Below are positions 1-64,000 of a stretch of 64,000 nt of DNA, piece by piece (within the stretch, counting starts at the first letter, position 1; each line of letters starts with the position of its first letter). This stretch comes from Steinernema hermaphroditum (Eukaryota > Nematoda > Chromadorea > Rhabditida > Steinernematidae), in NCBI GenBank assembly GCA_030435675.1, contig CM059624.1, positions 12,300,769 to 12,364,768 on the forward strand, in the 5' to 3' direction. The notes under the pieces were generated by a model that saw only the letters and a list, made by a program, of their open reading frames with translations, was not told the origin of the DNA and searched no databases. The position numbers and the translations under genes were made by a program.

Positions 1-1070
1 TCAACGATGACCCCATTGTATCTTAGACTTGTCCTACTTCTTATGAATGGTTACGGTCCTTTCTTGGAACTTGATGACATGAAAACGGTGAGTGGAGCAA
101 TAAAATGCTGTATATAGTAGTGCAAATACATATACATATACGACTGATACGCGAAACACCCCTCCCCCCAGAAGTCCCCCAAAAATTACAGAACGTGATC
201 CGCCGTTGTGAAAACATTAGAAACTGCTTAAAAAGTCAAAAATCGCATTTCCAACTCACATAGTTTTAATTAAGTTTTAACATGAATTAGCCCTGTTTTA
301 ATGTAAGTCAAGAAAAAAATTAAACTCCAATTCCTATTTTCGTCCAAAAGATAAGACAAAATTTACTGAGCATTCACGATGCAAAAAGATCTTAATCTTG
401 TCTTGTCAAACTTAATTGTATTATAATCCCAAAATCTTGAATTGTTCCAAGGATCACCAGTTCGTTCAAATAGGAACACATGTAGCTATCGACTATATGT
501 GACTGACTCAATTAAACAATTAAACATGGGTTGACTCTCAAAAAATACAGAAGGTCAAGTCCAGCAAGGAATCCAGCATAGCGAAGCAAAGCAAAAATCC
601 AGCAAAAATTTACCCAGGAACGAACGAAGATGTTAATATGCATGTCCGATTTCTATTTGAGAAGTTAGTAAAACAAAATTATGTAAGAGAGAATTACGAG
701 AGAAAGAAGACAATATGTCATAGATCTCGATCTTTGAGCGGGCCAAAATAACCCTGATTAAAGCAATCTACCCAGGAACCCACATGATGAAAAACTTACT
801 AGTCCCTCCAGAAGAAGTCGTGCCCTCCTGGCCCGGCAATCAGTCATCTGTTTTGTAAACAGACATTACAGCGAATCGTTTGTTCTCCACCCCAATCAGC
901 GCAAAAACTCTCTCAAACACGACAGCGCCCGCGAGCGATCGAAATCGAAATTTCTCCGCGCGGCTGTCAGAAGCGCGAAACGGTCGCATCGATCACCACC
1001 CCAAGCAGCTTCCACCTGCCGGCGACAGTTCGACTTCAGGGATATAAATACATCGATCTGAGGGCATACC
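1..1070. other. Non-coding, AT-rich stretch
   Basis: No exon could be supported here. The first 800 bases are AT-rich with scattered stops in all frames. A more GC-rich patch lies at about 880-1070 and leads into the 3' end of the small membrane-protein gene. It may hold that gene's 3' untranslated region. Confidence 0.5.
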
Positions 1071-1334
1071 TTATGCAACGCGCGTCCACCGACGAGAAGG
1101 GCGATTATTCCGGATGGCCGCGTCGCGCACCCCGATCGCATTACCAAAACATACAGAGAAGAAGGATATTATTATAGCCAATAGGGGGAATACTATTACA
1201 CCAAATACTATAAAGATCGAATCTACGGGAATTATGCGATACTGGAAGGGAAATACACGTCACGCGGTAACCGAAGTAAGTGGCAAAGAACGATGGCACA
1301 TCAGATGAGGAATGTGTGGTGATAAGAAACGCAT
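1071..1334 (-). CDS. Putative small membrane protein (77 aa), third gene of a possible operon
   Basis: I do not recognise this protein. Exon 1 runs 1334-1272 and exon 2 runs 1241-1071. The second exon encodes a hydrophobic segment (SIFIVFGVIVFPLLAIIISF) followed by a basic tail ending RRWTRVA, as in a single-pass membrane protein. A TTTCAG acceptor lies 6 bases before the ATG, and the ATG is only about 60 bases beyond the stop of the upstream acyltransferase on the same strand. That spacing is typical of a downstream, trans-spliced operon gene. The proposed intron is 30 nt, shorter than the 42-49 nt usual in this window, so exon 1 is uncertain. Exon 2 is better supported by its strong acceptor and open frame. 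Confidence 0.4.
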
Positions 1335-1392
1335 GTCGACCTGAAATCGGCTTATAAGTAGTTCCAAACGGGGAAACGAGTGATACCTGAGA

Positions 1393-3383
1393 TCACTGAG
1401 CTGTCCGCGGTGGCGTCTGCTCGACCTTGTTCTCGCGCCACTGAGACGCGTTTATCGCAAGCCACTCGATGCCGCCATAGGCGTACTGCGCGCCGACGAA
1501 GACGCCGAAGGCGAAGAGCGTCCAGAAACCTTGGAATGGGTAAGCCCACCAGAAGTAGCTCCAGAAGACGGTGACGAACGCCCAAATCCCGACGATTCCA
1601 TTCTGGATCAGGCGGCTGTTGTCTTTGTGCTGAAAAAAAGGGAATGGAATGTCAGGACTGACAAGCTAGCTACAGTAATACAGAATTGAACTCATTCAAT
1701 ACCATCTGCATCATGACAAAAAATAGGGCTTTTGCTAGAATTTCAGCGTCTCAATAGTTCCCAAACTACATCGCGAATTTCTAACTTCGACGCCACTTCA
1801 AACTTTGCAACAGTGCTCACCTCAAAGGTCTCCGATCCCGCGTGTGTATCCAGCATTCTGCTTTCCTTCGGCTGCGTGTAGAAGCGTCTCAACCGCTCCT
1901 CCTTCCTCTTCCACAACGCGTTCAGCCACTCCACGAGACCTTCATCCGATTCCGGCAGTTCCTCGATGTTCATCTTCCTAACATCGAAATGAATTTCCCT
2001 CGGAGTGGCGCCGAGCTTCGCCAGATCCACTTCCGACTGGACTATCGCATCGTTGTAGGCGACTGTCACGTCGTAGAGGTATTTGATATATCCCACTGAA
2101 CACAGCGGTTACGGTATCTCCATTTTCGGACGGAATGCATACGTTCTCGCATCTTCTGTACCATGAGGACGAAACCCGCCGTTTTCGGATGCAGCACGTA
2201 CTCGTACTGTTGCAGCTGTTTCTCCTCGGCGAACTGGATCATCCGCGCCGTCGCTTTCGGGCACTTATCCGTCCCTTCAGGGAAAAGCAGAATCTAAATT
2301 CGCAAAAACTCAAATGTCATCAATCAGTCCGAGTTAACTGTGCCGTCCCGAGTGCGCTTTACAGCGCTATTAATCAAGGCGCCGATCTGAGATCGGCAGC
2401 CGCACTTTGACCCTTCAAAGCACAGGGAAAGGAGCGAACCTGGTAGCTGTCACCGGTCTTCGCGTAGTATTCCAGCATCTTCGTGATCCGCGATTTATCT
2501 TCGATGAACGAGCGTTGAAGGAAGAGGTACGCGTTGGTGCCCATCGCCCAGCCAGCGCCGGGGACGAAACGCAAAATGCCTTTGAGAGTGATCTTCTCGG
2601 AGATCAGCAGCCATGGGTCCATACGGAAGAGGCAGTTCCAGTAGAAGAGCCAGTCTAATCGCGTGCGGTGGTTCATGATCATAAGGGCTGCTTCAGAATG
2701 GTCGACTTTGTCGCCAGTTACAGTCAGTTTCACATCGAAAATCAGTTCCATGAGGCCCTGAAATGCAAAAGTAGACAGTATACAAAATGAGACATAAATA
2801 TAGACGGATGCTGGAAGGTAGACAGGGACCGTCAGAGAATAGCAGTTGTTTCGCATTTTACTCTATGCAACTAGTTTTGTTTACTTTTCAAACACATTTG
2901 TCTCAAAATGAAAGAGACTGGAGGGCTAGATGCATACGATGTCTACAACACAGCGACAACGTTCCAGCAAACAGTAGACAGGAGCGACACAGACCAAGAC
3001 ATAAATTTATACAGAGGTTGAAAGGTAGGCTGCAACTATAGCTGTTTCCCTTCCAGTGTATTCAATTTTGTTCTGCTTTCCACGCAAAAATCGAAAACAC
3101 TTGACATTCTAGCAAACAGAGACGTACCGACACATGCCACAGACAACTGTCTCTACGATCGGCCACTTACAGAAGGGAGAATGAGCCAGAATCCGACCAG
3201 CCGATCGATAAGCTTCCTCCACCACCGCGGTTTCAGGAAAATCAGCGGGAAAAGTGGCAGCAGGATGTACATCGATCCCAGAAGCGCCGAGAAGAGCATC
3301 GCGACGCAGAAGATGGCTCCGCGGACCTTTTCCGCCGGTCCGGTCTGTGTGACAAGCGGAGGCTCGCCGGGACCCATCGTCAT
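1393..3383 (-). CDS. LCLAT1/ACL-8-type lysophospholipid acyltransferase, downstream copy
   Basis: Five exons (3383-3171, 2757-2440, 2293-2143, 2095-1821, 1629-1393) give 397 residues. The family transfers acyl groups to lysophospholipids such as lysocardiolipin or lysophosphatidylinositol in ER-type membranes. Visible signatures are the NHRTRLDW acyltransferase box (residues about 100-107), the EGT box in LLFPEGTD (about 179-186), VLHPKT, an N-terminal hydrophobic pair, and two C-terminal membrane segments in the last exon. Length and order fit LCLAT1 and C. elegans ACL-8/9/10. The start is the first ATG after a TTTCAG acceptor; an in-frame TTG lies upstream but is unlikely. Exons 2, 3 and 5 match the neighbouring paralogue in length exactly (318, 151 and 237 nt), so the pair arose by tandem duplication. 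Which of the worm paralogues it corresponds to cannot be told. Confidence 0.9.
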
Positions 3384-3594
3384 CTGGCACTTCTGACCTG
3401 AAATCCACTCCGTGATCAATAATGTTCAGCACTTTTCCATAGAATATTTAACAGCTCAATACCGTAATGTCGCGAAAACACAGCACAACAATGGCAAAAT
3501 GTGTGTATTATTAGTTATGGAATAGAAACTCTTTCGAGATCACGAGCATCTGACTAAAACAAGCAACAGTAGTAATAAATAATAACAACTATAA

Positions 3595-5452
3595 CTATTG
3601 AATCTTTGGTGTTTCGTTAGATCTTTCGAAGAAGAACCGCCGCCCGTAGAACCATTCCATAAAGAGGAACTCGACGCCGCCGTGACACACGAAGGCGTAC
3701 ACGTAGAAAACGATGGCAGTGACGATGTAGAGATCGACTAGAAGACTGCTAAACGCGAAGTAAACCCACATGGCTGAGGTTAGCACCCATATTAAGAAAG
3801 CGACAATATAACCGACACCGCGGGTTTCAATCTAAATACGCTATTCAAGCACCTGAACAAAAACTCGCGTCCTACAGGCCACACAAATCGATCGCCACTA
3901 GGCTCTAGCCTCCTCTTCTCAGGGTTTTCTTCCGCATAAAACTCTTTCAGCCGCTGCTCCTTCGTCTTCCACAGATCGAGAAGCCACTTCGATCCGCGCT
4001 GCTCGGCTTCCACCTTAGTCGACTTCTCTCCAATCACGTCAGAAATTCGATGTTTGCACACGTCGAAATGAACGGACTCCGGGAAGCTTCCCGTTTTGCA
4101 CAACTCCACCTCATTGCAGACTATGGAGTGCGCGTAAGCGACGGTGACATCGTAGACGTAATCTATGTAGTTATCTGCAAAGGATGTACTTTCAATACAA
4201 CGGTTATCAAAGGGTACAAAGGTAGCGGCTGTGTCTAATAGACAAAAGGGCGTTATCGTGTGCGACGCAGACAAGACTGGAGACGTGGTTTTGTCGCCAG
4301 CGCACAGCCAGACAATCGAGTTATTTTGGCCTCTCTTAAATAACCAACTGGTTGGAGATTACCCGGCTGGTTGAACAAAGGAGGCAATTAGTGGATGGTG
4401 GGCGTGAGGGAGGGACCAACAAGTGCAACATACTCTTTTTCATCAGCTCAATCAGGTAGTTGAATCCAACTGTTCGTGGATGAAGAACGTAGTCGTACTT
4501 CGGTAATCTGTTCTTCTCTGCATATTCGTGGCTGATTTGAGTGGCGCGTTCACCGCGATCTGTGCCTTCTGGGAAGAGGAGAATCTGAAAGAACGATGTA
4601 ATATGAAAGCAGGAAATGCTAGAAGAGCGGTTCGCGCGAAGCGTGCGAGACCTGTCGCCATTTTCGGAGGGTTATTGATGGGAATAGTCGCCGACTAGTG
4701 AAATTTTTTTCAACTGCGATCAACGTCATTTGGCGCCATTCTTGGTTACGAAAACGGTCGAATCTAATAATCTGACCATTTAGTAAGGAGTTGGAAATGA
4801 AGCTAGCAAAAATTATGTGCAAAATAGGCTCCAAGATCAGCAACAATTCACCACGACAAACGGATGAGTGTTCAACGTATTCAACGCACTTTCGATACCG
4901 CCAAACTAAATTTTACCTGATATTTGTGTTGAGAATCTGCGTAGTATTTGATCATCTGCTCAATGACTTGCTGATCGGCCTGGAAATTCCTCTTCAGGAA
5001 CAAATAACTCCCACATCCCATGGCCCATCCAGCACCGGGAATCTTCTTCAAATCTGCCTTCAGCGAGATCTTCTCGCTGGTCAACAGCCATGGATCCATT
5101 TTGTAGAGCGCGGCCCAAAAGAAGAGCCAATCAAGGCGCGTCCTATGGTTCATGATGATCAGTGCCGGCCGGCCCGTTTCGATCAGATCGCCGGACACAT
5201 GGAACCGCACGCCAAAGACGAATTCGCAGAGACTCTGGAAGCAAAAGAGTTCTTAACATAAAGGGAGAACAAGCAACCTACAGCGGGAAAAGTTAGCCAA
5301 TAGCCGACGAATCGATCGGCACAAAAGCGCCATTTGCGAGGCGCGAAGAAGGCCAACGGCACAAACGGGAAGAGGATGAAGATGGAGCCGAGAAAGGAGG
5401 TTATGAAGAGGAGTGCGCCAAACAGGTAGCCATTGAGAGGTCGGAGATTCAT
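3595..5452 (-). CDS. LCLAT1/ACL-8-type lysophospholipid acyltransferase, upstream copy
   Basis: Five exons (5452-5282, 5234-4917, 4584-4434, 4174-3876, 3831-3595) give 391 residues. The NHRTRLDW box is at about residues 86-93, LLFPEGTD at 165-172, VLHPRT follows, and the last exon carries hydrophobic C-terminal segments. The ATG sits 4 bases after a TTTTCAG acceptor, which suits a spliced leader. The stretch at 3832-3876 that looks like continued coding is best read as a 44-nt intron (GTAGGA..TTTAG), because the joined frame then aligns with the C-terminal exon of the sister gene. The stop lies about 210 bases before the start of the sister gene on the same strand, so the two may be co-transcribed. 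Substrate preference between the copies cannot be read from the sequence. Confidence 0.9.
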
Positions 5453-6017
5453 AGATCTGAAAAGCGCCAGGATGAACGGAACGTAACATGAAAAGTGTGA
5501 AGCGACGCTTTGTAGAAATTATGCAAACATCGACGTCGCTGGAGAACGCCACGGCAATCGATTAGCGCAGATGGCGGGGATGACGCGAGAGGCGCCGAGT
5601 GCCGCGGAGAGCCAAACCTGTCGTGAGCGCGGAAAACACGAGTGATAACGGGCTGGTTCCAAATGGAGAAGAGTGCTCTTTACGTGGACAGGTTGGAGAT
5701 GCCACAGGGATTGCCTTCGGCGTTTCTCCAAATTCCTGCAAATCAATTTGTACTCAAAAGATCAAAATAGGGACTACGTGAAGGTCCAGAACTGAAAGGA
5801 ACCCCATCAGGCCAGTCTAGACAATTCAATGAGGCAAAACTGTCTAGTCGTGTTGGGACACTTAGGAAAATGGAGCCTAAGCCAAAATTACCGTAATTGA
5901 GGTTTTGAACCTACAAACCTTCTGTTTTGAACCATCTCGAATGCATACTACAATGTCTATACAATGTCAAAAATTTGATGTCTATACACTATAGACATCA
6001 AACTTGGTCAACCGGAG

Positions 6018-6075
6018 TAAAGGTCACACGTTCGGCCAGCGTCCGTGTGGTTCTCGAGATGTACGATGAAAAATG
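6018..6075. repeat. Diverged relative of a transposon terminal repeat
   Basis: This stretch (around CACACGTTCGGCCAGCGT) resembles the terminal repeat of the element at 12587-13384 (around CGCACGTTCGGTCAGCGT) over about 55 bases with scattered changes. No matching opposite end was found close by. It is probably a solo or decayed end. Confidence 0.35.
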
Positions 6076-6307
6076 GACACAGAGGCTAGATATGATGATG
6101 TGCAAGAAGATCACCTCCTCATTCACATTGAGCTTGAGGATCCGGAACGACGCCCTGTATTTTTTGTGTAAATCGGATCGGGGGCGCCGCAAACGACGGC
6201 AATTATGCTCGCGTTGCCTAGTTCACACACTTCACAAGACCATTGACCTTCTAGAAAACCGAAGAAAAACGGATTTTGATGGTAGTTTACAGAGTTGAAG
6301 ATTCATA

Positions 6308-6457
6308 CGGGGTGGTTCAAAAAGGCATCTAGACAGAAGTCAGGTCATTTCTGATGGCATCTAGACGTGAGACCGGTCGGAAAACGAAAAGAAGAAATGA
6401 AAGACGACAAAACCGACCGGTCTCTTCTGTTTAGGTGCCTCTTTTTGGGCCACCCTG
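6308..6457. mobile_element. 150-bp hairpin MITE with TA target-site duplication
   Basis: The ends are imperfect inverted repeats (left CGGGGTGGTTCAAAAAGG; right, reversed, CAGGGTGGCCCAAAAAGA) flanked by TA on both sides. The interior holds a second inverted pair, GAGACCGGTCGG and CCGACCGGTCTC, so the whole unit folds into a hairpin. It codes for nothing. TA flanks and end sequence suit a non-autonomous Tc1/mariner-superfamily element. A decayed relative lies at 10626-10903. Confidence 0.7.
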
Positions 6458-6986
6458 TAGATCTGCCACAACTCGATCAAACTACAGTAATTCTCAAGGC
6501 ACCCAAGTCAGAGCCAACAGCCAACTTTTATGGAAAAGGTGTCCGTGCAAGTTCCTTGACCCGGAAAAGATTATCGAGTCGAGCCATAGTTAAGAAACCT
6601 GAAAGAATGCATTTTAGAAGCAGAGCATTTTCGATTTTTTGGAATGACTGCGCAAAGAGGGTAAGCAATCCTAAGGGGTTACTGCAGATAGAGTAATATA
6701 CATAAGTACGAGTAAGCTAGAGTAAGTGTCTGGCCTCTGAATATACCCTCCAAGTAACAATGCACCGGTTTTTGAATGTCTAAAGTAGGGCCTGTGGGGC
6801 ATATGCCTGCGTATCTGCCTACAGTGTTAGAGCAATTTCGAAATCCAAACGAGTCCGAGTCTCGAGTCCGGTCACACGGAGATCACACGTCTAGACACTT
6901 CTCATACTTTTCTGCCGGTGCAAGATGACGCCTGTGCAACGAGACTGTTGGGGACAACAGATAACACGCCGTCCAATGAAGCCGCT

Positions 6987-7082
6987 GGTTCAATTACCCA
7001 AGTTTGAGGTAAACATTAGATCCGCTCTTTCAAATGGAAGTGGTGAGACAAATTTTGGAACTGCGTCTCTTCGGAGATGCTT
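6987..7082 (+). ncRNA. sls-1: SL1 spliced-leader RNA, variant leader
   Basis: The first 22 bases match the nematode SL1 leader except for C instead of T at position 4 (GGTTCAATTACCC...TTTGAG). The leader is followed at once by a GT donor (GTAAACATTA). Downstream are a stem-loop (CCGCT...AGTGG), an Sm-type site AAATTTTGGAA, and a terminal hairpin GCGTCTC-TTCG-GAGATGC. This is the expected order for an SL RNA of about 100 nt. SL RNA donates its leader to the 5' end of mRNAs by trans-splicing. The base change lies in the leader, so use of this copy would be visible on mRNAs. Confidence 0.9.
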
Positions 7083-7406
7083 ATAAATCATAGCCATGCT
7101 ACTTCTACCGGAATGTCTGGTCAGTCGTAGTCTATTCTCATGCATAGGTTGAATGTCTGAAATCTGACCATAACTCAATGAGCGTGCAAGTACCCTCACA
7201 CCGCTTATCGAATGTCTAGAACGGTGATATGCCTCTGGAAGTGTCTACAGTAACTGTCTAGTATTTGTCTAGAACGGTGATATGCCTCTGGAAGTGTCTA
7301 CAGTATCTGTCTAGATTCTGTCTATGCTTCTATGCCGATGTCAGATCACGCCTGTGCAGCGAAATTGTTGGGAGTGGCAGATAACCTGCTGTACAATGCT
7401 GTCTTC

Positions 7407-7502
7407 GGTTTAATTACCCAAGTTTGAGGTATACATTACATCCGCTCTTTCAAATGGAAGTGGTGAAACAAATTTTGGAATTGCGTCTCTTTGGAGATGC
7501 TC
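7407..7502 (+). ncRNA. sls-1: SL1 spliced-leader RNA, canonical leader
   Basis: The leader exon at 7407-7428 is identical to the conserved nematode SL1 leader (GGTTTAATTACCC...TTTGAG) and is followed by the donor GTATACATTA. The middle stem-loop, the Sm-type site AAATTTTGGAA and the 3' hairpin GCGTCTC-TTTG-GAGATGC are all present. It lies 420 bases after the variant copy on the same strand. Upstream bases conserved between the two copies probably include the proximal promoter element. Its presence agrees with the many splice acceptors found just before start codons in this window. Confidence 0.95.
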
Positions 7503-7572
7503 ATAAATCAAGGCCATGCTACATCGAACGGAAAGACTGATCAATGCCAGTCTATTCACAAGCATAAAGTGA

Positions 7573-7640
7573 GTGGCTTATCGATGTTCAGATCGGTATG
7601 GAAGGCTCGAAGCCAGTGGAAGAAGATCTCCTCGAACCAT
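7573..7640 (+). pseudogene. Inverted fragment of the adjacent gustatory-receptor gene
   Basis: About 70 bases on the plus strand (GGCTTATCGATGTTCAGATC ... AGCCAGTGGAAGAAGATCTC) match the intron 4/exon 5 junction of the receptor gene at 8082-9666, which is on the minus strand. The match includes the acceptor and the start of exon 5 with a few mismatches. It is embedded in the spacer after the second SL1 gene, replacing part of the repeat unit. It cannot be translated usefully. Confidence 0.65.
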
Positions 7641-8081
7641 GAACTCTATGAGCTTCAGTGTATCGGTTCACCTCTTATGAAATGTCTAGAGCAGTGGCAT
7701 GCCTCTGGAAGTGTCTCCAGTAACGACCTAGAGGAATTCAGAATACCTATGCACCTCTTTGTCGGGAGTAGCAATCATACAGCTTCTTTATCTATTCATC
7801 CTCAGAAAATTGATACACTCAGTTCGAGTGACTATCGGTCCAACGACGAAAATCTGTCATTCTGCATGCTTCATTGAGTGTTGCTTCTGCAAAACATTAA
7901 CATCTCGTACATGTAACCCTTCCCCAATGTTTATGTTTCTCGCCCTCCCTCACATGATCTATCAAAACAATTTATTAACTCCAAACGAGTTTACCGCACG
8001 CACTTTCACATTCCAGCGCTTTCCACATCACAACCCCCACATGAATGTACACAATCAAATTAACGACTAAACTTCCATCGG

Positions 8082-9666
8082 TCAATTCTTCCGCCTCAAT
8101 TCCAGCAATAACGCCAAAAGTGTGACCATAGCGGAAAGTGTCTAAATGGCGTCCATTTTTAGAATACATTCCGCAGCTAACCGACCGTGAGAATCAGAGG
8201 TTTGGTGACCACGGCGAATCCCCAGATGGAGACGCCCAAATTGGATTGACTCAAATGGGAGAGGAGATATGTGGCAATCTGGTAGATATCTGGTCGATAC
8301 GGTTGCCACACAGAGCGATTGGAGAAGAGAAACTCTTTGGACATGCAGGTCTAGGAAGCATACGGTGTTATCGTTAAAAAATCATATCTTACAGATTTGT
8401 AGAGACTTGCGGGAGTCGCTGTCAGACCCATGAGTTGGACAAAGCAAAAGGCAAGGGATGGAAGGGCGATCAGAATGCTGCTGAAAGTGAAGCCTCCAGC
8501 GGATGAACCCAGAAGGAGAATCGAGAAGATCGTCGTTGGAATGTTTGTGGCCAGCATTATAAAGGCATATTTCTAGAGTGGATAGGAATATCAGAAATCA
8601 GTCTAAGTCTAAGTACCTCAAAAAGACTATCCAAACACCTCACTGCTTTGGCCAACTTTCGGTGTACTTGAACCAGTTCGAGGAGGTCTTCTTCCACTGG
8701 CTTTGAGCCTTCCTTACCGATCTGAATCGAATCGATAAGCCAAAACGTGAACAGGTAAGCCTCTTACATTTCTTATCCTGTGATTGAAGTGGCTAAACTC
8801 GATGTGGGCTGCCTTCGTGCACAGGATGTAAATTGCGAGGACAATCGTCCAAATGGTGAAGTTGTAGATGGCTGTTGTCATTCCGATCAAATAAAGAGGT
8901 CTGTAGTGGTACATCTAGAAGTGGTCGCATAAAAATACTACACTCCTAAGTTCAGATTCTATGCCTATGTTTGAGAGAATGTTTCCGGGATCAACTGATC
9001 ACTGCCTATCTCCATCCTGTTACCAAATCTAATTACCATCTGATTGTAAAGATCAAAGTGCGACGGAGTGATGACGAACCAGCTGAGCGTCGTGTAAATG
9101 ACGAACTCAGCTGTGATGAATCCAATGAGTACGAACATAGCCATGAGAATTCCGTTCAGTCTCTTCATCTTCCGTCTACATCCAGCGAAGTATTGGGCGT
9201 TGTAGAGGAGGTAGAGGAAGTTCTTGAGTGACGATCGTCGTTGCCACGAGCGGATATAGCACTGATCCAGATCGGTTACTTTAAGAGCGCTACTCATTCA
9301 CCTACAGTTGATATGAAGGACTGAAGAATCCAGTTGAGGGCTACGGTAGCGTAGCACATACTGCTTGCATCCACATTTCCTTCTTTGACTCCTTTCCAAA
9401 CGTAGTTGGCCACGTAGCCGAGGTGATAGAGTGCTGGATCGATGAATTATGGCACTTATCCCCTTAGTCACGCACTTACTCTGGATCTGGATGAGCAAAA
9501 AGATGTACTTGTTGATTCTCTTCTCCCTTCGAGGGATCTCCTTTGCAAATCGACACCGCAGAAGACGGAGGAAGACTCGAATTTTGTGCATTTGGACGAA
9601 TAGGCCTTCAGAGGGAAGGTACATCAGGGAGTCCATCTTAACTACGCTGTGCTTGTCATGGATCAT
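8082..9666 (-). CDS. Gustatory-receptor-like 7TM protein A (GUR/LITE-1/EGL-47 type)
   Basis: Eight exons (9666-9480, 9433-9306, 9261-9037, 8914-8768, 8721-8617, 8572-8393, 8350-8186, 8141-8082) give 398 residues, a normal length for the insect/nematode gustatory-receptor superfamily. Several hydrophobic segments are visible. The C-terminal part has the family layout: WGFAVVTKPLILT in the penultimate exon, then a short TM7 exon (TLSAMVTLLALLLELRRKN). The usual TYxxxxxQ motif is altered in TM7 here (VTLLALLLE). Most introns are 42-52 nt; intron 3, at 122 nt, is the exception. The paralogue upstream on the same strand shares exon positions. Family membership rests on the C-terminal pattern and architecture; ligand or light sensing cannot be inferred. 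Confidence 0.75.
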
Positions 9667-9850
9667 TGTGGCTAAAACTCAAATGAGATGCATATACAGG
9701 ATAAAGGGAAGATATCCGTGGCTGCAACCACTCCAGGCAAGCCTAAATAACTACATCAACACAGATTTATTGCGAGCCCCCGTAAGATAAATATGACAAA
9801 CGATCGTAGAGAAGGGGCAAGACACAGGAACAGAAACGGATATATACAAA

Positions 9851-12800
9851 TCAGAACGGAAGAGTGGAGTTGGCAAGATTTGTGGGCACGAAGCTCGATT
9901 TCATTTGGAGAAGGAACGAGAGATACGTGATTGTCAAGGAGACCGTCTGAAAGGAAAGGTTTGTATTAGGTCAAACATCAAAATTCTTTAGAATAGGACA
10001 CTTGAAACCAAGCTCAAAAATAATAACAAAATCCCATCTTTCAGATCACTGATTCCACATTCCAGTGTTTGGTTCCGAACCAGAGCACAGAACACCAGTT
10101 GACCTCTTTTTTTCCGGTTATATGCTAAGTACTTAAATAGTGGAGGCTCCTTTGACTGAAAGTTCTTTCACTCTCTCTACAGTACTCCTCAAGCAACATG
10201 ATGCTTCACGACCCTCCGGTGGCCAGATAATGGAATCCTGCTTCCAGCAGAGCTATTGCACCGTTCTGAACGGAAGTGATTTCGAAGATTGCCTCAAGGC
10301 CATGTTCGAACATGACCACTTTAACAACTTCTTCTTCCAGCTCACCTTTTTTACAAGTACTGTACTGTGTATACAGAGGTACTGTAGAGTGCGAAAGATG
10401 TAAAAAAAGAAAACCTTATCCTAATCTAGATCGATTCCATTCGGAACAAGAAGCCCGAAGACGAAATCAGAACACGCGTAGAACAGCCCAATGTTCAAAA
10501 GTAAACGGATCGGATTCTGGGCTCGTTGAAATCATCATGTTTCAGATCGGACATTCATCGCATAAAACACATGTTAGCGTTGTATCAGAGACATCTCCCC
10601 GAAAATAATTTCTTACAATTGTTAAAGGTTTGTTCCAAAAAGCAGTTCAGAGACGTCTTTTTCTAAGAGAGCCTTAGTTTGTAAACGTTGTGCCAGTGCC
10701 TCGGCGAAAGTGATTGAGTACCCAAGACTAGTTCCAGTATTTTACGTCTCCTTTTATGTTCACGCTTAAATTTCAAATGTCATTTCCGTGAATGTCTTCT
10801 GGTCAGACGAGAAAACGAAAAACAAGCTGGGCCTCATGTTTGGGTGCTCACGGAAATAACATTCCAATGACATTCAGTCTACATGTCCTTTTTGGGCCAC
10901 TCTGTTTGTCTCCTTTTGAAGTGAATGTTCTACCGTAGATCATGTGCAAAATGATTCGATCTTCGTGGTAAAGTATTGCAATCGAAACATCTTTCCTATC
11001 TTTAGAAATTATTCAAACAGATTCATCAGAATAAATTTATCCTTTACAGAATTTTGTTGCTGCGAAGTGTCATGGTTAGATGACATTTTCGTTTCTGTGT
11101 TTTTGAACTTTCTCCTATATGCCCGACCTCGGAACCGCCATCCAATCGACCAAAAATTGAGCCCCGGCACGGCGAATATTGCATTAATACATTAAGACAT
11201 ACGCGCTTCGCAATTCTGCATTCTTTCCTCATTGCCACTTAATCATGTTAAGTGCACGTGCGTCCCCCGGGAACACTCTCTCAGAGATCAATTGCCTTCG
11301 TTGTTGAAAAAGACACTTACAGTGAGAATGAGTGGCTTGCTGACTACGGCGAATCCCCAAACGGACACTCCTAAGTCGGTTTGATTGACGTGGGTGATAA
11401 AAACCTGGGCGATCTGATAGGTCTAAAGTGAAGAGTTGTGATTAGAGAGACACTTTTGAGGAGGACCTTTTCGCAAAAAGGCGCCCAGATGTGCTTGTTT
11501 GTGTAGAGGATCTTTTCGATTTTTGTGACCTGAAGCCGCTTATGCTCATCAAATGGATCCTTGTGGCACTTACAGAACTATGCAGCTTAGCTGGAACGGC
11601 AGTCAACCCAATGAGGGTGATCATGCAGGTCACCACCGACGGGAAGGTAAAGGCCGCGGCGTACCAAGACACTCTGAGGTTGATGAAGAACGCCAGAAGT
11701 GAGAAGATTGTAGTAGGAATATTCGATCCGATCATAACGAATGTGTAAACCTAAAGCTAGAATGTAGCGGACCCTATGGGCGATGGAGCCTGCCTCGAAT
11801 GTCCGATCCAGCGCATAGATGACGTCAGCCAACTGACAGTGTTTCAAATAGAATTCGAGCAACTCTTCTCCAGTTTCGCGACCGTTTTTTCCGACCTAGA
11901 GCACGTTTCTCTGTTTACCTTTCGAATTGGCGAAAAGGAAGAGATCAATGGGATATGCGATAGGTTTGTGAAACAACACCTCCTCACGCATATTCTATGA
12001 GTTTGGTCTCACCGTTGCAAGTTGCCTATTGAAATATTCCGACTCGAAGTAGGCCATCACCGTGCAAAGAATGTACTGCGTCATGCAGCACACCCAGATG
12101 AAAAAGGTGTAGGTAAAGATGGCGATGTTCAGTGGGATGAGCTTCTCATTTCCATAAACCTAGGAAAAAAAGATGATATGGAGAAAAGAAGCCTTTTAGT
12201 TCACGTTCATGGCCTTCACATCCAGCATAAGATAGTCACAAAATCCTGTTTCTACTGAGGCCACAGTGAAGACGGACACGATGATAACAACTCCAGTAAG
12301 CACGCCGGCGAACTTTATGACGAAGTAGATCCACGATTTGGCTTCCAACGCGCAGGCCGAACGATTGACTTTGTGGGTAAGACTGAAGATCTCGCCGAAG
12401 TAGTTCTTGCGCTGCCAGTAGATGCAGAAGAACTAAATCGGAAAAATCGTTGGGAGTAAAGCTGACAGTATTGAAAACGCATTTTAATATTTTAAATATT
12501 ATTAATTATTAAAATAAAAATATTAAATAAACATTTTAGTATTTTAAAATTATGCGGTTGGAGAATTGAATATCGGACACTTCATATACTCGCCGTCAAA
12601 AAAAACAAAGTCCGCACGTTCGGTCAGCGTGCGTGTGGTCTCCCCGATTTACAAGGGAAAACCAGAGTTGAGCATCATAGAAGCTCGATTTCTCTGCGCC
12701 TGTGGCGTTTCGCCGAAATCCGTCAAATACAAATTGTTCGTTAGTGGCCAGAGCGCCGCTCGTGCCAAATTTCGCTGCGAACCGTGCACTCTTTTCGTGC

Positions 12801-14665
12801 GAAAAAGTGTCTTTTCTCCGTGACTAGGTCTATTTTTCACGTTACAGGGAAATTTCAGGACAGGTTTCTGGGCAGAATGGTAACATTCCCCCGGTATGTG
12901 ATCGCAATCTATTGCAGACCTTCGCTTCTGCCGAAATCTGATAGTTCGGGATCATGCAAGATGAGCTCTACTTGTACATTGTCGTAGAGAGCGGACTATT
13001 CTTCGATTCTCATAGCATGCTCGTACCTGTCAGATTCCGTAACCGTCACGATCGGTGATAGATTGTGATCGCATACAGAACGAATTGCTGCCATTTTGCC
13101 GATAAAACAGTTCCGAAATATCTATGCAGCATCTAAATGAGACCTAGTCACGGAGAAAAGACACTTTTTCGCACGAAAAGAGTGCACGGTTCGCAGCGAA
13201 ATTTGGCACGAGCGGCGCTCTGGCCACTAACGAACAATTTCTATTTGACGGATTTCGGCGAAACGCCACAGGCGCAGAGAAATCGAGCTTCTATGATGCT
13301 CAACTCTGGTTTTCCCTTGTAAATCGGGGAGACCACACGCACGCTGACCGAACGTGCGGACTTTGTTTTTTTTGACGGCGAGTGTAAGTGCATCCTCTCG
13401 CCCTGTTTTTACCTATCCAAAATTGGGCGCATTCGAAAAGAATGACCCTTCCTTTTAGTTAGGAAGATAAAAGACCATCCACTTTCCATGAACAGCGACG
13501 TTCCTGACTAGCGACTAAATTTTCAGCAAAAATTAAATTAGTTTACTGATAGGAGCAATATACTGTAGTGGTGAGTCAATTGGCTCCTTAGGCTATGTAC
13601 TGCGGATTTCACATGGCTATTGTTCACGGGCTAACAAGTTTATATTTCGATATTGTACATATTATCAACTTGTAATGTTAAACGAGTGATAAACGAGTGA
13701 TGGCCGTTATTTGCCATTTCACTGATGGCAGACGTAGTGAGTGCATACATCGCCCTGATTGGCACTTATGAAAGTTTGAGTCTATTCAAAAAAGATGGAT
13801 AGGGATCTTCCACTTTGCGAGAGACGTTTCTGAATCACGGAACATTTGGATAGCTTGAATATATGGATATGGTGACTTTATGGATGCCTTCCACTTCCTA
13901 TGAAAGTTGTCGTTTGAAGGGAAGCCTAAGGCCTAGGAGAACGTTTTCCCGTTGCCCTTCTCAATTTTGGATAGTTGGAGGCTGGCAAGGACTCATAGGT
14001 GGAATTCTAACAAAGTTGAGACAATATGGCAGTTGGCATGCACAAAGTAAAATCCCAGGCTAGACGTACATCCTCATCTTTCTCCAGTCGAAACCCCAGT
14101 GCCGAAAAGACGGCCTTCAAAAATCGGTTTCAAACGGTTTGAAACGAGATCAAAAATTACATACACATAATGATTGGAAGTAATCTATATTATTACCGTA
14201 GCTTTATGTTAGGAGTCAAAACTCACAATAGATAGGATGGACTGGAAGGACCAAGTTAGCATGACAATCGTGAGAGCCGTCATCGCCGAGTAGTCGGCAT
14301 GGAAGAGAATGTAAATGAAGGAAAAGATCGTTTGGTAGGATGCTAAAAGATACCCGCTAAAAGTGGAACAAAAAGATTAGTTTACCCAAGGCTATGACTG
14401 CGCCCAAAAAGAGCCATCTCATCCAGTAGACAATTGGATGTTTGTCGTTTTCGATGTGCAGTGGGATGTAGAGGCCAGCGTACTTTATAAATTTGAAGAT
14501 GAATCCATAATGCGCCATCAACATGTCGTGTTGGTCGTCGTCCAAATCCCATAAGCAGTCCGGCGCCGACTTCTTCTTCTTCTTGACTTTCCCATTCTCC
14601 TCGTCAATCACAAGAACCGTCGGCCTTGGCATCGGCGACACACTGGATCCGCTCCCACTTTCCAT
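9851..14665 (-). CDS. Gustatory-receptor-like 7TM protein B (GUR/LITE-1/EGL-47 type)
   Basis: Nine exons (14665-14386, 14342-14227, 12432-12220, 12159-12013, 11895-11794, 11750-11574, 11529-11467, 11422-11321, 9946-9851) give 431 residues. The N-terminal part is cytosolic-like, with a lysine run (KVKKKKKSA) before the first membrane segment. The penultimate exon has WGFAVVSKPLILT and the last has TYLSFLLQ, the TM7 signature of this superfamily. Exons 4 and 7+8 equal their counterparts in gene A (147 and 165 nt). Intron 5 uses a GC donor (GCAGGC..TTTAG), where gene A has GT at the same place. Intron 2 (1.8 kb) holds a palindromic transposon and intron 8 (1.4 kb) a decayed MITE. Assignment of the last exon across the long intron rests on phase and motif. 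Confidence 0.75.
10626..10903. mobile_element. Decayed MITE related to the one at 6308
   Basis: The right end, read on the minus strand, is ACAGAGTGGCCCAAAAAGGA, close to the end of the 6308 element. The left end (GGTTTGTTCCAAAAAGCAG) is a weaker inverted match. The interior has inverted pieces around CATTTCCGTGAATG and CTCACGGAAATAACATTCC. It lies in intron 8 of receptor B. The left boundary is uncertain. Confidence 0.45.
12587..13384. mobile_element. 798-bp palindromic element (245-bp terminal inverted repeats)
   Basis: Arms of about 245 bp (12587-12831 and 13140-13384) are near-perfect inverted copies that begin ACTCGCCGTC and are flanked by TA on both sides. The roughly 308-bp centre is unique and has no transposase. 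TA flanks and ends suggest a non-autonomous Tc1/mariner-superfamily element. It sits in intron 2 of receptor B. The open frames found in both arms are the same frame read from the palindrome and are not genes. Confidence 0.8.
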
Positions 14666-16497
14666 GAGGGACGCGGCGTCAAGTGAGATGAACCCTTAGC
14701 GATCGGCTGGTTTATGAATATTTGACCAACTTGACTAATTTGCAGAAAAACTGGCGACCATTTGGTGCCGGTCAAATAGGGGCGACTAGCCCTGCCCTCT
14801 GGCGGGCCAATGAATGTGGGAGGGACCTTGGCGAGGGGACGAGTAAACAAAGACCTCACCGAAGAAGAGCCGTTTGTTTCTCGAAGCGGAAATTGCCTCA
14901 TCGGGTGCAGGATCGGATTTCTACCTAGGAGACAGACGACCTTTGGAGTGTTGGAGTTCGACCTGAGTGGGCGGCCTGTGAAATCAGAGTCAAAAAAGCG
15001 GAAATTTCGGGGCTTTTCCAGATTTCACTTTTATGACTTTAATTTTGAGAGCAAACCGCACACTACAGAATACAGACCCATAAAGTGCCTCCCCTCTGAG
15101 GTCACATTTCCGTGTTTTCTCATCTTCGGCCCCTCTATTGGGAACCAGTGTTTACGCAAAGATGAAGGGATGAAGGGTCCAATGTTTTTATGAAGCGCGT
15201 GATGAACCTATATCCGCGTTGTTTTGAAGCCTTGAAGCACGTAGGCCAAAACCAATCCTTCAAGCGTCTCTCGTTTAGTGCTCAAGTTCATAGAACAGCG
15301 CGTAAGTTTTGGCTGTAGCCAAGGGGCGCTTTGCAAAAAAGGGACAATTAAATAGCGGAAAGAGCAAAGTGTGCTGCAAATGGAAGACGCCAATTTTCTC
15401 TCTAATTGTGTCTTTTATGTGCCAGAGGAAGTTGATGAACGGGTCGAAAACGGATCTGTTTTGCTGAAGAAGTTGTTGCTTTAAGAAAGATTGGATAATG
15501 GATGGCAAAAATACAAAAAAAAAGGGCTGTGATCATCCGTCCATCACCTTTTCACCTAAACTTTCTAGCTACTGGCAGCTGCTGAGTCGTTTTATCAACT
15601 GAAAATCCACTCCACGCTCGTGTTACAATGTGCGAAAGCCATTAGATCGGCGTTGATCTGCAAGGATAATGGGCTCCCTCTTATCACTGTCAAATAGTCA
15701 AGCGCTTCTCAAACATAAAGAGCTAATCATGACGACCTCTCCCATTGAGAAACTTTAATAAATTCCGAAAAACTTTCAACTCAAGATTACAATTTGAAGA
15801 TCATTCTTTCACCTCCATCTACTTCCCCTAGAACCGCATGAAAAACAAAAATGTTGGTCTTATTTGCGACAACAAGCTTCCTGCAGGAGATTTTCCTTTA
15901 AATGTGGTGCGATTTTTAAAATAGCACAGCTTCTCAGAACGACTGCTAAAAACGGCAACGACGCAAAAGATGCACATCGAACAACAGTACACAGTCTTGC
16001 CGTGGCTTAAACGTTCACTTGGTTGGACGAAATGGTTAGAAAGTGAAAAGTAAATGTCGCCCAGGATTTTTACCCCAACAAGCTATTGAACCTGAAGGAG
16101 CCTTACACTGAGCTTTTCCTTTAACCAAGTTAGCTGTGAAACGACGCAGGGGATGCACATCGGATCAGAAAGGACTTGGTAGGGGCGTCGAACTCCCGAC
16201 CTTATGACTGTCATCTCAAAAGCTTATCCACTACACCACATCAACATTGCAATGCATTCCAGTGTAGTCCCATATAGGTCGCTCCCCACCTGAATTTCGT
16301 TCAAATTTGCTTTTTTATGGTATTTTCATAGGTAGAGATGTTTATCAGCATCAATTTCGAGATTTCTGTGTTATGCATGCACCTATGGCACACGATATCC
16401 TCCCACGATTTCCCTGCACGAGAACCGGCGAACTGTATTTTCAAAATCTCACGAATCTTCTGCCTTCCACAGTGGCACCTGCAGCCTTCCAGATGTC
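14666..16497. other. Intergenic region between divergent genes
   Basis: This separates receptor B (minus) from the EDEM2-like gene (plus) and should contain both promoters. An open frame of 127 codons at 14810-15193 (plus) has no recognisable domain, and I do not call it. The region 15868-16245 holds a repeat described separately. Confidence 0.5.
15868..16245. repeat. Two-copy repeat with a decayed tRNA-like segment
   Basis: Segments starting near 15868 (ACAACAAGCTTCCTGCAGG, then GACGCAAAAGATGCACATCG) recur about 185-200 bases later (CCAACAAGCTATTGAACC, then GACGCAGGGGATGCACATCG). On the minus strand of the second copy, 16245-16178 shows an A-box-like TGGTGTAGTGGATAAGC and a B-box-like GGGAGTTCGACGCC. 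The acceptor and anticodon stems do not pair. A tRNA-derived SINE or a tRNA relic fits better than a working tRNA. Confidence 0.35.
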
Positions 16498-19400
16498 ATG
16501 CTTCTCCGGATACCCAACTTCTTGCTAGTTCTTCTCCTCACACACTACAATGTCATCGGAATTGAGTTCTCCCGCGAGAAAATGCTCCACTACAGGTTCG
16601 TTCCCTATTCAGTCCAGCCATGATCCGATACTTTGCAGAGATCGCGTGAAATCTATGTTTTATCACGCCTACAATGGCTACCTCGAGCATGCGTATCCAC
16701 TGGATGAACTGAAGCCTATCACGTGCTCTGGTAGGGCAGGATTTTTCCAATTTGGCTGATGCAAGCAATGATTTTCAGGAATGGACACATGGGGAAGCTT
16801 CAGTCTGACGCTGATCGATGCGCTGGACACGCTTGTTATCATGGGAAACGAAACGGAGTTCAAGAGAGCTGTAGATTTGGTGCTGGCGAACGTGAAAGTC
16901 GACGCCAACGTGAATGTGAGCGTTTTTGAAACGAACATTCGAGTGGTGGGTGGACTTCTATCGGCTCACTTGATGTCCGGGAGAGTTAAAGGTATGCTAA
17001 CTGACTACCGCTAGATTCTAGCCCCTACTTTCAGACATGAACCTGGATCCCGGCTGGCCCTGCTCTGGTCCTCTCCTCGCTCTAGCCGAGCGCTTTGCTC
17101 AGAAACTCCTGCCTGCCTTCAACACCGAAACTGGAATGCCCTATGGAACTGTGAATCTCAAGTACGGAGTGCACCGCTACGAAACTCCCGTCACCTGTAC
17201 AGCTGGTGTCGGAACGTTCATCCTGGAATTCGGTACATTGTCGAGACTGACGGGTAACCCCCACTACGAAAGGATAGCTCTGAAAGCGCTGCAGGCGCTG
17301 TGGAAATCGCGATCAACCATAGGATTAGTGGGAAACCACATCAATGTGAAGACAGGTTGCTTCCAGTTGAAATTGTCGCTTTCTTATTGAGTGGTTTAGG
17401 TGCTTGGACGGCAACAGATGCTGGAATTGGAGCGGGAGTCGATTCGTACTTCGAATATTTGGCTAAAGGAGCTCTTCTATTCCAAAGACCGTTGCTCATG
17501 CGTCAGTTCAATGGTAATTTGCTTTGATGGGAGTGTGAAGATGAAGTAGATGTTTAGAGTACGAAAAAGCCATCAACAAGCACGTCAGGAAGGACGACTG
17601 GTTTATGTGGGTTTCGATGACGAAGGGACAAGTTTCGCTGCCAGTGTTCCAGTCGTTAGAAGCCTTCTGGCCTGGCGTTCTTGTAGGTCTTTGCATCTGG
17701 TGCCTGCTTTTACGTGGCTTCTTTAGACGTTGGTGGGAAACGTGGAAGACGCCCGCCGAATCATGCTCACCTACAATCAGGTAGTTCGTCAGTACGGCTT
17801 CCCGCCAGAGTTCTATCACATCAACAACCTCGAAACAGTTGCCGGTCGCGAAGGCTACCCTCTCCGGCCAGAAGTGGTCGAGAGCCTCATGTACCTCTAC
17901 AGATCCACCGACGATCCGTCGTTTCTCCACATTGCCGCCGGGATGATCGAAGCCATCGACCAAGGGGCGAAAACCAAGTGCGGCTACGCAACGGTGAAGA
18001 ACGTGAATGATCTGGTGAAGGAGGACCGGATGGAGTCCTTCTTCCTCTCCGAAACGACCAAGTACCTCTATCTGCTCTTTGATCCTGATAACTTCATGCA
18101 TAACGACGGCTCTGAAGCCAGGATTGTCCACACGACCAATGGAGAGTGTGCACTTGACGGTGCGTTTGGACCATATTAACTTGTTCTGAGATGGATTTTG
18201 CAGCTGGAGGGTACATATTCAACACCGAGGCTCATCCCATCGACCCCGCCGCGCTCTATTGCTGTGGATCGAAGCGCCAAAAGGACGTCGAAATGCTGCA
18301 GAAGTTTGAGGACAACATCGACTTTGTGAGTCTTCTGGACCTCGATGATCCGGCGCTGAAGGAACTGGGGAAGAAGCTCGACGAGAAGGACCTCAGCACA
18401 GAGGCTAAAGATCTCGGCATCTCCGAAGAAGATCAGGACAGAGCGGTGTACTTTTCGAGGAACTACAACTACGACGACGTCGAATACGAAGTGGAGAAGG
18501 AGGAAGACGTTCCACAATATGTTGACAAGAAGAGGGACGAAAGAGAGCAAGTGGGATCGGCTGGACTTGGCGTTGAAGCCGTCGAAGTTGGCTCCCAACA
18601 AACGCACATTCCTGCGCCAGTTACAAACGAAGAGGAACAGCGAAAAATAGCCAATCGCGAGGTACAGATCGGTGATTTGACGATGCAGCTATCATAATTT
18701 AGATGAAGAAGCTCGTGAACAACGTGGCCAGAATTGACAAGGCTCTCAAACATAACAAGAGAACGGGACAGTCATCGGAGAAGCTGACCGAAATGCTGAA
18801 GAAGATGAAGCACGAATACGGCGCTGTATTGAACGCGTCCAAAGATTTGGAACGCTTGGATATCAAGAGATTCGTTAAGCAGTTGGAGAAAGAAGCGAAA
18901 GCGGCCAAGGTACCGGTCGTTGCAGCTGAATGCGAGGTATTAAAATGAACGCGACGAATCGAACTGATCGTTTAAGGGCTGTTGTCGCAAACTCGACGAG
19001 CGCAGCGATTCGATCGCGCTTCGAAAAATGTTGAATACGGTTTATGGGAAGCACCTATATCCTCGCCAGGGTGTGCGGTTCGTACAAGGGCCCATTTGTG
19101 CGGAGAGCGACAAGCCGACGATTGAGAAACAGTACTTCAACATCCCACCAGGTATGCGGACAGATTGAACCGAGCGAGATGAACAGCGGCCGCCGAAAGA
19201 AAGTTAAAATGAGAAGGTCTCAAAGGGACAAGTTTCAGACAAGGAAAAACTGGGTGATTCAAAAAACGTAGCATGCATCCTTCGGATGCCGCAGATGCCG
19301 TGATAAGAGTTTCTCGGGTTACTGTAGGCCAAGAACCACTGGATCAGACAGTAGAAACATGCCATGTCTTCATTTTGCGTTGCCATTTGGGACTCAACCG

Positions 19401-19727
19401 GTCGTTTTTTTTACCGCTCCGATCACGTGGTCTGTCTAGAATGGAGACAGTGGACACCTTTGCACATTTTTTCGCCTTTTTCACGAGAGTTCTCGATACC
19501 TAGTCCTTGTTCTCTGCTAGATAAATCCTTCAGAAGTGTCGTCGACAGAGGAATTCTCACAAACGTTGGACGTCATCGAAGCGATTGACTTCTCAACGTT
19601 CAAGTACAGCCGCCTCGCCCTCGAGCAGTTCGATCTCCTCTCCGCTCCCATCCCCGGTTTCGCCTCTCTCTTCACGGGCGGCAGCCAAGTCCTTGCCAAA
19701 ACAGTCGCCAACGCGACGGTCGTATAA
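16498..19727 (+). CDS. edem-2: EDEM2-like ER degradation-enhancing mannosidase-like protein
   Basis: Eleven exons (16498-16595, 16639-16730, 16779-16991, 17035-17355, 17400-17513, 17558-17682, 17727-18159, 18204-18661, 18703-18936, 18977-19151, 19534-19727) give 818 residues. EDEM proteins help mark misfolded glycoproteins for ER-associated degradation by trimming mannose. A signal peptide ([14 protein letters not shown]) precedes a glycosyl-hydrolase family 47 domain at about residues 22-486. Motifs include [32 protein letters not shown] (with the acidic residue expected to be catalytic), [18 protein letters not shown] and [18 protein letters not shown]2 is the best match, rather than EDEM1 or EDEM3. 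About 330 residues follow the domain, rich in acidic and lysine residues and likely helical; human EDEM2 has a much shorter tail. The ATG lies 5 bases after a CTTCCAG acceptor. The subtype name is by similarity only. Confidence 0.92.
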
Positions 19728-19889
19728 TACATTCGATTTCCGGGTCAATTTGTTCATTCTGTGATAGATTCGTTAAGTTAAATAATAATTTATTGATTTC
19801 GATTTCGTGTTTTCGAGCTCGCCGGATACTTCCCAAGCTGTTTATCGTAGCCTTTTCAGTTTTCTGCTGCAACATCGCCCATTTTTCAG
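19728..19889 (+). promoter_or_regulatory. Short intercistronic region, probable operon junction
   Basis: Only 162 bases separate the EDEM2-like stop from the AspRS start. The stretch has an AT-rich tract (TTAAATAATAATTTATTG) that could serve 3' end formation, and a perfect TTTTTCAG acceptor immediately before the next ATG. This is the layout of nematode operons, where the downstream mRNA is trans-spliced. Leader usage cannot be seen from the DNA. Confidence 0.55.
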
Positions 19890-22252
19890 ATGTTGTTACG
19901 TCAAGTCTGCCGAAGACTCCAATTGCGGAGTGCCGCCTATTCAACAGTCGGAGGAATTAACAGCTTCACGACGCGGACGCATAACTGCGGGGAACTTCGA
20001 CTCGTCAACGAAGGCGAACCGGTCACCGTCTTCGGATGGCTCGCCTTCAAGCGCCTCAATCGTTTTTTGATTCTGCGAGACTCTTATGGAACAGTGCAGG
20101 CGAATCTCGGCGAAGCTGGCATGCAGAAGTACGCGGATCTGGTCCGTTCGCTACCGTACGAATCTGTCGTTAGGGTCAATGGAAAAGTCCGTGATAGAGG
20201 GGCCGATAGAAACAAGACCATGACCACGGGTGATGTCGAGGTGAGTGTTGTCTGTCAGCCTCCTTTACGCGTCTGGCTGTGTCTGCTAGCCATGCCAGTC
20301 TGTGTCTCGTGGAGTTGCTCATGAGCATCGAAATACGTCTGTGTCTGCCAGTCTACTGCTGTCTGCATCTAAACGCTGCCCCTGGGTTTGAGAGTTAGAC
20401 ACAGACAGGAGTGGATTTGTTCAGACACTGATCTAAACATCTGCTCATTTCTGCACACTTCAGATAGACGTTGAAGAAATCGAAGTAGTGAACGCCGCCG
20501 ACGCCAACCTACCGTACTCCATGCGTACCGAGCCGAACGAGAAGACCAGAATGAAGTACCGCTATATCGATTTGAGATCGTCCAAAATGCAAGAGAATCT
20601 GCGGTACTGTCATGATGCCATATTCACGAGCGTCACATTTTCCTTCTCAGGCTTCGTTCCTCCTTGGTCCACTCAATGCGCCGCTTCCTCGTGGAGAAGT
20701 CCCACTTTGTCGAGGTGGAGACGCCGACCCTCTTTAGACGAACCCCTGGTGGAGCCGCCGAGTTCGTCGTCCCGGCGCCTAAGCCGAACATCGGGCACTG
20801 CTACTCACTCCCTCAAAGTCCACAGCAGTTCAAGCAACTTTTGATGGTCGGAGGCATCGATCGTTATTTCCAGGTTGACTGCCTTCCAGGTTCACCCATT
20901 CAAGGAGCGTTTAGATCGCACGCTGCTACCGCGACGAAGGTGCCAAGTCCGATAGACAGCCAGAATTCACTCAAGTAGATGTCGAACTCTCTTTCACCAC
21001 TCAGGAGAACGTCCTCAATTTGATCGAGCATCTGATTGTCAGCTCGTGGCCGGAGTCGATGGTTCGTCGCTACCGTACTCTTTGTGACATCGCAATTGTT
21101 GTAGGCTGATCTGAAGCCCGAAGCGCCCTTTCAACGGCTCGCCTATGCCGACGCGATGCGTCTCTACGGTTCCGATAAGCCTGATCTGAGAATACCCTGG
21201 CAGATCCAGGACTGCACTAATCATTTCGAATCGTTCCTGAAGAAAGCAGAAGATAAAGAATTCGCCGCGAGGACGATCGTCGCGAGGGGAGTTGGCAGGA
21301 ATGTCACGAATGCTATGAAGAAGGACTGGAAGAGGATAATAGGCCTGAACCCCCTTGGAACGGTAGAAGCTCGTTGTGATCTGCGGTCTAAAGACTCTCT
21401 TTTTAGAATTTTGACGTCTTTACCCCGGCGAAACCCGTGTGGTTCAAGGCGATGGACCGCGAGCGATTCATGGGCGACTTCGGAGTGGGCGAGAACGACG
21501 CAGTCGTCATCGCGTGGGGTGATTCGGAGTCCGTCCAGTGGACTCTCGGCCAGATGAGGAACCTCGTGGCGGATACGATCGGTCTTCGCGCTCAGCAACA
21601 AATGAACTTCGCCTGGGTTGTGGACTTCCCTCTTTTCGTGAAGAACGAAGAAACTGGCGATCTTGAGAGTGCGCACCATCCCTTCACGGCGCCGATTCCT
21701 CAGCATGAAGAGCGACTCTATCAGAACGACAAGCTGATGGACATCAGAGGTGCTTTTTGCCGTTGCTGTACAGATGTACGGTGGTTTTGTTTAGCCCAGC
21801 ACTATGATCTCGTAATGAACGGTGTTGAACTAGGAGGAGGATCGATCAGAATTCACGATGCCAAGCAGCAGACATACGTCATAGAGAAAATACTCGGTGA
21901 ATCGGTAGAAAATCTTGTAGGTATAATTTTTGTCAATTGGAATGTGACATTCTCCGTTTAGACACATCTGATTGATGCACTGGCTTCGGGTGCCCCTCCT
22001 CACGGCGGATTTGCCCTCGGACTCGATCGGTACGTGGCGTTATTAGCAGGCCGCGGAGACGCCAACCAGAGCATCCGCGATGTCATCGCCTTCCCGAAGA
22101 GCAAAGAAGGAAGAGACCTGATGGTCAACGCCCCCGTTATCCCTTGTCCGCAAGTTGCTGATCGCTATGGCCTCAAATTCGATCTGGAAAAACAAGGCGC
22201 GAACGACGAATCGTTTGGCCAAAATCGCGACAGTTGCCAGGGAGTTTTTTAG
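19890..22252 (+). CDS. dars-2: Mitochondrial aspartyl-tRNA synthetase
   Basis: Eight exons (19890-20240, 20464-20603, 20651-20873, 20915-21061, 21105-21362, 21407-21749, 21795-21916, 21962-22252) give 624 residues. The enzyme charges mitochondrial tRNA-Asp. The start [15 protein letters not shown] is a typical mitochondrial targeting peptide. An anticodon-binding OB fold follows ([20 protein letters not shown]). Class II motif 2 is seen in [19 protein letters not shown] at about residues 240-258 and motif 3 in [16 protein letters not shown] at about 542-557. The stretch from about residue 290 to 430, with its [13 protein letters not shown], fits the insertion domain of bacterial-type AspRS. 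Intron 1 (223 nt) contains a run of GTCTG-type repeats. The gene is tightly downstream of the EDEM2-like gene. Confidence 0.96.
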
Positions 22253-22995
22253 TTGTTTTATGAATGACGGTTCGTATTTGTGCATAAAAGAATCTAAGAA
22301 TCTGCTGCTCTCCGTCTTGCCTTTGACATTAGCCGGTATTTTGTCGACGAATAGCGCCAATAAACAAAAAAGGCCATGGTCATGACAAAAAAGGCCATGG
22401 CCATCCGTAGAAATGATCTGGAATTGTGGACTGGAATTGGCGTGGAAATGAATTTTGAAGAGATCTGCTTCCTGAGGGTGGGTGCTAGCTGGGACGGTGC
22501 TCAGCGAGAAAAAAAGGACACCGTAAACGCCTTTCCACCGCGTTTAAATGCCACCGCAGCGTCTCACCACGTTCTGCCTCTGCTCCAGTTTGTGCCAACC
22601 GCTTTGAAGTGAAGAGTATTGTAGCCGCGCACATCGACGTGTACTTGAACTTGCAACTAATGGCAGCTGCACTACGTTGGAACAAGACCTGATACAGCAA
22701 GAACCTTCTGTAGTCTCTCACTCGACCAATCAACAGCCTAACTTGAAAGAGCAATGAAAGGGTGAAGCTCCCCAATTGCATGTCTTTTCTAGAAACGTCC
22801 GCAACAAACTCTTTTTTGTGTCATCGATGGGTCTCAAAGCGAAATGGCCTGAGTGACAGTACCAACCTTTCTCAATTTTTTTTTCGTTCCCTGGTGGACT
22901 GAATGTGCTATGTTCATTGTAGCCGCGCACGTCGTGTCTTGACTGTCCATATTTTTCGTACTTTTCTGAAGTTCTTCTCGTTTTTCAGTACAGCA
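22253..22995. other. Intergenic region with short repeats
   Basis: No exon is supported. CAAAAAAGGCCATGG occurs twice in tandem near 22366-22402, the second copy forming the palindrome GGCCATGGCC. The string TTGTAGCCGCGCAC occurs near 22618 and again near 22917, the second about 75 bases before the next ATG. This could be a promoter or duplicated 5' sequence. Confidence 0.4.
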
Positions 22996-25900
22996 ATGTC
23001 TGACACCAACGACGAAGAGATCGACATCGTCAATCCAGTCGTCGACGTCAAAGAAGAGCCAAACGAAATAGATTTCGGCGATGGGAACCCTTACACAGAA
23101 GAAGAGTACGTCTGCGAGCGCGGAACCACCATCTACTCGCGTACAACGCCCGCTAGTTGCGATGAAGCGCTCCGCATCATTCTGAACCTGGGTAACTGCG
23201 TGGACAAGCGCCTACTCTCCACAAGACGTCCGTTCATGCCTCCCTCCTGCGAGGAAACTGGCGACTTCGTCTTCGTTCTGGACATGCGCCATGATCCCAA
23301 CATCGAACTGGCGCGCAAAGAGATGCATTTCGATGGTTTGTCGCCGTGGAACACTAAAGCATGTAAGTGTTCCCAGTCTTGGGCGTATAGCACTGTTCTT
23401 CGTGTGTTTTCTAGCAGTTCGCATGGCCTCCAAGCTGGTATACTACAAAGTCGATGGGAAAATGTGTACCAGGGTCGCTACTGCCGACAGCGCGAACATT
23501 CTCCTGCGCAAAGTGTATGGAATTCTGCCACGCTGCAATCGCCTCTCTAAGAGGGTAAGATCATCGTACAGCTTCCCATTCTACTGCTATATTTAGTTGT
23601 TCTACGCCGAGGACATCGCCAGAGGTGAAATCATCGGATACGTCATCATATGCTATTCGTATTTGCGACCTGGTCCTATGCCAGAGCGTGTGTCGCCGCG
23701 TGGACAGGGGGCTACTCATGAACGAATGTCCCGTCTGAAGGTGGGCGCGGACAACTGCAATCTTGGAATCGACCTGAACAGTATTTTGCCTCCAAGTCGT
23801 GAGCTGGTGACCATTTCTATCGACGGTTACCCGGTTTACAGCAACACTGTTCCTAACGTCGCTGAAGTCATTCTTCCGCTCATCCTCAACATCAACAATA
23901 TGTATGCACTTCTCGCTGACTACTTGCCGTTCATGTTGTTCCTACATTTAGTATTGATCGCAATCGTGTCTGCTCGAAGATACCGTTCTTCCCCCCAGAA
24001 TGCACAAAAACAGGCGAATTTCTATTTGTCATCAATCCCACCGCTGTGGAGGACTATCGCTTCGTTGGATTCGACGGTCTTCTGCCATGGAACGCAGTCG
24101 GTGAGTCGTTCTCTAACTCCATCATTACCGCTAGTTTGTCATCTAGATCAAAAAATGGACTGTGCTCAGCTGTACTACCGTATCGATGGTGGTCAGGGTG
24201 GCTCTCCAGTGCAGCTTATTCGACAGCCAAGCAAGCACGATGCCAATATTGTGTTCAGAAGAATTTCTGCTACTCTACCACGCGATTGCCGTTTGACGAA
24301 ACGCGTATGATAGAGAAATCACAAGTCGGAGTAACCATCTATGTTTAGATATTCTACGCACTCAGTTTGCCCAACAAGGAGTTGGCCGGATACGTACTCA
24401 TCGCTTACTCATATACGTATCCTGGCCCTATGCCTTCCCAACTTTACGACAGAGACGAAGCTCTTCGGCACCTCCGGGCAGAAAAGGACGAGCGCAAATT
24501 GGGCGACGATTCAGATGATGACATCATCGTGGATGACACTCTGGACGATGGGGAAGACAACAGTGATCCGATCACAACCGAACACGGATGTCACATCTAC
24601 GCAAGGGAAATCCCAAAATCAAGCGAAGAGGCCTTGCACTTCCTGCTGAATACGAAAAATGAGTTCGTCAGCTTCGTTTGGGTTTGCGTTAATCGTTTAA
24701 TTCAGACTGAACCAAGCACTTGTATCCAAGCGTCTCCCGTTCATGCCGCCATCGTTTACAGGAATTGGCGAGTTCTTATTTGTCATTTCTCCAAATGCTG
24801 TAAAATCCGTAAAGGACGTTACTGTAGATGGCTTGGCCCCCTGGAATAGCAAAGGTTGGACACATGCTTTGCAGAGAGTCTTCCTACCTCGTATTTCAGA
24901 CCGTAAAATGGCTAGCAAATTCATCTACTACCGTCGTCACGAGGACGGGAGCATCGAAAAAGTAAACGAGCGGGATGAGTCAAACATCGTCCTGCGTAAG
25001 ATGCACGGAGTCCTGCCGCGTTGTCCTCGCCTCACTAAAAAGATCTTCTGCGCGATGGATCCGAACACCGAAGAAGCGATCGGCTATATTCTGATCGGCT
25101 ATCAGTTCCGCTATCGTGGAGCGATGCCGACACCTGTGGCTCATGGCAATTCGAAGAACCCTGGCCAGGCGTATCAAAGAATGTTCCCCAGCGCGCTTAA
25201 CGAAATGAAGAAATTGTTGAAGGAAAACTTGCCGGCTGATGCTTTGCAGAAGTTGACAGAGAAGGCTATGAAAGACGAATCCAGCTTCCACCACCCTTGT
25301 GCGACGCCCAACAATGTTCATGTGGTAAGTGTGGAGTAGTTCTGACGCATAAATGTTTTATTTTTAGCTCTATAACTTGGCGAAATTTATTCCTGATCGA
25401 ATGAAGAGAGTCGACAAACAAAGTTCATCAAGCTCTGAGAAAAACGCAGCCTCGTATACAGCGCAAACACCGCAAAAGCGGAGCATCATATACAGAGCAA
25501 AGACCGCGGATTTGAACAACTTTCCTGAGTAAAAACTCTTGTTTTATATCAGCTTTCTTATTTCTTTGCTCTTCAGATATCTTCAAAAGCGTGCTGCGTA
25601 TCTCTCCAACATGTTCCGCTTTTCGCCACCCCGAGAAAATGAATCTGAGGATAGTGAGGGCGAAATTGATGTTGTAGGATCACGATCGAAGCGCATCCGC
25701 CACGAATTTACCAACGATAGCGGTCCTTCAACAAGTCGGACGGCGTTCCCTGGCGCGTACAGCTTGCCCGGAATGTTCCATCCACAGATGGTTCCTGCCT
25801 ATCGCGGCATCCCACCAAGTGCAACAGAGCACGCGACCCGGCTGGAATGGCTCCTTAACAACAGATCTGAACATTTTCAAAACGTGAAGCTGGAAGGACC

Positions 25901-26622
25901 TGTTGAATCTGTGTCCCTGGATCCCGCAACCCTCCGAGAAGCGGTCGCTGCGGCGCTATCAGCTGAACAACCACAGGAAGCTGTTTCTAACGGATCCAGT
26001 TCGCCGAAGAGCGCTCGAAGCGCGCCTAATCTCCGCGTTTTCCGCCAATCTCAAAGTGGCATCATCCAAGAGGTCGACCCGTTGGTGCTTATTTCGCAGC
26101 CTTCTACTACCGGACAGCACTCAACTAGTGAAGCCAACCTCTCCGGTGACGTCGACAATAATAACAACGAAGTCGTCAAAGATGAACCGTGCGAGGAGGG
26201 CGCTGCGAACCAGCTGCATCAAGACGACTCCATTTTCCTTGAAAAGGACGCCGAAATGCATATCCCGAAAGTAGAAACGGTCGACCAAGTCGAGGTCCAT
26301 GATGGAGATGCGCCCATGTATGCGGAGAGCAGTGAACTCGTCAACCCTCAAGGGTTAACAGCAGTTGGTGAAGTTGGCCGGCAGTTTACATCTGGTGGTA
26401 CGGTGGAAATCCATCCAGTGCAACACATTCAATACTCAAATGGACAAGTCAGCCGTCTCCCAGAGGGACGTCAGTTCTTTCTTGGTTCCGGTGGAGAACT
26501 TTACATGGAGTGGGATGGTTAGTTTTCAGGTTGCCACATATCACTAAACTGTTTCAGTTGTAGGCTCTTCGACTCTCCCAGAAGGCATTGAAGTGTTTGA
26601 AGAAGACCAAGCGTTTGAGTAA
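22996..26622 (+). CDS. Unrecognised 1055-residue protein with three copies of one module
   Basis: Eleven exons (22996-23362, 23415-23554, 23597-23901, 23952-24100, 24147-24304, 24349-24662, 24706-24854, 24900-25324, 25368-25528, 25577-26517, 26564-26622) join in phase. I do not know the family. An acidic N-terminus holds VKEEP, a SUMO-type site. Three modules follow, starting near residues 37, 235 and 451. Each has a block like PFMPPS, then GEFLFV, FDGLxPWN, a YYR strand, NIVLRKxxGxLPRxxRLTK, GYVLIxYSYxxPGPMP. Intron positions repeat with the modules. An acidic linker (DDSDDDIIVDDTLDDGED) separates modules 2 and 3. From about residue 670 the chain is low-complexity with KRIRH, VKDEP and many Ser/Glu/Gln, suggesting a nuclear protein. 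Exon 9 ends ...CCTGA|GTAAAA; reading through this donor gives an immediate TAA, so a shorter form is possible. Function is unknown. Confidence 0.8.
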
Positions 26623-26867
26623 CATATCTTCCCCCAGGAAGACTGAGGAATATTCCTTGTTGTTAATGTAGCTTGTTGTGTTTTATTTTTATCTTGTTGT
26701 GCGTAGCGAATTCAAAAAACCTTGTAATAATTTATCGCTTGGTATTGTTTGCTGAAGGTGAATCGAATATGCGCGGGGGCTCGTATTTGATTTACAAGTC
26801 GGGGGTTTGTTGGCCAATTCAGCCTTTCCGCTTCGGTTCGGTTCATCTACTTCGCTTATCCATTGTT

Positions 26868-27002
26868 GTATCTTGCCACAAATAGATAAACGCGAGGCCG
26901 AACATCACCCATATCACGATTCTGAGCTCGCAGATCAGAAAAATCGAGATGAACATCGCCGTTGTCTCGTCGATGGCGATTCCGAGAAGTGGTAGAAGCT
27001 GA
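26868..27002 (-). CDS. Possible terminal exon of an unidentified membrane protein
   Basis: On the minus strand a CCTCTCAG acceptor near 27003 is followed by an open frame that reads LLPLLGIAIDETTAMFISIF, then FLICELRIVIWVMFGLAFIYLW and a short polar tail to a stop. It looks like two membrane segments. No upstream exon joins it convincingly in phase, and the inverted gly-20 fragment lies just upstream. It may be a gene relic. Confidence 0.25.
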
Positions 27003-27139
27003 GAGGAAGAGAGCCGTAGGATACCGTCATCGCTCCGTCAAATACGATTGAAGCGACCGATTGTGGTTTCAAATGAAATGAAAAATCCAATGATGGTCGC
27101 AGATGACATTGAAGCAAACGGACATGTCTAGTAGACAGG

Positions 27140-27356
27140 TGTCCGTTTTTAGCGCATTTTCCCTCGTTTGCACATCGGGAATCGCTTCCAATTTGATCAA
27201 GCTGATGGCCTGTTCCGCGGTAGTTTTGCTTGAAAATTCGTTGTCGAAGGCACGATGCTCGTTTCTGTAGATTTCGGGCGCGCGTCCACTGTGGTCAGTA
27301 GAATCTGCCGTCGTTCAGTGTGATGCCTGGATCCCTGGAATTATACACGACTATCA
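27140..27356 (-). pseudogene. Inverted partial copy of gly-20 exon 2
   Basis: The minus strand here resembles 27707-27925, the start of exon 2 of the neighbouring gly-20 gene, over about 215 bases with indels and substitutions. Shared stretches include AGCAAAACTACCGCGGAACA and AGATTCTACTGACCACAGTG. The frame has a stop (GRFY then TGA), so the copy is dead. With its source it forms an interrupted inverted repeat around gly-20 exon 1. Confidence 0.8.
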
Positions 27357-27600
27357 ATTACATATTTCCGCTAGTGGCTTAATGCGTTGAACGCTATCTT
27401 TTCCATGGAATAGACCAAGTTTCCAGTGAACCATTTTGGGAAAAGCCACTCGCGCTCTTATCCTAACATTACGGTAGCTTGTTTCGTGTCTTTCGTTTTG
27501 TTTGAATGGACAGTTTTGCGCGCGACAGTTCCCTTGTGTTATTTTCTCGGCATTTTGATGATTCCTTTTCAGGCGCCGCGTGGCTCCATCAGAAGCAGGA

Positions 27601-29278
27601 ATGCGTTATCGACTCAGCGCGCGCAGCCTACAGAACTATGTCGTAGGAATCATTCTGGTACGTGCTCGTTTTCTTCTGTTCCCGCGTAATAATTATGTTC
27701 ATATAGCTCGGACTGACACTGATAGTCGTGTATAATTTTGAGGAATCCAAGCATCACACTGAAAGAGGGCAGATTCTACTGACCACAGTGGGCGCGTCCC
27801 TCAATTCTACGGAAACCACAACGAATATCTCAAGCAAAACTACCGCGGAACCTGCCATCAACTTCAATAGATTAGCTGAATTGGTAGCGATTCCCGATGA
27901 GCAAACGAAGGAAAATGCACGGAAAATCTACGAGAACCCGACCATTGCTATGGGGAAACAATTCAACGCAGAGCAGCTGTTTTTGGCCACGAGCTATCTC
28001 AATGATAACCACAAAGTGCTCAACGAGGATTTATTTGGCGATGTGCGCGATGTTGAGGTCGTAATTGTCGTCCAGGTAAGCTCAACATTACTGTTTGCCT
28101 ATCGCTATCTGTAGCTTCTGTAGGCTCATTCCCGCCTAAAGTATCTGGAATATCTCATAGAAAGCTTGAACAGAACCGTTGGGATGGACAACGCCCTGTT
28201 GGTCTTCAGCCATGACGTCGCCGCTAAACCGATCAATGATCTGATCCAATCTATTCGCTTCTGCAGGGTATGCGTTCTCACTTGGTTCGTAGCCACCGAA
28301 TCTCGAATATTTAGGTAATCCAGATATTCTATCCATTCAGTCCCGTCTTTTTCGATGATGTCCGGAACAATGCGGGTCTTGGGAGCTATAAGACTCCGAG
28401 CTACGCTCATATAAAGAATCACTGGTGGTGGAAGGTGAGCTCGTGCTCGAAATAGTGATTAATTGCGTTAAGTGATTTTAGATGAACTATGTTTTCGATG
28501 GTATTGTGAAGCGATATGATTTGAACGATGTGCGCGTTTTGCGCCTTGAGGAGGACCACTACGTCTCTCCGGATGTTCTCTTTGTGTTAGATCAACTTAT
28601 CGAAAAGAAGGAAACGTGAGGCGCTCCTATGCGTTACGAATCTCATCGGGCGTTGTTTCAGAATTTGTCCGCGATGCGGTGCTATTAAACTGGGCAGCTA
28701 CACTTTGAGCGGAAATAAGATGAATAAGGACAGTTTTGAGGGAGACGTTTGGAAGTTCTGGACGGTGCCGTACAGGGAAAACATTGGCTTGGTATTTGGT
28801 TTAGAAGACTGGAACATGATCCGAACGCAACAGTGCGCTAATGTATGTGGATGAGCAGTTCAAGCGAGCCCTGATTGTTGTTCTTCAGATGTTCTGCGAG
28901 TATAACGACTACAACTGGGATATGTCAGTGAGCAGCGTTCTTGCTAAATGTCTTCCCACCGGACTGCCGAATGTTCTGTCCGTCAGAGCAACTCGCGTTT
29001 TCCACATTGGCGACTGTGGAGTGCACGTCCAACAATGCAGGAATCACAGTTCGATTGACAAAGTGAGGTACGATTGACGATATGCTACGTTCCTGAAAAT
29101 TATTGCATCTCATTGCAGGGAGTTGTTGGGGAGCGTTAAGGACTCTCTTTTCCCCAGAATGAAGTTCGTGAAGCTGAATTCGGGTAAAATATATTATCCG
29201 AAAAGCGGCGGATTCAGCGGAGATGGGGATATTGCCTTGTGCAAGCGGAACACCTATCCACATGTTCAGAAAACGTAA
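27601..29278 (+). CDS. gly-20: N-acetylglucosaminyltransferase II (MGAT2)
   Basis: Eight exons (27601-27657, 27707-28075, 28124-28267, 28315-28434, 28482-28615, 28662-28842, 28889-29067, 29119-29278) give 447 residues. The enzyme adds beta-1,2-linked GlcNAc to the alpha-1,6 mannose arm in the Golgi, completing the base of complex N-glycans. It is a type II membrane protein: a short basic N-terminus, then the anchor YVVGIILLGLTLIVVY (about 13-28). The catalytic part shows VVIVVQAHSRLKYLEYLIES, LLVFSHD, IKNHWWWK, LEEDHYVSPD (about 252-261, the acidic metal/nucleotide site), CEYNDYNWD (about 338-346) and FHIGDCGVH. It matches human MGAT2 and C. elegans GLY-20 end to end. The next gene is convergent, with 144 bases between stops. 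Confidence 0.95.
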
Positions 29279-29422
29279 TATGTTTAGTGTTTGTTATAAT
29301 ATGTTTTAATTAAATGTTTCATTTATTATGCCAGCTGTATGTACAGTGAGAAGCGTTTCACCCGGAAGATCGCAGTAGGCTACTTTTAAATACTTTCTTG
29401 ACATGGTCAGGAGTCTCATTTT

Positions 29423-32400
29423 TCAAAAACCGGATGGGTAGGTGGCAGTTTTACGGCGGAAGTCGCTGTTGCCATGGATAAAGCCGTCCTCTTGCACCAC
29501 GAGTGCCTGGACAACGCTCTTTTGTTTGGCGACGCCTGTCATGTTTTGGCCTCGGTTCATGAGCTCTTTTATGATGGTCTAAAACTTGAGGTTTTTGTGG
29601 GATCTCGGGATCGTCCGTACCTCGGGAATGCTCTCTTCGTACTGAGTGACGTACGGTAAGTACTGGTTGTGGAATCGGGGGGCGTCGACGGCCTCCTTGA
29701 CCGTCTGATTGAAGAGGAGATGCCGGATAACCGTCTGAGCGACCGACGAGATGATCATCGATCCTCCGGATCCTCCGACGACCATTCGCACCTGAAGGGA
29801 TCCAATCAGAAGCGGGATACGGTATCTCCGCTGCTACCTTTCCAGTATTTTTGTTGTATATGACCGTCGGGGACATGCTGGACATGGGCCGTTTGCCAGG
29901 AGCGATGAAGTTGGCCGGGGAGGGGGCAAAGCCGAATGCGTTGTTGACTCCGGGGGTGCTGAAGTCGTCCATCTCGTCGTTCCAGATGATTCCGAGGGTG
30001 GGGGAGACGCGCATCGAGCCGAGGAGTTGATTGACGGTACTGGTGCAGGAGACGGCGTTCTCCTCGTGGTCATATGCGACCACGTGCGAAGTTCCGTGGT
30101 CGGGCACCTGGCCGGTCTTGTCGTTAGTGTAGTAGTCAAGGGGCTGGGAAGTGTTCTTGATCATCGAGGCGATCCACTTGATGTACGGCTTCGTGGTCAT
30201 GTTCTTGACGAGATCCTTGGCAGTCGCGACGAAGGCGATATCTCCGAGCTTAGTGCGCTGGGCGTAGGCGAACTTTTCAGCCTCTATGAGACGTTGGTAC
30301 ACTTCGGGGTCGTCGAGGTTCACCGGGCTGTTGCCGTCGTAGAATTCTGGAATATGGGTGTCACGACTTTGATGATGCGAGTTTTTAAATGGCCACAACT
30401 ATGAGGTAACTATGACCAAATCAAAAGTTTACGGTATCATGAATCATCGGACCACACACGACGCTTATGCTCATTAGCGCTTCAAACTGCAAACCACTTA
30501 CTAGCCATAGTAGCAATGATCGCCTGGGTGATGGCAAAGCTCGAGGGCGGGGGAGGTCCACACATGGCGAGGTCATCAGGAAGAAAGTCGTTTTCCAAGG
30601 GAGCCTCGTGAACGATCGTCTGGTAGTTCTTCAGATCGTCCACGGTCACATGACCGCCGTTCTCTGTGATCTCAGCGGCGATCGTTTGGGCCACTCCACC
30701 TTTGTAGAACAGCTGTACGGGGTCGGACGAGTTGGCGATCAGCTCTAACGTCCTGCCGAGCTTGTCCCGCTTCAGACGGTCTCCTTCTTCGTAAACGCGT
30801 CCCGTTTGGGGGTCAACGAAGAGTTTCCTAAAAATGGGTTCCCACATGGTTAACTACGGTAGTCCTACTTCATGTGCGGGTCCTCCATTATGTCGCTTTC
30901 CTTGTCATTCAAGACCATGGCGAGATTCGAAGAAACTGGGAATCCGTTGATGGCCAAATCGATCGACGGCTCGAAGAGGCGTCTCCAAGACACTTGACCA
31001 CTTCCGAAGCGGTTGAAAATGGTCCAGAAGCCGTGGAGCTCACTGGGAGTGGCGATGGCGCGATATCCAGTGACCGACTCTTTTGGATTGTTCACGAACA
31101 TGTCCTCCTTGGCCGCTGCGGGCGCAGTTTCTCTGGCGTCGATGGATGTGCATCGACCAGTAGAACTATTTTTAGAGCTAATCCTCTGTTCTCAATTACG
31201 CGGAATACCTGTTGTATATAGTCATAATGAATCCTCCTCCCAGGCCCGAACTCTGCGGATTTACGACTCCGATGCAGAGGAGGGAGGCGATGGTGGCGTC
31301 GACCGCGTTTCCGCCGATAAACAGGATGTCGCTGAAATCGGGGATTATAGGTGATGTCACTTTGTGGGTGAAGTGCGATTTAATGGGCAGAAGAGTAAGA
31401 TTGGGTGCCAGGATACCCGACGAGCTGCTCTGTTTGAAAAAAAGCTTTAAAGAGAACAACTTAAGTTGGTGTTTACGACGTTAGGTAAACAGAACGGTTG
31501 TGTGCATTTCTAACATATAAATCTCTTTTCACCGAATGATTATTTGTTTTGGAAAATATGATTATGACGGACCAGTTTTTGGTGAATTACTTCCTTATCA
31601 TTATTTACGGCAAATTCCGCTGTTTGTAATACATTTCAGGTTCTTCTCTACTTCGCTTTTTTATCTATTTTCAAACATATAATCATTAGTAGTCCCTTAT
31701 CCCTCACAACACCATAAGATAAGCTAAAAGTGATTAAAAATGATAAAGAAAGGCTTGACCAAGACCTAGGAACATAGAGCGTTGATGTTTCACCTGACTG
31801 TTTAACTCATTGCGAACGTGTTGGATTTGTAAGCCGCTCGGGGTCGGTTCGAGTCCCCTGCGGTTTCTTGTTTGTGACCCTTGTACACCAAGTTTTACAT
31901 GTGGAGATTCCCTCTAATCCCTATCAGTTACTTGTTTTCAAAACAACCCTCTCCTTCTTACCGTCCGATTTCACTGCATAGTCCATGATCGGTGGCGATG
32001 GCGGCCCGTCTATAAGCGGCATTGAGACTTCCACTTGGTTGTGGCCATTCCAGTTTCTGAGGTTTCTCCACTTTTGGAGCTTCATTCATTGTGAGATTCA
32101 ATGGTTCGGTCTAAATGGTCCAATAGATTCTTTTCGATGTGCCTTCAAGAACTGTACCATGTTCATTGCTTCAGGCTCTTCCCTAACTTTTATTCCTACA
32201 ACGATGGCTAAGGCGACTGTCGACAACATGAAGAGAACGGCTAAGACCGATGAAACCAAGGCGATCCATTTGTACAGTCTATAAAAGAAACATGCAAAGG
32301 TGGCTCAAATGAATAGTTGTGGACTTTCTAGAGGCACCAAAACCGTTAAAGTTGCAGGATAGAATCGATCTGCGATAGAATAATGGTAAGATGGGCGGAC

Positions 32401-32611
32401 TGTCGTCCATGTGCATTGGGCAAATGAAATAAAGGGGGCCGACAGAGACGGGCTCGGGGAGCACAAGGCGAAGTGTCAATCTGTCAACTTACGAGGTGCG
32501 GTCGCGTCGCTTCGAGGTTTCCATTTGTTGAAGGGTGTTCGACGAGAACACTTCGCTCGGGGACCCTCGGCCGTTGCCGGTGGCTGGAGGATCGACTCCG
32601 ACGCGAACCAT
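29423..32611 (-). CDS. Gamma-glutamyltransferase (membrane-anchored)
   Basis: Nine exons (32611-32493, 32278-32158, 32110-31962, 31331-31209, 31165-30869, 30827-30502, 30346-29838, 29791-29621, 29578-29423) give 656 residues. The enzyme cleaves or transfers the gamma-glutamyl group of glutathione outside the cell. A cytosolic tail of about 40 residues precedes the anchor [21 protein letters not shown]. Family motifs are [41 protein letters not shown] with the autocleavage/catalytic threonine near residue 464, CTSTVN, and GGSGGS. The in-frame TAG near 29580 is not a defect: a 42-nt intron (GTACGG..TTTTAG) removes it. Intron 3 is 630 nt and carries a tRNA-like relic. The start follows a TTTCAG acceptor by 7 bases. 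Confidence 0.95.
31794..31870 (+). repeat. Decayed tRNA-like sequence in a GGT intron
   Basis: The order TTAACTCATTGCGAACG, then an anticodon-loop-like TTTGTAA, then GGTCGGTTCGAGTCCCC resembles a tRNA-Thr(TGT). The anticodon and T-stems pair poorly and no sound acceptor stem is visible. It is better seen as a tRNA relic or SINE head than a working gene. Confidence 0.3.
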
Positions 32612-35600
32612 TGGAGCTACTGAAAGCAGGCGAGATTGATGGTGGATCGATACAATAAACACGTTTCAAATAATAGAAATTCACAGAATGAGGCAGCATC
32701 AGATGGCACTTTAGCAGAACTGAAATAGACCAGAAACCAATCGGTCCCACTTTGCACAGAGTTTCTGATGCAACCGAAAATTTATTCACGAAACAGCGAG
32801 CAATGTTCTGTCGGCAGCGACAGGCGACATAGATCAGAACATCATAATGGCACTCAATAATTGTACCCGCATGGAAAGGTCACATGGACCTGATCACGGA
32901 TTTACCGTTGGGTACCGGTAAATTGCGGTCGATGGGGGTAATCGGTGTACTTTGGTTGGTCGTCGACAGAGCGAATCGGGAACACGTCGATTCTCGTCGT
33001 CGGTTCGTCGAAAAACAAGCGCTTTTATGGTGCAGGTCGCTGTGACTCATGAGAAGGTCACCATTTTGGGTGATCAAAGGACTTCAGCGAACTTAAAAGG
33101 AGAATAGTGCAATGAATTAAAAGATCAACGTTAAAGTGGGTCTGCAGAAGAAGATCAAATCTTCAAATGTAACTCATGAGAAGACTACTTCAGCGAACTT
33201 AAAAGGAGAATAGTGTTATCTGAATCAAAGTTCAAATCTCTATTTTGAATAATCCCAGAAAAGCAAATATTAGCCAGTCCTTCGATCAAGGTTTCTGTAA
33301 ATGCATCGAATTGAAACAGTTTTAGCAAAGTGAAATTCGAAAGAATATGATGACGCATGACCTTGATCACTCATATAAAAGGAATTTTAAGGCTGTGATC
33401 GTTTTGATCAAATCGTGATGTTATCTCTAGGAGTGAATCTTCAACTTTGACTGTCTGATAAGTGTCAGTAAACAAATTTGAGATGCACAAAAATAGTGTG
33501 CTGAATCAGGGAACTTCGCAAAAACTGTCTATGATTCATCACTTTATAATCACTTAACTGGATCGGTATTGTACACAGCAATAAAATCGTCCTTTCGATT
33601 TAATAAGTAGTTAAGTCGTAGGTTAAGCAAATAGATCTCTATTTTGAGTGATCCCAGAAGGCAAATATTGGCCGACGGATACAAAAACATGTTTTTGTCG
33701 TTTTTGGCTTTACAGACAGGGAGAGGAATCAACGTGAAATGCGCCTTTTGAAATATGTCAACTGGAAGGGAACCTCATATCAAACAACGAATTGGCAAAC
33801 AGGTACGTGTATTCTATTGAGCATATACCCCAAAATCCCACTCATTTATATGCTATGAACATCCTTCGAAAGTTATGTTCAAATGACTATAGTCAAGAGA
33901 GCTACGGCTATCCATGTGGCTCAAATGGGTAGTGTCTTGTTTGGCGTTCCATTGTCATCCCAATACTACCTTTCAATTGTCCCCATTTTGCGTCCTGGGA
34001 TGTTCAGCAAAAGCATACAACAAGGACCGACCATTTCAAGTACAAAAATCACGACGATCGTCTTTCTCCAACATTGCACGTACTGGTTTAAATGTGATTT
34101 TCGAAAGGTGTTACGCGATTTAGGCGATTAGGTGTACCGAAAAATTAAAAATTCACTAGTGTATGTCTACCTGTATCTCAATTTTCTAAAACTCAACCTA
34201 AGCTGGACACTTCGGATGAGACCCTTGTGAAATCTGAGTTGCTTTAATTGAAAATTTCGTTGACATAAGTCGAACGGAAAGATGAAATATCCTTTGGCAT
34301 TTCCCACACATTCGTTTCCTCGTAATATCAAAAAGGAGGAACCCGATCAATAGAAAAGCGATGACCGTAAATCAATCGGCGTCTTCTTGGGTGCACTAAA
34401 AACATAAGAAGAGGGTCATTTACGGACACATTAACATTCCATTAGGGAGAGGTCGGGAAACACGGGGTGACAGCGCTGTTGACATAGCCCGATCGGCATG
34501 GTCCGCGTCAACTGCTGCCCGGTGACAGTAACGGTTGAGGGAATTTATAGCGTGGAGGTCTAATCCGGCGGGTGGAACTCGCTCGGCTGAGTGCCCTGCC
34601 CCCGTCGCGGAATGTTTTTGGCACCAGCACGGAGAACCGGTCCCGCCGCCGTTACGCGGAAACATTCCTCGTCCGACGGCGATGATCCGCGCGCACACTT
34701 CTGCTAGCTGAGGCAAATTAGCCAGTTTGTTGCAGAGCGGAGGGTTGAGGAAGCGGGACACGACAGGTTAAGTCCACAGAGTGGATCTGGTTTATATACG
34801 CTGGCGACATTAACCGGATGGAGATCATGTAAATAGTGTTTTTGGGATGTAGGCGGTGAACTGAAAGGGCGCCTTGTTTGCCGAAGACGACGGCAACGTT
34901 CGACGGAAGGTCATTGACGGGAGTTTCTAAAAAACTGGAACTCGGCTGATCGAACTCCGTTCAAAAAGTGCATGAGCAAAAAGTAGAGAGAAATCAAGAC
35001 AAAACCGAAGACGGAGGTGGATAGTGCAAAACAGTAAACACAGTACTAACAGGACACGCAGCACTGTTTTTGATTTCCACAACGCGAGGTGCCTAGTCAA
35101 GAGGACAGCTTTACATAACGATTTCTAGATTAGAATAAGACCAGATTACGATTCTGGACGTATATTCGACGTATAAATGATGTCGCACTTTGTCGCAGGA
35201 CTGTAGTGGGTACTTTTACAAAATTCATTTGGTCTTATACCGGTATATCCTAATTACAAATCGCATTTTGTTAAAAACTGGCAAGGTAACGGATCAAAGA
35301 AGGTTCACAGTTCACTATTGGGTGATGTGATCTTTGTTTCAGAGGTCAATTAAAATTTCACTCAAGTTGTTCAGTTGCTGAATGACAACCTTAACTGACT
35401 TTGTTGTTTAAATATCGGCCCCTCATTTGAATAAAATCGACAGTAAACGTTTAGAAAAACTCATATTGCGAGCACTTCATAGAAAGACAGCTCTTAGAAA
35501 GACAAAGATGACCGTTGGATACCGCTAACAGAGTTTGTCATTATCAACTTGGTATATTGTTAGAGGAGCGCCTTTTCAAAATACGAGTTTACGAGAGCCA

Positions 35601-36199
35601 ACAGCGACGGTCACCATCGACTGCTTGCAAAAATTATTCGGTGAAATTGAGAGAGAGAGTGCGAAAGACCCCTTACAAAAAAGCTATCATATAAGCGATC
35701 ACTACAACCGACCTCAAAAATCTATGCGCCTTTTTTATAATCGTCTCCTACAGACAAGTCCAAGTCCAGCATAACGAATCATTTGGTCTACGGCGTTACA
35801 TTATCTATGCATAACCTCAGCAGATGTGACCGAAAAAGAAAACAGAAATCAGTTGCATACAATTTTGAGTGAATGTGCCAAAAAGATCGTTAAAGATTTT
35901 GTATTTCGATCCGCATTAGATCATTGTGAAGTGGATCATCAGTCCTATAGTCAAAAATGTGACCATATTAAAAGAGGAATGTAAGTTGTGATAAACAAAA
36001 ATTTTATAAAAAATAAAAAATTTCAGACATGCGGCATGTCAATACACCACACTCTGCTGAAAACGCCCCCAAAAACTTCCCAAATGCCATTCCTAATGTG
36101 TTCTTTTTATGCTACACTTGCACTGGACGACGAAATTTCTCAATTTGGCAGACGTTTTTCGTCACAGGGCAATCTAGCACATTCAAAACCGAAAGTTTT
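32612..36199. other. Gene-poor, AT-rich region with short dispersed repeats
   Basis: No coding exon is supported. Short segments recur: ACTTCAGCGAACTTAAAAGG near 33080 and 33185, and TCTCTATTTTGA..ATCCCAGAA..GCAAATATT near 33237 and 33636. The stretch 34420-34760 is unusually GC-rich and is listed separately. Confidence 0.5.
34420..34760. other. GC-rich island in an AT-rich region
   Basis: About 340 bases rich in CpG contrast sharply with the flanks. The minus strand is open for 113 codons, but the translation has no recognisable domain. A partial inverted match, GGAATGTTTTTGGC and GCGGAAACATTCC, lies at about 34610-34670. A promoter, a structured RNA or transferred DNA are all possible; none is shown. 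Confidence 0.35.
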
Positions 36200-37249
36200 A
36201 TAGATAAATAGCTTTAGTCAATCCAACAAATTAATCAACCATTTGGCTAAGGATAACCCCAGATGATTTAATGCCAAAAGATTGGAATCGCCTTACCCAA
36301 AAATTAAAAACTGACCTTCCTATGTCCTACGGACCTTCCTCAGACTTGGCTGAGTATCGCTTCTTCCTCTAACTGAATGTCATCGCATCGTAAACAAGTG
36401 TCTTTCTGTGTGCATCGGCTGTCCAGAGCTGCCGGGACACAGTGCCTGTGGACACACAATTGTGCACGCGAAAGGTAAAAGCCTCTAGCCTCTCACCAAA
36501 AATCACACATTTGGTGTTTTTGGACTAACTTGCATCGTGCTTAGTGGGACATTTACAAAATATACACTAAACACTAAAATATACAATAAAACACCATCAA
36601 AAACAGCGTTGTTCTTCGAGGACTCTATGTATAATTACAGCGACCATACCTCAAAAATGTAAATTAAGAAAAAACACCATACAACCCCTTACAACAAATA
36701 TCACCTCCATTATGATGTATCTGACCAAAAGCAGCCCCCTATAAATACCCATTCTACTCAATTTGCTACAAACAAGTCCATCATCAATTAGTACAATTTA
36801 CAGTAGCAAACCAGCCCGGATAAATGGATACATAACTTTAGTCGATCCAACCAATTAATCAACCATTTGCTTAAGGATAACGCCGGATGTTGATGCCAAA
36901 GGTTCGAATCTGATTTTACGAAAAATGCAAAACTGACCTTCCTGTGTCGTACTGACCTTCCTAAGACTTGGTTGGATATAACTATCGCCACTGCAAAACT
37001 AAACACTAAAATATACAATAGAAATCCATAAAAAGCAAAACAGCGTTGTTCTTTTACGACTCTATCGCAGCAAGAAAGAAAAGTCAAAAATGTAAAGTAA
37101 GAAAAAACACCGTGCAACCACCAAATTCATCTCCAATATGATACACTGCATTTGACCAAAAGCAGTCCCTTATAAATACCCATTCTACTCAATTTGCTGC
37201 AAACAAGTCCATCATCAATTAGTACAATTTACAGTAGCAAACCAGCCCG
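36200..37249 (+). repeat. Imperfect tandem duplication, each unit with a TATA-box-like core
   Basis: Unit 1 (36200-36818) and unit 2 (36819-37249) share their start (TTTAGTCxATCCAAC) and end (TACAGTAGCAAACCAGCCCG). Unit 1 has about 190 extra bases. Each contains TATAAATACCCATTCTAC (TATA at 36740 and 37171) followed by nearly identical sequence for about 70 bases. No open frame follows. A further piece, AACTATCGCCACTGCAAAAC, recurs at about 37292. Confidence 0.65.
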
Positions 37250-38195
37250 CCGAGCATAGTCAAAACCACGTACTATCGCGCCACCAACTGCAAGTAACTA
37301 TCGCCACTGCAAAACAAAGAGCGAAAATACGTCGAAACACCGATCAATCATAACAGGTACGCGCCAATTACCGACGAGAAAACCGGAATTTGTGATGGAA
37401 AAAAGCGCGATGGCACTCCAATCATCCTATCGGTACTATCCGGACGACGGACGCCAATTACGGTTTTGCCTGACAGAGCACAAAATACCGTCGTCGGTGG
37501 ATTGCGTAACCGCAAAGGTGAACGTTGAATCAATGCGGTGGAGGCGAACGACCGAACGGAGTGAAGACAGATGCTGTTTGGTGGGAAGACGAGAAATTAG
37601 AGTCAAAATAGGCCAAATATTTTCGACGCCAGCGACGTAGAAAAAGGCGAAACACAAAAGAAGATGTCGGCAGCCGATTGACGCGCGATTATCGCGCCGT
37701 CATGATAAATATTGACAGAACTTTGGAGGCTAGCACATGGTGACCCTTATGGTAATTTACAGGGCTTATCTGTCTGAACAACCCTTTGCCAAGAATACTA
37801 TAGATGCAGTTAGAAAACCGCTGAAATTACGTTTGAATGCATGGATTAGTCAAAAATTTTTTGCTCAAAAATCAGTGACAAGACCACTCGGGAACAAAAA
37901 TCAGTGACAAGAACACTCGGGGACAAAAAATTAGGTCCATTATAAAAAAATTTTATGTGCAAGGTATAGCTTCTGTCATTTGTGTCCGTCGCGATCGGTC
38001 GTTCGCTCTCTCAGAAATGAGTCGACTGAGCAGTGGTTGTCGGCACAATGACTCCCCAAAAGTCTGGAGTCCCATCTGGAGTCGGCACGTAATTTCACTG
38101 TCTTGTTAAGAAGGCCGTCACCGTCGCAAATCGAAAGGTGACGCGACGAACAATGTGATGAATGAACGACTTCCATAAAAAATGATCAATGATAC
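37250..38195. other. Non-coding stretch before the Helitron relic
   Basis: Open frames on both strands around 37390-37660 have no recognisable domain and no good splice context. The phrase AAAATCAGTGACAAGA.CACTCGGG occurs twice in tandem near 37868-37922. Nothing else is supported. Confidence 0.4.
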
Positions 38196-38345
38196 CCAAA
38201 AATGTTAAGTTCCGTGAAAATAAAAAAACTGTGCTGAAACAGATTTCCTTATATCAGCAAGCGCACAGTGCGTCCTGTCTCGATCATACCACGGCAGCAT
38301 AAATAGGACACCGTGTTCAGATATCGCTGATAAAACACCCTGTGC
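38196..38345 (+). repeat. Left copy of a 140-bp direct repeat flanking the Helitron relic
   Basis: The sequence from TTAAGTTCCGTGAAAAT through GCGCACAGTGC, CAGCATAAATA and GACACC recurs in the same orientation at 39713-39850 with small indels. The pair brackets the helicase relic. It could be part of the Helitron, or a separate repeat into or beside which it inserted. Confidence 0.6.
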
Positions 38346-39690
38346 AACCTCAGCCTCCAGCAAGGGCTCTGCAACGGAACACGGCTGCAAGTCATTACGA
38401 TGTCTAAGAACGTATTAATTTGCAGGATCCTTACGGGGGACAAGGAAGGCTCGGAGGTGGCTCTGCCCCGAATTCCGGTCATGTCGAATAGCACTGACTT
38501 ACCCCTTCAAATAGTGAGACATCAATTTCCAATTAAATTAGCATATGTCATGACCATCAACAAGTTCAAAGGACAAACCCTGAAAAGGGTGGGCATCTAC
38601 AGGGTTATCGGAAAGTTCTGCAACGCGAAAAACACAATTTTTCTCAAACAAAACCATCTTAATTCCAAAAACGAACAATACTACGTTATTCAGCACGCTT
38701 AATTGCACATAAAACGTGAATTTTATTCAAAATGGCCTCCTCTATCGTCGATAGAAGGCCTTGACTCGCTTCTTGAAATTTTCGACGATCGCCGCGGGTC
38801 CGGATTCGTCAATGTGGTCTTCTCCGATGAGAAGATTTTTACCATCGAAGCGGTCCACAACTCCCAGAATCACTGTTACCTGCTGCAGAAAGGCTCCTCG
38901 CGTACGAAGCACGTTAAAACAAGCCATTTCCCCAATTCTGTGATGATTTAGGGCGAAATCTGCGCAACTACAAAAATTTCCCCGGTTTTCGTTGAAAAAG
39001 GTGTGAAAATGGACTCTCAGGTGTAGCAATAAGAGATCTTGGTGAAGCATCTGATTCCCTGGACCGAAAAACACTTATAGGACAACGGACGGGTATTTCA
39101 GCATGACTGGATGCCCGCTCGCAGATCGAAATCTACAATAGGATCCCTGGACCACACGCGAAAAGCATATTCCCTGAATGTGGACCAAGAACACTTAGCC
39201 GCCCAACTCGCCGAATTTAAACCCGATGGACTACGCGATTTGGTCCATTCTGGAGGAAAAGGCCTGCCGAAGAAGATACGCCACCGTGGACGACCTGAAG
39301 CGCGAACTCCTGGCCGCTTGGGAAGAAATTAGCGTGGGAACACTCGCGGCGATCGTCGAAAATTTCAAGAAGCGAGTCAAGGCCTTCTATCGACGATAGA
39401 GGAGGCCATTTTGAATAAAATTCACGTTTTATGTGCAATTAAGCGTGCTGAATAACGTAGTATTGTTCGTCTTTGGAATTAAGATGGTTTTGTTTGAGAA
39501 AAATTGTGTTTTTCGCATTGAAGAACTTTCCGATAACCCTGTATATGAAGGAAGAGGTGTTTGTCCACGGGCTATATGTAGCGTTCTCACGAGTGACCAC
39601 CCTCACTGGAGTCGTATTGCATCTACCACAGTCAAAATTAACTAATGCAAACCCTACTATTCGAGAGGGACCCTCAGCGCACATATGAAG
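38346..39690 (+). pseudogene. Helitron helicase relic, interrupted by a mariner element
   Basis: Two plus-strand blocks are pieces of a Helitron Rep/helicase C-terminus. Block 1 (38346-38599) has GLCNGTRLQVI, ILTGDKEGSEVALPRI, RHQFPIKLAYVMTINKFKGQ and ends VGIY. Block 2 (39542-39690) resumes with VFVHGLYVAFSRVTTL. These are the last conserved helicase motifs of the Pif1-like domain, in the right order. The gap between them is exactly the mariner element plus one TA copy, so the frame was intact when the mariner jumped in. The rest of the Helitron is not visible. Confidence 0.85.
38600..39541 (+). mobile_element. Mariner element with decayed transposase and long inverted ends
   Basis: The ends are CAGGGTTATCGGAAAGTTCT and its inverse, flanked by TA at 38598-38599 and 39542-39543. 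About 208 bp at each end are near-perfect inverted copies. Transposase pieces on the plus strand include VVFSDEKIFTIEAVHN and, near the C-terminus, DYAIWSILEEKAC with ATVDDLKRELLAAWEEIS and VENFKKRVKAFYRR to a stop at about 39400. Frames are broken and the N-terminal half is missing. The left arm is an inverted copy of the C-terminal end, so the element is a fold-back derivative that cannot encode transposase. Confidence 0.88.
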
Positions 39691-39712
39691 CAGGCTTTCA
39701 AAAATAAATATT

Positions 39713-39850
39713 AAGTTCCGTGAAAATTTAAATAAAAATAAATAGCTTTGCTGAAACGAACTTCCTAATATCAATGCGCACAGTGCCTTTTTATATATCT
39801 CTACCTCAACAGCATAAATATGACACCCTGTTCCGATATCTCTGGTATAC
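39713..39850 (+). repeat. Right copy of the 140-bp direct repeat
   Basis: It matches 38196-38345 in the same orientation, with TTAAGTTCCGTGAAAAT, GCGCACAGTGC, CAGCATAAATA and GACACC in order. It has about 10 extra bases near its start (AAATAAATAGC). Confidence 0.6.
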
Positions 39851-41144
39851 GTAGATTTTTTCCCTGCTTTAAAATGGAAGCTACTAATCTGAGAGGAGAA
39901 GGCTTGAGTGCTAGAGGCGGATCGGGTTGAGATCTACTGCAATGCGTAGAGCCTTGGAAGTCGAAAATGCAAGAGCTCGCATGCCCTCAGTTAAGTTTAC
40001 TGTTTAAAACTCCACTCAAAACAACGAAAAATGCGAGCTTGTCGTGATCGATTAAATATATCGTGGCAGGAGCCAGCAGTGAAGCGAGACCAGCGCGACT
40101 CTTAAGTGTGCAGCTCAGATTCAACTCATGATCCGATCGATTTTGCGCTCATTCTTAAATGAGTCTCCCAAGTTATTGTGAAAAAAAAGTGCTGGCAGGG
40201 TCACAGATCACTGGTGGATCCTACCACGACGTACCTCATTTCCCACGAATCCATCGCATATACATCGAGTTGAGCTTGAAACAGTGAAATTACCTCGAGA
40301 TTGGAAATAGCGGACAAAAATGTAAAATGGCAAGGAAGTCAAGAGCAGTTAATAGTAAAAAAGCACTATAAACGACATCGGCTACCTCCCGACTATCAAC
40401 ATGAGAGGACAGTGTTCGACATCGAAAGACTTCATTAGCAAAGTAACATGTAGCAGATCATCCGCCTAGAGTTAATCCCTTCTTAGACAGCTCCCCTCGT
40501 CTTACGCACAACCGTAATCCACTAGCAACATCGAAAAGAGAAGGTGTTTGGGTGCACATGAAGATTATATCATCACTCAAGGACGATGGGTGTCTCGGCT
40601 TTTGGGACATGGTGTACTTTCCATAGGCCTTATTCCTGGTCAGCGTCTGAGAGCACTTCTTAAGACCCACGATCACATCACACAAAAACCAGAACCGATC
40701 GTCAGCGATCTAAAAGTGAAAAACAAAAGGACCGTTCGGCGGCCGATCGACAGCGCGATCAGTTGCGCAATGATGTTTTCGCCCGAGGTTATCATGCATA
40801 CCGACCGAAAACAAGAAAAGAAAGAAGAAGAGAAGCACCAGAATCTGGTTCTCCTCATACAAGCTTCTTAGTTCGCCAAGCGACTTTCCCTGTTTTCTAA
40901 GACTTATTCGGTGTTTCTGTCAATCACCTATTGTGTGGCAGGCGGCATTCCACTACATGCGTAAACCGGAAAGGTGTTCGCACAAGCGGAAACGGTGAAA
41001 GGTGAGAAACACGCGTGGTGCAAGGTCGTTCGGAGAAGGTGACAGAAAGAGCGAATAGATCGGTGCTTGCAAAGTGGAATTTCGTACTCTAGCGGATCAC
41101 AAAATGCCTCGACTAAAAGCCCAAACAAATCGATCCATGTTGAA

Positions 41145-41245
41145 CTCTTCCCAGCAACCGTGCAGTTCCACTTTCGTGTTCCTGCGGCTTCATCGATGTC
41201 CTTCACCTTGGTTACGCTTCGGAGCCACTCAAATATGATACGCGC
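41145..41245 (-). mobile_element. RTE retrotransposon relic
   Basis: The minus strand reads WLRSVTKVKDIDEAAGTRKW, clearly related to the WLRGVTKVMDITEAAMKRKW segment of the RTE copy at 49072-50540. Only this C-terminal segment of the reverse-transcriptase protein is visible. Confidence 0.7.
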
Positions 41246-42079
41246 CGATTTTATGAAACTCTGGTATAATGTATCTAGGTCTAGGCCACCTAACTGTTTT
41301 CCCAAACTTCATGTAGTTTGACTTGCAAAAATGCTTTCTCTATGTTACCACTAACTACGACAGATCCAGTGCGAAAACGGAGATACATCCCGACAATCAA
41401 TGACAGGATCGTAGGTCGTACGAGCAGCAAAAATATGAAAATGGAAACTAAGCATTGTTGAACGACATGTAAAGCAATGTGATCTCAGAATTGGTATTTC
41501 AGTTTTAATAGCAAACAGTGGCCATGGTGGTATTAGAGGCTTTGTTTCTATACAATTTATCAGGCACCTTTGTCCGAAGCCGATGTGATCTTCGAAACAT
41601 CCTGTGTTTGGAATTGGAATTTCCCAAAAGATTTTCGAAAGCGACAGCCTCAAGTATTCTATAACCATATGCTGTCATCTCTCTTATCGCTTATTTTCTC
41701 CTTAATTTGCGTCATGGGTCAAGTCTCGGGCGTCGATAGATATTGATGTCGATGTTGTCACAGCACCAGGTTCGGCATTTTTTATCTGACCTTTTTGTTA
41801 AGTTTTTCTTTTTCTGGTACTGCTGATGGAAGCAATCTGAGTGACAGCTTTACTGGGTGCTCAAGTATTGGTGGGTGCCAGTGGTGGGTGACCACGGACA
41901 GGTCAGCAGTCGCAGATGGCGTCATCTATGAAGTTCCAAAAACAACACCATAACAGCAACGTTCTACATTGGGTTCGTACGCTCTTCACAATGCCATCTC
42001 TTTATCGTGTCCTTGGTCCTCTTAGCAGGCACATTGTTGTCGGCCACTCTTATAAAAATGGTAACCATGTAACCATCTA

Positions 42080-42185
42080 TAACATCATAATCCACAGGAA
42101 CTTTCACTTCCTCCGGACGTCTTTCAGCTTGGTTACTTGTCGAATCCAGTCGTTTTTTCTCCGATCCGAAAGCCTACAGTCAAAT
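42080..42185 (-). mobile_element. RTE retrotransposon relic
   Basis: The minus strand reads CRLSDRRKNDWIRQVTKLKD, the counterpart of VRLLDRRTNNWLRGVTKVMD in the better RTE copy. It is a short, decayed fragment, distinct from the one at 41145. Confidence 0.6.
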
Positions 42186-43137
42186 GCTTCCCAAGTCCAT
42201 CCTGAATATCCGAGCCTTTCCAAAAATTCATAGAAACTCGAATAACTTTACAAACATATAAAAAATACATATAAAATAGGGAAGCTTCGAAAGTCGCTAA
42301 AATACAAAATGTAAAAAAAATGTACGGTCACCGTTGCAAGAACGCACAGACCAAAAAAATGCAAAAATTGCCTATTTAAGACTCGGATATTTGGGATGCC
42401 TTTCGACTATGAGTTGCTTTGTGCTTTTGCTACGGTTCCACATTTCAGATCTCAGGCAAGGCCATAAGAGTCCAGTGACCAGTTATAAGTATATACGAAT
42501 GGTAGCAGAGATATCAGCCCGATTCAATATGAGTTCGTTCAACAGCTATAAAAGCCATTTATAATCACGTCATTCAGCCAAATTCCATCTGTATGGCTGC
42601 AAAGGTCGCTCTTCGATCTTTTATTTGCGTCCTCTAAAAGGTACTGATCGAAGATAATGAAATGAAAGGTCGCTTCTCAGAAAGTGAACACCAACATGAA
42701 ATTACTTCCTCGTACGGTTGCACGTACTTTGATTGATCGCACTCCGTTCTTTCACAGCAGCAACAACAGGTGAACACCGTTCGCAGATGGAAAAATAAAT
42801 CATTTGCATATGAAATGAAACTACGTGAGGATACGTGTGTAGCAGCAACCTTCGGCGTTGCTCTGTCCAAGGTGATTTATCTTCGCATAAGGGCCTCCCT
42901 GCAAAGAGTATCCTCGGAGGGCTATGAGGTCCTTTCTCCAAAGCCGTGCCAATGCATTAACATTTCTTGTTCATCCAGAAACCCCTTTATTTAAGTAGAA
43001 GTTCGTTCCATTGTATTCGGGAATAAACCATAAAGTGGCTTATAGAAATCTAGAATTCACAAACACTGCCGCGGACATTAATAAATTTTTTTGAAAGCTT
43101 ATAAGAAAGAAAAACAACTTATGGTATATCATCGGAT

Positions 43138-44430
43138 TCATGAACACTCTTGGTCATTTGTTTTTAGCGGTCCAGGTGTCGAAACAGTATTTCCAGAGTG
43201 ACTTTGTCGAATGTTGTATCCTACCACCTTAACTTGAATAATTGTGACCCGGAAGGGCAGCATCGACAGGAGGATACGTCTATACGAACCGAACGCCACA
43301 AACGTTGAGAGTAGGGGGATTCGGGCCTAAAACAATACGATATCTCAAATCTATAAAACACACTTACGTAGCTCGTGTAGCGTCCGATCTTATAAAAGAG
43401 ACCTCCGGCTCGTATGATTGGATGTTCCGGAAATCGTTGATCGAGTGGGAGACTAGCCATGTAGATGTTAAAAAAGTTGGCCAACAGGCCGTTCAAGACT
43501 AGAATGCTAGGCAGTGCCGTGTGCAAGATGATTGATACAAGCTGCTTCCGGTGTTTACTAGTGCTATTCGATCGAGCACGACCACGGCGCGAGTAGCTGA
43601 CGATAACAAACGTTGACTAGATGACAGTGAAACACGTTGACAAGAGTAAGTAGTAACCTACCAGAAAACAGAATACAATCAGAATGATGCCTGTTCCATT
43701 AATGATCGTATGATTGGCGATGAATATAAAGTCATAGAGGTCATCCGGAAGAAAGTCAGATGAAAATAACGCGCTAAACATTGTCAAGGTGTTCGTTTCC
43801 ATGTTTAGCAGGACGGCGAAGACGAAACTTCCCAGGTAGAACGCATTTCTTCTCTTCAAGGAGGTCCTCAAAGTACAAAAGTATACTGTTTCTAAACGTT
43901 GGTCATACGAGGGTTTGAAAATCCTGGCCAAAGTTAATGGAAAAGTGTAGGACATGAACGTGGCGACCACCATTATTATAGCAAATAGACGATAAACAAA
44001 TGACGGGATCTCGATCAGCATCCTACCGACTATTTGAACCACATCAACGCTAGAAATGGGTGATAGCATGCTCGACGAATCGAGTCACATTACTAGTCTC
44101 TGTAGTAGTTTCCCGAAGAGTCGACGATTCCACAAAGCTGAAGGATGCTGATGACAATCTGGAGAGCTTCGCCTGGCGCGCTGATCACGAACAGCCACAA
44201 CGTGTACAGCCTGCTGTGATCCTTTCGGTCGATTTTCATCGAAACGTAGATGACGAAGGCGATGGCTGTCAGGTTCCATGTGGAGCTACATATCTGTAGG
44301 GGTGGATTGTTGGAGAAATCATCTAGACACAAAGAATGGAAGTAAAATGATAGTGTAGGGGGGTGCAACTAGTTCCAATTACTGAGCGTTGAGTAGTGTT
44401 CGTAGGGGCACTTGACTCCTTGGACGCCAT
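43138..44430 (-). CDS. Serpentine receptor SR1 (7TM, family unassigned)
   Basis: Six exons (44430-44370, 44322-44094, 44049-43909, 43866-43662, 43616-43368, 43326-43138) give 357 residues. Seven hydrophobic segments are spread over the exons. The short first exon is Ser/Thr-rich with an NTT glycosylation site. Exon 2 has NNPPLQICSSTWNL and ends GIVDSSGNYYRD. Exon 5 has KHRKQLVSIILHTALPSI, and the last exon STFVAFGSYRRILLSMLPFR. The TM6 and TM7 patterns vaguely recall the nematode Str superfamily, but I cannot assign a named family. Relative to SR2 it lacks two codons in the conserved PLLTISTF segment at the start of TM7. Intron 3 ends in TTTGAG, a weak acceptor. A sensory receptor role is inferred only. 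Confidence 0.75.
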
Positions 44431-44694
44431 AGCGGCAAATGACACAAAACAGCGTCGGACCACACTATTAGTTTATGGTAAAGCAGGTGTTTCGTGCGAG
44501 TTGGCGAGGGCTGCGTTCCTCCCTCAAGGTTCAATAAAACGTTTGCTGCCGTTTTAGTAGGTCGACACGGCTTCATCTAGGACTGTTCGACTCTATTATC
44601 AAACAGTTGCCGGAATGGGGAAGTGTTGCCGGAATAGTCACCCTCGCCTATAGTCAACTAGGCTGTTTATGTGTAGGGACAAGCAAGCGAATTT

Positions 44695-44970
44695 TCAAAA
44701 GACAAGGAAATAAGTATGAAAGATAATTACATATATGATGAATATGGATTCCGTCGATCCCACAATCGACGCTGGATATTTTAACATACGCATTGAACGG
44801 GTAACAAGGATTGGGAGTTCCCTAACTAAAATAACAAAAGAAATACCGGCAACTGTTTGATAATAGCGCCGACTGTTCTCATTCCATTTCAACTGAGATT
44901 CTCTTCGAATCGTCTCTGATTGTTTCCCCGATCTGCAAAAATTCAGGAATACCATTATAAATAACAACAT
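44695..44970 (-). pseudogene. Possible orphan membrane-protein exon
   Basis: The minus strand is open for about 91 codons with hydrophobic stretches (FVILVRELPILVT and SIFIIYVIIFHTYFLVF). It lies between two receptor genes but does not match their exons. No start or partner exon was found. It may be a fragment of another receptor. Confidence 0.25.
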
Positions 44971-45000
44971 TTATCAACTGTGCAATCTACACACACTTCA

Positions 45001-46301
45001 CTAGAATGCTCTGGGCGCCCCGGGGAATTCTTGTGTCGAAACAGTATTCGTAGCAGACTGGCTGTGCCGATTGTATCCCAACACCTTAACTTGGGCAATA
45101 GTGGCACGGAAGGGTAGCATCGACAGGAGGATACGTCTATACGAACCGAACGCCACAAATGTGGAGATGGTTAGAAGGGGGATTCGGGCCTAAAACAATA
45201 CGATATCTCAAATCTATAAAACACACTTACGTAGCTCGTGTAGCGTCCGATCTTTGTAAAGAGACCTCCGGCCCATATAATAGGGTGTGACGGAAATCGC
45301 TCAGTCAGTGGCAGGTGAGCGATGTAGATGTTACAAAAGTTAATAAGCAAGCCGGTCAAGTTTAAAATATTAGGCAACGTCGTATGTAAGACGATCGACA
45401 AAAGTTGCTTTCGATGTTTAATGGCGTTGTTTGACCACACACGCCTACGACGGGAGTAGCTGATGATAACAAATATTGCCTTAAACAGACAGTATACGGT
45501 AGAGAGGAGATCATGGATAATCTACCAGAAAACAGAACACAATCAGAATGATGCTTGTCCCATTGATGATTGTTTGATTGGCAAAATATATAAAGTCATA
45601 GAGGTCATCCGGAAGAAAGTTAGGTCCAAATAATGCGCTAAACATAGTCTGGGCGTTCATTTCGATGATGAACAGGACGGTGAAGGCGAAACTTCCAAGA
45701 TAGAGAGCTTTTCTGCGTTTGAAGCTATTTCTGAAAGTGCAGGAGGTTCGTTTCTGAACAAAGGATATGCGACGTACGACGGTTTGAAAATCCTGGCCAA
45801 AGTGAATGGAAAAGCATATGACATGAACGTGGCAACAAGCATGATGATAGCAAGAAAACGGTAAACAAATGCCGCGGTCTCCAGCAGCACCTTTCCGACG
45901 ATTTGAACCACATCGATGCTAGAATAAGATCGTCATCGAAGTTCTAAGATTCTTTACTAGTCTCTGTAGTAGTTTCCTGAAGAGTCGACGATTCCACAAA
46001 GCTGAAGGATGCTGATGACAATCTGGAGAGATTCGCCTGGCACGCTGACCCCGAACAGCCACAACATGTACAGCCTGCTGTGATCTTTTTTCTCGATTCT
46101 CATCGAAACATAAATGACGAAGGCGATGGCCGCCAGGTTCCATGTGGAGCTACATATCTGTAGGGGTGGATTGCTGGAGAAGGTACCTAGAAAGCGAAAA
46201 CATGAAGCGACTTCTTGGAACAATCAATTACCAGTTGTGACAACTGCGCGTTCTGTAGAGTTCGCAGAGGTCGAAGGAGTGCTGGCCTCCTTGGACCCCA
46301 T
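45001..46301 (-). CDS. Serpentine receptor SR2 (7TM, family unassigned)
   Basis: Six exons (46301-46232, 46186-45958, 45918-45778, 45730-45526, 45479-45231, 45189-45001) give 360 residues. It is the close paralogue of SR1: exons 2 to 6 have identical lengths (229, 141, 205, 249, 189 nt). The first exon has two NST/NxT-type glycosylation sites. Exon 2 ends GIVDSSGNYYRD. Exon 4 has ALFGPNFLPDDLYDF, shared almost exactly with SR1. The last exon begins ARIPLLTISTFVAFGSYRR. Intron 5 (45190-45230) is identical to that of SR1, which points to recent duplication or gene conversion. Confidence 0.78.
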
Positions 46302-47552
46302 CGCGGAGAATGACACAAAACAGCGACACAGCACATTTTATGCCTCTAGAGAAGCAGGTGTTCTCTGCAAGCTCACTAAGACCGCGTGCCTGACAGCGGC
46401 GGTTACCCCGATACGGACTGGATTGAGTTATAGAGGCAGGTCGGCATGAAAACAAACTGACGTCAGTGGCAATTCCGTTGATCATAAATTAAGGGCAAGA
46501 AGAACAAAAATTACGTCTACGATCTACATACATATGGAAATTCAAACGGGGCAAACTATGTGCTAAAGACGAGAGTCTTCCCTTAAGCTGTATGGCCAGT
46601 AAAACATTTTCACTAAATATTACAAAAATTAAAGCCACATTCATTTTGTGCAGGACAGCTGAAAGCGGAAATTACACTGGATTAAATTTCATGATTCAAT
46701 CGTTCTTTCAGCTGTTTTTAGTATATTGAATGTAGTCATTTTGTTAATGAACTTAATGCAGTGATATTGCAAGAGTAGCCCTAAGCTCCACTCGCTGTTT
46801 CACCTGATTCAGTCTCTTCGCCTTTCCGACGCCCACGAAATTACTGGATTCAACCCCGATGATGTGCCCTGCGCCACAGCCAATAGAAGACCGGTAACTA
46901 CAGTATAGCGTGATACTGTTCCTTTTTGTGTTTATAAGGTGTGCAGCCTGCCGCGGCGTAATTGCGCTGATTCAGAGAGACTAACGATAAACAATCTATA
47001 AATAAACAATAAAAAAAAGAGAAACAAGCGGTATTTGAGCGCAATTGATAACACAATTCGAATAGAAATTTTTCGATTACCCGTTTCGTAATGCTCGAGT
47101 ACTCAATGAGAGAGCGGGAGGACGACCGGACAGACCGCAGGGGACACAAATGAAAGACACGCGAGACAGTTTTCTGTCTCGCAAAATGAGAACTTAGCAC
47201 TCGACAATGCTTGAGAGGGCGGCTTGCCACCTCACCGGAGTCTTCGACTGATTCTGAGCATGGCCAAACCAGATCTTGCACTGTGCGATACGACTACACA
47301 ATATTTAAAGGTTCCAACTTTGGTAGTGTCTACAAAAACGTGCTACAAACAATACGAACACCACATTAACACCTTATAATGTTCCATTGGAATTTCAACA
47401 CCGTATCGTTCTCTCTACAGATTGTCAAGAACTCCATGGCCCATCGCGACTATAGTTCGATCTCCTATTTGTTGACAGTTTTGTATAAGATTATAGTTTG
47501 GGCGAGATTACATAAAAAAGATGATACGGTAATGCAAAAGTTGTCTGATTCG
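46302..47552. other. Intergenic region between receptor genes
   Basis: No exon is supported. A 127-codon open frame on the minus strand at 46898-47281 has no recognisable domain and a composition unlike the receptors. The region should contain the SR2 promoter. Confidence 0.4.
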
Positions 47553-48783
47553 TTAACGTCGTCGATTAGCTTTATAAGGATTCGTCGTCGACATTGTTTG
47601 GGTCGTAACATTGGAAACAGCCGGCTGGATATGGGTAATCGAGATGCGGAAAGGGATCGCCAGCATCAGAGCCCTTCTATATGCAGTGAAAGCGACAAAC
47701 GTCGAAATCGTCAGAATCGGAACTCGTGCCTAAAGATAACGTTTTGAGCGCCAGAACCGCTAACGAACTTACATAAGTGGCGTACCGGTAAGCCTGGGTT
47801 GTTATGGCTCCCGTGACAACGAGCGGATTGTCAAGCGTTCTAATTTCTATGGGGGTTGCCGCCATCGCTAGCATAACGCCTTGCATCACCTGCTGGAGAA
47901 CGACGATGATGTTGGGCATGGTGGCGTAGACGATGACGGAAACGAGCTGTCGTCGATGTTTTTTTCCAGCATTGGTCATTCTATTGGCCCCGTTGGCATA
48001 TAGGAGTATGACAATAATGGACTAAAAGACCGTAGTTGCAATGAGAAAAGCTCGCCTACCAAGATGTAGAAGAGTATCAAGAGGAAAGTGCATGTGGAAC
48101 CGATGACATGTATAGAGAGGTACCAAACATCGACTAAGGTCGGGTCGAGCTCATAAGCGACAGTGACCATCGTCTGGATGTTGTTGTACAGCATATTTAA
48201 GACGACGAAGATGACGCCTCCCAGATAGAGACGGCTCCGCTTCCTGAAGATGTTTTTGGACAATCTGACCACAGAACGATGCATACTTTGTGTGAAACAG
48301 CCTCTGCGATGTGAAAGGGAACGTGTAGGACATGAAGGTGGCCACAAGCATTAGAAGACACAGTATCTTGTAGACGTTGACGGCAATGTCGTTGAAGATC
48401 TTTCCGATCATTTGGATTATATCACAACTGCAGAATCGACCCTTTGGGAAAAGAAGAAGGCACTTACTAGTCTCGGTAGTAGTGCCCAGTTGAGTCGACA
48501 AGGCGAAAAATCTGCAGCATAGAGATGACTATCTGAACACAGTCAGCCGGGGCGGTCATGGAATAGAGCCAAAGCACGTAGAGTCGACTCATGTCGTTCC
48601 GACTGATTTTCGAGGAAATGAACACCACAAAGGCGACATTGATGAGATTGAAGGTAGAGATACTGATCTGTAGAGGGGGGTTGTCCGAAAAGATGTCTAA
48701 ACTGACATTGGAAAAAGCCATTTGTGAGTTGACCTACTTTTTGCGGCTACCAACCGGCTACCGTTCACTGACGTGAGCTTCAT
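47553..48783 (-). CDS. Serpentine receptor SR3 (7TM, family unassigned)
   Basis: Six exons (48783-48738, 48696-48468, 48427-48287, 48243-48060, 48021-47773, 47729-47553) give 341 residues. Exon 2 reads NIFSDNPPLQISISTFNL through RLVDSTGHYYRD. Exon 3 has the DIIQMIGKIFNDIA segment and TFMSYTFPFTS. Exon 5 has KHRRQLVSVIVYATMPNIIV, and exon 6 ARVPILTISTFVAFTAYRR. The exon phases (1, 2, 2, 0, 0) equal those of the other copies. A TTTTTTCAG acceptor is 5 bases before the ATG. Exon 4 is shorter than in SR1/SR2 (184 against 205 nt), matching the SR4/SR5 type more closely. Confidence 0.78.
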
Positions 48784-49007
48784 GTCATCTGAAAAAAGGA
48801 ACTCCGTTCGCCACACCAATTTTATCGGGGCAGGTGTTTCTTGGATGGCACATGCCACCGGCAACGCCCAGATATAAGCATCTGATGCCGATCTTGTGGT
48901 TGTGAGGTGCGATTGTGTTCTAGTTGGGTATCACGGTTGAAGCCAAGAATGTTTTCCGAAATGCAAATTCTCTTTAAACCTTTTCTCATACATACCATAT
49001 GATGCCG

Positions 49008-49071
49008 ATCCGTTCCTTGATAAGGTGACATGCTTACCGTATGTCACAGAATGATTTATCAAGGAACGCTG
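49008..49071. repeat. Palindromic hairpin at the RTE insertion point
   Basis: CGTTCCTTGATAA (49011-49023) and TTATCAAGGAACG (49056-49068) are perfect inverted arms, with an inner pair GTGACAT and ATGTCAC. The RTE target-site duplication AAGGAACGCTG begins inside the right arm at 49061. Confidence 0.7.
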
Positions 49072-50540
49072 TTAACTGTTAACTGTTTATTCCGAATCAG
49101 AATTATTACAATTCGCGGATCCCATTTCCAACCATTGGTGCAGCTGCATTCTTCTCGCATGGGTCTGCCACGTGTGTGACCTCGTCGCCTTCTTGAATTC
49201 GTCTCGCCATCTGGTTCGGGGTCTGCCAAGAGGTCTTCTTGTGGGTGGTCTCCATTCGGCGATCTTCCTGGACCATTTCATTTCATCGTCATGTGCCATC
49301 TTTCACGCGTACGTCCATTTTCGCTTCATCGCTGCTTCAGTGATGTCCATCACCTTCGTGACGCCTCGGAGCCAGTTGTTGGTCCTCCTGTCTAACAGAC
49401 GCACTCCGACCATTCTGCGCTCCATCCGTCGTTGAGCGGTTGCAAGTTTCTTCCTCGCTGACTTCGTGAGAGACCAGGTTTCGGATCCGTACAGCATAGC
49501 GGGAAGGACGCACATGCTGAAAAGACGTCGTTTCCATCGCATATTGACGGTCCGGCTGGTTAGAAAGTCCTTGTGCTGTCTGAAGGCGTTCCATCCGCTC
49601 TGGACTCGTCGACTGATCTCCCTCGAGTGGTCCCGTAGCAGGCGGACTTCTTGGCCCAGGTAGATGAAAGATTCCACCTGGTCGACTTCTCTTCCGTTGA
49701 GCAGAATCGTGGCTTCTTCCGTCGTCATCATCTTCGTCTTCCTGGCGTTGATCTTCAGCCCGATTCGGCGGGATGCCTCATCCAATTCGTCGAGCATCTT
49801 TTGCAACTCTTGCGCGTTGTCAGCAATGAGGGCGACGTCGTCGGCGAACCGCAAATTGGAGAGGCGGCTTCCGTTGATGTTGATTCCAACGTCGTCCCAT
49901 TGCAGCTGGCGGAATACGTGCTCCAGAGTTGCTGTAAACAGCTTTGGACTAATGGTGTCACCTTGTCGCACTCCGCGTCTGATTTCGATCGGCACCAGTC
50001 GGTCAGCGATATTGATGAGCGATCTGGCTTCGCTGTAAATCTTCTGCAGGAGCTTGATGATCTGTGCCGGGACTCCTTGCTGCTGGATAGCATTCCACAC
50101 TGCATTCGTCTCCACGCTGTCGAACGCCTTCTCGTAATCGACGAAAAGAATGAAGAGCGGGAGCCGATATTCGCGCGATCGCTCCACAAGTTCGTTGACT
50201 GCATGCAGGTGGTCGGTGGTGGAGAAGTTCTTCCGGAAACCTGCTTGCTCCACTGGTTGCTCCGAGTCCAGAACTCGCTCTATGCGCTGATTGAGCACTT
50301 TCGTGAGCAACTTGTAAACGCAGGAAAGGAGCGAGATCGGCCGGTAGTTCTGCAGGTCCAGCGGGTCATCTTTCTTGAAGAGGAGGATCGTCGACGAATC
50401 ACCCATTTTCTTCGGCATCGAGATAGTTTGCAGGCAGGCGTTAAACAGCTTCGTCAATTCCGGCACCAGCACATCTTTTCCTAATTTCATCATTTCCACG
50501 GTGATGTTGTCGATTCCGGGCGCTGTTCTGTTTTTCATCT
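49072..50540 (-). mobile_element. RTE-type non-LTR retrotransposon, 5'-truncated
   Basis: The minus strand encodes about 410 residues of reverse transcriptase. It starts within the domain at NRTAPGIDNITVEMMKLG and includes LLFKKDDPLDLQNYRPISLL, AGFRKNFSTTDHL, the active-site block RFADDVALIA and the RTE C-terminal segment WLRGVTKVMDITEAAMKRKW. The endonuclease and 5' part are absent. An in-frame TGA at 49303-49305 interrupts the C-terminus; the frame then continues (KWSRKIAEWRPPTRRPLGRP) to about 49087. The 3' end has AATAAA and a short TTAACAG repeat, as usual for RTE. An 11-bp target-site duplication, AAGGAACGCTG, flanks it (49061-49071 and 50541-50551). The copy is dead but fairly young. 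Confidence 0.93.
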
Positions 50541-50551
50541 AAGGAACGCTG

Positions 50552-51962
50552 GCATCAGGGAATTTGGACAAGAGCGGATCCGAGTGCTGGCAATGCCAGT
50601 GCACCACGTGTGTGTTGGTTGCTATCTTCCCACATCATATACGTGTCATCCTCGAGTTTATGTATACTATAGAAGATTACATTTACGTTGTAAGGTTTGG
50701 CTACACCAAAAATGTGAACAATAATGTATGGAAATAAGTGCCACAGTTCTGAACAAAAGTCAGCAAGACATTAATAAATAAACATTTAGCTATGAAGTTG
50801 GCCACATTTTTTGCTTCAAACATTTTGAAAACGCAGCAAAAGTGTGAACAATACTGTATGGATACAAGTTTGGCAACAGCTGCGATCAAAAATTAGCCAT
50901 TAACGCTTAAACCATTTAAATTTAAAATTAGCCGAATGTTTTGCTTAAAACACATTGAAAGCGCAACAAATAACCATGACTGCACGAAATTCGGGAAAGT
51001 AACAATAGTTAGATAAACAGGCTGTTCCCCGAAGAGAGAAGAAAGAATTAATAAATTAGATTCTTTCTTCTCTCTTCAGGGAACAGCCGTGTTTATCTAA
51101 CTATTGTCACTTTTTAACATCATCAGGCACTGAATAACGGTTTTGTTAATAAAGGGACTATTGCCTATACACCTAAGTTGGATAGGTAATAGTCCCTGTC
51201 GATTTCAAAAGCACCAACAATACGCCCCTAAGAGATCTGCCAAGTCTGCAATCAAAAATCAGCAAACCGAACCGTATATACAAAATCTTGCATAATTTCA
51301 TAACCGATGGTTGGTTCGTGGTGTCACTCCGTAGAGGAGCGACTTTTCGTGGAGTTTGAAAAATCTCACAAGGTTAATCGATTCATAAAATGCGGCTTTC
51401 TTATCCATATCGTGCCAGTACCAGTGTCTACAGTTTTTAAGCAGAATCAAATAGGTTTTTGTGGGAATTTCATACGCATTCTAATAACAAAAATACCACC
51501 AATACCTGTGCCAAAAGACAATATTTCCTACACCGTTTATTGGTCTTATACGAAGCACAGTTAAGAAAATAAAACTTTTGTGGCCACGATATGAAGTGTC
51601 AGATGCACAAAAGTAATTAAAAGTCTATGAGTTGGCTCCGAGTCGTCAACATCCAGAACGCAATGAAGGGATGATTATATCCTTAATTGGAGTCAATGGG
51701 ATGCAGCTAAATTGTTTTCGTGCTTCGGCTCATAAACATCATCAGGCACTGAATACCCCAAAGATACAAAATAATTAACGTACGAAAGTTCAAAAGCGCA
51801 ACATCGCAGGTGGTTAAGAAATTATTTACTTCATGAATCGCGCCTAACAAAAGCTGGGTGCATACAGTAAATCACACTAGCGAAAGGCAGTTGTTGTTCC
51901 TTCGCACATGTTCCTTCGCCCACTTAAACCGGCCGTCGCCTTCCACACCTCCATCTGCAGCG
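50552..51962. other. Intergenic region with hairpins and short repeats
   Basis: No exon is supported. The phrase AAAxTGTGAACAATAxTGTATGGA occurs near 50708 and 50836. CATCATCAGGCACTGAATA occurs near 51118 and 51736. Two hairpins are listed separately. Confidence 0.45.
50998..51111. repeat. Long hairpin (about 48-bp arms)
   Basis: GTAACAATAGTTAGATAAAC ... AGAGAGAAGAAAGAA on the left is repeated inverted on the right (TTCTTTCTTCTCTCTT ... GTTTATCTAACTATTGTCAC), with about 13 bases of AT-rich loop and a few mismatches. It could be a small MITE or a transcribed hairpin. A second, shorter hairpin (AGGGACTATTGCCTAT and its inverse) lies at 51153-51197. Confidence 0.75.
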
Positions 51963-52304
51963 ATGTTCAAGTGCGCCATCCTTCTTCTCATTCTCCTCCC
52001 TCTTCTGACTCTCTCCGTTCCTGCTCTCAGCGAGGTACTCTAGAGACTACGGTAGTTTTCTCAAAATTGAAGAGTTTAGGAAGCGAAAGCGTTCGAGAAG
52101 TTCAAGAAGGACTTCGACCACCACTACGCGAGTCCGGCAGAGGAAGCGAAGCGCTTCGAGGTCTTCAAGAAGAACCTCGAAGAGATCAAACGCCTGAACG
52201 AGGAGAAGAAGGGCCTCACCACCTTTGGAACCAATCAGTTTTCCGATTTGAGCGAGGAGGAGTTCGGAAAGATGCATGGCGGTCTTCCGGGTCTCGAGGG
52301 ATGA
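51963..52304 (+). CDS. Secreted I29 (cathepsin propeptide-type) inhibitor protein
   Basis: Two exons (51963-52034 and 52080-52304) give 98 residues. A signal peptide (MFKCAILLLILLPLLTLSVP) is followed by a complete inhibitor I29 domain: FEKFKKDFDHHY, the ERFNIN-like run EEAKRFEVFKKNLEEIKRLN, then GTNQFSDLSEEEF. This is the propeptide fold of papain-like cysteine proteases, but the stop comes directly after it and no protease domain follows. Stand-alone I29 proteins such as CTLA-2 and Drosophila crammer inhibit cathepsins. A similar extracellular or lysosomal role is inferred. Downstream sequence up to 52860 on this strand shows no cysteine-protease motif. Confidence 0.85.
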
Positions 52305-52362
52305 TCTGTCTTCTAAACTCCACTAAAGTCATGCTGTGTTTTATATGCGCTGTTTTACTGTT

Positions 52363-52740
52363 GGGTAAAGAAATTTCGGGAACGACAGTGATCACTTTGA
52401 GGAAGCTCACGACATCCTTTGATGTCGAACTGGTCGATGGCGGCGAGCTGCACGGGCCATTCGGGAATCGTCAAATCTCCAGTAACAGCTTTTCCTTCTT
52501 GGACTGCTGGCGGCTTCGGAGGTTTCATCTTCAGGAGATTTCAGTCCGGAAGCTGTGCCTTCGCGTGGTTGAGTCCTCAGAATGAAGTAATTACTTCTTT
52601 ATCAAGTATACGAAAGCACATCAACGACAGTTGGGTAATAAAATTTTGGGAGACGGGAGTGACCAGATTTCTCCATCCCGGGCGTTTGGGGCACAGAGGC
52701 GGTTTCGGAGCTCGCATGTGCATCGAGGAGAAGGTACGAA
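52363..52740 (-). CDS. Possible minus-strand exons of an unidentified small protein
   Basis: The minus strand at about 52530-52363 is open from an ATG (MKPPKPPAVQEGKAVTGDLT, then PEWPVQLAAIDQFD) and has a C|GTGAGC donor. An upstream stretch near 52740-52640 reads MRAPKPPLCPKRPGWRNL. Both blocks end in related sequence (the plus strand has GTTGGGTAAAGAAATTTCGG and GTTGGGTAATAAAATTTTGG), so they may be duplicated. I do not recognise a family. Confidence 0.25.
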
Positions 52741-52872
52741 GGTCCTTAGTCCGAACGCTGCGTCCTCGCTTATGTGTCCTTAGAGTTATGCACTTTTTTA
52801 GTAGATAAAAAGGCAAAAATGATCTAATAATTTATGAAGTATTGGTAAGCATATTTATATATTCATGTAATT

Positions 52873-54623
52873 TCATCTTGGAGAAGTTTGGAATTGAGGC
52901 GCCGAAACCGACATCGTTTGACTGGAACTTGGCGACGCCTTCACGTGAACGATAGTGACTCGAAAGGGGATCATCGACTTCAGCTTATGTCGATACGACG
53001 TGAAAGCCACAAAAGTAGAGAGCGTCAGGATTGGCACTCGTCCCTAGAAGGATTTGTTTCTCCAAAAGATCTAAATCTCCGCTTACATAGCTTGCATATC
53101 TAAAAGCCTGGTTCATAGGTAGCGTTGATATGGCCAGAGCAACGCCGTTTGCCATCTGCTGCAAAATGACCAAAACGTTGGGCATTGTAGCGTAGACGAT
53201 GACGGAAAGGAGCTGGCGACGGTGAGCAACTTGAGAATTGCCAGCTGTGTTGCTTTGTTTCTTGGCGTAGAGACAGATGACGACAATCGCCTGAGAAAGG
53301 AGGAGAGTGAGAATTCATTTAAACTTAAGAACTTGCCAGAATATAGAACAGAATCAATAGAAAAACGGTTAGAGAGCCAAGAGCATGGATCGATAGGTAC
53401 CATATGGTGACAAGCGTCTCGTCTATCCGACCTGTGTAGGCCACAGTGACCATTGTTTGGACGTCGGCGTATAAGACGAATAGAATAACGTAGATCACGC
53501 CACCAAGGTACAAGTAGCTTCTTCTTCTAAAAGCGTTTATTTTAGACTTTTCATCGCCAAAAATGAAACGTAAACCTATTCGTGACTCTGTGGCCAGAGA
53601 TCACCGTTTGTTCGATCAAAGTCTTCCAAACGTACCAAATGGTCTAGAGGAACAACAGCAATATAACTTCTGTTATTCGGTCACAAAATAAAGAATTAGC
53701 GAGCGCCTTCCTTACTAACAAAATAGGCCTAGGGCTGCAGCTACACCTTATAAAGTGATTTGGGATCGAAGCGATATGTTCCGATCTTCAACTGAGCTGT
53801 GTTGTGCGAGCTGTGAGAAATCTGACTTTGCTGATCTTCTCATAGACAAAAAAAACAAATGAATGGCTATGGAAAAGTGATGCGATTTTTGAGACCACTG
53901 TAGGTCTTTAGAGTATTTTCGCACTTCTCTTCTCTTCAACGCGGTTCAACTTCTCTTCAACGCGGTTCAACCAGTAGGCATAAAGCTCGTTAATCTTCAG
54001 AAAAGAAACGGTAAAATGGCTTATTTTTGACCCGCACACTAAAGACTAGTCTCACCAAAAATAACCAAATTGTAATGGTCTTCAACTGGGTCGAAAACTT
54101 AAACTCTGATGGGTAACCTACTTGGGGTGGAACACTTTCTGCGATGTGAATGGAAAGGTGTAAGACATGAAAGTGGCGATGAGCATGAGAAGACAAAGAG
54201 TCTTGTAGACGTGACCAGCGATGTCATTGAAGATCTTTCCGGTCATTTGGACAAAATCACAGCTAAAGCACAAGGTGGTTGTGTTGTCAAAGACCACAAC
54301 CTACTAGTCGCGATAGTAATTTCCAGATGAATCGACGATTCCATAGATCTGCAGAATGGAGATGACGATTTGGATGCAGTCACTTGGAGCGGTCACCGAA
54401 TAGAGCCACAACGTGTAGAGTCGGCTCATGTCGTTTCGAGTGATTTTGGAAGAAACGAACAGAACGAAAACGATGTTCACGAGGTTGAAGGTCGAGATGC
54501 TGATTTGGAGAGGGGGGTTATTCGAGAAAATATCTGAAACACCTAGAGTGCACGACATCTCAGCGCATCGCTACTTTTTCCAGCGACCAATCTTGTTGTC
54601 GGGAGAACGGTGGTGAAGTTCAT
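52873..54623 (-). CDS. Serpentine receptor SR4 (7TM, family unassigned)
   Basis: Six exons (54623-54575, 54533-54305, 54262-54122, 53526-53337, 53290-53087, 53043-52873) give 327 residues. Exons 2 and 3 have the family lengths 229 and 141 nt and are nearly identical in bases to those of SR5. Later exons are not. Intron 3 is long (595 nt). Intron 4 uses a GC donor (CTG|GCAAGT), otherwise a perfect donor consensus. Exon 5 is shorter than in other copies (204 nt): the extracellular loop before TM7 is cut to TLPMNQAFRYASY. The last exon begins GRVPILTLSTFVAFTSYR. Function as a chemoreceptor is inferred. Confidence 0.75.
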
Positions 54624-54835
54624 AACAAATGAAAAAACGGCTTCGCGTTGGCTACATCGAATATTCTGAAAAGCAGGTGCTTTTTCCAATAAAAAATGCT
54701 TGAGTAAACTGCCTTGTTTTACCGCATGATGCTGATCGTCGTGACGGAGTATTTGTCTAAATATTTGCATTTGAAGTGAGCAGAACGACATTTAGACACG
54801 TTGCCATATGATTGTGCCAAAATGATTGTGATATA

Positions 54836-55356
54836 CAGTGGCGGACATATAAATAAGTACACCCCCAGTAAAAAGCTATAAGTGTCCATTTACCCCAAAT
54901 TTTTTAAAGTTCACATAAATCGATGACTATCATCAGAAGTAGAATTTAACGGGCAATAAGGTGGTCTAGTTCGTTTTCCGTTCGGGACCCAAAATGTCGC
55001 ATTTAAAGGTAAAACGTTCGACCGACTCAATTTCGGTGACGACATATAAATAAGTAAAAATCAGAATGGCAAAAATACAAAAAAAAATGAAAGTTGCCCC
55101 ATAAAAACATTAGTAACAACAAAGAATGACAGGTGTACTTATTTATATGTCGTCACCGAAATTGAGTCGGTCGAACGTTTTACCTTTAAATGCGACATTT
55201 TGGGTCCCGAACGGAAAACGAACTAGACCACCTTATTGCCCGTTAAATTCTACTTCTGATGATAGTCATCGATTTATGTGAACTTTAAAAAATTTGGGGT
55301 AAATGGACACTTATAGCTTTTTACTGGGGGTGTACTTATTTATATGTCCGCCACTG
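54836..55356. mobile_element. 521-bp element with perfect 221-bp inverted arms
   Basis: The arms 54836-55056 and 55136-55356 appear identical when inverted, with a 79-bp AT-rich spacer. The ends read CAGTGGCGGACATATAAATA and are flanked by TA. The inner ends of the arms repeat the terminal motif (GACATATAAATAAGTA), so each arm starts and ends with the same string. There is no transposase. TA flanks and CAGTGGCGGAC ends suit a Tc1/mariner-superfamily non-autonomous element. The lack of arm divergence suggests recent activity or arm correction. Confidence 0.88.
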
Positions 55357-58300
55357 TATATGCAGTATTGTGGTGGATCCGGAAATCATTGAACGCGGAA
55401 TGTTACAGGTGCTTGAAAACGACAAAACAGACTACGCCACAAACAACGCTATCACTACTGTGACAAGCCGGACGCTCTTATGGCAGGACTCAGTCGGTGA
55501 TAACTGGTGGGCGCACTTGGGAACCATACCAGGAATTAGTATCAAGAAGACTGTCTATATAAAACGGATGATTCGTACACAGAGGATAAAACGCATAGTA
55601 ATAATGTCTAGTTGACTACATTGGCCTATACAACAAAGAAAAGATAAAATCAAAATGTACGTGACACATTACTTTACACAACAACAAACTCACAAAAAAA
55701 AATGTACATCGTCACTGAAAACAACGCATTGTAATTGTGATGTTGTCGCCCACGTAACAAAGTGTAATTCTCTTAGTTCTTAATATAGTCACGCAAAAAG
55801 GAGTCACGAATATGTCTCCTATGTACACGCAAAGAACTAACAGCGGTGAAGTCGACTACAATCAAAGAAGGACACGAAAGTTTGTACGTGGTGAGCGTTC
55901 CGCAAGAAGGGCACAAACGTGCAGAATGGAGGTTACCTAAGTCTGCACTAAGGCGAGCCTTGGCTTTTCAATTATCACCTCTCCTGAATCGTTTCATGCT
56001 CCATAGAATCGTCGCAGTCTGAATTCATTCCTCCAAATTTGCCCTGATAATGATGAACAAGAGTATTTCTTATTCTAAGTTCCAGAATGTAGCAATTTTG
56101 TAGTTTTGTTGAATACCAAATTTTATAAGTTTTGTTGCTCATAACATTATGTAGATTTGTCGGCCTATAACAACATTTATCCATCAGCAAAAATTGAAAG
56201 ACAAATCGGTAGCAGTCATGCACTCGTAGTTCATTTCAATTCCAAGCAGCCAAGTATGTATCCTGCTCAACAAATTCGTAGAAAGCTGTCACCACGGGCA
56301 TGCGGTCGAATTCGCCAAAATAAAAGTCACCAAAACCAAAATAGCCAAAGTAAAAAGTATCAGGTTCATACACACAAAAATTGAAAACATTATACGCATA
56401 ACTACAGACTGAACACTGGAAAATCATAGGATTCAACCTTCGTGTCAGAAGGCTGCCATCCCTAAATTCAGATATTGCTCGCCATAATGGCTTTTCTTCG
56501 GGAATATTTCTATTCGCCGACTATTAGGTTTTACTGTGTATTATTCAGCGATCGAATATCAAAGCTTTTCTCCGAATCTAGACCTTTGCACAGTTCTACA
56601 GCTGGTGCACATGAAAGAATTTAGGAGACGAAGAAATGACTGTGCACTGTTGGAATTTCCACTATTCCGACCGTAAACGTCAGACAGTGTGAATAATTGG
56701 CTACTATGTTGTATTTGCCACGTAAGAGTATTCTGCGCATCTTTCTTCATCAAGATAATACATTTTTTTCCTTTTCTTCGAGCACATTCGTTTTTGAACC
56801 TAATAATGGAACAAAGGAATGTGCATGAAAGTTGAAAACAATAAACAGCGTTGGCTCTACCCTGCAGAATGCATCCATCGCGGTTTTCATCGTAGGAGCG
56901 TCAGAGAATCTCAAAATGTTTCCAAGCTGACCCTCGCAATGGCTCTCCACTTTGAGTTGAGAGATTCCTGTTTGCATTTCTTATTGCTCTCTATTAACTC
57001 TATGATTGCGAACAGAGGATCTGACCAACCGCCGACAAAAATAAAAGCTGTCTTTATAGCGTTCCGATTTCAGTTTTTGCGTCTTTGAGTGTAATAAGAC
57101 AGACGTAAGACGGACCTAAGGACAGGATGATCATCATAATCATTATGCAAATGAAACTGGAATCTGTGAGAATAAATTTTTAATGCACGGTATTTCTATG
57201 CCCAAAAGTAGATTTATCCTTGCAAACAGGTAATTTCTGAGGTAGCGTCCATATGTAACCGTTCAATGAAAACGAAAGGGAGCCACGAAGAAAAAAATGA
57301 AGAAATTCGTGCATTACTGGGAACAGATGTGTAGTGTGCCTCTAATTAAATTATTCACCACTTTTGTCTAACACGTAGCAAGGGGCACCACCTTACCGCG
57401 AAATCATTAACTTATTGTGAGGTTAGCGAACAAGGTGAAAATAATAAATTACATGATCCTAGAGTACATCAAATGCATAACTTTCGAATTTTAATTTCTG
57501 ATGGCTTTCGATGTGAATTTTCTAAAACCGAGTTATATGTTATACTAAATTTTTCAAAAATTATTTATGGCTGCACAGGTCGTGGCTTCAAACCAACAAA
57601 AATCCAAGAACAAAGTAAGGCTTTCTACTAAAAAATATCTGAAGTTCATAAAAGAAAAATTGCAGAATTCAAAACAGTTCCAAAGCCAGGCGTTGTACTC
57701 TTTAGTTATGTGGTTGAAGTTGTTCACATGTCGCTAATTAGTGCTACGGATTCCGGTTTAATCCGACCTGTGTTGGGCTACACGCACGAGTAATCCCCGA
57801 TGATGAACGTGCAGCTTTGTGTGGCGAATGCAAATCTACATAATCAAAATCGACTAGAACTCAAAACTTTTGTACTTTCGAGAGAGCTACTGCTCACAAA
57901 AGAACCTTCCGAAGTTTCCGCTTCCGATCGAGTTGCAAAGTGACGCATAAATAGTTTTACATGACTGAACCCTATGCCCTAAATCCCGTCCGACCTTATT
58001 ACAAACACCGTGAAATCAGCGTGGTTTATGTACATAAATAGGCAATAAAGGGTCATCCGCTTTCAGCTTAACAACCTAAAACGTGTAGCGCTGTTAAATT
58101 AGCGTATGTAGTATTGTCCAAAACCGGAACATAACAATTATCAAATAACAAATTTAATTATCACCATTTGCTTATTTTGCATTATCATACGCACCGTTTG
58201 CGGGCAGCCAATTAAATAGTTGAGCCAACGTTCTGGATATACTCCTGAGCCCATCAACAACAGGTCATTATGCGTGGATCACGTGCTCTAGTAGCACATT

Positions 58301-59046
58301 ATACAGCAAAAGTACAACACTGTCGTGCATAGACTTTAGACTAGCTGTAATGGAAGTGGAACTGCTCTTGGATTATGGTGCCACAGAAATGAGATAAAGT
58401 GGGCAAAAATTTAATTAAAAAAAAAAACGAACAACAGTAAATGTTCCTTTACTTCAGTCGAGTCTTGCCTTCCTTCACGTTTTGTCAAGAAGACGATTAC
58501 CACCGCTCGACTCCACCCGCATCGCCAGAGAAACCGAACTGTTGTTACTGTGGAAACTCCGAGGTCCGCGTCAAGCTAGAAGAAGATTAACGTCAACAGT
58601 GTGCACAAATAAAAGTTACTTCCTTTACATTTCCACTCAGGACGCTAGATCCGAGGGGGATAGTATGCAAAGGAAGAAGCACATCCCCACACATTCTTCC
58701 TAACATTACAATCTTAATCACAGTCATCGCCCCTCGGCACAGTCATCCACTCGACGACCATTTAATTCGAAGATCTAAACAAAATGCGTGTTATTCTAAT
58801 CTCTCAATGACAGTCAGCACCACGTACCACAAGTGAGAAGAAGCAAGACCATAGACAATTGTTGTTTGACTGAAGTTGGAGCGCTATTTTTGTGTATAAA
58901 AATATGTCGGAAAACAGAAAGACCTGTGTGGCGGACACGGTGCAGTAAACATATATCGGAACACATCATATACACCGTAATCCATAGGGTATGAATAGGA
59001 TAAAACTACTATCTTCATGGGCTACAGTAACATCTTCTTGCAGCTG
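55357..59046. other. Gene-poor AT-rich region
   Basis: About 3.7 kb without a supportable exon. The longest open frames (for example 55370-55615 plus, 56819-57088 plus) show no domain and no splice context. It should include the 3' flank of SR5. Confidence 0.5.
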
Positions 59047-60725
59047 TCACAAAGATGATATCGATATCATGGTGGTCGGACGAGTGAGAGATTTCTCATC
59101 GACAGTCCAGAATCGTGAAGTTATGATGGACTTGAGTGCCTTTCGATACGGCCGAAATGCCACAAACGTCGAAATCGTCAAAATTGGCATTCGTGCCTAT
59201 ATCTTTCTTATAAAATCACACAGTGACTACGAGTCAACTTACGTATCCAGCGTATCTATAGACTTGACTGACAAACGATGCCTTCACAATAAAGCCGTTG
59301 TCGGGAGTTCTATCATTTATCGGTTGCATACTTATGATGTAGAAGAAGACGTTTGCGACTTGACCGATAATTACAATAATGTTAGGCATGGTTGCGTAGA
59401 CAATAACGGATATAAGCTGGCGACGATGAACAGCTCGAGAATTGTCGTCGTCGTCGTTCTTGACTTCGCGGCAGATCACAACGATGGACTGAAGCGGTGA
59501 TCAAAGAAATGCCAAATTCGCGGAACTTACCAAAACATAGAAAAGAATGAGAAGAAGCACTATGATACTTTGCAGTACGTGAATTGAGATGTACCAAATT
59601 TCGACTAGGTTCAAGTCTATTTGATCGATGTAGGAAACGACGACTATTGTGTGGATGTTTGAGTTCAAAAGTTGGAAGACGGCAAAAATAACGCCCGAAA
59701 GGTATAATAAATGTCGCCTTCTGGAAAAGACAATGTGAGTAAAGACATAATCGTCTTTGGAGGCTAGGTGCACATTAACCCAAGTAGTAAAAGTGTACCC
59801 AAAAAGGATGATTAAGTGCACAATGACCGCCCCGTGGAACATCAAGGAGCCGTAGTTCCAACGTTCCCACAAGAAGCCGAAGTCCGAGCTGCTCCGTTGA
59901 TGGGATTTCTCTTTCCATATTGTATATCGAATTCCCAATATGTGGGAGCTGTTATCCCGGGGATTCATTGTCCTACTGAGATCGTTTTACTGAGTTTATG
60001 AATAGTTCCGTGGAGAAATCTGGCTCAAAAAATAATTTAAAAATGCAAATGCAAGCCTTTTCAAGCTTTCTCTGCTTGTAGTGAGGACTAAGGATTGTCT
60101 GAAAGAGCGATGGGAATGGGGACTTGTACGACAATAAAAAAGCTTGGTTTCGACTCCGATGCTATGTTCCATGAAAAATTACCAAATCATAATGGATTAC
60201 GGTGTTGTAGTGTTAAGATAACCTACTTGGGATGGAACACTTTCTGCGACGTGAATGGAAAGGTGTAGGACATGAAAGTGGCGATAAGCATGAGAAGACA
60301 AAGAGTCTTGTAGACGTGACTAGCGATGTCGTTGAAGATCTTTCCGGTCATTTGGACGAAATCACAGCTTTAGAAGAAGATAGTTGTGCTGTCAAAGACG
60401 ACAACCTACTAGTCGCGATAGTAATTTCCAGATGAATCGACGATTCCATAGATCTGCAGAATGGAGATGACGATTTGGATGCAGTCACTTGGAGCGGTCA
60501 CCGAATAGAGCCACAATGTGTAGAGTCGGCTCATGTCGTTTCGAGTGATTTTGGAAGAAACGAACAAAACAAAAACGATGTTCACAAGATTGAAGGTAGA
60601 GATGCTGATTTGGAGAGGAGGATTGTGTGGAAAGATACCTAAGTTCACTGGAATCTGAAACGTGTTATCTGCTTACCCTTGGCTACAACCAATCTTGTAG
60701 AAGACGAAGTCGCATTGTCTGCCAT
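59047..60725 (-). CDS. Serpentine receptor SR5 (7TM, family unassigned)
   Basis: Six exons (60725-60677, 60638-60410, 60367-60227, 59720-59531, 59488-59243, 59196-59047) give 334 residues. The first exon has an NAT glycosylation site. Exons 2 and 3 match SR4 at about 95% of bases. Exons 4 to 6 are diverged (for example LLYLSGVIFAVFQLLNSNIH against YLYLGGVIYVILFVLYADVQ). Exon 5 carries an acidic insert (EVKNDDDDNSR) before HRRQLISVIVYATMPNIIVI. The last exon begins ARMPILTISTFVAFRPYR and has a short tail. Intron 3 is long (506 nt). Confidence 0.77.
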
Positions 60726-61137
60726 AATGCCTTCCAGGTGAATATAAGTGAACTCAACGCTCGCTTTGTGACACTATGGATGTAACCGTAGCTAACCAGT
60801 GGACCAATAAATGGCTACAGAAAAGCGGAGATAATTAGAAACAGGTTGTGCCGGCTACGTGCAAAGCCGACGTTTGTGGTTCTCGGGTCAAATCAAGGTC
60901 AAATTAAATGCGACACCCGATTAAATCCAGCACAATCGGAACGGGTGAAAGAGCTTTTGTGGCGCGAAAGGCAATAATTATCTTTGCCAATTTATCATTT
61001 TACGCTTTTACACGGCTTCGGACTCGAAGACAGTCCCAGAAATTCGCTCGGTGTAGAGGTGAAATATTGGATTATGACATACCTTGTGAGAAGGTGGCAA
61101 AGAGAAACGATGTCGTCCCTATTTGTCGGGTCCGGGA

Positions 61138-61676
61138 CGCCCCCAACCCGCCTCAATACTATTGCACCATACCATGATTGACTTCCGTGCAAGAATCACA
61201 TGAATCAGTTAGTATAAACGTTACAGTATAAATAAGGTCAACAAATGGATTCGATGAACAGTTAGCGCCATCATCAAATACTCATATATTGGAATACTGT
61301 GAAGCCGGAAAAAGCGGGACAGTACTGTTGGTAGAGCTCGGATAACACCCAATGCGGTTAAGTATTTGACTGACCTCTGTTTGGAGGATATAACAAGTTT
61401 TCCTTAAAACCATGGAAAAGTGCTGGATTATTCGAAATTTCTGATTTAAACTGCTTATTGTCAACCCCACGAAGGGACCGGATGACCGATACTGCTGGGA
61501 ACTCTACGACTTATGAAGATTGTGAGAAGAGAACCGCCCAACCCGCCTCAGTAGTATTGCACCACACCATGATTGACTTCAGTGCAAATCACAAAGAAGG
61601 GCAAGTCTCATTAAGATCGAAATAAAGTTAATACAACACATTAGATGAACAACTAGCACTAAGATCAAATACTCAT
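61138..61676. repeat. Diverged tandem duplication upstream of SR5 and downstream of SR6
   Basis: 61138-61200 (CCCAACCCGCCTCAATACTA ... CATGATTGACTTCCGTGCAA) recurs at 61528-61590. A second block, 61229-61286 (..GATGAACAGTTAGCGCCATC.. CAAATACTCAT), recurs at 61617-61676. Both pairs are offset by about 390 bases, so one unit was duplicated and diverged. No gene is visible inside. Confidence 0.6.
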
Positions 61677-61697
61677 CGAATCTCTGCTGTTATACGG

Positions 61698-64000
61698 CTA
61701 CAAGTTATTCAGCCGGTTCAGTTGGAACGGGATCGAAGAACTGGTTCTGCTTTGTGTTTGACTTGGCTGAACTTTGCGTTGGATGGCTCTTACTCTCGTG
61801 AAGGCAATACGGAACGGAATCGCGGCGAGAAGGATGCGTCGATAGGCGGCGAAAGCGATGAAGGTGGAAACTGTGAGAATGGGGAGTCTGGCCTGAAGAA
61901 AGAGCCTGGTATTTTCTAGCGCGTGACATCCTACGTAAGTCGAGAAGCGATAAAGCCTGTTGAAAATGGAGCCGATGAAAATGAGGGGTTTGTCAGATGT
62001 GCGTTCAGGGATGGGAATGTTGATGGCGATGGCCATCATGAAGGCGTTCGCCATGACAGTGTTGAATACGACGAGATTAGGAGTGGTTGCATAGATGATG
62101 ACGGAGATAAGCTGCTTCCGATGCAAAATTTTGGACTCTGTTTGAACGTGAGCCTTGTTGGCGTATCCACGAATAGCCACGATCGCCTAAAAATGGTAAA
62201 TCTTTATCTTAGAAGTTCAGGTTTACCAAAACGTATGAGAGGAACAACAGTCCAGAGAGGAAGAAGGTGACACCCTGGTTCGAGAAGTACCATATGTCGT
62301 GGATCCACTCGTGCAGAATCTCCGAGTGAATTGATATAACCGACTGGATGTTGTTGCTGATTGCATGTGTCACCGTAATTAGCAGACCGACCATGTAGAG
62401 TTTGTTTCGGCGCCTGAAGCAAGCGACGAAATCCGAGATCGTCAATGATCGACCATCTTACGTTGGATGAAATATTCGGGCAAAGGAGAAGGGAGCTGCG
62501 TAACACATGAAAGTGGCGGTTAGAAGAAGACAAGCGAGAGTACGGTAGGTGCTCGCTGCGATTTCGGAAAAGAACTTCCCGGTTATTTGTACATAGTCGA
62601 TGCTTAAATGGTTGGAATTACGAAAAGCGAAAAAACAAAATGAGAAGGCAAGAATGATGCCATGCTACATCATCTTAGGAGACATACTACCAGGTCCGGC
62701 GGCCTACGACCGTCTTCAAAATGCACAATCCAAAATTTTAAGAAATGTTACATATTCAATGCTCTTGTGTTTCAGAACTTTGAATCAGAACTCAATGTTA
62801 TGATCTCTGACTCCGCTGCCCTTTCATTGCCTTACCCCCGGGAGAGGTAAAGCAAAGAACATTTCACAATATTATCATGCATAACCAAACGCTTGTTTCA
62901 AATGCACAGGCTTAAAAGACAAACAAAAAAGATAAAAAGATATCTTGTCACCAAGTGCAAAAATGGCGAAGAACTAACAAAGAATTACACTAGCACATGA
63001 TATGTTTTCCGCTTTCTTTTTTTCGAAAAATGATTTTCACTTTATGTAAACATGGAAAGATGTCCGGAATATAGTGAAAGAGAAAATGTGTTCTGCATTT
63101 CGTTGCAGTACTGAAAATTTTTGTGAATTCTCACTGATATAATGACGCTTATTTAGCTCACGGTTTACACCTTTTGAATGATTAGTCCAAGGTTACTGTG
63201 ATTCCAGGGCGTCATCTCCGTCCTCGAATATGATGGAAATTTTATTCCAATTTTGATCCAATTTTCGACTCTTTCTCTTATTTTAAACGCTGTCCACTGA
63301 TGCTGAACCATTCTAAGTGGACAGGGACAAGTGTGGATCAGATGGAGCGAAGAAAGAGCACAATTCGTGTTTCATATCGCTGATGTAAGTATTGAAAAAG
63401 AAAAGTCCGAAGCATTAAAGATGCTGAATCCGGGCGAGGCGTGACGATGTTGTGTCCAATTTTCGGTGTTACTGGGAACCTAAGAGGCGACTGAACTGGC
63501 AGTGAAGAGGTCTTCAGCCAGATGAATAACACTACGACTCTCTGCTGTTCCAGGCCTTCTGGGATCCGGGACTATCGGTGTGCAATAACAGACAACTCAT
63601 TTATAGAAGGACGAACGGACGACCCGACCGTCACAAAAGAGCAACTATTCATAGTTATAGTTGCGAAAACAGTTTCCGGTCGGTTATAGTGCAAAACGCA
63701 ACTGTGACCGCGAAACTGTTTCCGAAACTGTTTGCGCAACTATAACTGGCCCTTTAGAGTACGCAAAAGGCTGACCGAATAAGATAAATAACGTTTCAAA
63801 GCATGAAGTGCATGAAATTCACTTACTAGTGCCGATACCAGGCTCCCGAGGAATCCACTAATCCCACGAGCTGCAGAATACTGATGATAACTTGAAGGAC
63901 ATCATTTGGGGCATTGGCGAAATAGAGCCATAGTGTATACAGCCTGCTAACATCCTTGTTGTCGATTCTCAGTGAAATCACGATGACAAAGGCGACGTTG
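61698..64000 (-). CDS. Serpentine receptor SR6 (7TM), partial at the window end
   Basis: Visible exons are exon 2 (from beyond 64000 to 63827), exon 3 (62602-62462), exon 4 (62413-62227), exon 5 (62186-61935) and exon 6 (61892-61698). Exon 1 and the start of exon 2 lie outside the window. Exon 2 reads NVAFVIVISLRIDNKDVSRL through GLVDSSGAWYRH; exon 3 has DYVQITGKFFSEIA and TFMCYAAPFSFARI. Exon 5 has LHRKQLISVIIYATTPNLVV, and exon 6 ARLPILTVSTFIAFAAYRR. Phases and the 141-nt third exon match the family. Intron 2 is unusually long (about 1.2 kb) and contains a palindrome at 63654-63748. Confidence 0.72.
63650..63750. repeat. Inverted repeat in SR6 intron 2
   Basis: AGTTATAGTTGCGAAAACAG and its near-inverse CTGTTTGCGCAACTATAACT face each other about 40 bases apart, with GAAACTGTTTCC repeated between them. 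The arms are about 26 bp with one or two mismatches. It may be a small MITE or a structured intron element. Confidence 0.6.

Follow-up and report, generated by a model that had tools for sequence, protein, structure and literature searches.

The stretch of DNA analyzed here, the window, comprises 64,000 nucleotides of the Steinernema hermaphroditum genome and contains exactly two matches to the SL1 leader at up to three mismatches, at positions 6987–7008 and 7407–7428; 100 shuffles gave none. Each match begins an SL1 RNA gene on the plus strand, copy 1 at 6987–7085, with its 3’ end placed from the terminal hairpin, and copy 2 at 7407–7505. The 22-nt leader of copy 2 is the exact canonical sequence, GGTTTAATTACCCAAGTTTGAG, and that of copy 1, GGTTCAATTACCCAAGTTTGAG, differs by one base, a C at 6991. 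Both leaders are followed by a GT splice donor (7009–7010 and 7429–7430), an Sm-type site, AAATTTTGG (7050–7058 and 7470–7478), and an intact 3’ hairpin of seven pairs (7063–7080 and 7483–7500). A conserved upstream block spans -56 to -35 of each gene (cctgtgcaacgagactgttggg at 6931–6952 in copy 1; 7351–7372 in copy 2), and its position presumably resembles that of a proximal sequence element. An earlier note on this DNA had described a tandem pair of SL1 RNA genes that both retain donor, Sm-type site and 3’ hairpin, and every one of these features was found in place. The note had also reported a variant leader in the first copy; the T-to-C change is there, at leader position 5 rather than position 4.

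Alignment to the Rfam SL1 model (RF00198) extended over the whole length of both copies and agrees with this assignment. The scores, 30.2 and 29.2 bits, lie below the model’s gathering cut-off of 75 bits and were seen at a relaxed threshold only; at gathering scores, the window gave no match to Rfam. Divergence from the model in the central part of the RNA accounts for the shortfall. Two SL1 copies in a ribosomal repeat unit on contig C7 also fell under the cut-off (36.9 and 35.4 bits), and the low scores seem to stem from a model built on other species, which fits the SL1 genes of this genome poorly in general.

ARAGORN found no tRNA in the window. On the minus strand, a 411-residue open frame at 49303–50538 has, judged by eye, the look of a non-LTR element reverse transcriptase. 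Several mutually similar open frames between 43200 and 62600, also on the minus strand and judged by eye, look like membrane proteins and are perhaps a receptor gene cluster; a Pfam search of one piece of these frames (47677–48021) gave no match.

The earlier note had proposed a genome scan for more SL1 units, and such units proved abundant. A 34-letter pattern from the SL1 RNA body, allowed up to three mismatches, matched 165 places in the 90.65 Mb of sequence searched (60 contigs), two of them the window genes, and the reversed control matched none. One hundred of the 165 matches were listed, all exact, with two on contig C1, 53 on C2, one on C3, 12 on C4 and 32 on C7. Our gene set comprised all 68 genes listed for contigs other than C7, one adjoining gene and the C7 copies within the stretches fetched, giving 73 distinct sequences from -60 to +100. 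Canonical leaders begin 62 of these genes, two begin with the GGTTC form that carries C at position 5, and nine have other or disrupted starts. The pair in the window is thus real and consists of mostly ordinary members of a large SL1 gene family. On C2, between 15.33 and 16.34 Mb, SL1 genes form a cluster with nine divergent pairs among the matches listed, their leaders 217–255 bp apart, laid out as if each pair shared a two-way promoter.

A tree of 70 genes, from which the broken L069, L080 and L125 were excluded, placed both window genes in a clade of nine rows from contig C4 (support 100/98). Long branches converge on the junction between this clade and most other genes, which makes placement beyond the clade unsafe. 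The end branches of copy 1 and copy 2 measured 0.45 and 0.12, and those of the four genes in the other two C4 pairs ranged from 0 to 0.056.

Those two tandem pairs have a spacing of 367 bp. In the window, the tandem units lie at 6889–7158 and 7309–7578 on the plus strand, share 79% identity over 270 nt, and are 420 bp apart, as the earlier note had stated. That spacing does not define a repeat type of its own. Alignment with the other two pairs resolved it into the 367-bp unit plus a 53-bp tandem duplication at 7213–7324, between the window genes, which both other pairs lack.

When 11 genes were folded, eight shared three stems, an open Sm site and a leader paired over positions 1–14, with position 5 opposite position 32. 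Unconstrained folds differed for both window copies and for the second GGTTC gene; because these folds pair differently from those of the canonical genes, an open Sm site in the window copies is not predicted by energy alone. All 14 pairs of stem I, the leader stem, are formed in 61 of the 71 other genes, and each window copy retains 13 of them. Copy 1 is broken at 5–32 (C-A), where the C at 6991 faces position 32 (7018), and copy 2 at 4–33 (U-C), owing to C33 at 7439; copy 2 also carries T26 at 7432. Further bases that set the window RNAs apart from other copies are T58, present in both, and A61 in copy 2. The second GGTTC gene is broken at 5–32 (C-U) and at 8–29. Compensation of C5 within stem I was considered and rejected, since position 32 is not G in either C5 gene. 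The nine pairs of stem II are complete in both window copies (intact in 72 of 73 genes), as are the seven of the 3’ hairpin (intact in 64 of 73). Hairpin pair 82–89 is U-A in 61 genes, C-G in five, U-G in four and non-standard in three, and these matching base changes support the hairpin as a conserved structure.

Upstream of the leader, SL1 genes have in common the block at about -56 to -35 as well as a pre-start sequence that ends in TCGTC. Both window copies kept the block, a putative promoter element. In the other two C4 pairs, the four genes have TATCGTC, TATCGTT or TGTCGTC before the start, and copy 2 has TGTCTTC, which resembles several other genes. Copy 1 has AGCCGCT (6980–6986), set against T at -2 in 94% and C at -1 in 93% of the 71 others.

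The exact GGTTC leader occurs at three places genome-wide, only two of which are SL RNA genes: copy 1 and a gene at C4:13,044,580. The third place, C3:16491248 (L031), lies within an LTR-like copy. The gene at C4:13,044,580 has an intact upstream region. In its downstream partner about 38 nt are missing, among them the donor and stem II; this decayed partner indicates that the gene was once also paired. A clear sister relationship between the two C5 genes was not supported by the tree, and because flank distances do not single them out either, their shared descent is unproven.

The earlier note had suggested that the variant leader might mark a subset of transcripts. That C5 occurs in two C4 pairs, each time in the first gene and in one of them with the upstream region intact, speaks for a live SL1 variant serving its own mRNAs, as does the use of many leader variants by Aphelenchus avenae, described in an excerpt of PMC2825203. 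We nevertheless regard a dedicated role as improbable, and the suggestion as unsupported: the exact leader is confined to two SL RNA genes, the leader stem is broken without compensation in both (C5 opposite A32 and U32), and the start region is altered in the window copy. Most likely, C5 is a rare form of the leader, little used and with no special role.

Comparison with the majority of four C4 relatives gave a measure of how the two genes have aged. In copy 1, 2 of 98 RNA positions were changed, set against 33 of 206 flanking positions (P 0.00017); in copy 2, the counts were 7 of 98 and 28 of 142 (P 0.0085). The RNA parts, being less diverged than their flanks, were held back, either by selection or by gene conversion. 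At RNA positions with at least 90% agreement, copy 1 departs twice, and 28 of the 71 other genes depart at least twice; copy 2 departs six times, exceeding 66 of the 71 others, with more departures in five. The RNA of copy 2 is thus unusually worn and that of copy 1 is not.

These data bear on whether the pair is alive. The earlier note held that both copies could be active, a view that the low RNA divergence favors and that the broken stem I pair in each copy, together with the lost pre-start sequence and the long end branch of copy 1, weakens. The broken pairs and the lost pre-start sequence also speak for a reading in which both copies are dead, untranscribed pseudogenes; 23 of 79 upstream sites have changed in copy 1, and some C4 relatives are plainly decayed (a remnant adjoins L033, and the leader of L069 is disrupted). 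We consider this unlikely. In both copies the RNA has changed less than its flanks, the donor, Sm site, stem II and 3’ hairpin are intact, and copy 2 kept its upstream block. The lower divergence of the RNA argues against long-dead copies, although it could alternatively come from gene conversion by other copies, and a single broken stem pair may be harmless, as at least one break also occurs in 10 of the 71 other genes. Both window genes were probably functional for much of their history.

The interpretation we favor, with somewhat better than even confidence, is that the pair is an old tandem duplicate within a small, dispersed, 5S-free SL1 subfamily on C4, a contig of chromosome size, and that its members are now minor, slightly worn genes. 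The anatomy of each gene can be read directly in the window; transcription, snRNP assembly and trans-splicing are extrapolated from the known SL1 family. Each gene would use an upstream block centered near -45, a start at the leader, a donor after 22 nt, an Sm site and a 3’ hairpin to yield an RNA of about 100 nt, whose leader would be donated to mRNAs by trans-splicing. The C4 subfamily probably kept working through most of its history, and both window copies now appear slightly worn. In copy 1 the wear would consist of the broken leader-stem pair and the altered start region, and in copy 2 of the broken leader-stem pair and an altered base adjoining the donor; for copy 1 the case for wear is weakened because its RNA departures are ordinary. 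Alongside the C7 and C2 copies, which are more numerous, the two genes would contribute a minor share of leader at most.

The absence of 5S rDNA at the pair, reported in the earlier note, was upheld. No 5S gene was found in the window at the Rfam cut-off. Genome-wide we counted at least 43 5S matches, 36 on C7 and seven elsewhere, and among these the nearest on C4, at 9,502,045 and 14,945,825, lie more than 2.5 Mb from the pair. The note’s general contrast with the interleaved SL1 and 5S genes of C. elegans did not hold, as the C7 repeat of this same genome has SL1 interleaved with 5S. The C7 5S genes mostly form pairs about 1,488 bp apart with a period of about 9.9 kb, and in the C7 stretches fetched, SL1 genes occur in pairs 475 bp apart. 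An Rfam scan of one unit (L054, C7:7000–16999) placed 18S rRNA on the same strand as U2, with two 5S genes and two SL1 genes facing the other way, in the order 5S, (U2), SL1, SL1, 5S. The 18S and U2 content rests on this single unit, which reads N in part, and the 18S match may be incomplete. Three of four motifs of large-subunit and 5.8S rRNA had no match in this unit, a negative that carries no weight because of the N positions; the fourth had a single match at up to three edits on the strand opposite 18S, which we took as chance. A damaged SL1 gene on C3 (L068, C3:4003214–4003814) sits within a few hundred bases of the 5S gene at C3:4003116, the two being perhaps a stray fragment of the ribosomal repeat.

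This genome carries both SL1 arrangements, 5S-linked and 5S-free. Its SL1 genes are found in several settings: a 5S-bearing ribosomal repeat, a cluster that includes divergent pairs, and a 5S-free offshoot that is apparently wearing out. Linkage to 5S is therefore a poor guide to which SL1 copies matter. Two by-products of the survey, the joining of SL1, 5S, 18S and U2 in one repeat and the SL1 leaders within LTRs, are more interesting than the pair itself, and the exact leader in LTRs of both the Gypsy and BEL/Pao types is the most surprising.

The leader core AATTACCCAAGTTTGAGGT, with up to one mismatch, occurs at 339 places in the genome. The 100 core matches listed were all exact; 33 of these are in the list of exact SL RNA bodies and 67 are outside it. 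Some of the latter are interspersed with the C2 genes and probably represent SL genes whose bodies carry mismatches. On C1, among the matches listed, 21 of 23 cores are not SL genes, ruling out that every leader match is an SL RNA gene, and 20 of these 21 are similar beyond the leader to another copy, L018 being the one that is not. We found exact or near-exact SL1 leaders in LTRs or LTR-like copies at loci L001–L017, L021–L031 and L056–L067, with domains tested in seven. Several of the leader families have LTR anatomy, with TGT...ACA ends, purine tracts before the 3’ copies, TGG... after the 5’ copies, and paired copies kilobases apart. Open frames beside L004 and L005 match DUF7083, aspartyl protease, Integrase_H2C2 and rve domains, a set that we take to be Gypsy-type; those beside L011, L012, L014, L059 and L062 match DUF1759, DUF5641 and Peptidase_A17, which we take to be BEL/Pao-type domains.

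In a typical LTR the leader lies directly behind a TATAAA-like box, with about 80–130 nt from its start to the LTR end; the box is usual across the copies, and the next dinucleotide is mostly GT, or AT in some families. A strict GT after the leader was ruled out, as a non-G base follows 12 exact leaders, all similar across the leader to another copy. The motif before the leader is alike between Gypsy and BEL/Pao elements, and a shared module may therefore have moved between the superfamilies rather than arisen twice. Given that 21 of the 23 C1 cores lie outside SL RNA genes, the window leaders might themselves belong to a retrotransposon LTR. This is extremely improbable and already refuted by the complete SL RNA body and SL gene upstream region of both window copies; further, neither window leader has a TATAAA-like box right before it, and most LTR copies read have one. 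What follows concerns the leader and not the window pair.

Across 11 LTR representatives, identity was 98% in the leader, 51% in the preceding 26 nt and 27–36% further out, a comparison biased by the choice of representatives on the leader itself. A less biased test took LTR sequence of two families that excluded the leader, and covered those parts of C1 and C2 for which the core listing was complete. The exact core was present in 24 of 27 full-length matches, compared with 17.7 expected under ordinary decay (P 0.0006), and in 7 of 10 copies below 98% identity (P 0.007), both statistics being drawn from copies that are not independent. Below 92% identity, neither of the two full-length copies had the core. 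Eleven partial matches were excluded from the test; the core is in place in three of them and, in a fourth, lies 18 nt off the expected place. One more short LTR piece on C1, outside the test, had no core nearby among the matches listed.

We tentatively propose, at a little less than even confidence, that the SL1 leader may be more than the exon of SL RNA genes and may have been taken up as a working cis element of Gypsy and BEL/Pao LTRs, so that element transcripts would begin with the host’s leader or be started by it. If so, the use of the host’s trans-splicing leader by mobile elements could be tested here. The exact SL1 leader in nematode LTRs went unmentioned in the titles and opening lines of abstracts among the open-licence PMC matches listed, which leaves its novelty unproven. 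Related observations appear in excerpts of published studies. In flatworms, 597 discarded loci that carried partial leaders were tied to mobile elements, LTR and LINE for the most part, and such loci were explained by trans-splicing of element RNAs (PMC12582326). SL1 was found at 180 loci in Heterodera glycines, 22 of them near an Sm motif (PMC6362198), and spliced mRNA of the C. elegans element Cer1 was found with and without SL1 (PMC3315495).

The window genes resemble known nematode SL1 RNA genes (RF00198; C. elegans sls-1) in their 22-nt leader, GT donor, Sm-type site, 3’ hairpin and RNA of about 100 nt, and differ in an RNA middle that deviates from the model and in having no 5S found beside the locus. 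With respect to the C. elegans type of SL1 repeat, in which 5S is part of the unit, the C7 array has this arrangement and the window pair does not.

Further comparisons draw on excerpts of the cited studies. The mRNAs of Aphelenchus avenae carry 12 leader sequences, four of them SL2-like, and its SL1b is, like the C5 leader, an SL1 leader with a single changed base, there used on mRNA (PMC2825203). The C5 leader is absent from those 12 as given in the excerpt. MelSat01 of Meloidogyne (Mi-SL1b) likewise consists of tandem SL1 units in which the SL part is less variable than the remainder of the repeat (PMC9673304); it is a satellite there, and the window holds two units. As in Oscheius tipulae, where 5S and SL1 genes are unclustered (PMC8022731), the window pair stands apart from 5S, and as in Pristionchus pacificus, with at least 619 (PMC7986045), SL1 RNA genes are very numerous. 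Unlike in either species, 5S-free SL1 genes coexist here with SL1 genes in a 5S-bearing repeat, one read unit of which also carries 18S and U2.
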